The notes under the pieces are model-generated. The model saw nothing but the letters and a program-made list of their open reading frames with translations. It had not been told where the DNA came from and ran no database searches. This document shows, in pieces, positions 1-53,961 of a DNA stretch of 53,961 nucleotides. The DNA is from Verrucomicrobiota bacterium (GTDB lineage Bacteria; Verrucomicrobiota; Verrucomicrobiia; Opitutales; Opitutaceae): NCBI GenBank assembly GCA_028293565.1, contig JAQGON010000015.1, forward strand, positions 1 to 53,961. Direction: 5' to 3'. The stretch's first letter is position 1. Every line of letters begins with the position of its first letter. Both the position numbers and the translations under genes were made by a program.

Positions 1-1270
1 CGACCCGCCACGTAAACTGCTCGGCAAAACTGTCCACCGGCAGCGGCGTGAGTCCCGTCGACTTGAAGCGGTAGACGATATAAGTGGAGAGCACGAGGAG
101 GGCGCACCAGAGCGGCGAGGCGAGATAGGAGAGGATGCCGAGGGCGAAATGCGTCCGGCTCAACGCGTGAAACCCGGGCGTCACCACGAGCCGCGCATGC
201 TGGAGGTTGCCCTGCAGCCACCGGCGGTCGCGCTTCGCGAAATCGACCAGGTTGGCGGGGCATTCCTCGTAGCTTCCGTCGACGCCAGACGCGAGCCACA
301 CCTGCCAGCCGGCCTTGCGCATCAGCGCGGCCTCGACGTAGTCGTGGCTCATGATCCGTCCGCCGAACGGGCCGCCGCCCGGAAGTTCCGGCAGTGAGCA
401 ATGCTGGATGAACGGCGCGACGCGGATGATCGCGTTGTGCCCCCAGTAATTCGCCTCGCTGAGCTGCCAGTAGTTCAGGCCGTCCGTGAACAGCGGGCCG
501 TACAGCCGGCTCGCGAACTGCTGCAGCCGCGCGAAAATCGTCTCGCCGTTGACGAGCCGCGGGACGCTCTGGATGAGGCCGACGCCCGGATTCCGTTCCA
601 TCATGCGCACCAGGCGGCCGACGGTTTCGCCGGTGATGAGGCTGTCCGCGTCGAGCACCACCATGTAGCGGTAGTTCCCGCCCCAGCGCCGGCAGAAGTC
701 GGCGATGTTGCCGACCTTCTTGTTCGTGTTGACCCGCCGCTTCCGGTAGAAGAGCCGGCCTTCGGCGCCGAGCTCGCGCGTGACCGTCGCCCACGCCGCC
801 TCCTCGGCGACCCAGTGGTTGGGATCGCTCGTGTCGCTGAGCACGAAGAAGTCGAAATGATCGAGACGCGCCTCGGCCGCGATCGAGGAGAAGATCGCGC
901 GCACGCCTTCCATCACGCGGGTGGAATCCTCGTTGCAGATCGGCATGACGATCGCCGTGCGGGCGCGGAGCGGCTCGACGTCGGCGGCCCAGTCGACGCT
1001 GGCCGCGATCCGGCAGCCGTCGCCGCCCTGGCGCCGGAGGAGGAAGCCCACGAGCGCCTGCAGCGCGCCGAGCGCGAGGAGATTGAAGAGCAGCGCGAAG
1101 ATGACGAGGTGCGCGACCTTCCACCCGTCGAATCCCGTCCGCCAGTGCAGGTCCCCCATCAGCACGACCGCCGGGACGGTGAGCACGATCATCGTCACCG
1201 CGACCATCGCGCGGCGCCAACCGAAGATGCGCGGGTCAAGCCGGCGCGGATCGAATCGCTCGACAGTCAT
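1..1270 (-). CDS. opgH: Glucan glucosyltransferase OpgH/MdoH (partial, C-terminus beyond window)
   Basis: Inner-membrane family 2 glycosyltransferase that polymerises UDP-glucose into the backbone of osmoregulated periplasmic glucans. The first ~420 residues are present. The N-terminal part has two hydrophobic spans (MVAVTMIVLTVPAVVLM and a later HLVIFALLFNLLALG stretch). The cytosolic catalytic part follows, with VVLDADSLI (the DxD-type site), SHDYVEAALMRKAGWQVW, and RDRRWLQGNLQH, the family's RRW acceptor motif. The start ATG at 1270 is preceded by AAGGAGG, an excellent ribosome site. It is the third gene of opgG-small ORF-opgH, 13 bp behind the small ORF. Membrane segments expected at the C-terminus start to appear (FALGILSYLASPLWCALL) before the window ends. 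Identification is firm. Confidence 0.93.
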   Translation of the reverse strand, partial: MTVERFDPRRLDPRIFGWRRAMVAVTMIVLTVPAVVLMGDLHWRTGFDGWKVAHLVIFALLFNLLALGALQALVGFLLRRQGGDGCRIAASVDWAADVEPLRARTAIVMPICNEDSTRVMEGVRAIFSSIAAEARLDHFDFFVLSDTSDPNHWVAEEAAWATVTRELGAEGRLFYRKRRVNTNKKVGNIADFCRRWGGNYRYMVVLDADSLITGETVGRLVRMMERNPGVGLIQSVPRLVNGETIFARLQQFASRLYGPLFTDGLNYWQLSEANYWGHNAIIRVAPFIQHCSLPELPGGGPFGGRIMSHDYVEAALMRKAGWQVWLASGVDGSYEECPANLVDFAKRDRRWLQGNLQHARLVVTPGFHALSRTHFALGILSYLASPLWCALLVLSTYIVYRFKSTGLTPLPVDSFAEQFTWRV

Positions 1271-1283
1271 GGCGCGCCCTCCT

Positions 1284-1709
1284 TCAGCGGCTCGCTGACA
1301 GGGTCGCTTTGATCAGGCCGGCGACGATCAGGAGACCGGTCATGATCCGCCCGGGAACCCGGCGGCGCCACGCGGCCAGCGCGGGCCTCGAGGCGCGGCC
1401 GGCCTCGGATTCGACGGGTTTCGAAACCATATGGCTCAGCTGGATTTCCGGGGATGGCGGCGGCGGCACGCGCCGCCGGCCTGCGGGCCAGCGCGCGATG
1501 CGCTCCTGCGCGACGGCCATCGCGGCGGCGACAGGTTCAGCCGCCGGCGGGGTACGGAGCCTCGCCTCGGCGATGATCGCGGCGGCCAGCGGAAAAATCT
1601 CCGCCGACCCGATGCCGTGCGCACGAAGGTAGGCCCGGACTCTCCGCAGTGCAGCGGAGCATTCCAGGCGGGCGGCGGGGCGGGAGGATTCGGACGGAGA
1701 GCGGGTCAT
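1284..1709 (-). CDS. Small hypothetical protein between opgG and opgH
   Basis: A 141-residue protein whose ATG overlaps the opgG stop in an ATGA, implying translational coupling; opgH follows 13 bp later. I do not recognise the family. The first half is Ala/Arg-rich and helical (RVRAYLRAHGIGSAE, then IFPLAAAIIAEARL), the middle is proline-rich (RRVPPPPSPE), and the C-terminus carries a short hydrophobic stretch (IMTGLLIVAGLI) that may be one membrane span. It could be a detached counterpart of the cytosolic N-terminal extension found on some OpgH proteins, or a small partner of the transferase. That idea rests only on position and helical character. Confidence 0.72.
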   Translation of the reverse strand: MTRSPSESSRPAARLECSAALRRVRAYLRAHGIGSAEIFPLAAAIIAEARLRTPPAAEPVAAAMAVAQERIARWPAGRRRVPPPPSPEIQLSHMVSKPVESEAGRASRPALAAWRRRVPGRIMTGLLIVAGLIKATLSASR

Positions 1710-3235
1710 GGTGTCCAGACATAGGACCAAGTTTCGCTGATAGGTTCCGTCTTCAGCCGCAAATGACAGCGCAGGCTGACGGATTGCCCGGCGGGCGCTC
1801 CTTCGACCTCGATCGCCACGCGGCATCCGTGGATTTCCGGATATGGGCTGACGGAAAACCGGCGCAGCCGGCAATTCCCCCGGAGTTCGATGACCGGCTG
1901 GGCGGCGTCCAGTTCCCGGGCGGAATTTTTGTCGTCGGCGAAGTCGACCCAGAACAGCCGGCCCGTATGGCCGTCCGGAAGATCGCCCTCGAACGTGTTC
2001 ACCGCGCGCGCGAGTCCGCCGTTGGCGGGCTCGCTGAGCGACCACACCATGCGGTAGCGGAGTTCGACGGGCCGGCCGGGCGCGGGTTTTTCCGCCGGCA
2101 CCCAGAATGCGACGATGTTGTCGCCGTGCTCGGCGGGGTCGGGGAGCTCGACGAGGCGGATGTTCCCGGACCAGTCGCCGCGCGGCTCGATCCAGGCCGA
2201 GGGCCGTTTTTCGTAGTGCACCTCGAGGTCCTCGTAGCTGGAGATGCGCCGGTCGCGCTGGAGGAGCCCGAAGCGCACGAGCTTGTGCACGGGTACGTCG
2301 GTGACCTTCACGTCGCGCGGGTTGATGAGCGCCCGCCAGAGGCGACGGCCGCCGGTGTCGTCGACGATGAGGCCGTCGGAATCGTGCACCTCCGGGCGGA
2401 CGTGTCCGGCCGGGCGCGTGGAATTCTCCCCATACCAGAACATGCTCGTGAGCGGCGCCATGCCGGGGAGGGTCACCTCGTTGCGGAACGTGAGTTCCGC
2501 CCGCACGTCGATCGTGGTCGTCTTTCCGGGGCGGACGACGAACTCGTAGGCGCCGGTGACGCTGGCGCTGCGCAGGAGGCCGTAAAGCGTGAGCGCGGTG
2601 TCGCCGGCGGAGGGCTTTCCGATCCAGAACTCGGTGAAGCGCGGAAATTCCTCCGTCGTGCCGGGAATGCCGCTGTTGATCGCGAGCCCGCGGGCGGAGA
2701 GCCCGTAGAACTGGTCGGCGCCGATCGCGCGGAAGTAGCTGGCGCCGAGGAAGACGATGACCTCGTCGAAGACGCCGGGCCGGTTGATCGGCGCGTGCAC
2801 CCGGAAGCCGGCGTAGCCGAGCGAGGAATGGAGCGCCGGCAGGTCCTTGACGCCGTCGTAGGAAAAAAATTCCCGCAGGAAGGGGATGACCTGCTCGTGC
2901 TGGCCGGTGAATTCGTGCAGGGTCACGCGGTCGCGGTACAGGCCGCCCCGGTGGAAGAACTCGAGCTGGAAGGGCAGGCCCTCCTTCCGCCAGAGCGCCT
3001 GCGGCGGCTGGAACCGGATCGAACGGTATTCGTCGTACGACAGCGCGCCGAGCCGGCCGGGCAGGTCGTCGCCCGGAGCCTTGTAAGCCGCGGCCGCCTC
3101 GCGCGCGGCGATCGTGCGGACGTAGTCGAACGTGACGTTCGTCTCCTCGACGGCGGCGTGGACCACGGCGCCCGCCGCCAGGAGGCACGGCACGAGAATT
3201 TTCCGCGCGCGAAAAAAAAGACGACAGTCGACCAT
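1706..3235 (-). CDS. opgG: Periplasmic glucan biosynthesis protein OpgG/MdoG
   Basis: A 509-residue secreted protein of the MdoG/MdoD family, needed in the periplasm for branching or release of the glucan made by OpgH. The ATG at 3235 gives a Sec signal with a basic start (RLFFRARK) and core ILVPCLLAAGAVVHA. Family features follow: LSYDEYRSIRFQP near residue 60, LPFQLEFFHRG, FFSYDGVKDLPALHSSLGYAGF, FLGASYFRAIG, YGLSARGLAINSG, SMFWYGENS, LHYEK-like VHYEKRPSAWIEP, and EGDLPDGHTGRLFWVDF. The length matches the family. It overlaps the next gene by 4 bp, so opgG-small gene-opgH is one unit. An upstream in-frame extension to 3820 only covers antisense of the DUF4142 gene and is rejected. Confidence 0.95.
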   Translation of the reverse strand: MVDCRLFFRARKILVPCLLAAGAVVHAAVEETNVTFDYVRTIAAREAAAAYKAPGDDLPGRLGALSYDEYRSIRFQPPQALWRKEGLPFQLEFFHRGGLYRDRVTLHEFTGQHEQVIPFLREFFSYDGVKDLPALHSSLGYAGFRVHAPINRPGVFDEVIVFLGASYFRAIGADQFYGLSARGLAINSGIPGTTEEFPRFTEFWIGKPSAGDTALTLYGLLRSASVTGAYEFVVRPGKTTTIDVRAELTFRNEVTLPGMAPLTSMFWYGENSTRPAGHVRPEVHDSDGLIVDDTGGRRLWRALINPRDVKVTDVPVHKLVRFGLLQRDRRISSYEDLEVHYEKRPSAWIEPRGDWSGNIRLVELPDPAEHGDNIVAFWVPAEKPAPGRPVELRYRMVWSLSEPANGGLARAVNTFEGDLPDGHTGRLFWVDFADDKNSARELDAAQPVIELRGNCRLRRFSVSPYPEIHGCRVAIEVEGAPAGQSVSLRCHLRLKTEPISETWSYVWTP

Positions 3236-3491
3236 TGGGGCGAAGCTGACCGATGGCACCCGCCGCAGTTCCGAGCGGGCGGTCCAAATCGCGCCCAGCC
3301 GGCTCCGGAACTCAAACCGGGGCCCAGGGAGGACGCCGGCGCGGCGTGGGTGACGCGGAGAAAACCCATCCGGGAAACGCCTATTTCCCCGGTCATAAAC
3401 AACCTGCCGGCGCCGGTTCACGGCGGGACGCCGGAGGCTTCGTCCCGCCGGTCGAGGAACCAAGGGGGGCAACGTCGCACTATAACGAGCC
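3236..3491. other. Divergent intergenic region with one strong hairpin
   Basis: The 256-bp spacer between divergent opgG and the DUF4142 gene should hold both promoters; no convincing -35/-10 pair is visible. A perfect 9-bp inverted repeat (CGGCGGGAC at 3421-3429 and GTCCCGCCG at 3442-3450) lies about 40 bp before the DUF4142 start and could be an operator or a 5' leader hairpin. Confidence 0.4.
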
Positions 3492-4007
3492 ATGAAAACC
3501 AACACATCCCTGTTCAATCGCACCGCCTGGATCCTGGGCGCATTTGTTTCCGTCGCGGGTTTCGCCTCCGCCAACCCGCTTTCCGGCCACTCGGACAAGA
3601 GCTTCGTTGAGAAAGCCGCCAAGAAAGGCATGGAGGAAGTCAGCATTTCCCAGGTGGTCGCCGAGCGTTCCACCAACCCGCAGGTGAAGGAGTTCGCGAC
3701 CATGATGGTCGCCGACCACTCCGCGGCCAACACCGAGCTGTCGGCCCTCGCCGCTTCCAAGGGCATCGCGCTCCCGGCGAAGGAGACGGCCCCCGGCAAG
3801 TGGTCGAAGAAGACCGGCAAGGACTTCGACGAGGACTATATGGAGAAGATGACCGAGGATCACGACGAGGCCGTGAAGCTCTTCAACAAGGAAGCGAGCG
3901 ACGGCAAGGACCAGGACATCGTGGCGTTCGCGCGGAAGACGCTTCCGACGCTGCAGCACCACCAGCAGATGGCCAAGGATCTGAAGAAGGCGCTGAAGGG
4001 CAAATAA
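3492..4007 (+). CDS. DUF4142 secreted helical protein
   Basis: A 171-residue exported protein with a clear signal peptide (WILGAFVSVAGFASA). The mature part is the DUF4142 four-helix, ferritin-like fold: DKSFVEKAAKKGMEEVSISQ, STNPQVKEFATMMVADHSAAN, then paired C-terminal helices ending LPTLQHHQQMAKDLKKAL. The conserved MVADHSAAN and LQHHQ stretches are present. The family is linked by homology to envelope stress but its biochemistry is unknown. A hairpin follows the stop. It heads a plus-strand row of small membrane or stress proteins. Confidence 0.88.
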   Translation: MKTNTSLFNRTAWILGAFVSVAGFASANPLSGHSDKSFVEKAAKKGMEEVSISQVVAERSTNPQVKEFATMMVADHSAANTELSALAASKGIALPAKETAPGKWSKKTGKDFDEDYMEKMTEDHDEAVKLFNKEASDGKDQDIVAFARKTLPTLQHHQQMAKDLKKALKGK

Positions 4008-4016
4008 CGGCCGATG

Positions 4017-4042
4017 CCTTCCTGGGTTTTGGCCCAGGAAGG
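4017..4042 (+). terminator. Terminator-like hairpin after DUF4142 gene
   Basis: A perfect 10-bp stem CCTTCCTGGG/CCCAGGAAGG with loop TTTTGG begins 10 bp after the stop codon. It is followed by AAACC, not a T-run, so it may attenuate or protect a 3' end and is not a classical rho-independent terminator. Confidence 0.45.
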
Positions 4043-4059
4043 AAACCGCCTCACTTCCC

Positions 4060-4269
4060 ATGCTTTGGTGCGCCGCAACGCTTTTGGCCGTCGCCGTCAT
4101 GGCCGGGATTCTGGGCCTCGCGGACAGCGGCGCCGCCGGCGCCGCCGCGGTCTCGGCGCTCTTCTACGTTTTCGTCACGCTGTTTTTCTACGCGTTTTTC
4201 TTCATCCTGCGCCCGACGCGCGGGCGTCCGGGCCCGCTGGGCCGCAAGCCGCATTCGCGCCATGAATAA
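4060..4269 (+). CDS. DUF1328-like small membrane protein
   Basis: A 69-residue protein with two hydrophobic helices: LWCAATLLAVAVMAGILGL, then an Ala/Gly hinge SGAAGAAAVSALF, then YVFVTLFFYAFFFIL, ending in a basic tail (RPTRGRPGPLGRK). Short length, the ML[WY] start, the AGILG motif and the GAAGAA linker match the DUF1328/YtjA family of small inner-membrane proteins of unknown function. It overlaps the next gene by 8 bp. Confidence 0.7.
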   Translation: MLWCAATLLAVAVMAGILGLADSGAAGAAAVSALFYVFVTLFFYAFFFILRPTRGRPGPLGRKPHSRHE

Positions 4270-4471
4270 TTCCGCCGCCTCCGAACTTCCCGAAGGGACC
4301 GGCGAGGTTCCGCTCCACCGGAAAATCGCGTGGGCCGCGCGTGAACTCTGGGAAAAATTCGGACGTCCCGAGGGACGGGACCGCGAGTTGTGGCTCGCCG
4401 CAAGGCGGATCGTGTGCGGCGGAAGTTCATGGCGCCGCACGGCAACGTCGGTCCACGGCGGCCGTCGCTAG
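4262..4471 (+). CDS. DUF2934-like small protein
   Basis: A 69-residue soluble protein starting at the ATG inside the 3' end of the previous gene. The core HRKIAWAARELWEKFGRPEG followed by RDRELWLAA matches the DUF2934 signature (I-x-x-x-A-x-x-LWE-x-x-GRPEGRDxEhWLxAE). The last ~15 residues are basic and not family-like. DUF2934 proteins are common small proteins of unknown role. Overlap with the previous gene suggests co-translation. Confidence 0.62.
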   Translation: MNNSAASELPEGTGEVPLHRKIAWAARELWEKFGRPEGRDRELWLAARRIVCGGSSWRRTATSVHGGRR

Positions 4472-4523
4472 CCTTGCGGCGGAGTCCCCGATCCGGATCA
4501 GGGCGGAGGTGGAACTTTTCCCA

Positions 4524-5039
4524 ATGCCCGAATGGATCGACCGCCTGCTGGGACTGCATGTCTCCGCGTCCGACCTGACCTCGCTGCAGATGGCGGCGCG
4601 GACCGCCGTGGTGTTCCTGTTCGGCGTGGCCTTGGTGCGACTCGCGGACCGGCGTTTCCTGGGACGCAACGCCGGCTTCGATGTCCTGCTCGGCGTGGTG
4701 CTGGGATCGGTCCTCAGTCGCGGCATCAACGGCCAGGCGTCCTTTTTCCCCACCCTGGGCGCGAGCGCGCTCCTCATCGTCCTGCACCGCATCCTCGGCG
4801 CGGCCGCCTGCCACTCGGAGGCGGTCTCGCGGCTGCTGAAGGGCCGCGCCCGGACGCTGGTGAACGACGGAAGGGTCGACCACGCCGAGTTGACGCGCTG
4901 CAGGCTCAGCGCCGAAGACCTCGATGAGAATCTTCGCGTCAACGGCAACGTGAGCCGCACCCAGGACGTCGCGGAAGCGCGGCTCGAGCGCAACGGCCAG
5001 GTCAGCGTCGTCAAAAAAAAGTCCCTCGCCCGCGAATGA
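4524..5039 (+). CDS. DUF421 (YetF/YcaP-type) membrane protein
   Basis: A 171-residue membrane protein of the DUF421 family. An N-terminal amphipathic segment is followed by three spans: AARTAVVFLFGVALVRLA, FDVLLGVVLGSVLSRGI, and FFPTLGASALLIVLHRIL. The small cytosolic YetF domain follows, with LLKGRARTLVNDGRVDHAEL, RLSAEDLDENLRVNG and DVAEARLERNGQVSVV. The GR-x(3)-LVxDG and LxxEDLxExLR motifs are diagnostic. The ATG at 4524 gives the family's usual N-terminus; longer in-frame starts only extend into the preceding gene. Its stop lies in a large inverted repeat. Confidence 0.88.
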   Translation: MPEWIDRLLGLHVSASDLTSLQMAARTAVVFLFGVALVRLADRRFLGRNAGFDVLLGVVLGSVLSRGINGQASFFPTLGASALLIVLHRILGAAACHSEAVSRLLKGRARTLVNDGRVDHAELTRCRLSAEDLDENLRVNGNVSRTQDVAEARLERNGQVSVVKKKSLARE

Positions 5040-5093
5040 CGCCGATGCCCGCGTTTTCGCCTTGGGACGAACGGTCCGCGGGCATCGGCGTCA
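5037..5093. repeat. 17-bp perfect inverted repeat over the DUF421 stop codon
   Basis: TGACGCCGATGCCCGCG (5037-5053, starting with the DUF421 stop TGA) is perfectly repeated in inverse at 5077-5093 around a 23-nt loop. The stem is very stable, with no T-run after it on either strand (CCGCGGGAAAAA follows). It probably ends or stabilises the upstream message. Confidence 0.6.
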
Positions 5094-5163
5094 TCCGCGG
5101 GAAAAATATCCGGATTCGCGGCCGCCGCGCGAACGGACTCCCGTCCGCTTGGTCTGCAGCAGG

Positions 5164-5574
5164 GTGTTTCTCGCTCTTCAAAAAGAATGGCAGTGGCTCC
5201 TGAACAGCCGGCCCGGCGTGCGGTTTCAAAACCGCTACCGGCGCACGCGGGCGGACGCGCGGCGCGACGCCCGGTCTCCGCGGGTGTTTCGCGTCGTCCT
5301 GGCCGTCCTCGCTTTTCTCGTCGGCATCTGCGTCATCCCGCTGCCGTTTCCCGAGATTCCCTTTTTCCTCATCAGCGGCGCCCTGCTCGCGACGGAATCG
5401 CTTTCGCTGGCCCGCGGACTCGATCAGTTCGAAAAACGGCTCCACACCCGCTTCCGGCTGATCCGCCGAAAAATCGGCCTGCCCCGCCGCGCGGAGCGTC
5501 CGCTCGCCGTTGGCATGTTCGTCGCGAGCCTGACCGTGACAAGCTGCGTCGCGTATCTCGCCCTGCGGCCGTGA
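5164..5574 (+). CDS. PGPGW-type small membrane protein (GTG start)
   Basis: A 136-residue membrane protein. I choose the GTG at 5164 because the resulting start (MFLALQKEWQWLL, then PGVRFQNRY) aligns with the paralogue at 26418 (MFQSLTRQWRGML, then PGRRFRESY) and gives nearly equal length. A longer frame would begin inside the inverted repeat. A first span RVVLAVLAFLVGICVIPLPF leads to the loop-helix FPEIPFFLISGALLATESLS. A basic linker follows and then a second span (VGMFVASLTVTSCVAYLAL). The LPGPxxxFFxxxGxxLLAxES pattern is degenerate here (PLPFPEIPFF). Function is unknown. Confidence 0.75.
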   Translation: MFLALQKEWQWLLNSRPGVRFQNRYRRTRADARRDARSPRVFRVVLAVLAFLVGICVIPLPFPEIPFFLISGALLATESLSLARGLDQFEKRLHTRFRLIRRKIGLPRRAERPLAVGMFVASLTVTSCVAYLALRP

Positions 5575-5617
5575 GCGGCCGCGTGCCAGCCGCGTCGCGC
5601 GGGCGACGCCGCGCCGG

Positions 5618-5998
5618 TCAGACCTGCTTCCGGCGGCGGGCGGCGAGCATCTGCTCGTGCTCGGCCTCGTTCACGCCTTCGGCGACGAGGCGTTCCGCCG
5701 CGAATTGTTCCTCCTCCGCTTCCTGATCCGGAATCTGTCGGCCAAAATTGGACGGCGGCTCGCTCGGGTCGCGCGACAGTCCGCCGCGGCTTTCCCCATC
5801 CGAGTCGATCGGCGGCGCGATGTCCTCGCCGTTCAATTCCCGCTCCGCCTGCTGCAGATCCGTCTCCTGCACCTCCTCGTGGTCCTCGATGCTGGCGATC
5901 TCGCTGGCGCGCTGCTCGATGTCGCGCTCGTCCGTGATCCCCGTGGCCTGGTCGTGGTTGAGGATCTTGCCGGAGGGTTTGTCGGAGCGGTTTTTCAT
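5618..5998 (-). CDS. Acidic hypothetical protein
   Basis: A 126-residue acidic, probably largely disordered soluble protein. The N-terminus (ILNHDQATGITDERDIEQRA, then SEIASIEDHEE) resembles a small conserved bacterial protein group with a TDERDIEQRASEIA core; the function is not known to me. The rest is low-complexity acidic sequence (LNGEDIAPPIDSDGES, DQEAEEEQFAAERL) and ends with a basic RRRKQV. It sits alone between a plus-strand membrane gene and a same-strand regulator, 61 bp downstream of that regulator. Confidence 0.68.
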   Translation of the reverse strand: MKNRSDKPSGKILNHDQATGITDERDIEQRASEIASIEDHEEVQETDLQQAERELNGEDIAPPIDSDGESRGGLSRDPSEPPSNFGRQIPDQEAEEEQFAAERLVAEGVNEAEHEQMLAARRRKQV

Positions 5999-6059
5999 GG
6001 GGTGCTAGACACCATCGCGGAGCCACAGTTCGCGCGGCCCATGCGGCCGCGGGAAAAAA

Positions 6060-6722
6060 TCAGACCTTGGCGCGCGTGTGGGGTTTTCCCGAGGTGGAAT
6101 GGGCGAAGCCCTTTTCGAGGGCGTAGCGGATCAGCTCCGGCGAGGTCTTGAGCCCCAGCTTCGAGAGCAGGCGGCACCGGTGGTTGCGGACAGTCAGCTC
6201 GCTCAGCCCGGTCTCGGACGCGACCTGTTCGTTCGTCAGCCCGCGGCCAAAAAGCGTCAGCATGTCCTGTTCGCGCGGAGAGAGGATCTTGTCGAACGAG
6301 ACGGGATCGTTGCGCAGCGAGAGGTGCGCCTCCTGGACGAGCGTCGAGAGATAGCGCTGCCCGTTCATCACGGAACTGATCGCGTCGGTCAGCGCCTCGA
6401 CCGTCTGCTCGTTCTTGTCCACGAAACCGTGGAGCTTCGAGTGCATCGCCCGGTGCAGCGTGAATTCGTCCGAGTAGCCGGAGATGCCGATGACCTTGCT
6501 GTCCTTGCACGCCTCGAGGAGGTCGTCGAGGAGGTCGAGCCCGTTGCGGTCCGGGAGCGCGAGATCCAGGATGATGACGTCGGGCTGGATGCGGCGGCAG
6601 ACGTCGAGGCCGGACTCCGCGTCGCGCGCGCCGGAAACCACCGAGCCGACCATCGCCTCGCGGCAGGCTTTGACGAGCAGCTCGCGCATCAGCGCGTGGT
6701 CTTCGATGACGCAGATGTTCAA
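6060..6722 (-). CDS. NarL/LuxR-family response regulator
   Basis: A two-component regulator. The receiver has ICVIEDHALMRELL (acidic pocket), phospho-acceptor Asp in VIILDLALPD near residue 54, and a substituted region after it (KVIGISGYSD; HGFVDKNE supplies the conserved Lys). The C-terminal LuxR helix-turn-helix is LSPREQDMLTLFGRGLTNEQ, followed by TGLSELTVRNHRCRLLSKLG. I prefer the TTG at 6722, which starts two residues before the first beta strand (N-I-C-V-I-E-D). A GTG at 6812 would add 30 basic residues with no receiver homology. The target is unknown; the kinases at 7859 and 11130 are plausible partners. Confidence 0.85.
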   Translation of the reverse strand: MNICVIEDHALMRELLVKACREAMVGSVVSGARDAESGLDVCRRIQPDVIILDLALPDRNGLDLLDDLLEACKDSKVIGISGYSDEFTLHRAMHSKLHGFVDKNEQTVEALTDAISSVMNGQRYLSTLVQEAHLSLRNDPVSFDKILSPREQDMLTLFGRGLTNEQVASETGLSELTVRNHRCRLLSKLGLKTSPELIRYALEKGFAHSTSGKPHTRAKV

Positions 6723-6814
6723 GGCGAAGACATGGTGCAGCGGCGCGGCTTTCGCGCAAGCGCGGAGCCTTCCCGGCGGCGAGACGCTTCCGCCGCGAAT
6801 GGGAAGGCCCACGC

Positions 6815-6832
6815 TTGGTGTTTAAACACCAA
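6815..6832. promoter_or_regulatory. 18-bp perfect palindrome, candidate operator
   Basis: TTGGTGTTTAAACACCAA is a perfect dyad, AT-rich at its centre in otherwise GC-rich DNA. It sits in the spacer between the minus-strand regulator (start 6722 or 6812) and the plus-strand TonB-remnant/YfiR/kinase operon (start 6916). Its position and symmetry suggest binding by a dimeric regulator, perhaps the adjacent LuxR protein. Confidence 0.5.
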
Positions 6833-6915
6833 AGCCATTCTTTGACGCGCGGAAGAGCCTTGTGGCCCACTTCGTTGGGAAAATTCCGCGGATTCCACGG
6901 CGATTGTCCCGCCTC

Positions 6916-7266
6916 ATGATTCCCCCGTTTTTTCCGTCCGTCGCGGGCCCATTTTTTTCGCATGTTTTCGCCGTCCGGGCTGCCGGAAAATCCCCTTGGC
7001 GGCTGCTCGGAACGGGCGCGCTGCTGGCCGGGTTGTTTTTCCCCGAAATTCTGCGGGCCGATTTCACCGATCCGCACCCGGAACTCCTGCCGCCCCTCGC
7101 CCTGAAACGACTGAGCATCGAGGAGCTGCTTTCGCAGCAGGTGATGTCGGTGTCCCGGAAGCCCGAGAACTGGGCGCAGGCCGCGAGCGACGCCGGGATC
7201 GGCTCGTTGCCCGTGCGCCGGGAGATTGCCCCGAGCCTCCAGACTGAGCTCCGCCTCCAGTTTTGA
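6916..7266 (+). pseudogene. TonB-dependent receptor remnant: N-terminus joined to a C-terminal strand
   Basis: A 116-residue open frame. It begins with a signal-like segment (WRLLGTGALLAGLFFPEILRA), then LKRLSIEELLSQQVMSVSRK, the typical start of receptors that precede YfiR-kinase operons (LSLEELLxxxVTSVSKRPE, leading into the plug). After KPENWAQAA the plug and barrel are absent. Instead the frame ends IAPSLQTELRLQF, which looks like the final aromatic-terminated beta strand of an outer-membrane barrel. The simplest reading is a large in-frame internal deletion of roughly 550 codons, compared with usual receptor length. It overlaps nothing and precedes yfiR-like by 11 bp. It could alternatively be a shortened gene with a new job. 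Confidence 0.6.
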
Positions 7267-7277
7267 GTTCGTCGCCC

Positions 7278-7862
7278 ATGGAAAACGATTCCTGCGAGCG
7301 CGCAAAACCGGCCTCCTTTCTCCCGCCTGCACTGCTGCTGGGGCTGCTGGTCAGGATCGCGGCGCTCCCGGCGTCCGGGCAGGCGACCTCGCGGGAATAC
7401 GACCTCAAGGCGGCGTTCCTGTACAATTTCGCGACCTTCGGCGAGTGGCCCGCGGCCGCGTTCGCGCACGAGGGCAGCCCGTTCGTGATCGGGGTGCTCG
7501 GCGCGGATCCGTTCGGCGCCGCGCTGCGGGACATCGTCGCCGGCGAGCGCGCGAAGGGGCGGCCCATCGTGATCCGGCATTTTGACCGTGCGGTCGAGGC
7601 GCGGGGCTGCCACATCCTTTTCATCAGCGCTTCGGAAACCCCCCGCCACCGCGAAATCCTCGCCCTGTTTCGCGACCAGCCGGTGCTTACCGTCGGCGAC
7701 GTGCCGGGATTCGCCGAGGAGGGCGGCCGGGTTGGATTTGTCACCGCGAGCCGCGTTGGAATCCAGGTCAACCCCGTCGCGCTCCGCGCCGGCAACCTCG
7801 CGATCAGCCCCAAACTGCTCCGCCTCGCCGACCTCGTCGCGGTGGACATCCCTTCGCCATGA
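7278..7862 (+). CDS. YfiR-family (DUF4154) periplasmic protein
   Basis: A 194-residue exported protein. A signal peptide (FLPPALLLGLLVRIAALPASG) is followed by the DUF4154 signature: YDLKAAFLYNFATFGEWP, FVIGVLGADPFGAAL, GCHILFISASE, PVLTVGDVPGFAEEGGRVGF and LAISPKLLRLADLV. In the YfiBNR system this family is a periplasmic repressor of a membrane signalling enzyme. Here its stop overlaps the kinase start in ATGA, so it probably controls or senses for that kinase's extracytoplasmic domain. ATG at 7278 is chosen; a TTG at 7263 is in frame but weaker. Confidence 0.88.
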   Translation: MENDSCERAKPASFLPPALLLGLLVRIAALPASGQATSREYDLKAAFLYNFATFGEWPAAAFAHEGSPFVIGVLGADPFGAALRDIVAGERAKGRPIVIRHFDRAVEARGCHILFISASETPRHREILALFRDQPVLTVGDVPGFAEEGGRVGFVTASRVGIQVNPVALRAGNLAISPKLLRLADLVAVDIPSP

Positions 7863-10800
7863 GCTGGTTCGCCGACCTCCCCGTGCAGCGGAAGCTGGGA
7901 TACGCGATGTTCCTCACGACGGCGCTCGCCCTCGTGCTCGCCTGCGGCGTGTTCCTCGCCGCCGAGTACAACAGCTACCGCCGCGACGTCGAGCACACGG
8001 TCGCCACCCTGGCGCGGCTGACCGCGGACAACAGCACGGCCGCGATCGCGTTCTCCGACCATCCGAACGCGACGCAGAACCTCGAGGCCCTGCGCGCCGA
8101 GCCGCAGATTGTTTCGGCCGCGCTCTACGACAGCGGGGGCCGGCTGTTCGCGAGCTACCGGTCGCAGCCGGAGGCGGTCCTGGACGAGGACACGGCCAGG
8201 GGCTCTGCCCAGGTCCGGTTCTCCCCGCGCGGATTTGTCGTCGGCGTGCAGCCCGTCACCGAAGGAACGCGGCGGCTCGGCACGCTCTATGTCCGCGCCT
8301 CGATGAAACAGATCTACGAGCGCATGCAGACCTACGGCGGGGTGGTGTTCGTCGTGCTGGTCTCGTCGTCGCTGCTGGCGATCCTGATCGTCTCGCGGCT
8401 GCGCAACGTCCTCGCGCGGCCGGTGCTCGAGCTCGCGCGCACGGCGGACGCGGTCACGACGCGGCAGGACTATTCCCTGCGGGCCCGGAAATTCGGCGAG
8501 GACGAACTCGGCCGCCTGACCACGGCCTTCAACGCGATGCTGGAGAAGACCCAGACGTCGGTGGGCGCGCTGCGCGAGAGCGAATGGAGCCATCGCGAGC
8601 TGGTGCGCGCGCTCCCGACCGCGGCGTTCATGTGCGACGCCGAGGGGCGAATGACGATCTTCAACGAAGCCGCGGTGTCCCTGTGGGGCCGGGCGCCGCA
8701 GATCGGCGCGCCCTTCTGGCAGGCGCCCTACCGGGCCTTCCGGAGCGACGGGACGCCGCTGCCGGTCGACGAGTTTCCGGTCGCGATCGCGCTGAAGGAG
8801 GGGCGCGCGGTGCGGAACCAGGAGGTCATCTTCGAGCGCGCGGACGGCACGAGGCGCAACGTCCTGCCGTATCCCGAGCCGATCCGCGACACGAGCGGCA
8901 AGGTCGTCGGCATCGTGAGCATGCTCGTCGACATCACCGAGCAGAAGCGGACCAACGCCGCGATCCGCCAGCTCGCGGCCATCGTCGAATCGTCGGACGA
9001 CGCCATCATCGGCAACGCGCTCGACGGCACGATCACGACGTGGAATCGCGGCGCCGAGCGGCTCTACGGCTACACCGCGGCGGAAATCACCGGGCGCTCG
9101 ATCCGGGTGCTGATCCCTCCCGAGCGGCAGGCGGACGAGCCGGCGATGTTCGAGCGGATCCTGCGCGACGAGCGCGTCGAGCAGTACGAGACGGTCCGGC
9201 GTCACCGCAACGGGCGCCTGATCGACGTCTCGCTGATGGTGTCGCCGATCAAGGACCCGGACGGCCGGATTGTCGGCGCCTCGAAAATCGCACGCGACAT
9301 CACGGCCCGCAAGCGCGCGGAGGAGGCGCTGCGGGACAGCGAGGCCCAGCTGCGCCTTGTGACGGACAACGCGCCGGTGCTTCTCGTCCGGGTCGACCGC
9401 GAATCCCGGTACACCTTCGTCAATCGCGCCTACGCCGAGCGCAACGGCTACACGCCCCAGGCGATGATCGGGATGAAGGTGGTCGACGTGGTCGGCGCCG
9501 CCGCGCACGAGTCGTTCCGCGCGCAGATGGAGCAGGCGCTCGCCGGCAACCGCGTCGAGTTCGAGATCAAGATCCCCTATGCCAAGATCGGGCACCGCTG
9601 GGTGCACGTGATGTACGTCCCCGAGCGCAACGCCGAGGGCGAGGTGGTCGGTCTGCTCGGGGTGCTGAACGACACCGGGGCCCGCAAGGAGGCCGAGATC
9701 GAGCTGAAGCGCGCGCGCGACGAGGCGCTGGCGGCCTCGCGCGCGAAGGACGATTTTCTCGCGGCGCTGTCGCACGAGCTCCGCACGCCGCTGAACCCGG
9801 TCCTCCTCGTGGCGAGCGACGCCGCCAGCAACGAGGACCTGCCGGCGTCGGTGCGCGCCGACTTCGAGCTCGTGCGGAAAAACGTGAATCTCGAGGCGCG
9901 CCTGATCGACGACCTCCTCGACCTCACCCGGATCGCGCGCGGCAAGCTGCGGATCGAGGAGCGGCGCTGCGACGTGGCCGCGATCATCCGCGACGCGGTG
10001 ACGAACGTGCGGACCGACCTCGAGGAAAAACAGCAGGAGCTCGTCCTCGATTTCGACCGGAACGAGGCCCAGGTCTGGGGCGACTCCGTCCGGCTCCAGC
10101 AGGTGTTCTGGAACCTCCTGAAGAACGCCGTGAAATTCACGCCGAACCAAGGGACGATCACCGTCCGGATGCGCACGGCCGCCGTCCCGGGAAAAGTCCT
10201 GGTCGAGGTCAGCGATTCGGGCATCGGGATGACCCCGCACGAGATCGAGCGCGTCTTCCAGGCTTTCACCCAGGGCGACCACGCCACCCCGGGCATTGGC
10301 TCGCACCGTTTCGGCGGACTCGGGCTGGGTCTGGCCATCTCAAAGATGCTGGTCGACCTGCACGGCGGAAAAATCCAGGCGACCAGCGCCGGGCGCGACC
10401 GCGGCTCGACGTTTGCCGTCGAACTTCCCACGACGCGGAAATCGGGGAACACGAGCGGTCCCTTGCTCGTGACGGCCGGCGCCAGGCCGGGATCCGCGGC
10501 GCCGGTCGCCGATGCGGCGGGAAAACGCCCCGCGGGCGCCTTCAAGCGAATCCTCCTCGTGGAGGACCACGCGGCGACGCGCCAGACGCTGCAGCATCTC
10601 CTCCGGAACCGGGATTACAAGGTCACCTCGGCGGAAACCGCGGGCGAGGCGCAGCAGCTCGCGCTCACCGGCGAATTCGATCTCATCATCTCGGACCTAG
10701 GGCTGCCCGACCGCACGGGCAACGAGCTCATGTCCGAACTGCGGGAGCGAAATCTCCGGCTGCCCGGGATCGCGCTGAGCGGCTACGGCATGGAGGACGA

Positions 10801-10927
10801 CCTCGCGCGATCGCGCGCCGCAGGCTTCGCGGTCCACCTCGTCAAGCCGGTGACGATCGGCATGCTCGAGGAGGCCATCGCGCGGTTGCGCGACGGCTCC
10901 GGATCGGGCGCGCCGTTCCCGGAATGA
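7859..10927 (+). CDS. Membrane hybrid histidine kinase (CHASE8-like, HAMP, PAS x3, REC)
   Basis: A 1022-residue sensor kinase. Order: transmembrane helix ~14-36; CHASE8-type periplasmic domain ~37-158 (LARLTADNSTAAIAFSD, VSAALYDSGGRLFA); second helix ~160-180; HAMP; three PAS domains (~240-360, 365-485, 490-610); HisKA with phospho-acceptor in LSHELRTPLNP near residue 637; HATPase with NLLKNAVKFTP, DSGIGM and GGLGLGLAISK; receiver from ~896 (ILLVEDH, Asp in IISDLGLPD, LVKPV). It is coupled to the YfiR-like protein by a 4-bp overlap. Presence of the receiver implies a phosphorelay, with output perhaps through the LuxR regulator at 6060. All catalytic motifs look intact. Confidence 0.93.
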   Translation: MSWFADLPVQRKLGYAMFLTTALALVLACGVFLAAEYNSYRRDVEHTVATLARLTADNSTAAIAFSDHPNATQNLEALRAEPQIVSAALYDSGGRLFASYRSQPEAVLDEDTARGSAQVRFSPRGFVVGVQPVTEGTRRLGTLYVRASMKQIYERMQTYGGVVFVVLVSSSLLAILIVSRLRNVLARPVLELARTADAVTTRQDYSLRARKFGEDELGRLTTAFNAMLEKTQTSVGALRESEWSHRELVRALPTAAFMCDAEGRMTIFNEAAVSLWGRAPQIGAPFWQAPYRAFRSDGTPLPVDEFPVAIALKEGRAVRNQEVIFERADGTRRNVLPYPEPIRDTSGKVVGIVSMLVDITEQKRTNAAIRQLAAIVESSDDAIIGNALDGTITTWNRGAERLYGYTAAEITGRSIRVLIPPERQADEPAMFERILRDERVEQYETVRRHRNGRLIDVSLMVSPIKDPDGRIVGASKIARDITARKRAEEALRDSEAQLRLVTDNAPVLLVRVDRESRYTFVNRAYAERNGYTPQAMIGMKVVDVVGAAAHESFRAQMEQALAGNRVEFEIKIPYAKIGHRWVHVMYVPERNAEGEVVGLLGVLNDTGARKEAEIELKRARDEALAASRAKDDFLAALSHELRTPLNPVLLVASDAASNEDLPASVRADFELVRKNVNLEARLIDDLLDLTRIARGKLRIEERRCDVAAIIRDAVTNVRTDLEEKQQELVLDFDRNEAQVWGDSVRLQQVFWNLLKNAVKFTPNQGTITVRMRTAAVPGKVLVEVSDSGIGMTPHEIERVFQAFTQGDHATPGIGSHRFGGLGLGLAISKMLVDLHGGKIQATSAGRDRGSTFAVELPTTRKSGNTSGPLLVTAGARPGSAAPVADAAGKRPAGAFKRILLVEDHAATRQTLQHLLRNRDYKVTSAETAGEAQQLALTGEFDLIISDLGLPDRTGNELMSELRERNLRLPGIALSGYGMEDDLARSRAAGFAVHLVKPVTIGMLEEAIARLRDGSGSGAPFPE

Positions 10928-11129
10928 CCGGCCGCCGGAAAATTTTATTAAAAAAACTGGATCAATCCCCTCCTCCGCCGGTCGTCATGCGTCCTTCTCC
11001 TTTTTTCTCACGACAAACCCCGCCGGTTCGTCTCCACCGGATCGAATCTGCCCGCCGGCCATGTGGCCGGGGTGGGCGGCTCGGATCCCAAAACCTTTTC
11101 CAGTCCACGTGCGCCGACGCGCGCCGCCC

Positions 11130-12161
11130 ATGATGATAAAGCCACCGACCTTTGCCCTGATCAATTTCCCTCCCGGCCTGGACCAGACCGTCTCCGCCGC
11201 GTCGCAGCTCGCGTTTCCCGGCGCGCGGCTCATGGCGCTTGCGGCGCTCGAATCGCCGGGCCAATCGAACGGCTCCGCGCCCGATCTCATCGTCCTGTGC
11301 GAGCCCGACGCCGCGCTGGCCGCGGCCGCGACCCAGGCGGTTGATCCGACGGGTGCGCCCCGCTGGGCGGTGGTGATCCTCGGCCGGGAAACGTCGGACG
11401 TGACGGAGAGCGTTCCTCCGGAAGACTGGAATGCGCGGGCGCTCGCGCGGATTTTCCAGACGGCGTGGCGGCAGCACGACCTGCTGCGCGAAAATTACCG
11501 GCTGCGCGGGGACCTGAAGACGGTGGCGCGCCGGATCAGCCACGACCTGCGCACCCCGGCGGGGTGCATCCACACCAGCTCGGACCTCCTCGACGAGCTG
11601 ACGATCGGGAAGAGCGCGGCGCTGACGAACGTCGCCGATATTTTCCGGCAGTCGTCCGGGGAGATTTCCCACATCGTCGACCGCGTGAGTTTCGTGCTGC
11701 GGGCCTCGGCGGAGCCGGTCGGCCCGGCGCCGGTCGACATGGGTGCGATCGTCAAGGCGGTGATCGTCCAGCTCGAGGCGGAGATCCGCGCGTCGAACGC
11801 GTCGGTGGTGCAGCCCGACTCGTGGCCGGCGGTGCGCGGCGTGGCGCCGTGGCTGCAGATGGTGTGGCTGAACCTGCTGCAGAATGCGCTGCGGCATGGC
11901 GGGCCGGCGCCGCAGGTGCGGATTGCGTGGGCGCGGGAGGGGGAGACCTGCCGGTTTTCGGTTTCCGACCGCGGCGGCGGCGTGCTCGCGGCGCGCGAGC
12001 CGGGGCTTTTCCTGCCGTTCGACCAGCTGCACGCGCTGCGTTATCCCGGGCTCGGGCTCTCCATCGTGCAGCGGCTGGTGCTCCTGCAGGGCGGGCGGTG
12101 CGGCTACGAAAAAATGCCGGAGGGCGGCGCCGGCTTTCATTTCACGCTGCCTTTGGCGTAG
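11130..12161 (+). CDS. Soluble histidine kinase with pseudo-receiver-like N-terminus
   Basis: A 343-residue protein without membrane segments. The first ~110 residues have alternating strands and helices (DLIVLCEPDAALAAAA, WAVVILGRETSD) that resemble a degenerate receiver without a clear phospho-Asp. A coiled segment leads to HisKA (ARRISHDLRTPAGCIHTSSD, His near 137), then HATPase (WLNLLQNALRHGG, SDRGGG, YPGLGLSIVQRLVLLQGG). The GxGxG lid is short but present. ATG at 11130 is chosen; upstream codons are spacer. It lies 202 bp after the hybrid kinase and may be independent. Confidence 0.85.
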   Translation: MMIKPPTFALINFPPGLDQTVSAASQLAFPGARLMALAALESPGQSNGSAPDLIVLCEPDAALAAAATQAVDPTGAPRWAVVILGRETSDVTESVPPEDWNARALARIFQTAWRQHDLLRENYRLRGDLKTVARRISHDLRTPAGCIHTSSDLLDELTIGKSAALTNVADIFRQSSGEISHIVDRVSFVLRASAEPVGPAPVDMGAIVKAVIVQLEAEIRASNASVVQPDSWPAVRGVAPWLQMVWLNLLQNALRHGGPAPQVRIAWAREGETCRFSVSDRGGGVLAAREPGLFLPFDQLHALRYPGLGLSIVQRLVLLQGGRCGYEKMPEGGAGFHFTLPLA

Positions 12162-12302
12162 GCCGCGGTTCGCGGAGGCAGGAGGCGGGCTAAGAAACGG
12201 CGGCGCACGGCTTTGCCGCGGAGACCCTGGGGCGCGAAGGGCGGCCGCGGGCGGGCACTTTTTCGCGAAGTTGGGGACAATGAATTTGCTCCAACTTCCC
12301 GT

Positions 12303-14561
12303 ATGCCGCTGAAATCCTGGCTTGCCCGTTTCCTGATCACCCGTGCCGCGCGCGCCTATGGGTTCCTCGACCCTGTGAGCCTGCTCGCGAAAATGAGGGG
12401 ATTTTCCCAGCCGTCCGAGGTCGGCGAACCGGTGGAGCTGCTGCGGGCGGGAATGATTTTCCACGCGAGAGGACTGATCAACACCAAGGCGATCCAGAAC
12501 AATCTCGACTGGATCTGGCCCTACTGGGTCGAGCGTCAGTTCAATCCGAACGACGAGTCGTTCATCCCGCGGGCGTTCTCGTTCAGCCACATCAATCTCA
12601 CGCATCGGAACTGGACGGCCGTGGGCCTGCCAGACGTCCCGTATTATCCGATCGTGGACCCGCGCGGCCTCGTCACGCCGCTGTTCGACGGGTGGTCGCT
12701 CGACCTCTGGTTTGTCGGGGAAAACGGGGCGGTGCAGACGCCGTCGAAGCTCACGGAGTTCAGCCAGGAGCTCCGCCTCCAGCCGAACCCGTGCGTGCAT
12801 TCCGTGGCCGGGCTGGAAGGGGCCGTTGTGACCACCGACGTGGAGATGTGCCTGACGGACGGCTATCCGCAGTGCTGCATCGAGGTCGGCGTGCAGCCGG
12901 GGGCGCGGGGCTCGGTCGTCCTCGCGATCCGGCCGTACAATCCGGAGGGCGTCAGTTTCATCGACCACCTCGCGCCGGCGGCCGACGGGCTCGGCTTCGT
13001 GGTGAACCGCCGGCATCCGGTGCGCTTCGACCGCGCGCCGGCGCGCTTCGCGCTGTCGGTCTACGAGGAGGGCGACGTCTGGCAGCGGCTGCAGCAGGCG
13101 GTGGACGTGAATTCGGAGGCGACGTGCGAGGTGGGCATGGCCACGGGCGCCGCGGTGTTCGACGCGGCGAAGGTGGAGGCGCGTCCGCTGCGGATCCGCG
13201 TGCCGATCTACGACGAGCTCAAGCGCACGCGGCAGCCGCGCTTCGCGCAGGAATCCGCGTGGACCGCGGAAATCGCGGGACTGTCGGCGCTGCGGATCGG
13301 CGACGCCCGCCTCCAGCGCCTGTACGATCAGGCGGTGACGAACGTCGTGCTGCACGCGGGCGTCGAAGTTTTTCCGGGACCCTACACCTACAAGCGGTTC
13401 TGGTTTCGCGACGCGGTCTTCATCCTCCACGCGCTGCTCGCGCTCGGCGGCGTCGAACGCGTGCGCCGCGCGATGGAGGGATTCATCCCGCGCCAGCGGC
13501 GAGACGGGTATTTTCTCTCGCAGGAGGGCGAATGGGACTCGAACGGGGAGGCGCTGTGGATGTACCGCCGGTTCGCGCAGCTGACCGGGGAGAAGCTCCC
13601 CGCCGACTGGCTGGCGGCCGCCGTGCGCGGCGCGCGGTGGATCCAGCGCAAGCGGCTGCCGGCGGACCTCGGGCGTCCCGAGGCGGGGTTGCTGCCCGCG
13701 GGCTTCAGCGCGGAGCACCTCGGCCCGAATGACTTTTATTACTGGGACGATTTCTGGGGCGTGGCGGGGCTGCGGAGCGCGGCGGCGCTGCTGCTCGACT
13801 CGGATCCGAAACGCTCGGCGGAATTCACGCGGCAGGCGGACGATTTTTTCGCGACGATCCAGCGCTCGGTGCCCAGCGGGCCGCACCGGCGTTTTCCCGG
13901 CGCGCTGCCGGCCTCGCCGAAACGGCGGATGGACGCCGGCGCGGTGGGCTCGCTCGTGGCGGACTATCCGCTGCAGCTTTTCGCCCCGGGCGACAGCCGG
14001 ATCCTGCTGACCGCGGATTATCTCCGCGACCACAGCAGCTTCGAGGGCGGGTTCTTCCAGAACATGATCCATTCGGGGATCAACCCGTACCTCACGCTGC
14101 ACCTCGCGCAGGTGCGCCTGCGCGCCGGGCAGGCGGACGAGGCGTGGGCGCTGATGAAATGCGTCGCCGACCTCGCGTCGCCGACCGGGCAGTGGCCCGA
14201 GGCAATTCATCCGCGGACCGGCGGCGGATGCATGGGCGATGGGCAGCATATCTGGGCGGCCGCCGAATGGGCATTCCTCGTGAGGAACTGCTTCGTGCGC
14301 GAAGAGGTCGGCGGGCTCGTCATCGGATCCGGCGTGCGGCCGGAATGGTGGCGAGGGCAGGGCGCCTCCTTCGGGCCGACGCTGACGCCGTACGGTCCGG
14401 TCACGGTCCGGATCGAGGCCGTCGCGGAGGGCGCGCGGCTCACGGTCGATGGACAATGGCGCGGGGCGGCGCCGCATCTCGATTTGAAACTCCCCCATCA
14501 CGCCGGTCCCGCCGCCATGGTGGTCGCCGGGTGTGAACAACGACTGAGACGCACCGGATGA
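12303..14561 (+). CDS. Glycoside-hydrolase-like (alpha/alpha)6-barrel protein
   Basis: A 752-residue soluble protein with no signal peptide. The N-terminal half is a beta-rich region (FHARGLINTKAIQNNLDWIW, IVDPRGLVTPLFDGWSLDLW). The C-terminal half has the look of six-hairpin glycosidases and amylo-glucosidases: YTYKRFWFRDAVFILHALLA, SQEGEWDSNGEALWMYRRF, DFYYWDDFWGVAGLRS, GQWPEAIHPRTGGGCMGDGQ. The acidic residues in RDAVF, EWDSNGE and QWPE are candidate catalytic or binding sites. The stop overlaps the glycosyltransferase start (ATGA), which points to a shared role in a glycan or glycolipid. The exact GH family is not assignable by eye. Confidence 0.8.
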   Translation: MPLKSWLARFLITRAARAYGFLDPVSLLAKMRGFSQPSEVGEPVELLRAGMIFHARGLINTKAIQNNLDWIWPYWVERQFNPNDESFIPRAFSFSHINLTHRNWTAVGLPDVPYYPIVDPRGLVTPLFDGWSLDLWFVGENGAVQTPSKLTEFSQELRLQPNPCVHSVAGLEGAVVTTDVEMCLTDGYPQCCIEVGVQPGARGSVVLAIRPYNPEGVSFIDHLAPAADGLGFVVNRRHPVRFDRAPARFALSVYEEGDVWQRLQQAVDVNSEATCEVGMATGAAVFDAAKVEARPLRIRVPIYDELKRTRQPRFAQESAWTAEIAGLSALRIGDARLQRLYDQAVTNVVLHAGVEVFPGPYTYKRFWFRDAVFILHALLALGGVERVRRAMEGFIPRQRRDGYFLSQEGEWDSNGEALWMYRRFAQLTGEKLPADWLAAAVRGARWIQRKRLPADLGRPEAGLLPAGFSAEHLGPNDFYYWDDFWGVAGLRSAAALLLDSDPKRSAEFTRQADDFFATIQRSVPSGPHRRFPGALPASPKRRMDAGAVGSLVADYPLQLFAPGDSRILLTADYLRDHSSFEGGFFQNMIHSGINPYLTLHLAQVRLRAGQADEAWALMKCVADLASPTGQWPEAIHPRTGGGCMGDGQHIWAAAEWAFLVRNCFVREEVGGLVIGSGVRPEWWRGQGASFGPTLTPYGPVTVRIEAVAEGARLTVDGQWRGAAPHLDLKLPHHAGPAAMVVAGCEQRLRRTG

Positions 14562-15856
14562 AAATCTGCATGATGACCAACACCTACCTGCCGCACGTCG
14601 GCGGGGTCGCCCGATCGGTGAGCACCTTCGCCGAGCAGTATGTGCGGCGGAAGCACGAGGTCCTCGTCGTCGCTCCGGAATTTCCCGGTCCGCCGCCGCC
14701 GGCGAAGGCGGAGGCGCTGGTGGAGCGCGTGTCCGCGATCCGGAATTTCAACGGCAGCGAATTCTCCGTGCGGCTCCCGCTCGCGGCCGCGCTCTCGACG
14801 CGGCTCGACGAGTTCGCGGCGGACATCATCCATGCGCATCACCCGTTCCTGCTCGGCGACACCGCGCTGCGCGTCGCGGCGAACAAGAACGTCCCGATCG
14901 TCTTCACGCATCACACGCGCTACGAGGATTACGTCCATTACCTCCCGTTTGACTCCGACGCGCTGGTGGAGATCGCGACCGACCTGCCCACGCGCTTCGC
15001 GAACCTGTGCGACGGCGTGATCGCGCCGAGCGAGAGCATCGAGCGGCTGATCCGCCGCCGCGGGGTGACGGTGCCGATCCGGGTGGTTCCGACCGGGGTC
15101 GACGTGAAGGCGTTCGCCCGGGGCAACCGCGCGTCGTTCCGCGCGCGGATGGGAATTTCCTCCGGCACGTTCGTGGTCGGGTGCGTCAGCCGCCTCGCGC
15201 CCGAAAAAAACCTCGGCTACCTCGCGTCGGCGGTCGGGCTCTTCCTGAGGAAAAATCCGCGCGCGCGTTTTCTCGTCGTGGGCGAGGGGCCTTCCACGGA
15301 GGCCCTGAAGGCGTCCTTCGCGAAAAGCGGAACCGCGAAGCAGCTCATCCTCGCGGGCAAGCAGACCGGCGCCGCGCTGTGCGCCGCGTATCGCGCGATG
15401 GACCTGTTCGTCTTTTCCTCCCGCAGCGAAACGCAGGGCATGGTGATTGCGGAGGCGATGGCGGCGGGCCTGCCGGTCGTGGCCCTCTCGGCCAACGGCG
15501 TGCGCGAGGTCGTGCGCGACGGGGACAACGGGCTCCTCGCGCCGGCGCGGGCGACCCCCGCGGAATTCGCGCAGCGGATCGCGGCGGTCGCGCGCTCGCC
15601 GGCGCTGCGCCGGAAATTCAGCCGCTCGGCGCACGCCACCGCGGAGGAATTCTCGCGCGAGCGCAGCGCGGAGCGGGCGCTGGAATTTTACCGGGAGATC
15701 CGGCAGCTCACGCGTCCGCGGCGCCTCGCCAACGAGCTCCATCCCTGGGAGAGCTATCTCGAGCGGATCGCGGTCGAGTGGAAGCTGCTGGCGACGAAGA
15801 CGCAGTCGCTCGCCGCGGCGCTCATGCCCGAGACGGCCGAGGCGAAGGCCTCCTGA
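14558..15856 (+). CDS. GT4-family glycosyltransferase
   Basis: A 432-residue GT-B glycosyltransferase. The N-terminal domain opens MMTNTYLPHVGGVARSVSTF, the glycine-rich acceptor loop. DIIHAHHPFLLGDTAL and FTHHTRYEDYVHYLPF are typical of diacylglycerol glucosyl- and phosphatidylinositol mannosyl-transferase relatives. The C-terminal half has VVPTGVDVKAF, VGCVSRLAPEKNL and the nucleotide-sugar E-x7-E motif in SRSETQGMVIAEAMAAGLPV. A basic ~60-residue tail follows the catalytic fold. It is co-translated with the glycosidase-like protein and followed 11 bp later by the phosphatase-like fusion. A lipid-linked glycan acceptor is likely; the sugar and acceptor are unknown. Confidence 0.9.
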   Translation: MKICMMTNTYLPHVGGVARSVSTFAEQYVRRKHEVLVVAPEFPGPPPPAKAEALVERVSAIRNFNGSEFSVRLPLAAALSTRLDEFAADIIHAHHPFLLGDTALRVAANKNVPIVFTHHTRYEDYVHYLPFDSDALVEIATDLPTRFANLCDGVIAPSESIERLIRRRGVTVPIRVVPTGVDVKAFARGNRASFRARMGISSGTFVVGCVSRLAPEKNLGYLASAVGLFLRKNPRARFLVVGEGPSTEALKASFAKSGTAKQLILAGKQTGAALCAAYRAMDLFVFSSRSETQGMVIAEAMAAGLPVVALSANGVREVVRDGDNGLLAPARATPAEFAQRIAAVARSPALRRKFSRSAHATAEEFSRERSAERALEFYREIRQLTRPRRLANELHPWESYLERIAVEWKLLATKTQSLAAALMPETAEAKAS

Positions 15857-15867
15857 CCCCTTCGCGC

Positions 15868-18336
15868 ATGCTGCCTTATTTCGAGTCGTGGGTTCACCGG
15901 GTCCGCCGCCGGCTCAGCCGCAGCGAGTGGGCGATCCGTCATCTCGGTCTGACCCCCTCCACCGGCACGAGCGAGGAACCGGGGCTCCTGTTGATCCAGA
16001 TCGACGGACTCGCGCGCGTGCAGCTCGAGCGCGCGGTCGCGTCGGGAGAGATGCCGTTTCTCCGCCGGCTCCAGCAGCGGGAAGGCTACCAGCTGCACAC
16101 CTTTTATCCGGGGCTGCCGAGCACGACGCCCGCGGTGCAGGCCGAGCTTTTCTACGGCGTGCGCTCGGCGGTGCCCGCCTTCAGCTTTTTCAACCGCACG
16201 CTGCGGGCGATGGGGCGGATGTGGGACCCGGAGTGGGCCAAGGACCGCGAGGCCATCTGCGCGAAACAGGCCGAGGGCCTGCTCAAGGGCGGAAGCTCGT
16301 GGTCGAACATCTATACGGGCGGAGCCGCGCAGGACGAAAGCCATTTTTGCGCCGCGAGCATCGGCTTCGGCGACATGTGGCGGACGGGCAAGATCCGGAA
16401 TATCTTTGTCTTCATCCTCCTCAACCTGCCGTCGGCGGTGCGGATCCTCGGGCTGCTCCTGGTCGAGCTGTGCGTCGCCTTTGGCGATGCGGTGCGCGGG
16501 ATGATCCGCGGCCGGCGTCCGTCGCTGGAGTTTCTCCTGGTGCTTTCGCGGGTGTTCATCTCCGTGGGCCTGCGCGAGCTGCTGACGATCAGCGGCCAGA
16601 TCGACGTCACGCGGGGGCTGCCGGTCGTGCACCTCAACTTCGTGGGCTACGACGAACAGGCGCACCAGCGCGGGCCGGGCTCGCGCCTGGCGCATTTCAG
16701 CCTGCGCGGGATCGACGGCGCGATCCGCCGCCTGGCGCGGGCCGCGAACCGCTCGGTGCGCCGGGATTACGCGGTGTGGGTTTTCTCGGATCACGGGCAG
16801 GAAAAAACGCGGCCATTCCCCGGCACGCCGGGCGGGATCGAGGCCGTGCTCCGCAAGTGTCTCGACGCGTCCTGGAAGCGCGACGCCGCCTGGAAGGCGC
16901 GGCCGCAACGCCGTCCGGCCAACCCGTGGCTGTCGCGCAGCCGGCGCAGCCAGGCGCGGAGGGACCGCGAGCGCGCGGCGGACCGGTTGACCGAGGAGGA
17001 GCAGAAGACCTTCTCCGTGGCGTCGATGGGGCCGGTCGGGCATGTTTATTTCCCGGAGCCGAAGACCGACGCGCAGCGGCTCTCTTTCGCGCGGAGACTG
17101 GTGAAGGAGGGGGGCGTCCCCGGAGTGCTCTGCGCCGGCGAGAACTGCGGGATCCTCTGGCTGCACGCGCGCGGGGAGACGAAGGTGCCCGAGGGCGTCG
17201 CGGAGCTGCTGCCGCATCCGGAGGCGATCCGGGCCGAGATCGCCAGGGACCTCGTGGGATTTTTCGCCCACCCCGACACCGGCGACCTGGTGCTGCTCGG
17301 GTGGTCGCCGTGGGAGGAGCCGGCGAGTTTCGCCGAGGAGCGCGGCGGTCACGGCGGTTTTGGCCCGGAGGAGACCCAGGGCTTCGCGCTGCTGCCGCCG
17401 CGCACGCGCCTGCCGGACGACAGCCGGGACTTCATCCGCCCGGCGGCGATGCGGGCGGCGGCGCGGCACTACCTCGGCCGGGAAAAGCTGCCGGTGCTGA
17501 ACGGCGCGAGGCCGCCGGAGGCCACCGCGCGGCTGATGACGTACAACGTGCACGGCTGTTCCGGCATGGACGGCCGCGTTTCGCCGCGGCGGATCGCGCG
17601 CGTGATCGCCGCGCAGCAGCCGGACATCGTCGCGCTGCAGGAAATGGATCTCGGCCGCCGGCGCTCGCGGGCGGAGGATCAGGCGAAGATGATCTCGGCC
17701 GAGCTGGGGTTTCACGCCGTGTTTTGTCCGACCGTCACCCTGGGCGACGAACATTACGGCCACGCCCTGCTCAGCCGCTGGCCGGTCGAGGTCGTGAAGC
17801 GGGCGCTGCTCCCGCACGATCCGAAAAGCTGGTGGCCGGAGCCGCGCGCCGCGCTCTGGGCACGCGTGCAGCTGAAGGAGCGCACGGTGCATGTGATCAT
17901 GACGCATCTCGGCCTCGGTCCGAGGGAGCGCCTCGTGCAGATGAAGGCGCTGATGGGGCCGGAGTGGATCGGCGGGATCCCGGAGGACGAGCCCGTGATC
18001 CTCTGCGGCGACATGAACACGCTGCCCGGCAGCGCGCCCTACAAGCTCGCGCTGGGCCGCCTGCGCGACGTGCAGGCGGGAAAAAACGGACGGCGCGCGC
18101 TGAACACCTTCACTTCGGCGCGGCCGGTCATGCGCCTCGACCACATTTTCATCTCGCCCCATTTCGAGGCGGCGGCGGTCGTCGCGCCGCGCAACGAGCT
18201 CACGCGGGTTGCATCCGACCACCTGCCGCTGATGGTCGACCTGCAAGTTGCCCCTGCAACCGCCGGTATGTCCACCAGGACGCGCCCAGAATCAGAATCC
18301 AGTAAAGGATCAGCAGTGTCACCCCTGCCGGCGTGA
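15868..18336 (+). CDS. Alkaline-phosphatase-superfamily / EEP phosphodiesterase fusion
   Basis: An 822-residue protein with two hydrolase folds. Residues ~38-540 are alkaline-phosphatase-like: LLIQIDGLAR (metal Asp ~46), PSTTPAV (Thr nucleophile ~86-87), VGYDEQAHQRGP and VFSDHGQEKTRPF as metal ligands. Inside it is a long hydrophobic stretch near 175-205 (IFVFILLNLPSAVRILGLLL). Residues ~555-795 form an endonuclease/exonuclease/phosphatase domain with all signatures: MTYNVHG, IVALQEMDLG, MTHLGLG, ILCGDMNTLPGS, RLDHIFIS, SDHLPLM. Both active sites look intact. The C-terminal 137 bp overlap the convergent TVP38 gene. The fusion and its neighbours suggest phospholipid- or glycolipid-headgroup hydrolysis at the membrane. 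Confidence 0.88.
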   Translation: MLPYFESWVHRVRRRLSRSEWAIRHLGLTPSTGTSEEPGLLLIQIDGLARVQLERAVASGEMPFLRRLQQREGYQLHTFYPGLPSTTPAVQAELFYGVRSAVPAFSFFNRTLRAMGRMWDPEWAKDREAICAKQAEGLLKGGSSWSNIYTGGAAQDESHFCAASIGFGDMWRTGKIRNIFVFILLNLPSAVRILGLLLVELCVAFGDAVRGMIRGRRPSLEFLLVLSRVFISVGLRELLTISGQIDVTRGLPVVHLNFVGYDEQAHQRGPGSRLAHFSLRGIDGAIRRLARAANRSVRRDYAVWVFSDHGQEKTRPFPGTPGGIEAVLRKCLDASWKRDAAWKARPQRRPANPWLSRSRRSQARRDRERAADRLTEEEQKTFSVASMGPVGHVYFPEPKTDAQRLSFARRLVKEGGVPGVLCAGENCGILWLHARGETKVPEGVAELLPHPEAIRAEIARDLVGFFAHPDTGDLVLLGWSPWEEPASFAEERGGHGGFGPEETQGFALLPPRTRLPDDSRDFIRPAAMRAAARHYLGREKLPVLNGARPPEATARLMTYNVHGCSGMDGRVSPRRIARVIAAQQPDIVALQEMDLGRRRSRAEDQAKMISAELGFHAVFCPTVTLGDEHYGHALLSRWPVEVVKRALLPHDPKSWWPEPRAALWARVQLKERTVHVIMTHLGLGPRERLVQMKALMGPEWIGGIPEDEPVILCGDMNTLPGSAPYKLALGRLRDVQAGKNGRRALNTFTSARPVMRLDHIFISPHFEAAAVVAPRNELTRVASDHLPLMVDLQVAPATAGMSTRTRPESESSKGSAVSPLPA

Positions 18337-18931
18337 AGTGTCCGCTTTGCTGCCCCAGCCCGACAGTGACCACCGCGCGCAGCGTGTGCAGCGGCAGGCA
18401 GCGGGAGAGGTAGGTGCGCAGCGGGACGCCGATCAGCGCCAGCGTGCAGTTCTGCAGCACGAACGGAACGCCCGGGAGCAGGAGGGTGAAGACGCAGACC
18501 GTGCCGTGTGCGGCGGGCGGAATCCGGGCGCGGATCTTCGCGAGGCGCCGGGCGAAAAGGCGCGGCCAGAGATGCACGATTGCGAAGCACGCGAGCAGCT
18601 GGAGGAAAATCGAAAGCGTCACCAGCGCGAGGCCGAGTCCGAATCCAAACCGGACGCCCGCCGCGACGTGGAGGATGTTGACCGGAAAACCGACAAAGGG
18701 GAGGACGGTCAGGAGCGCAAAGGAGACGAAGGGATTGACGCGCGCCGCGTACGCGTGGACGGCGTCGACGTCGATGAAATGGTAGGCGAGGGCCACGCCG
18801 CCGATGACCAGCGCGGTCACGATCGCGATGCGCCGGAAATGCGGATGATCGGCCAGCGTTTTCAACGACGGCAGCAGGGCCGGTTTCGCGGGCGCGGGCC
18901 GGCGGCGGGTTCGAGGCGTGCGTAGTTTCAT
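18200..18931 (-). CDS. TVP38/TMEM64-family membrane protein
   Basis: A 243-residue polytopic protein. After a basic N-terminus (RTPRTRRRPAPAK), hydrophobic segments follow at RIAIVTALVIGGVALAYHF, FVSFALLTVLPFVGFPVNIL, LALVTLSIFLQLLACFAIV, and a C-terminal LILYWILILGASWW. The family's Gly-rich AAGVRFGFGLG loop and the LLPGVPFVLQNCTLALIGV motif are present. VTT/DedA-superfamily proteins of this type are proposed lipid scramblases or transporters. A longer upstream frame is antisense of the next gene and rejected. The 3' end overlaps the convergent phosphatase fusion by 137 bp. A paralogue is at 25663. Confidence 0.88.
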   Translation of the reverse strand: MKLRTPRTRRRPAPAKPALLPSLKTLADHPHFRRIAIVTALVIGGVALAYHFIDVDAVHAYAARVNPFVSFALLTVLPFVGFPVNILHVAAGVRFGFGLGLALVTLSIFLQLLACFAIVHLWPRLFARRLAKIRARIPPAAHGTVCVFTLLLPGVPFVLQNCTLALIGVPLRTYLSRCLPLHTLRAVVTVGLGQQSGHFTPAGVTLLILYWILILGASWWTYRRLQGQLAGRPSAAGGRMQPA

Positions 18932-19099
18932 CGGTGGCCGGGCCCGGGCGGGGAATCTTGCGGCAGGCCTGGCAGGGTCAGAGTCACCCCCCGGTCGGAT
19001 CGGTGCCGGAATTTCCGGAAATTCATGGGAATAAATCCACCCGATCGGGCACCGGCGTCCCGTCGCGAACTGGCGTCCGTTCCCGCGGTCCAACCGGAC

Positions 19100-19885
19100 A
19101 TGTCGCGCCCTTTTCTGCCGCCTTTGATCCTGGCCGTCGCGGCGGCCGCGGGTTTTTCCGTCCGCGCCGACGAGCCGACGGAACCGCCGCTGCTCCACGA
19201 AGCGGTCGGCAACTGGACCGCGGGCAAGGAGGACCTCGCGTTCACGCAGCGCGGGCGCACGCTGGACGACGACGGCAAGCTCAAGGAGGAGCGCGTCGAG
19301 CGCTACGATCCGTCGCTGCCGGACGCGCAGCGCTGGCACCTGATCGAGGTCAACGGAAAGCCGCCGACCGACGCGCAGCGCGAGTCGATCGAACACCGCC
19401 GGAACCGGAAGCCGCGCAAGAAGGCGAACAAGCCGCCGGAGGAGCTCCTCGATTTTTCCAAGGCCAGGGTCGCCACCGAAACGGCGAAGGATGTCACGTT
19501 CGAGGTCCCGCTCCGGTCCGAGAGCGCGCGGATGGTGCAGACGGAAAAGCTCATTCTCCTCATCACCGTGGGCCGCGAGACCCGGATGATCGAGCGCGTC
19601 ACCGCGGGGCTGCGTGACACGATGCGCGTGGCCCTCGGGCTGGCGAAGATCACGGACGTCGATTTCGACCTCACGCTCGACGGCATCGACGAGGGCGAAA
19701 AATCGACCAAGGGCCATCCCAAGGCGCCGCCCAAGCCGCAGGAAGAGGACCAGGTCACCGGGACGGCGCGGGTCGCGCTGACGAAGTTTGGCGAGCGGAT
19801 GGAATACGAATGGAGCGATTTCAAGCGTGTGAACGCCTATCACGCGCCGGCGAAGCCGGGCGCCGCGGCGGCCGACGGAAAATAG
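19100..19885 (+). CDS. Secreted hypothetical protein
   Basis: A 261-residue exported protein starting at ATG 19100, with signal core FLPPLILAVAAAAGFSVRA. The mature protein is charged: NWTAGKEDLAFTQRGRTLDD, an oxidoreductase-unlike basic stretch EHRRNRKPRKKANKPPEELL, then beta-rich segments (VTFEVPLRSESARMVQ, DVDFDLTLDGIDEGEKSTKG) and an extension AYHAPAKPGAAAADGK. I recognise no catalytic motif. The pattern suggests a conserved lipid- or ligand-binding beta protein of unknown role. It is 106 bp upstream of the UbiB-type kinase on the same strand. Confidence 0.75.
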   Translation: MSRPFLPPLILAVAAAAGFSVRADEPTEPPLLHEAVGNWTAGKEDLAFTQRGRTLDDDGKLKEERVERYDPSLPDAQRWHLIEVNGKPPTDAQRESIEHRRNRKPRKKANKPPEELLDFSKARVATETAKDVTFEVPLRSESARMVQTEKLILLITVGRETRMIERVTAGLRDTMRVALGLAKITDVDFDLTLDGIDEGEKSTKGHPKAPPKPQEEDQVTGTARVALTKFGERMEYEWSDFKRVNAYHAPAKPGAAAADGK

Positions 19886-19991
19886 TGCCGGCGGCCGCGG
19901 GCGCCCGCGGGCGGCAATTTGTCGGTCCGCTCAGAACCTCCGCGCCAAGCGGGTGTCGGTTAAGCGGGCTCCCTTTCGCCCGACCGCCCTG

Positions 19992-21689
19992 ATGAAACTG
20001 TCCACCAGCCATCTGAAACGCTACCGCGAGATCGCGCGCCTGCTGTGGAAGTACGGCCGCGCGGACCTCGTCAAGCAGATGGACCTGCCGGACGACCCCG
20101 ACGAGGTGGCGGCCGATCAGGCCAAGGCGGAGGCGAACCCTGGGGAAAAGTCCGACAAGCCGGCGCCGGAACAGCTGGCGGACGACCTCGAGGCGATGGG
20201 CCCGACGTACGTGAAGATCGGCCAGGTGCTGGCCGGCCGTCCCGATCTGCTGCCCGAGCCCTACGTCGCGGCGCTCGCGCGGCTGCAGGACCGGGTGAAG
20301 CCATTTTCCTACGAGGAGGTCGAGCAGACGGTCACGAACGAGCTCGGCGTGAGAATTTCCAAGGCCTTCCGCAGCTTCGACCCCGAGCCGCTCGCGGCGG
20401 CGTCGCTCGGCCAGGTGCACTCCGCGGTGCTGCGCGACGGACGCGAGGTGGTGGTGAAGGTGCAGCGGCCGAACATCCGCCGGCAGATCGCGGAGGATTT
20501 CGAGGTGCTCGAGGAGATCGCGGAGTTCATGGACGAGCACACCGAGACCGGCCGCCGCTACCGGTTTCGCATCATCCTCCAGGAATTTCGTGCGACGATC
20601 CAGGACGAGCTCAACTACGAGCGCGAGGCGCAGAACCTGGTGACGGTGGGGCGCAACCTCGCCGAGTTCGACCTGATCCGGGTGCCGCAGCCCGTGGCCG
20701 ACTACTGCACCCGCTCGGTGCTGACGATGGACCATGTGCGCGGCCAGAAGATCACCGCCCTCGGACCGCTGGCGCGGCTGGAGATGGAGAGCGGCCCGCT
20801 GATCGAGCAGCTGTTCCGGGCGTACCTGAAGCAGGTCCTGATCGACGGGCTGTTCCACGCCGACCCGCATCCGGGAAATGTCTTCCTGACGGACGACAAG
20901 CGCATCGCCCTGCTCGACCTCGGAATGGTCGGGCACACCGCGCCGACGATGCAGGAGCACCTCCTGAAGCTGCTCCTGGCGGTGAGCGACGGAAAGAGCG
21001 ACGAGGCCGCGGACATCGTCATCCAGATCAGCGAGAAGATCGAGAATCCCGACTTGCCGGAGTTCAGGCGCCGCGTTCGCCAGGTGATCGTGCAGACGCA
21101 CGACGTCGGCCTGCAAAAGATGAATGTCGGCCAGTCGCTGATCGCCGTCAGCCGCGCCGCGGGCCAGACCGGGCTGTTCGTGCCGAGCGAACTCACGCTC
21201 CTCGGCAAGACGCTGCTGCAGCTCGACGAGGTCGGGCGCACGCTCGACCCGGACTTCGATCCGAATGCCGCGATCCGGCGGAATGCGTCGGAGCTGATGA
21301 CGCGGCGCATGACGCACGACGCCTCGAAGGGGAATGTCCTCACCCAGATCCTGGAGATGAAAAATTTCGTGGCGGGGCTGCCGAAGCGCGTCAACCAGGT
21401 GATGGACGCGGTGACCACGTCGGGGATCGAGGTCAAGGTGCGGGCGATCGACGCCAAGATGATGGTGGACGGCATGCATAAGATCGCCAACCGGATCACG
21501 GCGGGGGTGATTCTCGCCGCGATGATCATCGGTGCGTCGCTGATGATGCGGATCCCGACGCATTTTGAGATTTTCGGCTATCCCGGCCTGGCGATCCTCA
21601 GCTTCCTGTTCGCCGCCGGCGGCGGCCTGTACCTGCTGCTCACGATTTTTTTCCACGACGACAAGGTGCTCCGGAAGCCGCCGCGCTGA
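19992..21689 (+). CDS. UbiB/ABC1 (AarF)-type atypical kinase
   Basis: A 565-residue member of the UbiB protein-kinase-like family, linked to quinone biosynthesis or lipid homeostasis. It carries the diagnostic KxGQ motif (YVKIGQVLAGRPDLLP, ~73), the Ala-rich nucleotide loop LAAASLGQVHSAVL, ATP-site Lys in VVVKVQRP, IQDELNYEREAQNL, MDHVRGQKI, the catalytic-loop equivalent FHADPHPGNVFL, and DLGMVG. The C-terminus has two spans (ITAGVILAAMIIGASLMM and LAILSFLFAAGGGLYLLL), as in this family. An insert EANPGEKSDKPAPEQLADD precedes KxGQ. ATG 19992 is chosen because upstream codons are non-homologous. Quinone biosynthesis genes are not nearby. Confidence 0.93.
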   Translation: MKLSTSHLKRYREIARLLWKYGRADLVKQMDLPDDPDEVAADQAKAEANPGEKSDKPAPEQLADDLEAMGPTYVKIGQVLAGRPDLLPEPYVAALARLQDRVKPFSYEEVEQTVTNELGVRISKAFRSFDPEPLAAASLGQVHSAVLRDGREVVVKVQRPNIRRQIAEDFEVLEEIAEFMDEHTETGRRYRFRIILQEFRATIQDELNYEREAQNLVTVGRNLAEFDLIRVPQPVADYCTRSVLTMDHVRGQKITALGPLARLEMESGPLIEQLFRAYLKQVLIDGLFHADPHPGNVFLTDDKRIALLDLGMVGHTAPTMQEHLLKLLLAVSDGKSDEAADIVIQISEKIENPDLPEFRRRVRQVIVQTHDVGLQKMNVGQSLIAVSRAAGQTGLFVPSELTLLGKTLLQLDEVGRTLDPDFDPNAAIRRNASELMTRRMTHDASKGNVLTQILEMKNFVAGLPKRVNQVMDAVTTSGIEVKVRAIDAKMMVDGMHKIANRITAGVILAAMIIGASLMMRIPTHFEIFGYPGLAILSFLFAAGGGLYLLLTIFFHDDKVLRKPPR

Positions 21690-21712
21690 GCCGCGGAGGG
21701 CCCTCGATTCCC

Positions 21713-22033
21713 ATGTTCAACCGCGCGAAAGATTTCATGACCGGGAAGGCGGCGCAGACCTACATCAACGGCATGATCGGCCGTTACGGCGAGGTGCGGG
21801 ATCTCAGGATCGACACCGAGGCGAAGACGCTGGAGCTGGTCTGCACGCTGCGCGGCGAAGCGGAGCCGGTGACGGTGCGGGTCGACAAGTACGAGATCGT
21901 GCAGAAGGGTGAAAAGCATTTTGCGCAGATCGTGAAATGCACCTGTTCGCGGCCGTGGCTGCAGGCGCTGGTGGAGGATTTCGCGCAGAGCCGGCCGATC
22001 GAGGTGCCGCCCTGGGCGGTGTCGGCGCTGTGA
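21713..22033 (+). CDS. Small conserved-looking hypothetical protein
   Basis: A 106-residue soluble protein 23 bp after the UbiB-type gene, probably co-transcribed. It begins MFNRAKDFMTGKAAQTYING, continues as a beta-rich fold (YGEVRDLRIDTEAKTLELVC, VRVDKYEIVQKGEKHF), then VKCTCSRPWLQALVEDFAQ. The two close cysteines in CTCSRPW might bind metal, though two are too few for a full site. I do not know the family. The pattern of even beta strands and no signal suggests a small cytosolic adaptor. A REPIN-type repeat starts 7 bp past the stop. Confidence 0.75.
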   Translation: MFNRAKDFMTGKAAQTYINGMIGRYGEVRDLRIDTEAKTLELVCTLRGEAEPVTVRVDKYEIVQKGEKHFAQIVKCTCSRPWLQALVEDFAQSRPIEVPPWAVSAL

Positions 22034-22040
22034 CCAGCGT

Positions 22041-22152
22041 GTAGCACGGGTCTCCGAGTCTCCGACCCGTGTGGGCGGACTCTGCCAACGGAGAACGTCG
22101 AGCACCCCCGTTTAGCTCGAGTCCACCTTCACGGGTCGGAGACCCGTGCTAC
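22041..22152. repeat. REPIN-like paired hairpin, family A copy 1
   Basis: Two inverted REP units face each other. Each starts GTAG at its outer end, then an 8-bp stem CACGGGTC/GACCCGTG with loop TCC. The left REP carries an 8-nt duplication (TCTCCGAG) in its loop. Between them is a spacer with TGCCAACGGAGAACGTCGAG. Matching copies are at 30890, 34235 and 45729. Confidence 0.85.
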
Positions 22153-22158
22153 CGCCGC

Positions 22159-23688
22159 CTAGCTCGGTTGCGGAATTTTTTTCAGCGGTTCTTCGGCGGG
22201 GCCGGCGATGACTTCGCCGGTGGGCTTGAAGCGCGAGCCGTGACACGGGCAGTCCCACGTCCGCTCGCCCTCGTTCCAGGCCACGATACATTTCAGGTGC
22301 GTGCAGACCGGCGAGCAGAGCGTGATCTTGCCGTGCGCATCCCGGTATGCCGCGACTTTTTTTCCGTCCATCTTCAGGATCTTGCCCTCGTTTCTTTGCA
22401 GGTCCGCGGTCGAATCGCCCTCCGCCCCCGCGAGCCAGTCGCGGAGCAGATAATAAGGGTAATCCTTGTTTTCGCGAAGATAGCTCCAGGCGCCGCCGAG
22501 GATCTTGCGGCGGTTGACGTCGAAAAGCTCCTGCCACGGATTTTTCCGTTTGATCACGGCGTCGACCGCCATCATCGCGCCCAGCGTGCCGAAGGTCATT
22601 CCGTTCCCCGCGAAACCGGTCGCGACGAACTGCCGCTCGGCGGTTTCGCCGATGTAGGGAAGTCCGTCGATCGTCTCGATGACTTGGCCCGACCAGCGAT
22701 GGTCGACCGTGGCCTCGGGCACGAAACGGTGGAAGCATTCCTCGAGGCGCGCGTAGGGTTCGATCGTGCTGTCCTGCTGGCCCGTCTTGTGGTCCTCGCC
22801 GCCGAAGATGGCGTAGTCGTGGCCCGCGGCGCGGTCGATCCGCAGGTAAAAATACGGGTCGCTCGTGTCCCAGAACGAGGCCTCGGGAATCACGCCCGCC
22901 GGAATCCGGGCGCCGATGACATAGGAGGTGTAGAGGGCGAGCTTGCTTTGGAAAAGCGTGGCCTGCGCCAGCCCGGACTTTCCCATCAGGGGAGTGTGCG
23001 TGGCGAGGACGAGGTATTTTCCCTCGATGCGGTGGGAGCCGACCTTCACGGCGAGCGGCTCGTCGGTCACCTCCTCGACTTCGGCGGACTCGAACACGTG
23101 GCTGCCGCCGCCGGGGATGAGGTGGAGCAGGGCGCCGAGATATTTGCGCGGATGAAAGAGCGCCTGATGGGAAAACTTCACGCCCGCCACGCCGAAGAAG
23201 GGGACCGCGTTGATGAATTCCGCGGGAATGCCCAGGTCTTGCGCGCACTTTGCCTCCGCCCGGAGCTCCTGCGCGTCGGGTCCGCTCTGTCCCCGCAGGG
23301 GCAGGTGGAGGTAGCCCGGAACCCAGCGAAAATCGCACGCGATGTCGTGGGCGCGGATGAGCGAGACGATCTGGTCGATCGCCGCCGAACCGGCGTCCCA
23401 GACGGCCTTGGCCGCGTCGCGGCCGAAGGTCTTTTCCAGCTCGGTGAGGCGCGTGTCGGTCACGCTCGTGAGATGGGCGGTGGTGTGGCCGGTATCGACG
23501 GCGCCGCAGCGATCGCGCTCGACCAGGGCGACGGTCTTGCCGGCGCGCTTGAGCAGAAATGCCGCGGTCACGCCGGTGATTCCTCCGCCCACGACGATCA
23601 CGTCGACCTTGTGGTCCTTGTGAGGCGCCGGAAAGTGCGGGATGACAGAGGTGTCAAACCAGTACGGGGACGTGTCGAGCGATTTCAT
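22159..23688 (-). CDS. FAD-dependent oxidoreductase with C-terminal Rieske domain
   Basis: A 509-residue protein of the DAO (glycine oxidase-like) fold fused to a Rieske [2Fe-2S] domain. The dinucleotide motif is [19 protein letters not shown], with the family's [12 protein letters not shown] flavin-contact stretch. C-terminal pieces include [20 protein letters not shown] and [16 protein letters not shown]. The Rieske site is CTHLKC near residue 465 paired with [14 protein letters not shown], so both Cys-X-His pairs are present. This architecture is widespread but its substrate is undefined. Start ATG 23688 is preferred over an upstream in-frame ATG at 23706, which would add six residues. The stop is 7 bp from a REPIN. 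Confidence 0.92.
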
Positions 23689-23857
23689 GAAGCGGAACGG
23701 GCGCACGGCGGCCGCGCTCCCGTCCCGATGGACCCCCGCCTTTTTCGCCGGTTCGGCGGCAGGGGTCCGCTTTCACCTCAAAAATTTCGAGATGTTGGGG
23801 AACCGGTGCGACGCGGTTCCCTTTCTGCGCGCTTGGGGCACCTGAGGCTGATTCGGA

Positions 23858-24084
23858 TTTTGAACAGAAGCTAACGAAGGGAACGAAGTGCTGTCCTCAG
23901 GACGCGTCCAGGTTGCAAGCCGGGAGGGTGTTCAAATCCAAAGAACAGCGTGTCTGCGACTCGAACGAACGTATTCGTGGGTCCGGCATGCCGGGCAGAT
24001 CAGCGATCAACCCGGTTTGAAATTGGATCCGCTTGCAACCTCAGACCCAGCTAACCGACGGCGCTTCGTTGCCTTCTGTTCAAA
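23858..24084. repeat. Inverted-repeat-bounded intergenic element (MITE-like)
   Basis: Arms TTTGAACAGAAGCTAACGAA (23858 on) and CTTCGTTGCCTTCTGTTCAA (24064 to 24083) are near-perfect inverse copies (one or two mismatches) bounding ~180 bp of distinctly lower GC with no credible gene. It fills most of the 468-bp gap between the Rieske protein (start 23688) and the cardiolipin-synthase-like gene (end 24157). Non-coding mobile-element debris is the likely nature. Confidence 0.6.
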
Positions 24085-24156
24085 CGGATCGGAAATGATC
24101 CGTAGCCATGGCTCGATTCCATCGCACCGCCGGGAAAGGGTGCTCGACCCTTCGTG

Positions 24157-25506
24157 TCAGAATTGCGAGCGGAGGAGGCCGCAGACGCTGTCGCCGAAAC
24201 GGACGTAGAACGGACGCCCGAGAAATTCCTTGGCGGAGATCGGGCGCGAGCGTTTCACGTCCTCCTCGAAAATCCGCACGTGCGTCTTCGCGACCTCGCG
24301 GTCGATCACGTTGATGGCGTCCTCGTCATTGATGCTGAAGGAGCGGTTGTCGAAATTCGCGGAGCCGACCGTGACGAGCACGTCGTCGACGACCATCGTC
24401 TTCGCGTGGTACATCGCCGGGAGGTATTCGTGGAATTCCACCCCGGCCTCGATCAGCTTGCCCCAGCGCGAGCGCGAGACGGCGCGGCCGAATTTCGAGT
24501 CGTTGATGGCCGGCACGACGATGCGGACGCGCACGCCGCGCTGGCGCGCGGCGATCAGCATCCCGATCTCGAGGTCGTCAGGGACGAAATAGGCGTTGCC
24601 GATCTCGATCGATTTCTGGGCGGAGGCGATCGCGCACAGGTAGCCCATCCGGATGTTTTCGAGGCCCTCGCCGGGACCGCTCTTGATGCATTGCGCGATG
24701 CTCTTGCCCGTCTCCTTGATCTTTGGAAAATATTCGGGTCCGATCAGCAAGCTCGAGGTGGTCTGCAGCCAGTTCGCGGCAAACACCGACTGCATCTCGA
24801 GCACCACGGGGCCCTCGACGCGCACCTGGGTCTCGCGCCAGACCTTGGGGGAGTCGGCGTCGCCCAGCCAGCTGTCGTCGATGCACATTCCGCCCGTGAA
24901 CCCGATCCGTCCGTCGACGATCAGCAGCTTGCGATGCGTGCGGTGCATGATGTTCGGCTTGATGTCGTACCAGTGCTGGCGCCCGTATTTGAAGACCTGG
25001 ACTCCCGCCGCCCGCAGCCGGTCCCGGTCCTCCGTTCGGAATTTCAGCGTGCCGATGCCGTCCATCATCACGTGGACCTTGACGCCGGCCCGGGCCCGTT
25101 CGCCGAGGGCCTCGATGAACTGGTCGCTGATCTTTCCCGGCGTCCAGATATACGTCTCCAGCGTGATGGTCTGCTTCGCCTCGCGGATGGCCTTCAGCAT
25201 CGCGGGGAAGAACTGGGTGCCGTTCACGAGGGTCTCGACCGAATTGCCCGCGGTGAAATTCGCGCCGAGCAGGGGGCCGACGGTGTTGACGAACGCCTCC
25301 GACCCGGCGCCGAAAGAGCCGATGCGGATCGGCTCCTGCACGCGACGCGCGGAGGTGAACCAGAAATAAAATCCGAAGAGCAGGACGGCCCCGAGGAGAA
25401 ACCACCATTTCGAAGGATGGACGTGGGCCGGAACGCGGTGGGCGGGTGCGCGGTCCTTCGTCGCTTTCCGTCGGAACAAAAGGAATTTCCGGGTGGCGGT
25501 GGGCAT
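24157..25506 (-). CDS. Phospholipase D-family / cardiolipin synthase-like protein
   Basis: A 449-residue membrane-anchored PLD-superfamily protein. A basic N-terminus and one anchor (WWFLLGAVLLFGFYFWF) precede two catalytic halves. HKD1 is THRKLLIVDGRIGFTGG near 190 and HKD2 is YHAKTMVVDDVLVTVGSANF near 365, followed by DNRSFSINDE, the usual cardiolipin-synthase signature. It also has QTITLETYIWTPGKISDQF. A role in phosphatidyl transfer, cardiolipin synthesis in particular, is likely; a phospholipase activity is possible. It is divergent from the TVP38 operon by 156 bp, which should hold both promoters. Other lipid-linked genes are near. Confidence 0.9.
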   Translation of the reverse strand: MPTATRKFLLFRRKATKDRAPAHRVPAHVHPSKWWFLLGAVLLFGFYFWFTSARRVQEPIRIGSFGAGSEAFVNTVGPLLGANFTAGNSVETLVNGTQFFPAMLKAIREAKQTITLETYIWTPGKISDQFIEALGERARAGVKVHVMMDGIGTLKFRTEDRDRLRAAGVQVFKYGRQHWYDIKPNIMHRTHRKLLIVDGRIGFTGGMCIDDSWLGDADSPKVWRETQVRVEGPVVLEMQSVFAANWLQTTSSLLIGPEYFPKIKETGKSIAQCIKSGPGEGLENIRMGYLCAIASAQKSIEIGNAYFVPDDLEIGMLIAARQRGVRVRIVVPAINDSKFGRAVSRSRWGKLIEAGVEFHEYLPAMYHAKTMVVDDVLVTVGSANFDNRSFSINDEDAINVIDREVAKTHVRIFEEDVKRSRPISAKEFLGRPFYVRFGDSVCGLLRSQF

Positions 25507-25662
25507 GGTGTTCGCCCCCCGGACCGAGGAGGATTTCGCGGCGGGCGGTGGCTGGCAAGGTGGACCGAATTTCCTTCGCGCGGTTCCCGCCCAAAAACTC
25601 GCCCGCGGCGCACCCGGGGCCGCTTTCGGGGTCTATCGCCAGCCAGCTTGAGAACACCGCGC

Positions 25663-26400
25663 ATGCATTCGCCGATGGAGTCTCCCCGTGCCATCCCGCG
25701 CCGGAGCCCGGGCATGCGCGCCGCGGTCGCGGCGCGGATCCGGAAAATCCGGCGGCGGGATTTCATTCTCTGGGGCTCGCTGCTGGTCGCGTTGGGCGGC
25801 GCGCTGATCGTGTTCGCGCTGTCGGGCCACTTCAGCCTCACGGCGATCGCGGAGGCGATCAGCGGCCTGAACCCGGTGCTGGTCATCGGACTGATGGCGA
25901 TCCTGCCCCTCGCCGGTTTTTCCATCAGCGTCGTCTATCTGGTGGTCGGCGCGCGGTTCGGGCCGATCGCCGGGCTGCCGGTGGTGATCGGCGTGACGGC
26001 GTTTCACCTGCTGGCGACCTACTGGCTGACGCGCAGCTTTCTCCGGGGGCCGCTCGAGCGTTTCCTCGCCCGCCGCGGCCATCACCTTCCGGCCGTGCTG
26101 CCCGGCGAGCATGCGGAGATCTGCGTGCTGGGGACGCTGGTCCCGGGCATTCCCTATTTCGCGCGCAATTACCTGCTCGCGCTCACCGATGCGCCGTTGA
26201 AGACATATTTCTGGGTGTGCCTGGCGGTGCACGTCACGCGTTCGTACGTGGCGATCATGGTCGGCGACCTCGCGGGCAACCCCAACCGGACCCAGCTGCT
26301 CGTCCTCGCGGCCGTGTACGCGGTCAAGCTTTCGCTGTGCGCATTCATCGTGTGGCGGTTGCGGATCCACCGTCATTCGAAGCCGTCATCCGCCAAGTGA
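25663..26400 (+). CDS. TVP38/TMEM64-family membrane protein
   Basis: A 245-residue paralogue of the protein at 18200-18931. It has a basic N-terminus (RRSPGMRAAVAARIRKIRRR) and hydrophobic segments ILWGSLLVALGGALIVFAL, LVIGLMAILPLAGFSISVVY, LPVVIGVTAFHLLATYWL and LLVLAAVYAVKLSLCAFIV. The VGARFGPIAGLP loop and GTLVPGIPYFARNYLLALTD motif, corresponding to LLPGVPFVLQNCTLALIGV of the paralogue, mark the family. A second in-frame ATG at 25675 is possible. It opens a five-gene plus-strand run to 30844 with 17-, 29-, 142- and 11-bp spacers. Confidence 0.88.
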   Translation: MHSPMESPRAIPRRSPGMRAAVAARIRKIRRRDFILWGSLLVALGGALIVFALSGHFSLTAIAEAISGLNPVLVIGLMAILPLAGFSISVVYLVVGARFGPIAGLPVVIGVTAFHLLATYWLTRSFLRGPLERFLARRGHHLPAVLPGEHAEICVLGTLVPGIPYFARNYLLALTDAPLKTYFWVCLAVHVTRSYVAIMVGDLAGNPNRTQLLVLAAVYAVKLSLCAFIVWRLRIHRHSKPSSAK

Positions 26401-26417
26401 CGGTGGCGGCGCCCGCC

Positions 26418-26822
26418 ATGTTCCAATCGCTCACGAGACAATGGCGCGGAATGCTCCACGGCGCGCCCGGCCGCCGCTTCCGGGAGAGCTATGCAGCCGC
26501 GCGGAAAAAACCGCCGCCGCTGTGGCAGCGGCTGTTTTGCTTCGGGCTGGCCCTCGTGGCGTTCGTGCTGGGACTCGCCTTCGCGATCCTGCCCGGGCCC
26601 GCCTCGATTTTTTTCGTGGTTTCCGGAGCGCTGCTCGCCGCGGAATCGCTCGCGCTCGCGCGGTTCCTCGACTGGGGGGAAATGCGCCTCCGCGTGCTGG
26701 CGCACTGGGCGAACGCCCACTGGAAACGCCTCGGCCGGCTTGGCCGCGCCGCGGTCATCGTGCTCGGCACGATGGGCTCGGTCACGATGACGGTGCTGGT
26801 GTGGCGGTTTTGGTTTCACTGA
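26418..26822 (+). CDS. PGPGW-type small membrane protein
   Basis: A 134-residue paralogue of the protein at 5164-5574. The first span FCFGLALVAFVLGLAFAIL enters LPGPASIFFVVSGALLAAES, matching the PGPGW pattern better than its paralogue does. Then comes a basic amphipathic section (RLRVLAHWANAHWKRLGRLG) and a C-terminal span (AAVIVLGTMGSVTMTVLVW). It lies 17 bp after the TVP38 gene and 29 bp before the oxidase gene. No function is assigned to this family. Confidence 0.82.
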   Translation: MFQSLTRQWRGMLHGAPGRRFRESYAAARKKPPPLWQRLFCFGLALVAFVLGLAFAILPGPASIFFVVSGALLAAESLALARFLDWGEMRLRVLAHWANAHWKRLGRLGRAAVIVLGTMGSVTMTVLVWRFWFH

Positions 26823-26851
26823 CCGGCTTGCCGCGCGCGGGCCAAATCCAA

Positions 26852-28057
26852 ATGAAGCTGCTCTCGCCCCAACCGTTCTGGCCCATCCGGGATGGGATCC
26901 CGGCGAGTTATCCGCCGCTCGAGCGGGACGCGCGCTGCGACGTGGCGATCATCGGCGGCGGCATCACCGGCGCGCTGGTCGCATGGCATCTCGCGGACGC
27001 GGGTGTCGACGCCATGGTGCTCGACCGCCGCGAGGTCGCGCACGGCAGCACCGCCGGGAGCACGGGGCTGCTGCAGTACGAAATTGACCGGCCGCTGTGG
27101 CAGCTGGCGCGCGAGATCGGACGGGAGCGGGCGGTCCGGAATTATCGCCGGTGTCGCGAGGCGAATCGGGCGATCGGACGGATTGTGCGGCGGCTCGGCC
27201 TGAAGTGCGGCTTCGAGCGGAAGTCCAGCCTGATGGTCGCGAGCCGCGCGGCCCACGTCGCGGCGCTCCGGCGCGAGTTCGAGGCGCGCCGCGCGGCGGG
27301 GTTTGCCGTCGACTGGTGGACGCGCGGACGGATCGCGCGGGAATGCACGCTGCGGCATCCGGCGGCGATTCTTTCACGCGACGCCGCGCAGGTGGATTCG
27401 TATCTCCTGGCGTACGGCCTGCTCGCGGCGGCGGCGCGGAAAGGAATGCCGATCCATGATCGCACGGCGGTCACGCGGACGCGTTTCACCGTCCGCGGCG
27501 TGGAGCTGAGGACGTCGCGCGGAGTCACGGTGCGGGCGAAGCGCCTCGTGATCGCCTCCGGTTATGAGGCCAGCGCGCATCTGCCGCCGTCGCTGACGGC
27601 GCTCCACAGCACGTTCGCGATCGTCAGCGAGCCGCTTCGCGCGTTCGGCGGATGGCCCGCGGAGCGGTGCCTGATTTGGGAAACGGCGCGGCCCTATCTT
27701 TATCTCCGCACGACGGAGGACGATCGGGCGATCATCGGCGGCTTCGACGAGCCGTTCCAGGATCCCGACCGGCGCGACCGGTTGCTGGCGGCCAAGGCCG
27801 CGGCGCTGCAGCGGCGATTCCGGGGATTTTTTCCACAAATTGACTTCGAGCTGGCGGGGGTCTGGGCGGGGACGTTTGCCGAGACGCCGCACGGGCTGCC
27901 CTACATCGGCCGCCATCCGGACGTGCCGCGCACGTGGTTCGCGCTCGGCTATGGGGGAAACGGCATCACCTACAGCCTTCTCGCCGCCGAACTGATCCGC
28001 GACCAGATCGCCGGCCGGCCGAACCGTGATGAAGAGCTCTTCGGTTTCGACGACTAG
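26852..28057 (+). CDS. FAD-dependent (DAO-family) oxidoreductase
   Basis: A 401-residue flavoprotein related to the FAD half of the Rieske protein at 22159, but without the Rieske domain. The dinucleotide motif is CDVAIIGGGITGALVAWHLA, then DRREVAHGSTAGSTGLLQY, the flavin-contact loop. C-terminal pieces are LIWETARPYLYLRTTEDDRA, IIGGFDEPF, HGLPYIGRHPDVPRTWFAL and GYGGNGITYSLLAAELI. Glycine-oxidase-like or gamma-glutamylputrescine-oxidase-like activity is possible; the substrate is unknown. It is third in the TVP38-PGPGW-DAO-amine oxidase-CFA run. Confidence 0.9.
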   Translation: MKLLSPQPFWPIRDGIPASYPPLERDARCDVAIIGGGITGALVAWHLADAGVDAMVLDRREVAHGSTAGSTGLLQYEIDRPLWQLAREIGRERAVRNYRRCREANRAIGRIVRRLGLKCGFERKSSLMVASRAAHVAALRREFEARRAAGFAVDWWTRGRIARECTLRHPAAILSRDAAQVDSYLLAYGLLAAAARKGMPIHDRTAVTRTRFTVRGVELRTSRGVTVRAKRLVIASGYEASAHLPPSLTALHSTFAIVSEPLRAFGGWPAERCLIWETARPYLYLRTTEDDRAIIGGFDEPFQDPDRRDRLLAAKAAALQRRFRGFFPQIDFELAGVWAGTFAETPHGLPYIGRHPDVPRTWFALGYGGNGITYSLLAAELIRDQIAGRPNRDEELFGFDD

Positions 28058-28199
28058 CGAACCCAGGGAATTGCGCCGCGCCGCCGGTGCCCCGATCAGC
28101 TGGGTTAAAAAGCGGATCATGAGCCAATTAAAAATTGGGCGGCCATTGGCGTCGGCCGAGGGCGAACCGGATGCCGGAAATTCTGTCCAATTCTCCTTT

Positions 28200-29558
28200 A
28201 TGGAGCCCGACGTCATCGTCATCGGGGCGGGGGTGGCTGGGCTCACGGCGGCGGCCGAGCTGGCGGAGCGTGGCTGGAAGGTGCGGATCCTCGAGGCGCG
28301 CGATCGTCTGGGCGGACGCATCTGTTCGGTAAAACCCGAAGGCTGGCCGACGGTGGTCGAGCTGGGCGCGGAATTCGTCCACGGTGGAAACGCCACGCTG
28401 CGGAAAGCCCTCGAGAGCACCGGCACGCATCTCGCGCCGGTGTGCGTGAACATGTGGACGTGCCGGGAGGGCCGGATCGCCTTGGCGCCGGATTACTGGG
28501 AACGGATCGGGCGCGTGGCGGGAAAAATTCCGCGGCAGGATCATGGCTGGTCGTTTCAGCAATTTCTCTGGCACCAGCGCGGCCACATTTCGTCGGAGGA
28601 GCGGGAACTCGCGCGCGCCTACGTCGGAAGCTTCAATGCGGCGCCGACGGGCGAGATCAGCGCCCACGCGCTGCGGCCCGCGCGCGCGGGTGCGGACACG
28701 GAGGATTTCAAGATTGCGGGCCGCTACGAGGCGCTGGTTCGCGGACTGCGCCAAAAATTTCCGCCGCGGCGGGTCAATGTGCGGCGGCGGGCGGTGGTGC
28801 GGAGCATCGGCTGGCAGGCCGGAAAAGTCGCGGTGCAGGCAATGAACGCGGCGGACGGAACGAGCACAGTGCACAAGGCGCGCGCGGCGGTGGTCACGCT
28901 GCCGCTCGGCGTGCTCAAGGCCGGCCACGTGAAATTTTCGCCGGAACTGCCGGGCAAGCGCTCGCTGATCGAGCGGGCGGGCTGGGGAAATGTGACCCGC
29001 ATCACCATCCGGTTCCGGCCAGGTTTCTGGACGTCGCCCATCATGCCGGCGGTGCTCGGCGCCCGCAGCGGCCGGGATTTCGGTTTCGTCAACGCGCCGG
29101 ATCAGCCGATCCCGATCTGGTGGGCCTTGTCGGCGCCCGCTCCCGTTCTGACGGGTTGGGCGGGAGGCGAAATGTCCGACCGCCTTGGATCAGGCGCGTC
29201 GTGGGCCGTGATGGCGGATGCGGCGCGGTCGCTCGCGGGGATTTTTCGGACGAGCCGCGCCGAAGTCAGTCGGTGGGTGGCGGACTGGGCGACGCACGAC
29301 TGGCGCCGGGATCCCTTCGCGCTGGGGGCGTACAGCTTCCCGGTCGCGGGCCGCGAGGATCTGCCGCAGCGGCTGGCCGAACCGGTTGAGTCGACGCTCT
29401 TCTTCGCCGGCGAGGCGTTGGCGGAGGATTACGGCACGGTGCATGGCGCGATCGAGAGCGGTCGCCGCGCGGCGAGGGAGGCTTCGGCCGCCTTGGAAGC
29501 CGCAGTCCTCAACCCGATTTTTGTCCCGATTCCCCCGATGATGTCCCTCGTCTTCTAA
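28200..29558 (+). CDS. Flavin-containing amine oxidase-family protein
   Basis: A 452-residue member of the amine oxidase family. ATG 28200 starts directly before DVIVIGAGVAGLTAAAELA, and EARDRLGGRI completes the FAD motif. Other pieces are ELGAEFVHGG, YVGSFNAAPTGEISAHALR, VVTLPLGVLKAGHVKFSPEL, and the C-terminal FFAGEALAEDYGTVHGAIES, where amine oxidases contact FAD. It lies 11 bp before the CFA synthase. FAD oxidases of this superfamily often sit beside CFA synthases in lipid operons, so its substrate may be a lipid and not an amine. In-frame upstream ATGs (28120, 28029) would add unrelated residues. Confidence 0.88.
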   Translation: MEPDVIVIGAGVAGLTAAAELAERGWKVRILEARDRLGGRICSVKPEGWPTVVELGAEFVHGGNATLRKALESTGTHLAPVCVNMWTCREGRIALAPDYWERIGRVAGKIPRQDHGWSFQQFLWHQRGHISSEERELARAYVGSFNAAPTGEISAHALRPARAGADTEDFKIAGRYEALVRGLRQKFPPRRVNVRRRAVVRSIGWQAGKVAVQAMNAADGTSTVHKARAAVVTLPLGVLKAGHVKFSPELPGKRSLIERAGWGNVTRITIRFRPGFWTSPIMPAVLGARSGRDFGFVNAPDQPIPIWWALSAPAPVLTGWAGGEMSDRLGSGASWAVMADAARSLAGIFRTSRAEVSRWVADWATHDWRRDPFALGAYSFPVAGREDLPQRLAEPVESTLFFAGEALAEDYGTVHGAIESGRRAAREASAALEAAVLNPIFVPIPPMMSLVF

Positions 29559-29569
29559 ACCACACCACC

Positions 29570-30844
29570 ATGAACGCTGCTGTTTCCTCGACCCGCCGTT
29601 TCCTCGACCGCCTCTTTTCCGAGGCTCCGCTCGAGCGTGTTTCCCTCCGCCTCTGGGACGGCTCGCGCTGGCCGGACGACCGCCCGCGCCCGGCCACGGT
29701 CGTGCTGAAGCATCCCGGCGCGGTCCGCAGCATGCTCGCGTCGCGGAATGCCAAGGGCCTCGGCGAGGCGTATCTTCGCAACGACTTCGACGTGGAGGGG
29801 GACATCGAGGAATCGCTGGAGCTGGCCGTCGCGCTCGAGAGCAAGCGGTCGGGATTCTTCGAGTCGCTCGCCGACTATTTCAGGCTGCTCCGCCTTCCCG
29901 GGCCGGAGGCGGAGCGGGGGGCGCGGCTGGGAAATTCGATCGCGCTGGAGGGAGCCGAGCATTCGCTCGACCGGGACCGGAAGGCGGTGTCGTTCCATTA
30001 CGACGTCTCCAACGAGTTCTATCAGCTGTGGCTTGACCGCCGGATGATCTACTCGTGCGGATATTTCGAGACGCCGGAGGACGATCTCGACACGGCGCAG
30101 GCGAACAAGCTGCGCCACCTGTGCCGCAAGCTGCGGCTCGCGCCCGGGCAGCGGCTCCTCGACATCGGTTGCGGCTGGGGGGGCCTGGCGATCTTTGCTG
30201 CGCGCAACTTCGGCGTCAGTGTCGTCGGCGTCACGCTCAGCGAGCGGCAGGCCGAGCTCGCGAACGAGCGCGTGCGGGAAGCCGGTTTGTCGGACCGCGT
30301 CCGCATCGAGCTCCGCGACTACCGCGAGGTGAAGGTGGCGGATCCGTTCGACGCGATCGTCAGCGTGGGGATGTCTGAGCACGTCGGGCGCGATCATCTT
30401 CCCGAGTACTTCAGGACGGCGTGGGCGCTTCTTCGTCCGGGCGGTGTGTTCCTGAACCACGCGATCGGCGAAGGGCTGCAGACCGACCGCTTTCACGGGC
30501 CGTCGTTTGTGAACGAGCACGTCTTTCCCGATGGCGACATCCCGCCGATCCAGGTGGTGCTGGCGTCGGCCGCGCCGGCGGGATTTGACGTGCGGGACGT
30601 CGAGAACCTCCGCGAGCATTACACGCTCACCCTGCGGCACTGGGTCCGCCGGCTTGAGGCGCGACGCGAGGACGCACGCAAGTTCGTGGACGAGCCGACC
30701 TACCGCGTCTGGCGGCTCTATATGGCGGCGTCGGCGCACGGGTTTGACCACGGCGACCTGGGGCTTTATCAGGTGCTGCTGTCGAAGCCGATGCCCGACG
30801 GGGCAACGGGCCTGCCGCTCACCCGCCGCGACTGGTACGCCTGA
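29570..30844 (+). CDS. cfa: Cyclopropane-fatty-acyl-phospholipid synthase family methyltransferase
   Basis: A 424-residue S-adenosylmethionine-dependent enzyme of the CFA synthase family, which adds a methylene group across lipid acyl double bonds. The N-terminal lipid-binding domain includes GLGEAYLRNDFDVEGDIEES. The catalytic part has VSFHYDVSNEFYQLWLDRRM, IYSCGYF, the SAM motif LLDIGCGWGGLAIFAA (~198), VGVTLSERQ, VSVGMSEHVGRDHLPEYF and HWVRRLEAR. The conserved Cys in YSCGYF and Glu in MSEHVG are present. It ends the five-gene run, 45 bp before a REPIN. A hydroxy- or branched-acyl modification is an alternative. Confidence 0.92.
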   Translation: MNAAVSSTRRFLDRLFSEAPLERVSLRLWDGSRWPDDRPRPATVVLKHPGAVRSMLASRNAKGLGEAYLRNDFDVEGDIEESLELAVALESKRSGFFESLADYFRLLRLPGPEAERGARLGNSIALEGAEHSLDRDRKAVSFHYDVSNEFYQLWLDRRMIYSCGYFETPEDDLDTAQANKLRHLCRKLRLAPGQRLLDIGCGWGGLAIFAARNFGVSVVGVTLSERQAELANERVREAGLSDRVRIELRDYREVKVADPFDAIVSVGMSEHVGRDHLPEYFRTAWALLRPGGVFLNHAIGEGLQTDRFHGPSFVNEHVFPDGDIPPIQVVLASAAPAGFDVRDVENLREHYTLTLRHWVRRLEARREDARKFVDEPTYRVWRLYMAASAHGFDHGDLGLYQVLLSKPMPDGATGLPLTRRDWYA

Positions 30845-30889
30845 TCGCGCCGAAAGCGAATGCCCGGAATGGCCGCCTTGGAGCACGCG

Positions 30890-30990
30890 CCACGGGTCTC
30901 CGACCCGTGTGGGCGGACTCGGCCAACGGAGAACGTCGAGCACACCCGTTTCGCTCGAGTCCACCTTCACGGGTCGGAGACCCGTGCTAC
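30890..30990. repeat. REPIN-like paired hairpin, family A copy 2
   Basis: The right REP is complete (GTAG-ended, stem CACGGGTC/GACCCGTG, loop TCC); the left has lost its GTAG end and reads GCGCCACGGGTC. The spacer shares CCAACGGAGAACGTCGAGCA with copy 1. It lies between the CFA gene and the convergent DUF892 gene. Confidence 0.85.
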
Positions 30991-31023
30991 TTAGGCGTTT
31001 TTTTGCGGCCAAGCAACCGGGAC

Positions 31024-31575
31024 TCAGACCGGGCTGGCGCGCAGCGGGCCGAGGTCGGGGTGGCGCGCAGGCGACATTGTCCGCGCGGCGTTGAATTCCT
31101 GGAACAGGATCGCGGACAGCGTGGTCAGGCGCCGGTCGATTTCCGCCGCATCGTCGATGGAGTGCTGGAGGAAATTCGAAATCGCATACTCGCCGAGGGC
31201 CTGCGCGAGCGTGCGGGCGGTGCCGTTGGCGGCCATCTCGTGATGACAGATCCGCTGCGTGGCGGAGATGAGGCGGGCATCGCGGATGCTTTCAAAACCG
31301 GGCGCGCGCACGGCGGCATGGGCCTCCGCGAAGAGTCCGGCAATCGTGCGGCTTGGCCGGCGGCGGAGGTGGCCACGCAATTTCTGGAAGGCTTCTTCGA
31401 TTCGATAGGCGCGCGCCTTGGTGTCTTCGAGGCGGTCGCGGAAAAGACGCTGCAGGACCGGGTGGTCGGCGGATGCCGCCATCTTCGGCAGGATCCTGGC
31501 CAGTTCTTTTTCCGTGCCGTAAAGATCCCTGAGCTCTTCGAGCAGAAGATCCTCCAGTGTGGCGAACGATGACAT
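31024..31575 (-). CDS. DUF892 (YciE/YciF) ferritin-like protein
   Basis: A 183-residue soluble protein with the YciF-type four-helix ferritin-like fold: LEDLLLEELRDLYGTEKELA, LPKMAASADHPVLQRLF, RIEEAFQKL, then RLISATQRICHHEMAANGTA and a final long helix. YciF is a stress-induced metal-binding dimer of unknown activity. The conserved ELRDLYxxEKxL and ICHHEMA elements are present. It is the last of three minus-strand genes (32723 down to 31024) that form a metal or stress cluster. Confidence 0.9.
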   Translation of the reverse strand: MSSFATLEDLLLEELRDLYGTEKELARILPKMAASADHPVLQRLFRDRLEDTKARAYRIEEAFQKLRGHLRRRPSRTIAGLFAEAHAAVRAPGFESIRDARLISATQRICHHEMAANGTARTLAQALGEYAISNFLQHSIDDAAEIDRRLTTLSAILFQEFNAARTMSPARHPDLGPLRASPV

Positions 31576-31677
31576 GGGAAGGCTTTTTTTCGTGCCGCTG
31601 GATGCGTGGCAACGATACCTCCACAGTCAGGCGCACGCGGCGCAGGTTCCCATCCGCGCGCGCCGAACGAAACCGGA

Positions 31678-32232
31678 TCAGGCGGCCGTCGAGCTCGTCT
31701 GCCAGACCGACACCGCATAATGCAGCGGCTTCGGCGGCGGATTCTTTTTTTCGGGGGCCGGGGCCGGCGCGGGCGGAAGAATGCGCGCGGCGTCCTCCGT
31801 CAGCGCGATCAGCTCCTGCAGATGAGAAAGCGCGAGCGCGGCGGTCGGGCCGTCGCGCTCCGCGAGGGCCGCGGTGAGCAGGCGCTTGTAGCGCGAGGTC
31901 GCCTGGTTCAACAGCGCGCAGTCGTCGAGCAGGATGGCGCGGAGATTCTCGCCCGACGGCCTGGCGGAGAGATTTTTGAAACCGGCGGCGGCGCCGGTGT
32001 CGGAACCCGGTCGTCCGGCGGGAAGGGGCTGCAGGAGCGTCGCCAGCTGCATCGTCTGCTGGTGCAGCACCTCGAGCATGCGCGAGAGGAAATCGTGCAC
32101 CTCGCCGCGCTGCCGCAGCGTCGGCTGGCCTTGGTGCGCGTCGAGCGTCTCCATCACGTAGCACTGCAGGATGCAGGTCTCGGCGAGCTGCTCGCAGAGC
32201 GGGCGGACGGAGGCGTGGACGGGAGGGGTCAT
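31678..32232 (-). CDS. Helical hypothetical protein
   Basis: A 184-residue all-alpha soluble protein. ATG 32232 is the first sensible start; the longer frame is antisense of the Cys-rich gene. Helices include LCEQLAETCILQCYVMETLD, HDFLSRMLEVLHQQTMQLAT, LRAILLDDCALLNQATSRYK and ALALSHLQELIALTEDAA, and then a proline-rich tail (LPPAPAPAPEKKNPPPK). Family not recognised. Its position between a Csp-like and a DUF892 protein suggests a metal- or stress-related helical bundle. Confidence 0.72.
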   Translation of the reverse strand: MTPPVHASVRPLCEQLAETCILQCYVMETLDAHQGQPTLRQRGEVHDFLSRMLEVLHQQTMQLATLLQPLPAGRPGSDTGAAAGFKNLSARPSGENLRAILLDDCALLNQATSRYKRLLTAALAERDGPTAALALSHLQELIALTEDAARILPPAPAPAPEKKNPPPKPLHYAVSVWQTSSTAA

Positions 32233-32291
32233 GGGAAAATTTTCGCCGGTATCGGGCCGGCCGGGATCCGGCGGGAGGTGCGACGCCGGCT

Positions 32292-32723
32292 TCACTCGGA
32301 AGCGACGATTCCCGCCGGCGACAGTTCGCCGAGGGCGAGGTTGCACTTTTCCTGGCAGCGGCGGCAGGCCTCCGCGCAGATCGCGCAGTGCGCGTAATGG
32401 ATGGCGTGGTGTCCGCAGAGATCGCTGCAGGCCTGGCAGGCGGCGACACAGGCATGGAGCTGCGCATGGAGCACGGGCGCGTTGACGTCGCGGTGGCGGA
32501 GGAGCATCGCGGAGGTGGCCGCGCACGCGGCGGAGCAGTCGAGATCCATGCGGATGCAGCCGCGGAGATCTTCGACCGATTCCTCGGCGAGGCAGGCATC
32601 GGCGCACGCCAGGCAGACCTGCTGGCACAGCGCGAGCGATTCCACCGCTTCAACGATCACGGCGGTGTTGGCGACATCGGCATGGGGATGGGCCTCTAGC
32701 ACGGATTCAAGCAGGAGGTTCAT
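32292..32723 (-). CDS. Csp-like (DUF326) Cys-rich four-helix metal-binding protein
   Basis: A 143-residue protein rich in cysteines spaced along helices: CQQVCLACADACLAE, LRGCIRMDLDCSAACAATSA, HACVAACQACSDLCGHHAIH, YAHCAICAEACRRCQEKCNL. This fits the four-helix-bundle copper storage (Csp) / DUF326 family, in which Cys thiols lining the core bind many Cu(I) ions. No signal peptide is seen, so a cytosolic form is likely. It is first in the minus-strand metal and stress cluster, divergent from the small membrane gene at 32904. Confidence 0.88.
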   Translation of the reverse strand: MNLLLESVLEAHPHADVANTAVIVEAVESLALCQQVCLACADACLAEESVEDLRGCIRMDLDCSAACAATSAMLLRHRDVNAPVLHAQLHACVAACQACSDLCGHHAIHYAHCAICAEACRRCQEKCNLALGELSPAGIVASE

Positions 32724-32903
32724 AGGAGCGAAGCGGAGACCTCAGAATAGAAAAAACGCCGGCCGGGCGCCATCAGGTGTTTTACCGTAGCGGCCATCGG
32801 GGAGGGACCGGCCATTCCGGGTGCGGGCAGGAGGCATTTTCGGATGAGATGCACCGCTTCACACCCGATGGCGGGGCGCCAACGCGCAGGATATCCTGAA
32901 CGC

Positions 32904-33131
32904 ATGTACGGCTATACCATCGCCGCCCTGGCAGGGGCCTTGTTCCTGCTGATGCTTTTTCTCAGCCTCACGATCGAGCGGCCCCACGAGCGGGAGACCC
33001 GCGGGGGCAGTCCAGAGGAGCGTTCGGCGAGGACTGCGATGCCCTCCGCCGACGAGCCCACCCCGGACCGGTCGGTGACGGCGAAGCCCTCGCAGGTGCG
33101 GCGGGCCAAGCGGCGCACGCCGGCGGCGTGA
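32904..33131 (+). CDS. Small single-span membrane protein
   Basis: A 75-residue protein with one hydrophobic helix (YTIAALAGALFLLMLFLSLT) followed by a charged tail (ERPHERETRGGSPEERSART) that ends in basic RRAKRRTPAA. No family is recognised. The clean anchor-plus-disordered-tail pattern and lack of any overlapping gene support a real gene. It lies 63 bp upstream of the DNA ligase gene on the same strand. Confidence 0.6.
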   Translation: MYGYTIAALAGALFLLMLFLSLTIERPHERETRGGSPEERSARTAMPSADEPTPDRSVTAKPSQVRRAKRRTPAA

Positions 33132-33194
33132 GGTTCCCGGATATTTTCGGGGCGGCGCTTTGCGCCGTGGCGGAACGCCGGTTCATTCACGGCG

Positions 33195-34232
33195 ATGAAA
33201 ACTGTCCGGGACTCCCCGCGGTCGCCCGCCAAGCCGGCGGCGCGCGTCCGCGCAGTGCCGCTGCCGGAATTTGTCGAGCCGATGAAGGCGCTGGGCGTGA
33301 CGGAGATACCGCCGGGCGACTGGGGGCTGGAAATCAAGTTCGACGGCTACCGCGCGCTCGCGGCCGTCCGCGGCAAGGATCGGCGGCTCTGGTCGCGCAA
33401 CCACAAGTCGCTCGCCGAGGATTATCCGGAGGTCATGGCGGCGCTGGGCGGACTGCGGTGCGCGAGCGCGCTGCTCGACGGGGAAATCGTCGCGCTTGAT
33501 CCGCAGGGGCATTCGCGTTTCCAGCTGCTGCAGCAGCGCGAACTCGCGCAGGCGCGTCCGCCGATTTTTTATTTCGTCTTCGACCTGCTGGAGATCGACG
33601 GCCGCAGCCTCGTCGATCGGCCGATCGAGGAGCGCCGCCGGCTCCTGGAAAAACTGGTGCCGGCGGGCGGGGCGGTGATCCGGCCGTCGACGATTTTTTC
33701 GGCGGCAGCAGCGGATCTCCTGGTGGAGGTCCGCCGCCAGGGACTCGAGGGCATCGTCGCGAAGGCCGCCGGCTCGACGTATGAGATCGGCCGGCGCTCG
33801 GGAAGCTGGCTGAAGTGCCGCGTGATGAGCGAGCAGGAGTTCGTCATCGGCGGATTTACCCCGCCCCGCGGAAGCCGGGTCCATTTCGGCGCGCTGCTGG
33901 TCGGATATTACGACCGGGGCCGGCTGCGTTATGCGGGAAAAGTCGGGACGGGTTTCGACGCACGGCGATTGAAATCGCTGCACGCCATGCTGGCGAAGCG
34001 GGCGATCAAAACGTGCCCTTTCGCGGATCTGCCCGTTCCGCGCACGTCGCGTTACGCGGCGCCGATGAACGCGGCGGCGATGCGGGAAGTGCGTTGGGTG
34101 CGGCCCGACCTCGTCGGCCAGGTGCGATTCGCGGAGTGGACCGAGGGCGGACTGCTGCGGCAGCCGGCGTTTCTGGGCCTGAGGGAGGACAAGGCCGCGC
34201 GCGACGTGGTGCGGGAGGCGCCGGCGGTGTAG
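33195..34232 (+). CDS. Stand-alone ATP-dependent DNA ligase (LigD LIG-type)
   Basis: A 345-residue ligase with only nucleotidyltransferase and OB domains. Motif I is LEIKFDGYRALA (adenylated Lys near 48). Others are SRNHKSLAEDYPE, LDGEIVALDPQG (motif III region), FYFVFDLLEIDGRSL, GLEGIVAKAAGSTYEIGRRS (motif IV), GSWLKCR (motif V), and an OB part with FVIGGFTPPRGSRVHFGALL and YAGKVGTGFD. This is the same domain as the ligase part of LigD, in a separate gene. With the POL-PE protein at 42016 and Ku at 44051 it could rebuild an end-joining ligase in trans. It is followed 3 bp later by a REPIN. Confidence 0.94.
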   Translation: MKTVRDSPRSPAKPAARVRAVPLPEFVEPMKALGVTEIPPGDWGLEIKFDGYRALAAVRGKDRRLWSRNHKSLAEDYPEVMAALGGLRCASALLDGEIVALDPQGHSRFQLLQQRELAQARPPIFYFVFDLLEIDGRSLVDRPIEERRRLLEKLVPAGGAVIRPSTIFSAAAADLLVEVRRQGLEGIVAKAAGSTYEIGRRSGSWLKCRVMSEQEFVIGGFTPPRGSRVHFGALLVGYYDRGRLRYAGKVGTGFDARRLKSLHAMLAKRAIKTCPFADLPVPRTSRYAAPMNAAAMREVRWVRPDLVGQVRFAEWTEGGLLRQPAFLGLREDKAARDVVREAPAV

Positions 34233-34234
34233 GG

Positions 34235-34339
34235 GTAGCACGGGTCTCCGACCCGTAGGGGTGGACTCGGGAAGAACGATGGAGCTGGCTGGCTTTGGTT
34301 GGCGGCGTCCCGCTTCACGGGTCGGAGAACCCGTGCTAC
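34235..34339. repeat. REPIN-like paired hairpin, family A copy 3, supplying a stop codon
   Basis: Both GTAG-ended REPs are present; the right one has one extra base (GGTCGGAGAACCCGTG). The spacer is largely different from the other copies (GGAGCTGGCTGGCTTTGG). It starts 3 bp after the ligase stop, and its right-end CTAC provides the TAG stop (34336-34338) of the opposite-strand DUF72 gene. Confidence 0.85.
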
Positions 34340-35292
34340 CCCGCGGCGCGGGTGGGGTAGCTTGGCCAGCGGGTGCGGGCGACCTCGGAAATGGATTCGA
34401 TCGCCGGGGCCGGGGGCGCCTTCGGGCCGAGCTTCAGGAAATGCGCGAGGTTGATGGCATCGTAGGGCGCGCGGGTTTTGACGTCGTTGTCGAAGTAGAC
34501 GTAGACGTCCCGCCCGCGGGCCCGGGGCTTGGCGGCGGGCGCGGTCAGCTTCGTCCTCGGCGGATTTTTTCCCTTCGACCACCCGGCGACTTTTCGCGCC
34601 CATTCCTTCAGCGCGGCTTCGGTGTAGCCGCTGACGTACAGCTCGGCATCGCCGTGGAGGCGGACGTAGATGAAATCGGCCGTGACGTCCTCCATGAACG
34701 GCCACTTGCCCACCGTGTCCGCGACCACGAGCGCGACACGGTGACGGCGCAGCTGGGCGACGAACGCCGGGACCTTGAAGGAGTCGTGCCGGATCTCGAT
34801 CGCGTGACGCAGCGGACGTTTCGGTCCCGGCTCGAACCAGGTTTGCTTCACCTTTTCGTTGTGCTGCGCGGCGAGTTTCTCCGCGGCCTGGGTGTCGCGC
34901 GGCAGCAACGCGAAGAACGCATCCAGCTTCGCGGCGTCGTAGCGGAAGCTCGGGGGCAGCTGCCAGAGGATCGGACCGAGCTTGCTGCCCAAGCGAAGGA
35001 CCCCGGAAGCAAAAAAATTCGCGAGTGGGACCGCCGCATCCTTCAGCCGGCGAATGTGCGTGATGAATCGCGGCCCCTTGACGGAGAAGAGAAAGTCGTC
35101 GGGCGTCTCGCTCGCCCATTTCGCGTAGCTGGACGGAGTCTGCAGCGAGTAAAAGGTCCCGTTGATCTCGATCGATGAAACCTTGCGCGCCGCGTAGGCG
35201 AGCTCCTTGCGGTGCGCGAGACGCTCGGGAAAAAAAGTCCCGCGCCACGGGGCGTACGTCCAACCGGATATGCCAATGCGGATCTCGGGCAT
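34336..35292 (-). CDS. DUF72 (YecE-type) TIM-barrel protein
   Basis: A 318-residue soluble protein of the DUF72 family: IGISGWTYAPWRGTFFPE, VSSIEINGTFYSLQTPSSYA, FSVKGPRFITHIRRL, LGPILWQLPPSFRYD, AIEIRHDSF, VVADTVGKWPF, FIYVRLHGDAELYVSGYTE, VYVYFDNDVKTRAPYDA. Most expected conserved positions are visible. The biochemical role is unknown; homologues occur near DNA-repair genes. The C-terminal tail (TRWPSYPTRAAG) ends at a TAG contributed by a REPIN, so the native C-terminus may have been altered. Confidence 0.9.
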   Translation of the reverse strand: MPEIRIGISGWTYAPWRGTFFPERLAHRKELAYAARKVSSIEINGTFYSLQTPSSYAKWASETPDDFLFSVKGPRFITHIRRLKDAAVPLANFFASGVLRLGSKLGPILWQLPPSFRYDAAKLDAFFALLPRDTQAAEKLAAQHNEKVKQTWFEPGPKRPLRHAIEIRHDSFKVPAFVAQLRRHRVALVVADTVGKWPFMEDVTADFIYVRLHGDAELYVSGYTEAALKEWARKVAGWSKGKNPPRTKLTAPAAKPRARGRDVYVYFDNDVKTRAPYDAINLAHFLKLGPKAPPAPAIESISEVARTRWPSYPTRAAG

Positions 35293-35391
35293 GCCCTATA
35301 GTCCGCGGCGCGCCGCTGGGGTGCCCAGGGACGCCTCGCGTCTTTGGGTTGGATCTCCTCGCTGACGCTTTTGTCTGCCTGGCCTTTTTTT

Positions 35392-35423
35392 TGGAACGCA
35401 AAGGACGCGAAGGGCGCAAAGGC
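35392..35423. repeat. AAG-periodic intergenic repeat, family D copy 1
   Basis: GGAACGCAAAGGACGCGAAG continues into GGCGCAAAGG, a 9-bp-periodic pattern of CGC(A/G)AAGG units. Related sequences are at 45659 and 52690. It lies in the short spacer between convergent-end DUF72 start and Gfo/Idh end. Confidence 0.55.
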
Positions 35424-35444
35424 CGGGGGCCAATCGGGAATGGC

Positions 35445-36668
35445 CTAATCCCCGTGCGGGGAGGTCACTTTCACGAGGTCCGGTTTTCGCACGGCCTGTT
35501 TCCGCTTCATCTGGTGCCGGCCGGGGCGCGCCGATTTCTTCACCGGGCGGAGACGGATCGAGCAGCCGCGCTCGGCGGACTCGAAGATCGCCTCGATGAT
35601 CCGGACGTCGGCCAGCCCTTCCTCCAGCGAAGGCTCGGGGTCGCAGTCCTCGAGAAGACATTTTGCGAAGGCCTCGATCTCCCCGCCGAACTGGTCGGTG
35701 CGGTCGAAGGTCTTTTCCTCGGACTCGTCGTCGATCGTGACCGTCTGGTGCAGGGCCTCGCTGTATTCGTAGGCGGGATCCAGCGCGATGCTTCCCTTGG
35801 TTCCGACCAGCTCATAACGGGCGCAGTTCGCGGCGCCGAAGCTCACGACAAACGAGGCGAGCCGCCCGCGGGGAAAACGCAGGAGCACCGCCGCGCTTTC
35901 CTCCACCTCGTCGAAACGCGTGTCGTCGGTCCGCGCGATCATCGCCGACACCTCGATCGGCTCATCCTGCATGAGATAGCGCGCGGCATTGATGCAGTAC
36001 GTGCCGATGTCGTAGACCGGGCCGCCGCCGCGTTCCAGCTTCAGCCGGATGTTGTTCGTGTCGGTGACCTGGTAACTGAAGGTCGAATTGAAATAGCGCG
36101 GTTCGCCGAGCTTGCCCGAGCGGACGAGCTCGATCGCCGAGAGATTGGCCGGCTCGAAGTGCAGCCGGTACGCCGTCATGAGGCGGACGCCGCCGGCGCG
36201 CGCGGCTGCGGCCATTTGGCGGATCTCCCGCTCGTGAAGGGCGAGGGGTTTTTCACAGAGGATATGTTTTCCGGCGCGGGCGGCGCGGATGACGCAGTCG
36301 GCGTGAAGGTCGTTCGGCAGGGCGATGTAGACGGCGTCGATCTCCGGATTCGCGAGGCACTCGTCAAATCGCTGATACGAATAGGTGTGCCGGACCTGGT
36401 ATTTTTTCTTGAGCGCCTTGAGTTTTTCGCGGTCGCCGGAAACGAGCGCGACGAGTTCGGCGTTCCTGGCCCGTTCGAAGCCGGGCAGGACCGCGACCTG
36501 CGCGATGTGTCCAAGACCAACGACGGCGTAACGGATTTTTTTCGCGGGAGCCGACGCGCTGTCGCCTGGGTTCGTCGAGACGGCGGACTCGTGATGAGAG
36601 GCGCCGTTGGCGGACCCGGCGGTCTCGCCGAGGCTGGCGGTGGAAGGGGTTTCTTTCTTGAAGGTCAT
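35445..36668 (-). CDS. Gfo/Idh/MocA-family NAD(P)-dependent oxidoreductase
   Basis: A 407-residue enzyme of the glucose-fructose oxidoreductase family. The Rossmann motif is RYAVVGLGHIAQVAVLPGF, preceded by a ~45-residue disordered N-terminus (SANGASHHESAVSTNPG). NPEIDAVYIALPNDLHADCV, HILCEKPLALH (the conserved EKP) and MTAYRLHFEPANLSAIELVR follow. The second domain has GGPVYDIGTYCINAARYLM, in which GTYC gives the catalytic region, and a C-terminal basic tail. Absence of a TAT or Sec signal suggests a cytosolic enzyme on sugars or inositols. Its substrate is not predictable. A terminator separates it from the upstream disordered protein gene. Confidence 0.92.
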   Translation of the reverse strand: MTFKKETPSTASLGETAGSANGASHHESAVSTNPGDSASAPAKKIRYAVVGLGHIAQVAVLPGFERARNAELVALVSGDREKLKALKKKYQVRHTYSYQRFDECLANPEIDAVYIALPNDLHADCVIRAARAGKHILCEKPLALHEREIRQMAAAARAGGVRLMTAYRLHFEPANLSAIELVRSGKLGEPRYFNSTFSYQVTDTNNIRLKLERGGGPVYDIGTYCINAARYLMQDEPIEVSAMIARTDDTRFDEVEESAAVLLRFPRGRLASFVVSFGAANCARYELVGTKGSIALDPAYEYSEALHQTVTIDDESEEKTFDRTDQFGGEIEAFAKCLLEDCDPEPSLEEGLADVRIIEAIFESAERGCSIRLRPVKKSARPGRHQMKRKQAVRKPDLVKVTSPHGD

Positions 36669-36794
36669 GGGAAAAGGGGAGAGTCGGGCGAGAGGCCCGG
36701 TTGGCGGTTTGGCGCGGGCGCGTCGGCCCGAGCGCGAACCTGGGAAATGGAAACGCGCCGGCGTCGCGCCGGTGCTGCCTGCGTTTGAACAAAA

Positions 36795-36826
36795 TGCTTC
36801 CGCGGGATCCACATCCCGCGGAAGCA
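36795..36826 (-). terminator. Rho-independent terminator of the disordered-protein gene
   Basis: A perfect 14-bp stem (TGCTTCCGCGGGAT at 36795-36808, inverse at 36813-36826) with loop CCAC. Read on the minus strand it is followed by TTTTGTT, and it starts 17 bp after the stop of the gene at 36843. This insulates that gene from the oxidoreductase downstream. Confidence 0.85.
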
Positions 36827-36842
36827 CGCCGATCTGTCGGGT

Positions 36843-38105
36843 TCAGTAATTTCGATTCGAAGAGCGTCCGCTGCGCGAACTCTCCCGCGAGTCATCGTAA
36901 TCCTGATTGCCGGAATTGCCGCGCGAACCGCGGCTGGAGTAACTGCGATCCTCGCCGGAGTTGTTGTTGTTGTCATCCTCGTCCTCGCCGGAATAACCGC
37001 GACCTTGGAAGCTGTTGTCGTCGTTGAAGTCGTTCCCGTTGGAATCGTCCGAGGAATAATTCCCGCCCTGGTTTGAAGAATAACGATTGTCGTCGTTTTC
37101 GTAGCGGCTCTGGCCGCCCTGGTTCGAGCCTTCGCTGCGCCAGTCCGAGTTCATGGAGCCCTGGCTGCGGCCGCCCTGGTTCTCGTACGACGGCCGATAG
37201 TCGTCGTCGTTCCCCTGGCCGCGTGAGCTGAAACGATCGTCGTTCTGGTTGCCCTGGCTCCAGTCATTGCGCTGGTCGTTGCGGCCGCGTCCGCCGTTCT
37301 GGCTGCCGTTGCCGCGGGACGACTGGCTGCGGCCCGAGTCGAAGGAGTCGTAGTTGCCGCCGGACGAACCCTGGTAGCTGTCGTAGTCTTCGCGGGAGCG
37401 CGAGCCGCCCTGGTCGTTGGCGGAGCGATTGGAACCGCCGCCGGATCCACGGCCCTGTCCGGAGTATTGGTTGCTGCCTTGGTTGCCTCCGGAGGACTGG
37501 TTGCTGCCGCGCCGGCTCGAGGAGCCGTAGCCGTCGTCCCAGTTCCGCCGGCCTTCGCCCCAGCCACCCTGATTGCCTTGGTTGCCCTGGCTGCCTTGGT
37601 TCCCCTGGTTGCCTTGACCGCCTTGGCTGCCGCGCGAGCTGAATTCCCGGCGGCTGGAGGACTCGGACGAGTAATCGCGTCCGTTGCCCCCGTGGTTCGA
37701 CGATCCGCCGCGGTCGTTTCCTCCGCGCTGCGACTGGCTGCCGCCGTAATTCATGGACTGAAAGCTGCGGTCGCCCCCGCGATTGGTGCCGCGGCTGTCG
37801 TCGCGGTCCTGCTGGTTTCCGCCGCTGCGGTTCTCGTTGCGGCCGGTGTTGCCGCGCTGCGAACTTCCCCCGCTGCTCGAGGCGTTCCAGCCCCGATTGT
37901 CGTCGTCGCTGTACTGCGATCCGCCGCCCCGGCTGCCCCGGCCCGAGCGGCCGTCCTGCGGGGAGGAGCCGCGGCGCGAGGAGGACGACGAAGACGAGGA
38001 GGATCCGGATCCGGATCCGCTGCTTCGTCCCTGCGGGCGCCTGGAACTTGAACTGCCGCTGCTGCGGCGGCCACCCGACTGACTTGACTGAGATTTACGT
38101 GCCAT
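36843..38105 (-). CDS. Ser/Gly/Arg/Asn-rich intrinsically disordered protein
   Basis: A 420-residue protein that is low-complexity throughout, dominated by S, G, R, N, Q, D with scattered Y, F and W and almost no aliphatic residues. It starts MARKSQSSQSGGRRSSGS, has a Ser tract, RG/RGG-like patches (RSGRGSRGGGS, RGGDRSF, RGGNDRGG), a GNQ tandem tract near 170-185, and a D/N-rich C-terminal third ending in SSRSGRSSNRNY. AGGAAATCCC before the ATG is a fair ribosome site, and a perfect terminator follows. Tyr/Arg-spaced sequence like this is known from proteins that form condensates or bind RNA; that role here is inference. No signal peptide is present. Confidence 0.82.
   Translation of the reverse strand: MARKSQSSQSGGRRSSGSSSSRRPQGRSSGSGSGSSSSSSSSSRRGSSPQDGRSGRGSRGGGSQYSDDDNRGWNASSSGGSSQRGNTGRNENRSGGNQQDRDDSRGTNRGGDRSFQSMNYGGSQSQRGGNDRGGSSNHGGNGRDYSSESSSRREFSSRGSQGGQGNQGNQGSQGNQGNQGGWGEGRRNWDDGYGSSSRRGSNQSSGGNQGSNQYSGQGRGSGGGSNRSANDQGGSRSREDYDSYQGSSGGNYDSFDSGRSQSSRGNGSQNGGRGRNDQRNDWSQGNQNDDRFSSRGQGNDDDYRPSYENQGGRSQGSMNSDWRSEGSNQGGQSRYENDDNRYSSNQGGNYSSDDSNGNDFNDDNSFQGRGYSGEDEDDNNNNSGEDRSYSSRGSRGNSGNQDYDDSRESSRSGRSSNRNY
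37567..37631. repeat. 9-bp tandem repeat inside the disordered-protein gene
   Basis: About seven 9-bp units of the form TTGCCTTGG/TTGCCCTGG, encoding Gly-Asn-Gln or Gly-Ser-Gln triplets on the minus strand. In-frame unit gain or loss could change the length of the tract. Confidence 0.7.
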
Positions 38106-38646
38106 GGGATTTCCTGTTTTTTTGGGTTTCTTCCGAAGGACTTTTCACCGGCTGTGGCGCGTTCGGATCTTCGGAATTCCGAAGCGGCTGGGGTGTTCAG
38201 GACCGATGGTTGAAAAGCCACTATAGCGCCGCATCCGGCCTGCCGGTATCGGGCGATTCTTGGAGGGCCGCATGGCATTTTTTCGGATGCCCCACCGGGA
38301 ATTTTCCCGTAGCCCCGCTAGGGGTCGTTTTTGCGGCATGTCGGCCCCCCTGAAAATTCCCTTTTCAGCGCCGAAAATTCAGCTGTCGACCAAGGACCGC
38401 CGAGGGCCAATCACTTGCTTTAGCTGCCCGCTCGCATGGGTGCGTCGAAACCAATAGACCCATTCCCGGATTCCCGGTTCCCGCTTCGAGCCTCGCGGCT
38501 TTACGCTATCGGAATAATGGGCAAGGTGGCATCGGTAAACTTCCCGACCCCGGATCGGATTTTTTTTGGAAACGGCATTTTTGCTGGCACTGGTCGGGTG
38601 GACGTCGGTCTGTCGCTGCATCCAATCCTCTCCCATCGCGAACCGC
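38106..38646. other. 541-bp divergent intergenic region with several short hairpins
   Basis: No credible gene is present. It holds the promoters of the disordered-protein gene (minus) and the LuxR regulator (plus). Visible dyads are CTGAAAA/TTTTCAG (38350-38368), CCCC-GCTA-GGGG just before TCGTTTTT, and GGGAATTTTCCC-like A/T-cored motifs. Possible minus-strand -10 is TATAGT near 38221; no matching -35 is evident. Local GC is lower than in the genes. Confidence 0.45.
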
Positions 38647-39357
38647 ATGAAATCCAAGGCCCCAGGCGTCATCGACCCTCCCAAATCCGCGCCCAAGAAA
38701 TCCGCCAAGACGCGCATTCTCCTGGTCGACGATCATCCGCTGCTGCGGCGGGGGATGCGGGCGCTGCTCGAGCAGCAGCCGCGGTTCGAGGTGTGCGCCG
38801 AGGCGGACAGCGCGCCGGTGGCGCTCGAGATGGTGCGGAAGTGGACGCCCGACCTGACGATCGTGGACATCAGCCTCAAGTCGACCAACGGGATCGAGCT
38901 GACGAAGGGGTTGAAGGTCGAGGCGCCCAACATGCCGGTGCTGGTGGTCTCGATGCACGACGAGGAGCTCTATGCCGAGCGCGCGCTGCGCGCGGGCGCG
39001 GTCGGCTATCTGATGAAGCACGAGGCGGGCGAGAAGATCATCACGGCGCTGGACCGGATCCTCGAAGGCGAAATCTATGTGAGCGACCGGCTGAAGGAGA
39101 AGATGCTGCACCGGTTCGTGAATCACCGCACCGAGAAAATCGTCTCGGTGATCGACACGCTCAGCGACCGCGAGATGGAGGTGCTCCAGCTGCTCGGCAA
39201 CGGCTTCGGCACGCGGGCGATCGCGAGCCAGCTCAAGCTCAGCGTGAAGACGATCGATTCGTATCGTGAGCATCTGAAGGTGAAGCTCGCCCTGAAGTCA
39301 GGGGCGGATCTCGTGCGCTACGCGATCCAGTGGATGAAGAGCCAGGCGATCATGTGA
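38647..39357 (+). CDS. NarL/LuxR-family response regulator
   Basis: A 236-residue regulator. A Lys/Pro-rich leader (SKAPGVIDPPKSAPKKSAK) precedes a receiver with RILLVDDHPLLRRGM, phospho-Asp in LTIVDISLKSTNG near 72, VLVVSMHDEELYAERALRAG and VGYLMKHE (Lys). The LuxR DNA-binding part is LSDREMEVLQLLGNGFGTRA, then IASQLKLSVKTIDSYREHLK and VKLALKSGADLVRYAIQW. All key receiver residues are intact. It is divergent from the disordered-protein gene and may regulate it. The hybrid kinase at 40314 is the nearest candidate partner. Confidence 0.9.
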   Translation: MKSKAPGVIDPPKSAPKKSAKTRILLVDDHPLLRRGMRALLEQQPRFEVCAEADSAPVALEMVRKWTPDLTIVDISLKSTNGIELTKGLKVEAPNMPVLVVSMHDEELYAERALRAGAVGYLMKHEAGEKIITALDRILEGEIYVSDRLKEKMLHRFVNHRTEKIVSVIDTLSDREMEVLQLLGNGFGTRAIASQLKLSVKTIDSYREHLKVKLALKSGADLVRYAIQWMKSQAIM

Positions 39358-39626
39358 TCGCGGATGATTCGAAGGAGCGCTGACGCGCTGGGGTGCCGCC
39401 GAGGGCGATTTCGGATCTTTGGACTTCCGCGCTGGCACGAACGGCTGAGACATTTTCCGCGCTGCGGCAAGCCGTGCAATCCACGGTTTTGGATAGGGAA
39501 ATTTTCCCGGTCCGGCCTTCGTATTTTTCGGAAGGCGATTCCGGTAAAGACGCCGATGGCGGGAGGGCGGCGCGGGGGATAGAGTAGCGGGGTCGCCGCA
39601 ATCCAACCTTCAAACCAAGGAGCGCC

Positions 39627-39983
39627 ATGGCCAAAGACAAATCCCGCCCGAACACGAGCACGGTGCCCGAAATTGATCCCGACACGGCAGGGACGGAAAA
39701 GAGTTTTCCGCCTCCGGAACCGAAGAATTTTCCCAGCGGACCCTCGAACGATTACCCGCCGCCCACCCTCAGCGGCGGCCCCGGTCAGGATCCCTCGATC
39801 GAGCAGGGCACGGAGACCGCGCCGCGCGACCCGGAAAACCCGGAGCGGCCCGCGGGCGAACCGGAGGACTGGCAGCACTCTGTCGGCCCCAGCGCAGGCG
39901 GCGCGTCGACCGTCTCCACGGTTTCTTCCATGCGCTCGACGAGCGGCGACATCGACCGGCAGGATTTCCGTCGTCCGAGATGA
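39627..39983 (+). CDS. Small proline/acidic-rich hypothetical protein
   Basis: A 118-residue, probably disordered protein: KDKSRPNTSTVPEIDPDTAG, PPPEPKNFPSGPSNDYPPPT, then acidic TETAPRDPENPERPAGEPED and a serine-rich tail (STVSTVSSMRSTSGDIDR). A good ribosome site (CAAGGAGC) precedes the ATG. No family is recognised. It is alone, 269 bp after the LuxR regulator, and is followed by repeat-rich DNA. Confidence 0.65.
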   Translation: MAKDKSRPNTSTVPEIDPDTAGTEKSFPPPEPKNFPSGPSNDYPPPTLSGGPGQDPSIEQGTETAPRDPENPERPAGEPEDWQHSVGPSAGGASTVSTVSSMRSTSGDIDRQDFRRPR

Positions 39984-40128
39984 CGGAGAGCGGTCAAAAG
40001 CCGAGCGGTATCGCGAAGCCTGGGCGGAGCCGCTCGCGCAGTCGGGACAAAGACTCCGGGGTGCAAATTGGAGTCTGGCTCGAAGGCGAGCCGGTTGGGT
40101 CCCGCAGTTCGTAACGACCGCGACCGTC

Positions 40129-40154
40129 GCGGCCAGGGAATGGACCCTGGCCGC
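40129..40154. repeat. Perfect hairpin in convergent intergenic region
   Basis: The 10-bp stem GCGGCCAGGG/CCCTGGCCGC encloses AATGGA in the 330-bp gap between the gene ending at 39983 and the convergent kinase ending at 40314. That gap contains nothing else but this hairpin, some short GC dyads and the family B repeat. Confidence 0.55.
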
Positions 40155-40202
40155 GGCGGTTCTCGCTTTCACCAGGGCAATAGCGACGCGGTTCGGCCTC
40201 AG

Positions 40203-40294
40203 GGTGGAATGCGTTGCCCTCAACGCGTTGGCGGCTCCGTACCGACGCCAGACCCTGCTCGCGCCTCCAGCGCATTGGGTCAATGCGCTCCACC
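40203..40294. repeat. Paired-hairpin repeat, family B copy 1
   Basis: Outer ends GGTGGAATGCG and CGCTCCACC face inward. The left unit forms a hairpin around CGTTG-CCCT-CAACG, followed by GTTGGCGGCTCCG. Related units are at 45885 and 47771. It lies just before the kinase stop. Confidence 0.7.
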
Positions 40295-40313
40295 CGCGGC
40301 CGGAGACGCGGCG

Positions 40314-41924
40314 TTACTTCGGGCTGAAGGCGGCGAGCGTGCGGAGCAGCAGGCCGGATTCCACGGGTTTGCTCAGCACTTCCTGGAAACCGCTCTTCAA
40401 CGCCTGCGCGATGTTTTTCTCGTCGGTGTAGGCGGTGAGGGCGATGGCCGGAACGGGCCGCGCGCCGACGTCTTCGCTGTTCCGGATGTGGCCGATCATC
40501 TCGTGGCCGCTCATTTCGCCGAGGCCGATGTCGCTCAGGATCACGTCAGGCCGCGACGCCGCGAATTCCCGCAGGGCCGCGGCGCCGGATTCGGCGGGAA
40601 CGACGATGGCGCCCGCGCGGCTCAAGGTCGCCGCGAGCGCCTTCCGGGTGTCGAGGTCGTCCTCGACCATCAGGATTTTCAGGCCGTGCAGCGACGGCCG
40701 CTTCGTCGGGGCGGGCGAGCGGTGGCTGGGAGTGATTTTCGGAAGCGGGAGCCGCACGGTGAACGTCGCCCCCTTGGCGAGGCCCGCGCTTTCGACGGTC
40801 AGATCGCCGCCGTGCAGGGCGACGAGCTGGCGCGCGATCGAGAGACCGAGGCCGAGCCCGGCTTTCGGGCCGGTCGAGGAATCGGCCTGGACAAAACGGT
40901 CGAAAATCCGCGGAAGAAATTCCGCGCTGATGCCCTGGCCCGTGTCCGAGACCTGGATTTCCACCACGTCCCGAATCCGCTTCAGCTGGACGGTGATCTG
41001 CCCATGGCGCGGCGTGAATTTGACGGCGTTGCTCAGCAGGTTGTTCAGCACCTGCTGCAGACGGAGCGGGTCGGCCTGTACGGCGCCCGCATCAGGATCG
41101 AGGGAGTCGACCAGCACGATTTCCTGTTCCACCGCCATCGGGCGGATGGTTTCGAGGACGGTCCGCACGAGCGGAACCACGGCGACCTCCGCGAGGTTGA
41201 GCCGGAGCTTTCCCGCGACGATCCGCGACGTGTCCAGCAGCTCCTCGATCAGCGCCTGCTGCTCCCTCGCCGATTGCTCGATGGCTTGGAGGCCTTCGCG
41301 CACCTGCGGCGACACGGCGTTCTCCGGACTGTTCAGCAGCTTCGCCCACAGGAGGGTGGCCGTGAGCGGAGTGCGCAGCTCGTGCGAGACGGTCGCGAGG
41401 AAGTGGTCCCGCTCCAGATTGGCGGACTCGGCCTCGATGCGGGCGCGCTTGAGGGCCTCCGCGGTTTTCATCCGCTCCGTCTCGTCGCGGACGACCTTCA
41501 CGAATCCCTGCAGGCGTCCGGACGCTCCCTGCAGGCCGGCGAGCATCCCGCTCGCCCAGAAACGGCTGCCGTCCTTGCGCACGTGCCAGCCGTCGCCGGT
41601 GGCGCCGCCCGCTTCCTTCGCGCGCCGGAGGGTCTCGGCGAGTTTCCCGGGATTGTCGGCCGAGAACGGAAAAATCAGCGTGAAGGGCTGGCCAATGGCC
41701 TCGTCGGCGGAAAACCCGAGCAGGCGTTCCGCGCTGGCGTTCCACGTCGCGATCCGGCCCGCGGGATCGAGCGTGAAGATCGCGTAATCCTTCACGTCGC
41801 CGGACAGCAGAGTGGGCGCGTCGGGCGCCTCCGCATCGGCGTGATCATGGGCGATGGCGCCCTCGGCGGAGGGCGGTCGCGGGCGCTGCGGGAGTTTGGT
41901 CGGGAACGGTTTTTGGGAGGACAT
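40314..41924 (-). CDS. Soluble PAS hybrid histidine kinase
   Basis: A 536-residue kinase without membrane spans. Order: PAS ~45-160 (DYAIFTLDPAGRIATWNASA, ERLLGFSADEAIGQPF, with PAC GFVKVVRDETERM), HisKA with VSHELRTPLTATLLWAKLL (His ~181), HATPase with NNLLSNAVKFTP, VSDTGQGISAEFLPRIFDRF and AGLGLGLSIARQLVALHGG, then a receiver from ~415 (ILMVEDDLDTRKALAA, Asp in VILSDIGLGEMSG, VLSKPVESG). It lies 91 bp downstream of the LigD-type gene on the same strand and could be co-transcribed with Ku-permease-LigD, or act with the LuxR protein at 38647. Confidence 0.92.
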   Translation of the reverse strand: MSSQKPFPTKLPQRPRPPSAEGAIAHDHADAEAPDAPTLLSGDVKDYAIFTLDPAGRIATWNASAERLLGFSADEAIGQPFTLIFPFSADNPGKLAETLRRAKEAGGATGDGWHVRKDGSRFWASGMLAGLQGASGRLQGFVKVVRDETERMKTAEALKRARIEAESANLERDHFLATVSHELRTPLTATLLWAKLLNSPENAVSPQVREGLQAIEQSAREQQALIEELLDTSRIVAGKLRLNLAEVAVVPLVRTVLETIRPMAVEQEIVLVDSLDPDAGAVQADPLRLQQVLNNLLSNAVKFTPRHGQITVQLKRIRDVVEIQVSDTGQGISAEFLPRIFDRFVQADSSTGPKAGLGLGLSIARQLVALHGGDLTVESAGLAKGATFTVRLPLPKITPSHRSPAPTKRPSLHGLKILMVEDDLDTRKALAATLSRAGAIVVPAESGAAALREFAASRPDVILSDIGLGEMSGHEMIGHIRNSEDVGARPVPAIALTAYTDEKNIAQALKSGFQEVLSKPVESGLLLRTLAAFSPK

Positions 41925-42015
41925 GAACGGGAGGACGCTGCCGCCGGGACCGAAAGCGAAGCGCAAAGGGGAACGCGGCGAGCTCCGCCAAGTCGAGGCT
42001 AAAGCCTCCGGAGCC

Positions 42016-43557
42016 TCACCGGTTGCTGTCCCACTGCGCGTCGTTGTCCCGGGCGATCCGTTCCATCGACCGCCGCGTCAGGACCGACATGTCGTCGCGG
42101 CGCGGAGAAATCGCCGGAGCCGCCGGCCCCGATTTCGCAATCAGCCAGACCGGCTTGCGGTCCTCGCTCCGAATCCGGAAGAGGTGCCATTCGCCCTTCA
42201 GTTTTTTTCCGCGAAGGCGCAGCTTGAGATTGCCGGACGCGTGGCTGCCCCCGAGGAGCTCATACGTGACGACGTCCCAGACCATGACTGTGCCGCCGCC
42301 GTATTGACCCTTGGGGATCGTGCCCTCGAACTTCATGTAGCTGACCGGATGGTCCTCGACCTCGAAGGCCGAACGCTTGACGCCCGCCTCGGTGGAGAGG
42401 CCCTTCGGCACGGCCCAGGATTTCAGCGTGCCGCCCATCTCGAGGCGAAAATCATAGTGCAGGTGGGACGCGGCGTGTTTCTGGATGACGAAGCGCGCGG
42501 TCGGCGAACCCGCGCCCCCTCGGTCGATTTTCGCCGCGGGCTCGCGGGTCTTGGTGAAGTCCCGCTTCGCGTCGTAGTCCTCGAGCGAACCCTTGGGGGC
42601 CTTTTTCGTGGCGATCGCGGCCGCCTTGGGCGCGGCGGCGGACGAGGCAAACGCGCGCGGCAGTTTCTGTTTCAGCTTCAGCACCGGGGCGAACAGGTCG
42701 CCCGTCCGCGCGAGCCGTTTCAGCGCGGCGGCGGGATCGAAAAACAGCGCGGACGTCTTCCGGGTCTTGAGGAGTCGCTTCAATTCGTCCCACATCACCG
42801 GCATCGAGACGAACGGCTTGTCGCGCTTCCCGCGCACGGAATAGGCGCAGACGGTGGTCTTCGACGCCGAATTCTGGCTCCAGTCGATCAGCACCCGGCC
42901 CTGGCGGCGGACCTTGGCCATCTGGCTGACGACGAGATCGGGATGTTTTTGCTCGAGCATCTCGGCCACGGCCTTGGCAAACGCGCCGGTTGCGTCGTAG
43001 GTCGTCGGCGTGTTGAGTGGCACGTAGAGCTGAAGCCCCTTCGAGCCGGAAACCTTGGGAAACGTCTCGAGGCCGAGCTGGTCGGTGATTTCCTTCAGCA
43101 GAAGGCCGACGCGGATGCAGGTCAGCAGGTCGGCGCCCTCGCCGGGATCGAGATCGAAGGCGACAAAGGTCGGGCAGGCGAGGTCGTCGATACGGTGCAG
43201 GAACGGATGCAGCTCGATCGCCGCGAGGTTCGCGCACCAGGCCAGCGCGCTGGCATCGTTGATCACGATGTAGTTGATGGAGCCCTCGTGATGGCGCCGC
43301 GCCACGGCGAAGGTCTCGATCCAGTCCGGCGCGAAGCGCGGCGCGTTTTTCTCGTAGAATTTCTCGCCCTGCACGCCGTCGGGAAAACGGATGAGGGTCA
43401 CCGGACGGTCGCGCAGGTGCGGCAGGATGTGCGGCGCGACGTCGATGTAGTATTTGACGAGGTCGCCCTTGGTGAACTTGGCGGCGGGAAAGAAGATCTT
43501 CCCGAGGTTGGAGAATTTAACCTCGCGCGCCGGCGCGGATTTTTTCGCCTTCTTCAT
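42016..43557 (-). CDS. ligD: LigD-type POL-PE protein without ligase domain
   Basis: A 513-residue end-processing enzyme. The N-terminal POL (AEP primase-polymerase) domain has LIRFPDGVQGEKFYEKNAP, VAFDLDPGEGADLL (catalytic Asp pair ~133), FPKVSGSKGLQLYVPL and LIDWSQNSASKTTVCAYSVR (third Asp). A basic linker follows. The PE 3'-phosphoesterase starts near 350 (FVIQKHAASHLHYDFRLEMG, LKSWAVPKGLS, VEDHPVSYMKFEGTIPKGQY). All active-site residues appear intact. The usual LIG domain is absent, and the likely partner is the ligase at 33195. POL-PE order is that of mycobacterial LigD. It lies 6 bp after the iron-permease-like gene in the Ku operon. Confidence 0.94.
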   Translation of the reverse strand: MKKAKKSAPAREVKFSNLGKIFFPAAKFTKGDLVKYYIDVAPHILPHLRDRPVTLIRFPDGVQGEKFYEKNAPRFAPDWIETFAVARRHHEGSINYIVINDASALAWCANLAAIELHPFLHRIDDLACPTFVAFDLDPGEGADLLTCIRVGLLLKEITDQLGLETFPKVSGSKGLQLYVPLNTPTTYDATGAFAKAVAEMLEQKHPDLVVSQMAKVRRQGRVLIDWSQNSASKTTVCAYSVRGKRDKPFVSMPVMWDELKRLLKTRKTSALFFDPAAALKRLARTGDLFAPVLKLKQKLPRAFASSAAAPKAAAIATKKAPKGSLEDYDAKRDFTKTREPAAKIDRGGAGSPTARFVIQKHAASHLHYDFRLEMGGTLKSWAVPKGLSTEAGVKRSAFEVEDHPVSYMKFEGTIPKGQYGGGTVMVWDVVTYELLGGSHASGNLKLRLRGKKLKGEWHLFRIRSEDRKPVWLIAKSGPAAPAISPRRDDMSVLTRRSMERIARDNDAQWDSNR

Positions 43558-43563
43558 CGCCGT

Positions 43564-44031
43564 CTATTTCGCCGCAGCCGTGCCCTCGTTTCGCGGCTTG
43601 CGCCGGCCCCCGCCCGCCGGCGCTGCGTCGCCCGCGATGACGCGGGGTTTCCCGGCCCGCTTTTCGAGAATCCGGGTGTACTTGAGGTGCAGGTCCTTGA
43701 ACTCGCTACAGTATTTCGCCAGCTCCTGCTCGGTCACGTTCTCGAGATCCACCAGCTCGGTGCGCGCGCCGTGCAGGGCGCGGAGGAGCTCGTCGAGCTT
43801 CACGTGCATCGCGCGCGCGTCGCGGTTCTGCGTGTTCTGGAGCAGGAAGATCATCAGGAAGGTCAGCACCGACGTGGCCGTGTTCACGACGAGCTGCCAG
43901 TTTTCGCTGTAGTGAAACGCCGGGCCGAGGACGGCCCACAAGATCACGAGCGCGGTCGCGCCGGCAAACGTGGCGGGATGGGCCACGGCGTTGGCGGTGC
44001 TGCGCGCGGTGCGGGCGAAGAAATCGTTCAT
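43564..44031 (-). CDS. Low-affinity iron permease-family membrane protein
   Basis: A 155-residue protein. RTARSTANAVAHPATFAGAT leads to a first span (ALVILWAVLGPAF) and a second (WQLVVNTATSVLTFLMIFLL), then QNTQNRDARAMHVKLDELLR, the classic signature of the small bacterial relatives of yeast Fet4. A cytosolic tail (RTELVDLENVTEQELAKYCS, then a coiled helix) is longer than usual. It lies between Ku (19 bp upstream) and LigD POL-PE (6 bp downstream), suggesting co-transcription. True iron transport by this bacterial family is unproven. Confidence 0.88.
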   Translation of the reverse strand: MNDFFARTARSTANAVAHPATFAGATALVILWAVLGPAFHYSENWQLVVNTATSVLTFLMIFLLQNTQNRDARAMHVKLDELLRALHGARTELVDLENVTEQELAKYCSEFKDLHLKYTRILEKRAGKPRVIAGDAAPAGGGRRKPRNEGTAAAK

Positions 44032-44050
44032 CGGGGGGAGCGGAATGCCC

Positions 44051-44887
44051 TCACGCCGCCTTGCGGCGGGCGGGGATTTTCTTCGCCCTGGCTTTCGCGC
44101 CCGGCTTGATTTTTCCCGCTTCCTGAAGGCTGCGCTGGAGCACGGCGGCGAGGTCGATGACATTCGTCGGGCGCTTCGACTTGTGCTCGGACGCCGGCAG
44201 CGCCTTGCCGCCGCTCTCGATCTTGCGATCGATGAGTTTCATGAGCGCCGACTTGTACTCGTCGGTGTAGCGTTCGGGATCCCACTTCTCGCTCATCTGG
44301 TCGACGAGCGTCTTCGCCATCGCGAGCTCGCGCGGGCCGGTTTTTTTCTCGGCGGGAATCTTGATGCTCTCGGGCGCGACGAGCTCGTCGGCGAAACGCA
44401 TTAGCTCGAGCACGAGCAGGTTTCCGTTGGCCTTCACGGCCGCGAGGTGCTGCCGGGTGCGGATGATGACCTTGGAAATCCCCGCCTTGTTCGTCTCCGC
44501 GAGGACGTCGCGCAGGAGGTTGTACGCCCCGGCGCCGCCTTTCTGCGGAGCCAGATAGTACGGCTTGTAGAAGAAAACCGGGTTGATCTCGTCGAGGTGC
44601 ACGAAGTCCACGATGTCGATCGTGTCCGTCGCCTCGAGGTCGACGCGCTTGAAGTCCTCGTCCTTGAGGACGACGAACTTTCCCTTCTCGTATTCGTAGC
44701 CCTTGACGATCTCGGCCCAGGGGACCTCCTTGCCGTCGACTTCGGCGACGCGCTTGTAGTTCACGGGGCTGAGATCCTTGCTGCGCAGCAGCCGGAATTT
44801 CAGCTCCTCCGTGCGGCTCGCGGTCTGCAGGCCGACGGGGATGGTCACGAGGCCAAAGCTGATCGATCCGCTCCAGATGGCACGCAT
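44051..44887 (-). CDS. ku: Non-homologous end-joining protein Ku
   Basis: A 278-residue homodimeric DNA-end-binding protein. It starts MRAIWSGSISFGLVTIPVGL, the hallmark bacterial Ku N-terminus. SPVNYKRVAEVDGKEVPWAE, VKGYEYEKGKFVVLKDEDF, IDIVDFVHLDEINPVFFYKP and YYLAPQKGGAGAYNLLRDVL are all family-typical, as is MAKTLVDQMSEKWDPERYTD. The C-terminus is Lys/Arg-rich (PGAKARAKKIPARRKAA), the usual DNA-affinity tail. It opens the operon Ku-permease-POL-PE and is divergent from an unknown gene at 44983 across 95 bp. Confidence 0.96.
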   Translation of the reverse strand: MRAIWSGSISFGLVTIPVGLQTASRTEELKFRLLRSKDLSPVNYKRVAEVDGKEVPWAEIVKGYEYEKGKFVVLKDEDFKRVDLEATDTIDIVDFVHLDEINPVFFYKPYYLAPQKGGAGAYNLLRDVLAETNKAGISKVIIRTRQHLAAVKANGNLLVLELMRFADELVAPESIKIPAEKKTGPRELAMAKTLVDQMSEKWDPERYTDEYKSALMKLIDRKIESGGKALPASEHKSKRPTNVIDLAAVLQRSLQEAGKIKPGAKARAKKIPARRKAA

Positions 44888-44982
44888 GGCAGGATGGACC
44901 GTCAACCTGGACGGCGGTTCACCGATCCGGCGCGATCGCCTGGTTGACGCAACTGGCTGCGGCGGTGAAGGTCTGTAGCACC

Positions 44983-45576
44983 ATGGGGACTTCGGGCAAA
45001 ACGGTGCGGTTCGCGGCCGTCGTGACAAAGGGCGGCCCGCCGACGACGTATCTTTTATGGAGCGATCCCCGGAAGGATGCGAAATTCCGGCGCGCGGTCG
45101 CGGAGCATCAGGTCATGACGGTGCACCGCGAGGTGCGCGGTCCGCACAAAGATCACGGTGAGGTCGGGTACCAGCCGGACCGGCATGCGTTGTTCCTGCT
45201 CTTCCCGAAGTCGCTCCGGCGATTCGAGGGAAAACGCGTGGTGGGGATCGACTATGATCTGCTCACGCACGAAACGGCGTCGGCGCCGGCGATAGCGCGC
45301 GACCGGCCCAAATCGGCGACGCGCCGAGCTGCGCCGCCGGACCGAAAACCGGCGGAAAACGTCTTCCATTTTACGGAGCCGAAGGAGGAGGCCTTGCAGC
45401 AGTCGGCGAAGGCGCCGGCCGAGCAAAGGCCGAAGCGCGTGGTAACCGCGAAGCCCGCGCACCCGCTCGACCCGGAAACGGCCGGCGAGATCCGCCGCGC
45501 GGTCCGGGAATTGAAGTCGGGAAAATACATCGCCGCCTACCACCGCCTGCATGCGTTGCTCGGGCCGCGGGAGTGA
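44983..45576 (+). CDS. Unknown protein divergent from Ku
   Basis: A 197-residue soluble protein. The N-terminal ~95 residues look folded: VRFAAVVTKGGPPTTYLLWS, DPRKDAKFRRAVAEHQVMTV, DHGEVGYQPDRHALFLLFPK, SLRRFEGKRVVGIDYDLL. The middle is Pro/Lys/Arg-rich, and a short C-terminal helical part reads ETAGEIRRAVRELKSGKY, then IAAYHRLHALLG. I do not recognise the family. It shares a 95-bp promoter region with Ku, and its positively charged linker fits nucleic-acid proximity. An accessory role in end joining is inference. No signal or membrane segment is present. Confidence 0.78.
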   Translation: MGTSGKTVRFAAVVTKGGPPTTYLLWSDPRKDAKFRRAVAEHQVMTVHREVRGPHKDHGEVGYQPDRHALFLLFPKSLRRFEGKRVVGIDYDLLTHETASAPAIARDRPKSATRRAAPPDRKPAENVFHFTEPKEEALQQSAKAPAEQRPKRVVTAKPAHPLDPETAGEIRRAVRELKSGKYIAAYHRLHALLGPRE

Positions 45577-45658
45577 GGGGCGCATTTTTTTTGCTCTGGA
45601 ACGAGGGCATTTTCAACAAACTCCCCCCGGTAGGAGTCGACGTCAGGAGGCTGATTTT

Positions 45659-45725
45659 CACCACGAAGATCGCGAAGCCCGCGAAGGTCGAACCTGCATG
45701 CGCCGGATCTTCGCTGCCTTCGTGC
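45659..45725. repeat. AAG-periodic intergenic repeat, family D copy 2
   Basis: CACCACGAAGATCGCGAAGC then CCGCGAAGGTCG forms one arm, and GATCTTCGCTGCCTTCGTG a partial inverse arm after a ~25-nt loop. It abuts REPIN copy 4. Together they fill the 393-bp gap between the gene ending at 45576 and the one ending at 45970. Confidence 0.6.
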
Positions 45726-45728
45726 TGT

Positions 45729-45832
45729 GTAGCACGGGTCTCCGACCCGTGAAGCTGGACTCGAGCTAAACGGGTGGGCTCGACGTTCTCCGTTGGCAGA
45801 GTCCGCCCACACGGGTCGGAGACCCGTGCTAC
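45729..45832. repeat. REPIN-like paired hairpin, family A copy 4 (inverted)
   Basis: Two intact GTAG-ended REPs with the 8-bp stem and TCC loop. The spacer is the reverse complement of that in copy 1 (CTCGACGTTCTCCGTTGGCA), so the element sits in the opposite orientation. Confidence 0.88.
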
Positions 45833-45884
45833 GCGCTCCAAGGCTCGGTCCAGCTGGCACTGGGAGCTGAAGCCGAATCGGGCT

Positions 45885-45959
45885 CACCGCGTTGGCGGCG
45901 TGAGCTGACCTTGGGTTGTCGACGGAGCGGCCAACGCGTTGGGGGCAACGCGTTCCACC
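45885..45959. repeat. Paired-hairpin repeat, family B copy 2
   Basis: The right unit is clear: GGCCAACGCGTTGGGGGCAA then CGCGTTCCACC, a hairpin with 9-bp stem AACGCGTTG/CAACGCGTT around a 3-nt loop. The left unit (CACCGCGTTGGCGGCGTGAG) is diverged. It ends 10 bp before the stop of the gene at 45970. Confidence 0.6.
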
Positions 45960-45969
45960 TCAGTGCGCG

Positions 45970-47100
45970 TTAGCGGCCTTCGAAACCCTCGCGGATTGCC
46001 TGCACGAATGCGTTGCGGAACAGGTTCGCGACCGTCGTCCAGACATCGACGTTGTTCTTCTCGAAATTTCCCGAGATCGGCGCCTTGGTCGCGACCTTGT
46101 TCTCGGATTTGTTTTTGAAAACCTGGGTCACGGCGCTCACGGCCTTCTTCGCCAGGAGCTGCATCGGAGACTTGTCCTTGTCCGACACCGTCTTGAAATC
46201 GAGATCCTTGAAGAACGGTTTGACATAGCCGTTGTATGCGCCGCCCTGCGCCGTGACTTCCGATTCGAATTCGAAAGTCCCGCGCGCGACGTCGGCCTTG
46301 GCATAGGCGAGGAGGACATCGTTCAGTTCCGGCAGATTCACCCCGGTGACGGCGAACTGCGCGTGGAACCGCGGAGTCTCGGCGGCGGGATCCGCCTGGA
46401 CGCGAAGCGTGAGATGTCCCTGGCCGCTCGTCGTGCCGTCGACCACGACCTCGGCCGGAAGGTCGACGCCCTTGGCGGGCTTCGTCTTGAGCCCGGTGGC
46501 GCGCAGGTGAAACTGCAGGATGCCGGCCTGGAGCGCGGGCTGGTGCGTCTGGTCGACAAACATCACGCGGCTGTTCTTCACGTCGACGCGGGTGAGCTCC
46601 ATCGGAAACGTCTTTTGGAGCCGGTCCTGCCAGCGCTCCGCCTTGGGCGGCGGCGCGGACTTTTTGTCCTTCTTCGACGGCGCGGGCTCGGTTTTCACCA
46701 CAGTCACTTCCATTTGGTCGACGGTGATCTCACCGCTGAGCTTCCCGGTCACGAGCTTCAGATACGCGATGTTCACCGCGCTGCTTTTGATGTGGACCAG
46801 GGGCGGGCCGGAGGCGCCGCGTTTCTGGAAGACAAAGTCGTCGGCTTCGCAGCGGCCCCGCCAGAGCGACAGGCGGATCCGCCCGACGTTGCCGGTGTAT
46901 TCGGGCATGGCGGCGAGCCGGCGGTTGACGACCGAGCGGGCGACCGGCGACGCGATCAGGTCCAGCACGACGCAGACCACCAGGACCGTGGCAACGGTCC
47001 ACGCGATCCGGCGGGCCCAGGGCGGCGCATGCGCCACCCGGGCGCGCACTTCGCGCACGCGCCGGTCTCGTTTTAACGACGTGGGCTTGGTCGCAATCAT
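45970..47100 (-). CDS. DUF748 / AsmA-like envelope protein
   Basis: A 376-residue protein with a basic cytosolic start, one N-terminal anchor (IAWTVATVLVVCVVLDLIA), then a periplasmic region of the DUF748/AsmA kind: SVVNRRLAAMPEYTGNVGRI, LSLWRGRCEADDFVFQKRGA, VKNSRVMFVDQTHQPALQAG, and VNLPELNDVLLAYAKADVA, a beta-rich repeat pattern typical of lipid-transfer-type proteins. A short C-terminal helix (FRNAFVQAIREGFEGR) ends it. ATG 47100 is chosen; a longer frame has no ribosome site. Family members are linked to outer-membrane lipid homeostasis. Confidence 0.8.
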   Translation of the reverse strand: MIATKPTSLKRDRRVREVRARVAHAPPWARRIAWTVATVLVVCVVLDLIASPVARSVVNRRLAAMPEYTGNVGRIRLSLWRGRCEADDFVFQKRGASGPPLVHIKSSAVNIAYLKLVTGKLSGEITVDQMEVTVVKTEPAPSKKDKKSAPPPKAERWQDRLQKTFPMELTRVDVKNSRVMFVDQTHQPALQAGILQFHLRATGLKTKPAKGVDLPAEVVVDGTTSGQGHLTLRVQADPAAETPRFHAQFAVTGVNLPELNDVLLAYAKADVARGTFEFESEVTAQGGAYNGYVKPFFKDLDFKTVSDKDKSPMQLLAKKAVSAVTQVFKNKSENKVATKAPISGNFEKNNVDVWTTVANLFRNAFVQAIREGFEGR

Positions 47101-47225
47101 GCGGTTCCCCGCATCGTCATTCGGGCCCTCAGGTGGTTCCCCGCCGGGACGGATAAATTCGCTCCCGGATGCGCCCGGCGAGGGCCGCGGAGGGAACCCG
47201 TCCGGGGCCGCACGGACAAATCGGC

Positions 47226-47693
47226 ATGTCACCGCGCCGCGCCCTGATGATTGTCGACGTGCAGCGGGCCTTTGACCCTCCGCGCGCCTTCGTGGAGAAA
47301 CTCCGGCGTTATTCGCGCCGCTTCCCGTGCCGGATTTTCACCCGCTACCTGAATCCGCCGGGCTCGATGTTCCGGCGCGTCCTCCGGCAGAAATGCTGCG
47401 CGCCGGGGTCCGAGGACGTCGACCTGCTGATTGCGCCCGAGCCGGCGGATCTCGTGATCGACAAGACCACGTACGGGCTGAAACCGGCGGACATCGCGCG
47501 GCTGCGGCGGCGGCGGATCCGGAGGGTCACGGTGTGCGGGCTCGACACTGATGCGTGCGTGCTGGGCGTGATGTTCTCGCTCTTCGACAGCGGCATCGAG
47601 TGCCACCTGAAGGAGGAAATGTGCTGGAGCTCGTCGGGGCTGCATCGCCCCGCGGTCGCGATCGTGCGCGCGCAGTTTCCGAAGCCCTGCTGA
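47226..47693 (+). CDS. Cysteine hydrolase (isochorismatase-like fold)
   Basis: A 155-residue small enzyme of the isochorismatase superfamily: RALMIVDVQRAFDPP (catalytic Asp ~10), PADLVIDKTTYGL (Lys ~80), and VTVCGLDTDACVLGVMFSLF (Cys ~108), the nucleophile triad of the family. It is shorter than most (about 180-200 residues) because the loop between Asp and Lys is compact. The substrate could be a small amide or an N-carbamoyl compound. It is divergent from the AsmA-like gene by 125 bp. Confidence 0.85.
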   Translation: MSPRRALMIVDVQRAFDPPRAFVEKLRRYSRRFPCRIFTRYLNPPGSMFRRVLRQKCCAPGSEDVDLLIAPEPADLVIDKTTYGLKPADIARLRRRRIRRVTVCGLDTDACVLGVMFSLFDSGIECHLKEEMCWSSSGLHRPAVAIVRAQFPKPC

Positions 47694-47770
47694 GGCCGGG
47701 CGCTCGGAACGAGGACGCGGTCGCTTTCCTCTTCGGTTCGTGGGCGAAGATGTTGCGACGCGGAATCCAA

Positions 47771-47861
47771 GGTGGAGCGCGTTGCCTCAACGCGCCGGAG
47801 ACGCGAGCGTGACCGATATCGTGGACGGAGCGGCCAACGCGTTGGGACAACGCGTTCCACC
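47771..47861. repeat. Paired-hairpin repeat, family B copy 3
   Basis: GGTGGAGCGCGTTGCCTCAA at the left and TTGGGACAACGCGTTCCACC at the right face inward. The right hairpin has stem AACGCGTTG/CAACGCGTT and loop TCC read on the minus strand. It is the cleanest family B copy and ends 4 bp before the YihY gene's stop. Confidence 0.78.
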
Positions 47862-47865
47862 TTTC

Positions 47866-48765
47866 CTACGTCCGCGGCTGGGCGCGGATCGGTTTTTCGA
47901 CGACTTCCTCGCGCACGACGACGGCGGTCTGCTTCGGGACCAGGCGCACCTTGCGCTGCATCCGGTACGCCTTGGTGAATTCCACGCCGTAGAACATGAT
48001 CGCGCACGAGTAGTAGACCCAGATGAGCAGCGCGACGAGCGAGCCGGCGGCGCCGTAGATCGAGGCGACGGTGGAATGCCCGAGATAGAGCGCGATCAGG
48101 AAGCGGCCGCCGCTGAAGAGGAGCGAGGTCACGAAGGCGCCGAGCCACACGTCGCGCCATCTGAGCTCGACGTCCGGCAGGAACTTGAAGAGGAGCGCGA
48201 AGAGCAGGGTGATCACGACCAGCGCGACCAGGAAATCCAGCGTGTGCGTCAGCGCGCCGGTCTGGAAGCGGCTCGTGAGCGAGGTCAGCGCGGTCGTGAC
48301 GATCAGCGAGACCATCAGGAGAAAGCCGACGGTCACCACCATCGCGAACGAGGCCAGCCGGTGGATCACGAGGACGAGCCAGCCGCTGCGCGTCGGCTTG
48401 GTCTTCACGCTCCAGATCGCGTTCAGCGATTCCTGCAGCTGGCCGAAGACGGTGGTCGCGCCGATGATGAGGAGAAAGATGCCGGTGCCCCGGGCCAGCC
48501 AGCTTTCGCCGTGGGATTCGCTGGCCTTGATCGCGCTCTGGATCACTTCGGCGCTCGCCTTGCCCATCAGCTGGCCGATCTGCGTGTTGAACTGCTGCGT
48601 CGCGGCGTCCCGGCCGAAGACGGCTCCGGCGATGGTGACAGCGATGATCGTCACGGGCGCGAGGGAGAACAGCGTGTAGAAACTCACGGCCGCGCTGTGC
48701 TTGAACACGTTGTCTGTGTTCCAGTTTTTCGCCGCGGTGACGAGGATCTGCAGCCAGGCGCGCAT
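47866..48765 (-). CDS. YihY/BrkB-family inner-membrane protein
   Basis: A 299-residue polytopic protein. The start LVTAAKNWNTDNVFKHSAAV and SFYTLFSLAPVTIIAVTIAG match the YihY/BrkB pattern. Further spans are FLLIIGATTVFGQLQESLNA, LASFAMVVTVGFLLMVSLIV, FLVALVVITLLFALLF and LVALLIWVYYSCAIMFYGVE, the last being the family's most conserved segment. GAFVTSLLFSGGRFLIALYL and STVASIYGAAGSL are also typical. YihY proteins are of unknown function; older RNase BN annotation is wrong. Confidence 0.93.
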   Translation of the reverse strand: MRAWLQILVTAAKNWNTDNVFKHSAAVSFYTLFSLAPVTIIAVTIAGAVFGRDAATQQFNTQIGQLMGKASAEVIQSAIKASESHGESWLARGTGIFLLIIGATTVFGQLQESLNAIWSVKTKPTRSGWLVLVIHRLASFAMVVTVGFLLMVSLIVTTALTSLTSRFQTGALTHTLDFLVALVVITLLFALLFKFLPDVELRWRDVWLGAFVTSLLFSGGRFLIALYLGHSTVASIYGAAGSLVALLIWVYYSCAIMFYGVEFTKAYRMQRKVRLVPKQTAVVVREEVVEKPIRAQPRT

Positions 48766-48817
48766 GGTGTCGTAGTTCCCGCGGGGCGCGGTTGGTTCCC
48801 GCCGGAGGGATGGGTCG

Positions 48818-49147
48818 TCAGCCGCGGCCGGGATTGAACCACCGGGCGGGGCCGGTCTCGACGACCAGGAGCTGCTTCTGGCGGAGGGCCCGGCCGAGGT
48901 CCCCGCACCAGGCCCGCAATTTCGCTGGACGGGAGGTGGTGATGAGCACCTGCCGCGAATCCTCCTTCCGAAACCGGCGGGCCGCTGGGTCGTACCAGCC
49001 GCCCGTGGCCTCGAGGATGGTGAAGCCGTCGGGAAAATGTTTCGCGGTGATCCGCTGCACCGCGAGTTCGTCCGCCGCGCGGAAGCGGCCGCGCGCGGGA
49101 TCGTTTCGAGCCCCGAGGAAAAGCGAGTAGGATTTCAGGGCCGGCAC
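48818..49147 (-). CDS. DUF3574-like small protein
   Basis: A 109-residue protein without a signal peptide. YSLFLGARNDPARGRFRAAD, then ITAKHFPDGFTILEATGGWY and FRKEDSRQVLITTSRPAKLR resemble the DUF3574 pattern (FPdGxTxLdAxGxW, then ExSkxL). The conserved Phe-Pro-Asp-Gly and Gly-x-Trp elements are visible. Most DUF3574 proteins are secreted, and the absence of a leader here is odd. Function unknown. Confidence 0.7.
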   Translation of the reverse strand: MPALKSYSLFLGARNDPARGRFRAADELAVQRITAKHFPDGFTILEATGGWYDPAARRFRKEDSRQVLITTSRPAKLRAWCGDLGRALRQKQLLVVETGPARWFNPGRG

Positions 49148-49269
49148 GGGGCGGATTGGACCCCGGCGCGGCGCGCGGGTTCGCCGGGGAACTTGCGCCT
49201 CCGCCGGCGGACCATGTCGCGTTCGTCCTCAGGGCTTCAATTCAACCTCAAATTCAACCCTTCCCCACC

Positions 49270-49452
49270 ATGCCACAAGGAGACAAGAGCAATTACACCA
49301 ACAAGCAGAAACGCCAGGCGACGCACATCGAGAAAGGCTACGAGAAAAAGGGTGTCAGCAAGGGCGAGGCCAAGGAACGCGCCTGGCGCACCGTGAATAA
49401 AACGACCGGCGGCGGAAAAAAGAAACGGGCGACAGCGGGTTCGCGGAGTTAA
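49270..49452 (+). CDS. Small basic hydrophilic protein
   Basis: A 60-residue basic protein: MPQGDKSNYTNKQKRQATHI, EKGYEKKGVSKGEAKERAWR, then TVNKTTGGGKKKRA. The strict pattern (GDKSxYTxKQKRxAxHIExGYExxGVxxxEAxxRAWxTVNK) is that of a widespread small hydrophilic bacterial protein sometimes annotated as plasmid stabilization or stress related. ATG 49270 follows CCACCATG with little ribosome site. The 3' end overlaps the convergent PolX gene by 4 bp. The position next to repair genes is suggestive only. Confidence 0.78.
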   Translation: MPQGDKSNYTNKQKRQATHIEKGYEKKGVSKGEAKERAWRTVNKTTGGGKKKRATAGSRS

Positions 49453-51149
49453 CGCCGGAAGGCGCGCAGGAGCCTCGGCAGCGGAAGGCAATTCAGGACC
49501 GCCTGCTTCTCCAGGCCGGCGCGGCGGGCGACATCGATGCCGCACCGCAGGTAGTCGAGCTCGCGGCCGTGATGCGCGTCGGTGCACACCGCGATCCGGA
49601 TTCCCGCCTGCGCGACGAGGCGCGCATTCTGCGGCGACAAATCCAGGCGGTCGGGGCTCGCGTTGATCTCGAAGAAACATCCCGCCGCCCGCGCGTGGGC
49701 AATCACGCGCTCGAAATCGAGCTCGTACCCGGTCCGCTTCAGCAGGAGCCGGCCTGTGGCGTGGCCCAGGATGGTGAAATGGGGATTGTCCATCGCGCGC
49801 AGGACGCGCTCGGTCTGTTCGGCCTTGCCGAGATGAAAGCGGGAATGGATGGAGCACACCGTGTAGTCCAGGGCCGCGAGCAGATCGTCGGGATAGTCGA
49901 GCGAGCCGTCGGCGAGGATGTCGACTTCCGACGACTTGAGGATCCGGATTCCGCTCAGCTTTTCGTTCAACCGGTCGATCAGGCGGATTTGTTTCCAGAG
50001 ATCCTCCTCGCTGACGCCGCCTGCGATCTTGAGGCTCTGGGAGTGGTCGGTGATCCCGAGATATTCATAGGAACGTTCGCGCGCGGCCTCGGCCATTTCG
50101 GCGATGCTCAGCGCGCCGTCGCTCGACGTCGTGTGCGCGTGAAGTTCGCCGCGGATGTCCTCCAGCGTGACCAGCTTGGGCAGCGCGTCCCGGCGCGCGA
50201 GTTCCAGCTCGTCGTTTCCTTCGCGCAGCTCGGGCGGGACGAGCGCGAGGCCGAAAGCGTGGTAGACGGAGGACTCGTCAGGGTAGGGGGTTTTCCCATG
50301 CGCCAGCCGAGCGAGGCGCGCGCCGGCCGGATCCATCATTTCCAGATGACGTTCGGAGCCGGTGGTGGCCACCATCGTCACGCCCCATTTTGACGCCGGG
50401 GCAGCCTCGATGCGCAGGGTGATGCCGGCGGGCAGCTGGAAACGGGCGGACGTTTCATCGGCGCCGAGGCGCTTCAATCCGCCCCCATAACGGGCAAGGC
50501 TTTCCACGAGTTTTGGGAAGCCGAGGGTCTCCACCACGAACGCCAGCTCGGACACGGTTTCCTCGCGGCGACGGGTGCTGCCGGTCGTTTCCGCGCGAAT
50601 GGCGGCGCATCGCTCGAGGAGAAACCGCTGGATCGACGCCGCGAGCGGGTCGGCGTCGTCGAGGAGCATCGCCTGGGTTTCGATGAGGCCGTTGCGGAAA
50701 TGCTGTTCCATCCGGGCTCCGAACATCTTGCCGATCTCGCCCTTTTCCAGGCGGGCCTTGAGCTCCGGGACGGAATGGATGCCGAGCTTCTTGTACGCCT
50801 GGAGCACGCGCTTCGGGTCGAGCCGCGGATAATCGCCCAGCTCGGCCACCTCCGGCGGGACGGTGGCCATGAGAAGTTCGAGCTGGCCCAATTTTCCGCT
50901 GAGAACGATTTCGCGCAGGGCGGAGGCGATGCCTTTGCCGATGCCGGCGTAGCGGGTCAGGTCGGCATCGGCGCGCACCTGTTCGTCGATGCTTTCTCCC
51001 AGGCCCCTGATCGTCTCGGCGGCGCGGCGATACGCGCGGATCTTGTAGGGGTTCTCGCCCTGGGCCGAAAGGAGCTGGGCCATGCCCGCGAGACGCTGCG
51101 CAATTTCGGCATTCGTCAGCGGAGAAGAGGCGACCGGCGGCGCGACCAT
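49449..51149 (-). CDS. PolX-family protein with inactive polymerase site and intact PHP nuclease
   Basis: A 566-residue PolX-like protein. N-terminal helix-hairpin-helix region (NPYKIRAYRRAAETIRGLGE, YAGIGKGIASALREI, VLQAYKKLGIHSVPEL). At the palm, TTGSTRRREETVSELAFVVE (188-207) replaces the expected G-S-x-R-R-x-KE-x-x-D-x-D: both aspartates are gone (SEL). The third is lost too: ITLRIEAA (243-250) lacks the usual VDLR Asp. The PHP domain from 335 is intact: ELHAHTTSSDGALS, LGITDHSQS, ILKSSEVDILADGSLDYPDD, CSIHSRFHLG, CTDAHHGREL. It therefore is likely a nuclease without polymerase activity. Frame upstream of 51149 runs into a REP and is rejected. Confidence 0.9.
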   Translation of the reverse strand: MVAPPVASSPLTNAEIAQRLAGMAQLLSAQGENPYKIRAYRRAAETIRGLGESIDEQVRADADLTRYAGIGKGIASALREIVLSGKLGQLELLMATVPPEVAELGDYPRLDPKRVLQAYKKLGIHSVPELKARLEKGEIGKMFGARMEQHFRNGLIETQAMLLDDADPLAASIQRFLLERCAAIRAETTGSTRRREETVSELAFVVETLGFPKLVESLARYGGGLKRLGADETSARFQLPAGITLRIEAAPASKWGVTMVATTGSERHLEMMDPAGARLARLAHGKTPYPDESSVYHAFGLALVPPELREGNDELELARRDALPKLVTLEDIRGELHAHTTSSDGALSIAEMAEAARERSYEYLGITDHSQSLKIAGGVSEEDLWKQIRLIDRLNEKLSGIRILKSSEVDILADGSLDYPDDLLAALDYTVCSIHSRFHLGKAEQTERVLRAMDNPHFTILGHATGRLLLKRTGYELDFERVIAHARAAGCFFEINASPDRLDLSPQNARLVAQAGIRIAVCTDAHHGRELDYLRCGIDVARRAGLEKQAVLNCLPLPRLLRAFRR

Positions 51150-51193
51150 CGCGCGATGGACCGCAGCCCTCCCGTGCCGTGCCCGACAATAAA

Positions 51194-51216
51194 GTAGCAT
51201 GGGCATCCTGCCCATG
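51194..51216. repeat. Solitary REP of a covarying variant (family C)
   Basis: GTAG followed by an 8-bp stem CATGGGCA/TGCCCATG with loop TCC. Layout is identical to the family A REP (stem CACGGGTC/GACCCGTG) but with paired base changes that keep the hairpin. No partner REP is nearby. Confidence 0.75.
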
Positions 51217-51640
51217 TCGTGGATGCGAAATTCGGACTCCATACCGACCTCTTCCGACATAATATACTCTCTATATAATCTTGCATACCACCCGATCTCC
51301 CCGGGAATCCGCCCGAGGCCAACGTCAGAAGGACGCCCGATGACGCAAGTCACACTGCCCTAAAGTGTAAGAAAATTATACAGTCGCTGTAGCAAGCTGC
51401 CCGTCGCTATGGAGAATACGCTCTGTCAGATAATTGTGCCAGATCTCTTCCCTTGATTAAAACTGCACCACCGCCTCGAGCGTCGGGGCAATTGACGCCG
51501 GGCCGTCGGCGTCGGCGGTTTATGGAATTTGTAAACTGCAACGTCATAATAGGATAGCCGATCGGTGATCCTTATGGCATATTGTTTGCTTTTAGGCTTA
51601 TCCCACTACCCCTTTTTCAAACCCTCAACCATCAGCACTT
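51217..51640. other. AT-richer intergenic stretch before the sorting-tail protein
   Basis: Except for promoter-like A/T tracts I see nothing here. TAATATACTCTCTATATAATC near 51260 (minus-strand promoter candidate for the PolX gene) and CATAATAGGATAG near 51545 stand out in GC-rich surroundings. No ORF has coding character. Confidence 0.4.
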
Positions 51641-52561
51641 ATGTTTCATCATCGTACACTCGTTCCGAACCGACTCGCGTCCCTTTGCGCGGGGACGCTC
51701 ATGGCGGCCGCCGCCATGATTCCAACGCTCGCGTTTTCCTCCACCATCGACCTGACCCCCGCTGGCACCCAAAGTCTTGCGGTGGCGGGCGCCGTGGGCG
51801 GGGCGGCGATCGTCTCCGATTACTGGCTGCAGCCCGCGGGCACCGGTGTCTTCAATCCGTTCCTCACGCTCGATGCCAATGGGAAAACTTCCACGGGCAG
51901 CAATGACGTGGAGCAGGCCTATAACACCGATGGCTACAATGCGCTGTATATGGATTGCCTGCGCCCCCATTGGAACACGACCCTGCATGTGTCTGATCTC
52001 GCGACGATCACGCTCAACCAGATCAATTATTATGGTTTCATCCTCGATGCGAACGAGCCGGGCGGGGCGAAGAGCCTCATCTCGGTCGACAACATCCGGA
52101 TCTACACCTCGGCGACGGATAACACGGCAAGCGTCGGCGACGACGTCACCAAGCTGGACAATCTGGGCACGCTGCGGTGGGCCATGAACAACCCGACCCT
52201 CAACGCCGACGGTTCGTTCAATACGAACACGTGGATCAAGCTCGATGCGAGCCAGGAGAACATCGACATGGGATCCAACGGCGGCAGCGGGATGGCGGAC
52301 ATGATCATCTATATTCCCCAGACCGCCTTCGGCACCGCCGCGGGCAGCGACTATGTGTGGTTCTATAATCTCAATGGAGCCCACGCGAATGTTGACCAGA
52401 ATCTGGCGTCGACCGCCGGGTTCGAGGAGTGGAGCGCCGTCCGCGGCAACACGGCCGTCTCGACCCCCGACGAGGCGGACACGCTTCTGCTGCTGGCCTT
52501 GTCGTTCCTCGCGTTTGCATCGTTCGGTTTCCGCGCGGCGAGAGTCCAGCGCGTTGGTTAA
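51641..52561 (+). CDS. Secreted protein with VPDSG-CTERM-like sorting tail
   Basis: A 306-residue exported protein. A signal peptide (LCAGTLMAAAAMIPTLAFS) opens it. The mature part is acidic, Asn/Thr-rich and beta-type: QSLAVAGAVGGAAIVSDYWL, YNTDGYNALYMDCLRPHWNT, SVDNIRIYTSATDNTASVGD, WIKLDASQENIDMGSNGG, reminiscent of choice-of-anchor secreted proteins. The C-terminus is a sorting tail: TPDEADT motif, hydrophobic helix LLLLALSFLAFASFGF, then basic RAARVQR. This matches the tripartite VPDSG/PEP-CTERM layout recognised by exosortase. A strong terminator follows. Base composition is lower in GC than most neighbours. Confidence 0.85.
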   Translation: MFHHRTLVPNRLASLCAGTLMAAAAMIPTLAFSSTIDLTPAGTQSLAVAGAVGGAAIVSDYWLQPAGTGVFNPFLTLDANGKTSTGSNDVEQAYNTDGYNALYMDCLRPHWNTTLHVSDLATITLNQINYYGFILDANEPGGAKSLISVDNIRIYTSATDNTASVGDDVTKLDNLGTLRWAMNNPTLNADGSFNTNTWIKLDASQENIDMGSNGGSGMADMIIYIPQTAFGTAAGSDYVWFYNLNGAHANVDQNLASTAGFEEWSAVRGNTAVSTPDEADTLLLLALSFLAFASFGFRAARVQRVG

Positions 52562-52587
52562 GAAGATTCCTGGATTTCTCTCTCAGG

Positions 52588-52623
52588 TAAAACCACGGGC
52601 GCGAGCGCTCCCGTGGTTTTACT
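52588..52623. terminator. Terminator after the sorting-tail gene
   Basis: A perfect 13-bp stem GTAAAACCACGGG/CCCGTGGTTTTAC with a 10-nt loop, starting 27 bp after the stop. The A-run and T-run are inside the stem, the usual form of a bidirectional rho-independent terminator. Confidence 0.85.
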
Positions 52624-52689
52624 ATTTCGCGGCATGAGCGTGGCTCCGATTGTCGAGCGCCGATATTTGCCGGCGTCCAAAAACGGTCT

Positions 52690-52767
52690 GAACGCCAAGA
52701 TCGCCAAGAGCGCAAAGGAAAGGGCCGGTCGGGCTTTCTTGGCGCTCTTCGCGATCTTCGTCGTGGG
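52690..52767. repeat. AAG-periodic inverted repeat, family D copy 3
   Basis: Left arm GAACGCCAAGATCGCCAAGA continuing GCGCAAAGGAAAG; right arm TTTCTTGGCGCTCTTCGCGA continuing TCTTCGTCGTGG. The arms are imperfect inverse copies around GGGCCGGTCGGGC. It is the most complete copy of the family. The remaining ~190 bp up to the tRNA hold nothing recognisable beyond a possible TTGACG at 52910. Confidence 0.65.
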
Positions 52768-52955
52768 AGCCTTTTTGCCCGGACTCCCTGCGTTCAATTG
52801 CGGAGTTCGGCTTACCAATCCTGAGCGGGCACAGTTCCGACTCCCGTTGGCGCTCAGTTCGGGAGACCATCGACAAATTCGGCGGTTGAGCAGCCCGCGT
52901 AATCCGGCCTTGACGGTCCTGCGGGTGGACGCACCGTTGCGCTTCCTCGCTCCAC

Positions 52956-53029
52956 TGCCTGGTGGTGTAAAGGTAGCACAGGCGACTTTGACTCGCCTAG
53001 TCATGGTTCGAATCCTTGCCGGGCAGCCA
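52956..53029 (+). tRNA. tRNA-Gln(UUG)
   Basis: A full cloverleaf of 74 nt with encoded CCA. Acceptor TGCCTGG pairs CCGGGCA (one G-T). D-arm GTG/CAC with AAAGGTAG loop. Anticodon stem GGCGA/TCGCC around loop CTTTGAC gives anticodon TTG. T-arm CATGG/CCTTG has one T-T mismatch around TTCGAAT. Discriminator G agrees with glutamine. The mismatch is the only flaw. Confidence 0.88.
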
Positions 53030-53099
53030 TTCGACGCAGGCCGCGCGATGCTTGGCCTTTGCTCATGGCAAGCCCTCCGTCGCGCGGCCGGCGTCGAAT
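53029..53099. repeat. Inverted repeat starting at the tRNA 3' end
   Basis: ATTCGACGCAGGCCGCGCGA (53029-53048) and TCGCGCGGCCGGCGTCGAAT (53080-53099) are inverse with a single mismatch. The left arm begins on the final A of the tRNA CCA. It may be a 3' processing or termination hairpin, or the end of an inserted element that carries the GIY-YIG gene. The 53100-53278 remainder has no gene. Confidence 0.65.
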
Positions 53100-53278
53100 G
53101 TCCCGAGCAAGCGCAGCGCGTCGAAGGGCTTTCGACTGATGGCGCCACGGCTCATCCACTCTTGGAGTTACGGATTCGAAATCGACCTCGGCTTGAACAA
53201 CGCCATTGCGCCAGTGCCTTCGGTCCATGTGACCGCGTGCCATCTTGTTGAGCTGAATTTCTCCCGGCACGTCGGTTC

Positions 53279-53623
53279 ATGAATGCGTCATACCTTCCAG
53301 AGATCCAACCGCCAGCGCCCATCCCCAATGCCGTCTTCGTCTACATCCTGGCCTCACCTACCGGCGCCTACTACGTCGGCAGCGCCAAAGACGTCAGCCG
53401 CAGGATTCGTCTCCATCGCTCCGGCCGCGGAGCCAAATTCACCGACGACCACGGACTCGCAAAGTTAATCTATGTCGAAGGGCCATTTGATTTGAAGACC
53501 GCAGTCCAGCGTGAGTTTCAGCTCAAACGCTGGTCCCGCGCCAAGAAAGAAGCCCTCGTCAGCGGAGATCGGACCGCGCTACGAAGGCTCAGCAAGTCAC
53601 GAGATCGAAGACACCTCGGTTAG
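53279..53623 (+). CDS. GIY-YIG nuclease-family protein
   Basis: A 114-residue single-domain GIY-YIG protein. AVFVYILASPTGAYYVGSAK contains the VYI...YYVG core, DVSRRIRLHRSGRGAKFT gives the catalytic Arg, and AVQREFQLKRWSRAKKEALV holds the conserved Glu. This matches the UPF0213/YhbQ-like group of possible DNA-structure nucleases. It lies 250 bp after tRNA-Gln, and a frameshifted second copy follows it. A homing or tRNA-associated element is possible. No intein or intron is seen. Confidence 0.9.
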   Translation: MNASYLPEIQPPAPIPNAVFVYILASPTGAYYVGSAKDVSRRIRLHRSGRGAKFTDDHGLAKLIYVEGPFDLKTAVQREFQLKRWSRAKKEALVSGDRTALRRLSKSRDRRHLG

Positions 53624-53685
53624 TCATCGGCACGCCCACAAAATCTGACCCTGTCTGATCGCCCCCAAAGAGCCCACCGTCCGAG

Positions 53686-53829
53686 CTTATTCCCGATAGC
53701 ATCTTCGTCTACATTCCGGTCACCGCCGCCGGCGCGTACTCCGTGGGAAGCACCTACGATGTCTCTCGCCGGCTTCGCCTTCACCGCGTCGGTCGAAGTG
53801 CCAAATTTCAGCGATGACAATGGGGAAGA
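53686..53829 (+). pseudogene. Frameshifted second GIY-YIG copy (N-terminal fragment)
   Basis: Translation gives LIPDSIFVYIPVTAAGAYSV, then GSTYDVSRRLRLHRVGRSAKF, matching the gene at 53279 (PNAVFVYILASPTGAYYVGS, then DVSRRIRLHRSGRGAKF). After AKF one extra T (AAATTT against the in-frame AAATT) shifts the frame to a stop. Removing it restores KFSDDNG, equivalent to KFTDDHG. The rest of the gene is missing; an inverted-repeat element starts where homology ends. Confidence 0.82.
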
Positions 53830-53958
53830 GGGGAACGCGGCGATGTCTGGTTTTCCGGCTAGTTCGCTTTTTCCCTCTGCATCGAGAAAGGCGCGATCAG
53901 ACGGCTCGCGGTGTTCTGTCGGGAAACCAGACATGATCCCGTTCCACTTCCCCTCAGC
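53829..53958. repeat. Imperfect inverted-repeat element at the window end
   Basis: The left arm GAGGGGAACGCGGCGATGTC continues TGGTTTTCCGG. The right arm reads CGGGAAACCAGACATGATCC then CGTTCCACTTCCCCTC. The ends are inverse copies with small gaps. It abuts the frameshifted GIY-YIG fragment. The 338 bp from 53624 to the window end contain only this fragment and this element. Confidence 0.55.
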
Positions 53959-53961
53959 GCG

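Follow-up and report, generated by a model that had tools for sequence, protein, structure and literature searches.

An apparent orphan gene for a 420-residue, predicted disordered protein among DNA-repair genes of a Verrucomicrobiota bacterium

Proteins that are long, disordered from end to end and rich in arginine and aromatic residues have been discussed mostly in eukaryotes. The window analysed here, a whole stretch of 53,961 nucleotides of a Verrucomicrobiota bacterium (family Opitutaceae; contig JAQGON010000015.1 of assembly GCA_028293565.1), carries a gene that would encode a bacterial protein of this description. Is it a real gene? Does it have relatives? What might such a protein do beside genes of DNA repair? 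The gene and the features that bear on its expression as a unit are as follows.

36843–38105, minus strand: gene for the 420-residue, S/G/R/N/D/Q-rich, predicted disordered protein; ATG start, TGA stop at 36843–36845
38112–38115, minus strand: Shine-Dalgarno AGGA, 6 nt ahead of the ATG, read from the sequence
37574–37631, minus strand: short tandem array of 58 bp, period 9/18, coding QGN/QGS repeats; the single array detected in the ORF
36794–36827, minus strand: intrinsic terminator with a 15-pair stem (one G-U), a 4-nt loop and a U-rich tail, 15 nt past the stop codon
35445–36668, minus strand: GFO/IDH/MocA oxidoreductase (Pfam), the next gene behind the terminator; ATG start inferred at 36668

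The coordinates, strand and length given by the first-pass annotation were exact, and so was its description of low complexity over the whole protein. Ser, Gly, Arg, Asn, Gln, Asp and Tyr account for 384 of the 420 residues (91%), and complexity is low at 3.06 bits per residue. The full composition is S102 G88 R53 N48 D39 Q37 Y17 E12 F6 W5 M3 A3 P3 T2 K1 H1. There is no Leu, Ile, Val or Cys and only one Lys; 53 Arg stand beside 28 aromatic residues (Tyr, Phe or Trp). So long a protein of this kind had been called rare in bacteria. Among 3,582 ORFs of at least 100 aa from sources chosen for regulator or weak matches, and thus not a random sample, it indeed ranked first in S/G/R/N/Q/D/Y content (0.914) ahead of an Arg/Gly/Ala-rich frame in locus L124 (0.721), and second in mean hydropathy (−2.01; lowest −2.03). 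This set came from 153 sources and 1.26 Mb and included the ORF itself; five loci duplicating its stretch had been removed beforehand, and some of the loci kept overlap.

The ORF looks like a real coding gene. Scored with a codon table built on 19 neighbouring genes, it reached 0.398 bits per codon, at the low end of those genes (0.38–0.84, leave-one-out), and the remaining five frames over it gave −0.83, −0.46, −0.63, 0.23 and −0.30 bits per codon with 2, 4, 4, 20 and 3 stops, respectively. Third-position GC is 0.80, compared with 0.80–0.91 in seven neighbours. All six serine codons are in use and 12 of the 34 adjacent Ser-Ser pairs switch between the AGY and TCN boxes, so that slippage of short DNA units is an unlikely source of the serine runs. 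This codon evidence (genome-like choice, mixed serine codons) and the presence of one 58-bp array argue against the spurious, repeat-expanded ORF that the first-pass annotation had named as the alternative, which fits poorly. The ribosome site and the gene's own terminator, both part of the same annotation, were found on the ORF strand. The 66-nt stretch around the terminator has a folding energy of −35.3 kcal/mol (z −5.6). Across the whole terminator scan, the 2 hits found did not exceed the 2.9 expected from shuffles, and the case for this terminator therefore rests on the length of its single 15-pair stem.

Does the protein have relatives? Homologues of conserved composition, whose absence from relatives the first-pass annotation had named, together with a lack of expression, as grounds to refute it, failed to appear at E ≤ 0.001 in searches from genus to phylum, in which the draws of genomes overlap. 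None was found at this threshold in 37 other related genomes, in 60 other genomes of the family (weak matches in 17 at E ≤ 10, best 0.0285), in 383 others of the class (weak matches in 12 at E ≤ 0.1, best 0.0011) or in 336 others of the phylum (reported to E 0.01); in the class and phylum searches, the best four to five first-look candidates were scored per genome. The result was the same in 36 genomes from several phyla that hold relatives of the neighbouring regulator (weak matches in 3 at E ≤ 1, best 0.144). The genome itself holds no paralogue to E ≤ 10. Furthermore, the protein matched no family in Pfam at E ≤ 0.01 or NCBIfam at E ≤ 10, including LEA, dehydrin and KGG, and no PDB chain by sequence at E ≤ 10. 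DNA patterns for runs of polar codons (VRN, NRN, NVN) were not selective for compositional relatives. In the part of the literature that was covered, the titles and abstract starts listed held no description of the protein.

Two of the weak matches were set aside on inspection. The best match in the class (E 0.0011, locus L133) has no S/G/R/N-rich ORF, its frames being an epimerase-like protein (by eye) and the antisense of it. In L135, an unrelated frame of 200 aa owes its match (67% over 34 residues) to a QGG repeat.

How distant a relative would have been seen? In a sensitivity control with phmmer at E ≤ 0.001, scripted copies of the protein were recovered in 10 of 10 cases when 30% of residues were kept and 2% indels added, and in 0 of 10 when 20% were kept; because replacement residues followed the same composition, "30% kept" corresponds to about 40% true identity by calculation. 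A fast-evolving relative could be missed, since the control was run apart from the genome search itself and indels may accumulate faster in disordered proteins. At the search sensitivity used, the protein is an orphan.

The disorder proposed for the entire protein was upheld by prediction. Its mean hydropathy of 0.277 at a mean net charge of 0.007 lies below the boundary of 0.416. AlphaFold2 gave a mean pLDDT of 34.4, with values below 50 at 414 of the 420 residues; this single-sequence run is weak evidence by itself because the program is often poor when given no alignment, and the case for disorder leans on composition. The protein is thus predicted to be disordered throughout.

The surroundings of the gene may point to its role. 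By Pfam, the window holds genes for Ku, a LigD polymerase/phosphoesterase, an ATP-dependent ligase, DUF892 and DUF72 proteins, a cyclopropane fatty-acid synthase type enzyme, a PLD-type enzyme, an HHH/PHP (PolX-like) protein, an FAD/Rieske oxidoreductase and a hybrid histidine kinase. The Ku, LigD polymerase, separate ligase, DUF892, cyclopropane synthase, PLD-type, HHH/PHP and FAD/Rieske genes are grouped between 22159 and 51353. The GFO/IDH/MocA oxidoreductase behind the terminator had no match at E ≤ 1e-90, the only threshold used, in the 37 other related genomes, and the stretch with it may therefore have been gained recently. On the other side of the gene, in and beyond a divergent region of 541 bp, lie the following features.

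38169–38184, no strand assigned: perfect 16-bp palindrome in the leader, candidate operator, the sole exact copy in the genome
38220–38226, minus strand: CTATAGT, a −10-like element, suggestive only, 121 nt upstream of the ATG
38647–39357, plus strand: divergent NarL/LuxR-type response regulator with REC and GerE domains (Pfam)
39627–39983, plus strand: putative small polar ORF 3' of the regulator, 118 aa, 9.3% Gly, GRAVY −1.28

How might transcription of the gene be controlled? A scan found no sigma-70 consensus promoter for the ORF, and EcfG-type and sigma-54-type patterns are absent from the 300 nt upstream of it. The palindrome has one other genomic place at up to 2 mismatches, and its reversed control pattern also matched in the genome (1 forward, 1 reverse). 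Within the window it recovered itself alone at up to 3 mismatches, so that no shared regulon site is shown. The palindrome and CTATAGT are candidates only as regulatory sites. More TTCGGA/TCCGAA half-sites lie near the palindrome, at 38132–38137 and 38162–38167. The region 36600–38700 had no Rfam match at E ≤ 1, and the predicted fold of the leader is no more stable than that of shuffled sequence (z 0).

The divergent LuxR-type regulator, correctly recognised in the first pass, has as its nearest named relatives an Opitutia (72%) and an Opitutaceae metagenome assembly (64%). Nine loci with relatives 59–74% identical were compared (L143–L149, L032 and L033), among which L149 (5.6 kb) holds a paralogue from the same genome as the window, L148 represents a second copy within genome G017, and L033 spans 9.9 kb. 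None of the nine contains an ORF of the 420-residue protein's composition. Since relatives of the regulator lack such a protein alongside, its control over the gene would be argued from position only. NHEJ genes lie within the fetched flanks of three loci (Ku in L032, ligase and LigD polymerase in L143, Ku in L145) and DUF892 in two (L032 and L145, at 35%); six have neither. The proximity of three of the nine to Ku, LigD/ligase or DUF892 genes hints at a regulator tied to NHEJ.

A short polar, hydrophobic-poor ORF directly follows the regulator in the window and in two of these loci (L032 6828–7244, L033 4939–5541). All three ORFs exceed 6% Gly, with GRAVY from −1.28 to −1.83, and those of the window and L032 have a common stretch of 11 residues, 9 of them identical. 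A search with the 118-aa ORF of the window gave a weak match in one of the 37 other relatives (E 0.0066).

What, then, might the protein be? A lineage-specific protective or droplet-forming protein is probable, because the protein is predicted to be disordered, lies among DNA-repair and membrane-lipid genes and has no relatives that could be found. The best explanation, to which we give about an even chance, is a fully disordered, hydrophilin-like protein specific to the lineage and induced by stress. It would be encoded by its own transcription unit in a DNA-repair/membrane-lipid island, with which it would probably be co-controlled. Under drying, osmotic or genotoxic stress the protein would accumulate, and it would shield proteins and nucleic acid in the cytoplasm or nucleoid. 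Self-association into condensates may occur via Arg-aromatic contacts, given 53 Arg, 28 aromatics, and a basic (+14) and an acidic (−11) half, and such condensates may take up RNA or DNA through the basic head.

Hydrophilins have a hydrophilicity index above 1. The accessible part of one account defines them by Gly above 6% and high hydrophilicity (PMC4190154); the 420-residue protein has 20.95% Gly and a GRAVY of −2.01. This hydrophilin composition joins the codon score, ribosome site, own terminator, disorder, repair-gene context, the regulator relatives near NHEJ or DUF892 genes and the polar ORFs that follow the regulator in L032 and L033 in favour of a hydrophilin-like protectant. Against it stand the lack of a homologue or of conservation, the lack of such a protein beside the regulator's relatives, the six of nine regulator loci that lack NHEJ and DUF892 genes, the lack of a sigma-70 consensus, and the failure of aromatic spacing and charge halves to survive correction.

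Could the protein act chiefly by gathering nucleic acid? A condensate scaffold, in which RNA or DNA is bound by a basic N-terminal part and cohesion comes from an aromatic-rich, acidic C-terminal part, in stress-granule-like or repair-associated droplets, is a possible but rather unlikely reading. Consistent with it, the first 60 residues have a net charge of +11 and 27 Ser, the 28 aromatics always lie at least 3 residues apart, Arg is abundant, and NHEJ genes are close by. Sequence patterns beyond composition were examined as 35 features against 2,000 shuffles of the protein. The words clearly enriched were NQG and GNQ (8 each vs 0.9 each), QG (19 vs 7.8), NQ (13 vs 4.2) and DD (12 vs 3.6), the NQG words lying partly inside the tandem array. 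RGG (4 vs 2.3, P 0.19), SR (16 vs 12.9, P 0.18), RS (13 vs 12.9) and RSR were not enriched, and the RGG/SR-like character given in the first-pass annotation is thereby overstated; the absence of these words and of any Pfam domain at E ≤ 0.01 tells against a scaffold. RG (18 vs 11.1, P 0.013) and SS (P 0.0115) are suggestive only, each being one of 35 features. The same holds for the minimum distance between aromatics (P 0.02), for the evenness of their gaps (P 0.0245) and for the charge of the two halves (P 0.0075); aromatic spacing and charge halves do not survive correction for 35 features, and the weakness of the spacing result also tells against a scaffold.

A bolder version would see a FUS-like, fully disordered protein of stickers and spacers, basic at its head and acidic at its tail, that a bacterial lineage invented from scratch. 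On stress it would condense with nucleic acid and act together with the Ku/LigD island, controlled by a response regulator of its own, in convergence with a eukaryote-style stress condensate. We regard this as doubtful.

That the gene is instead an ORFan of recent origin, under weak constraint or without function, partly grown by repeat expansion and open by chance, is improbable to a similar degree. It would account for the lack of relatives at E ≤ 0.001, the tandem array, the low complexity and a codon score at the neighbours' low end, but the five other frames score lower and carry 2–20 stops, the serine codons are mixed, and the ribosome site and terminator are exactly placed. Drift would not be expected to leave a frame of 420 residues without Leu, Ile, Val or Cys. 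Finally, it is very improbable that the protein belongs outside the cytoplasm, as a surface, matrix or coat-like component: some matrix proteins are rich in Ser, Gly, Asn and Gln, but the protein has no hydrophobic stretch, hence by eye no signal peptide or membrane anchor, and repair genes lie close by.

How does the hydrophilin-like protectant that we prefer compare with known systems? Classical hydrophilins are Lys/Glu-rich, and bacterial ones reportedly include DtpA and DtpB of Acinetobacter, from the bacterial hydrophilin work of Green et al. (2022), which PMC10534466 cites. High glycine, extreme hydrophilicity and disorder are common to hydrophilins, as far as the accessible part of that account describes them, and to the 420-residue protein; the latter differs in being Arg/Ser/Asn/Gln-rich, with 28 aromatics, one Lys and no Pfam or NCBIfam family match. 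Eukaryotic FUS/hnRNP-type prion-like/RGG domains are S/G/N/Q-rich with spaced aromatics and Arg. The resemblance to condensate domains of this kind, claimed in the first-pass annotation, stands as far as composition goes (53 Arg, 28 Tyr/Phe/Trp) and fails for RGG and SR words. Among prion-like features, the protein has the polar low-complexity composition, and its aromatic spacing is suggestive only (P about 0.02 among 35 features). Unlike those domains, it has no RGG enrichment, no Pfam RNA-binding domain and no PDB sequence match. RNase E, SSB and PopZ are named as bacterial condensate scaffolds in the accessible part of one paper (PMC9312465), and their disorder-driven assembly is the property proposed for the 420-residue protein. 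RNase E and SSB contain folded domains as well, in contrast to a protein that is predicted to be disordered throughout and for which no relatives were found. Such genes may escape homology tools, because selection may act on composition and not on sequence. To conclude, set beside these systems the protein is an extreme orphan disordered protein and not a new kind of system. As a coding-like gene in a repair island, it offers a simple test case for the de novo origin of such proteins in bacteria and for whether composition alone suffices for protection or condensation.
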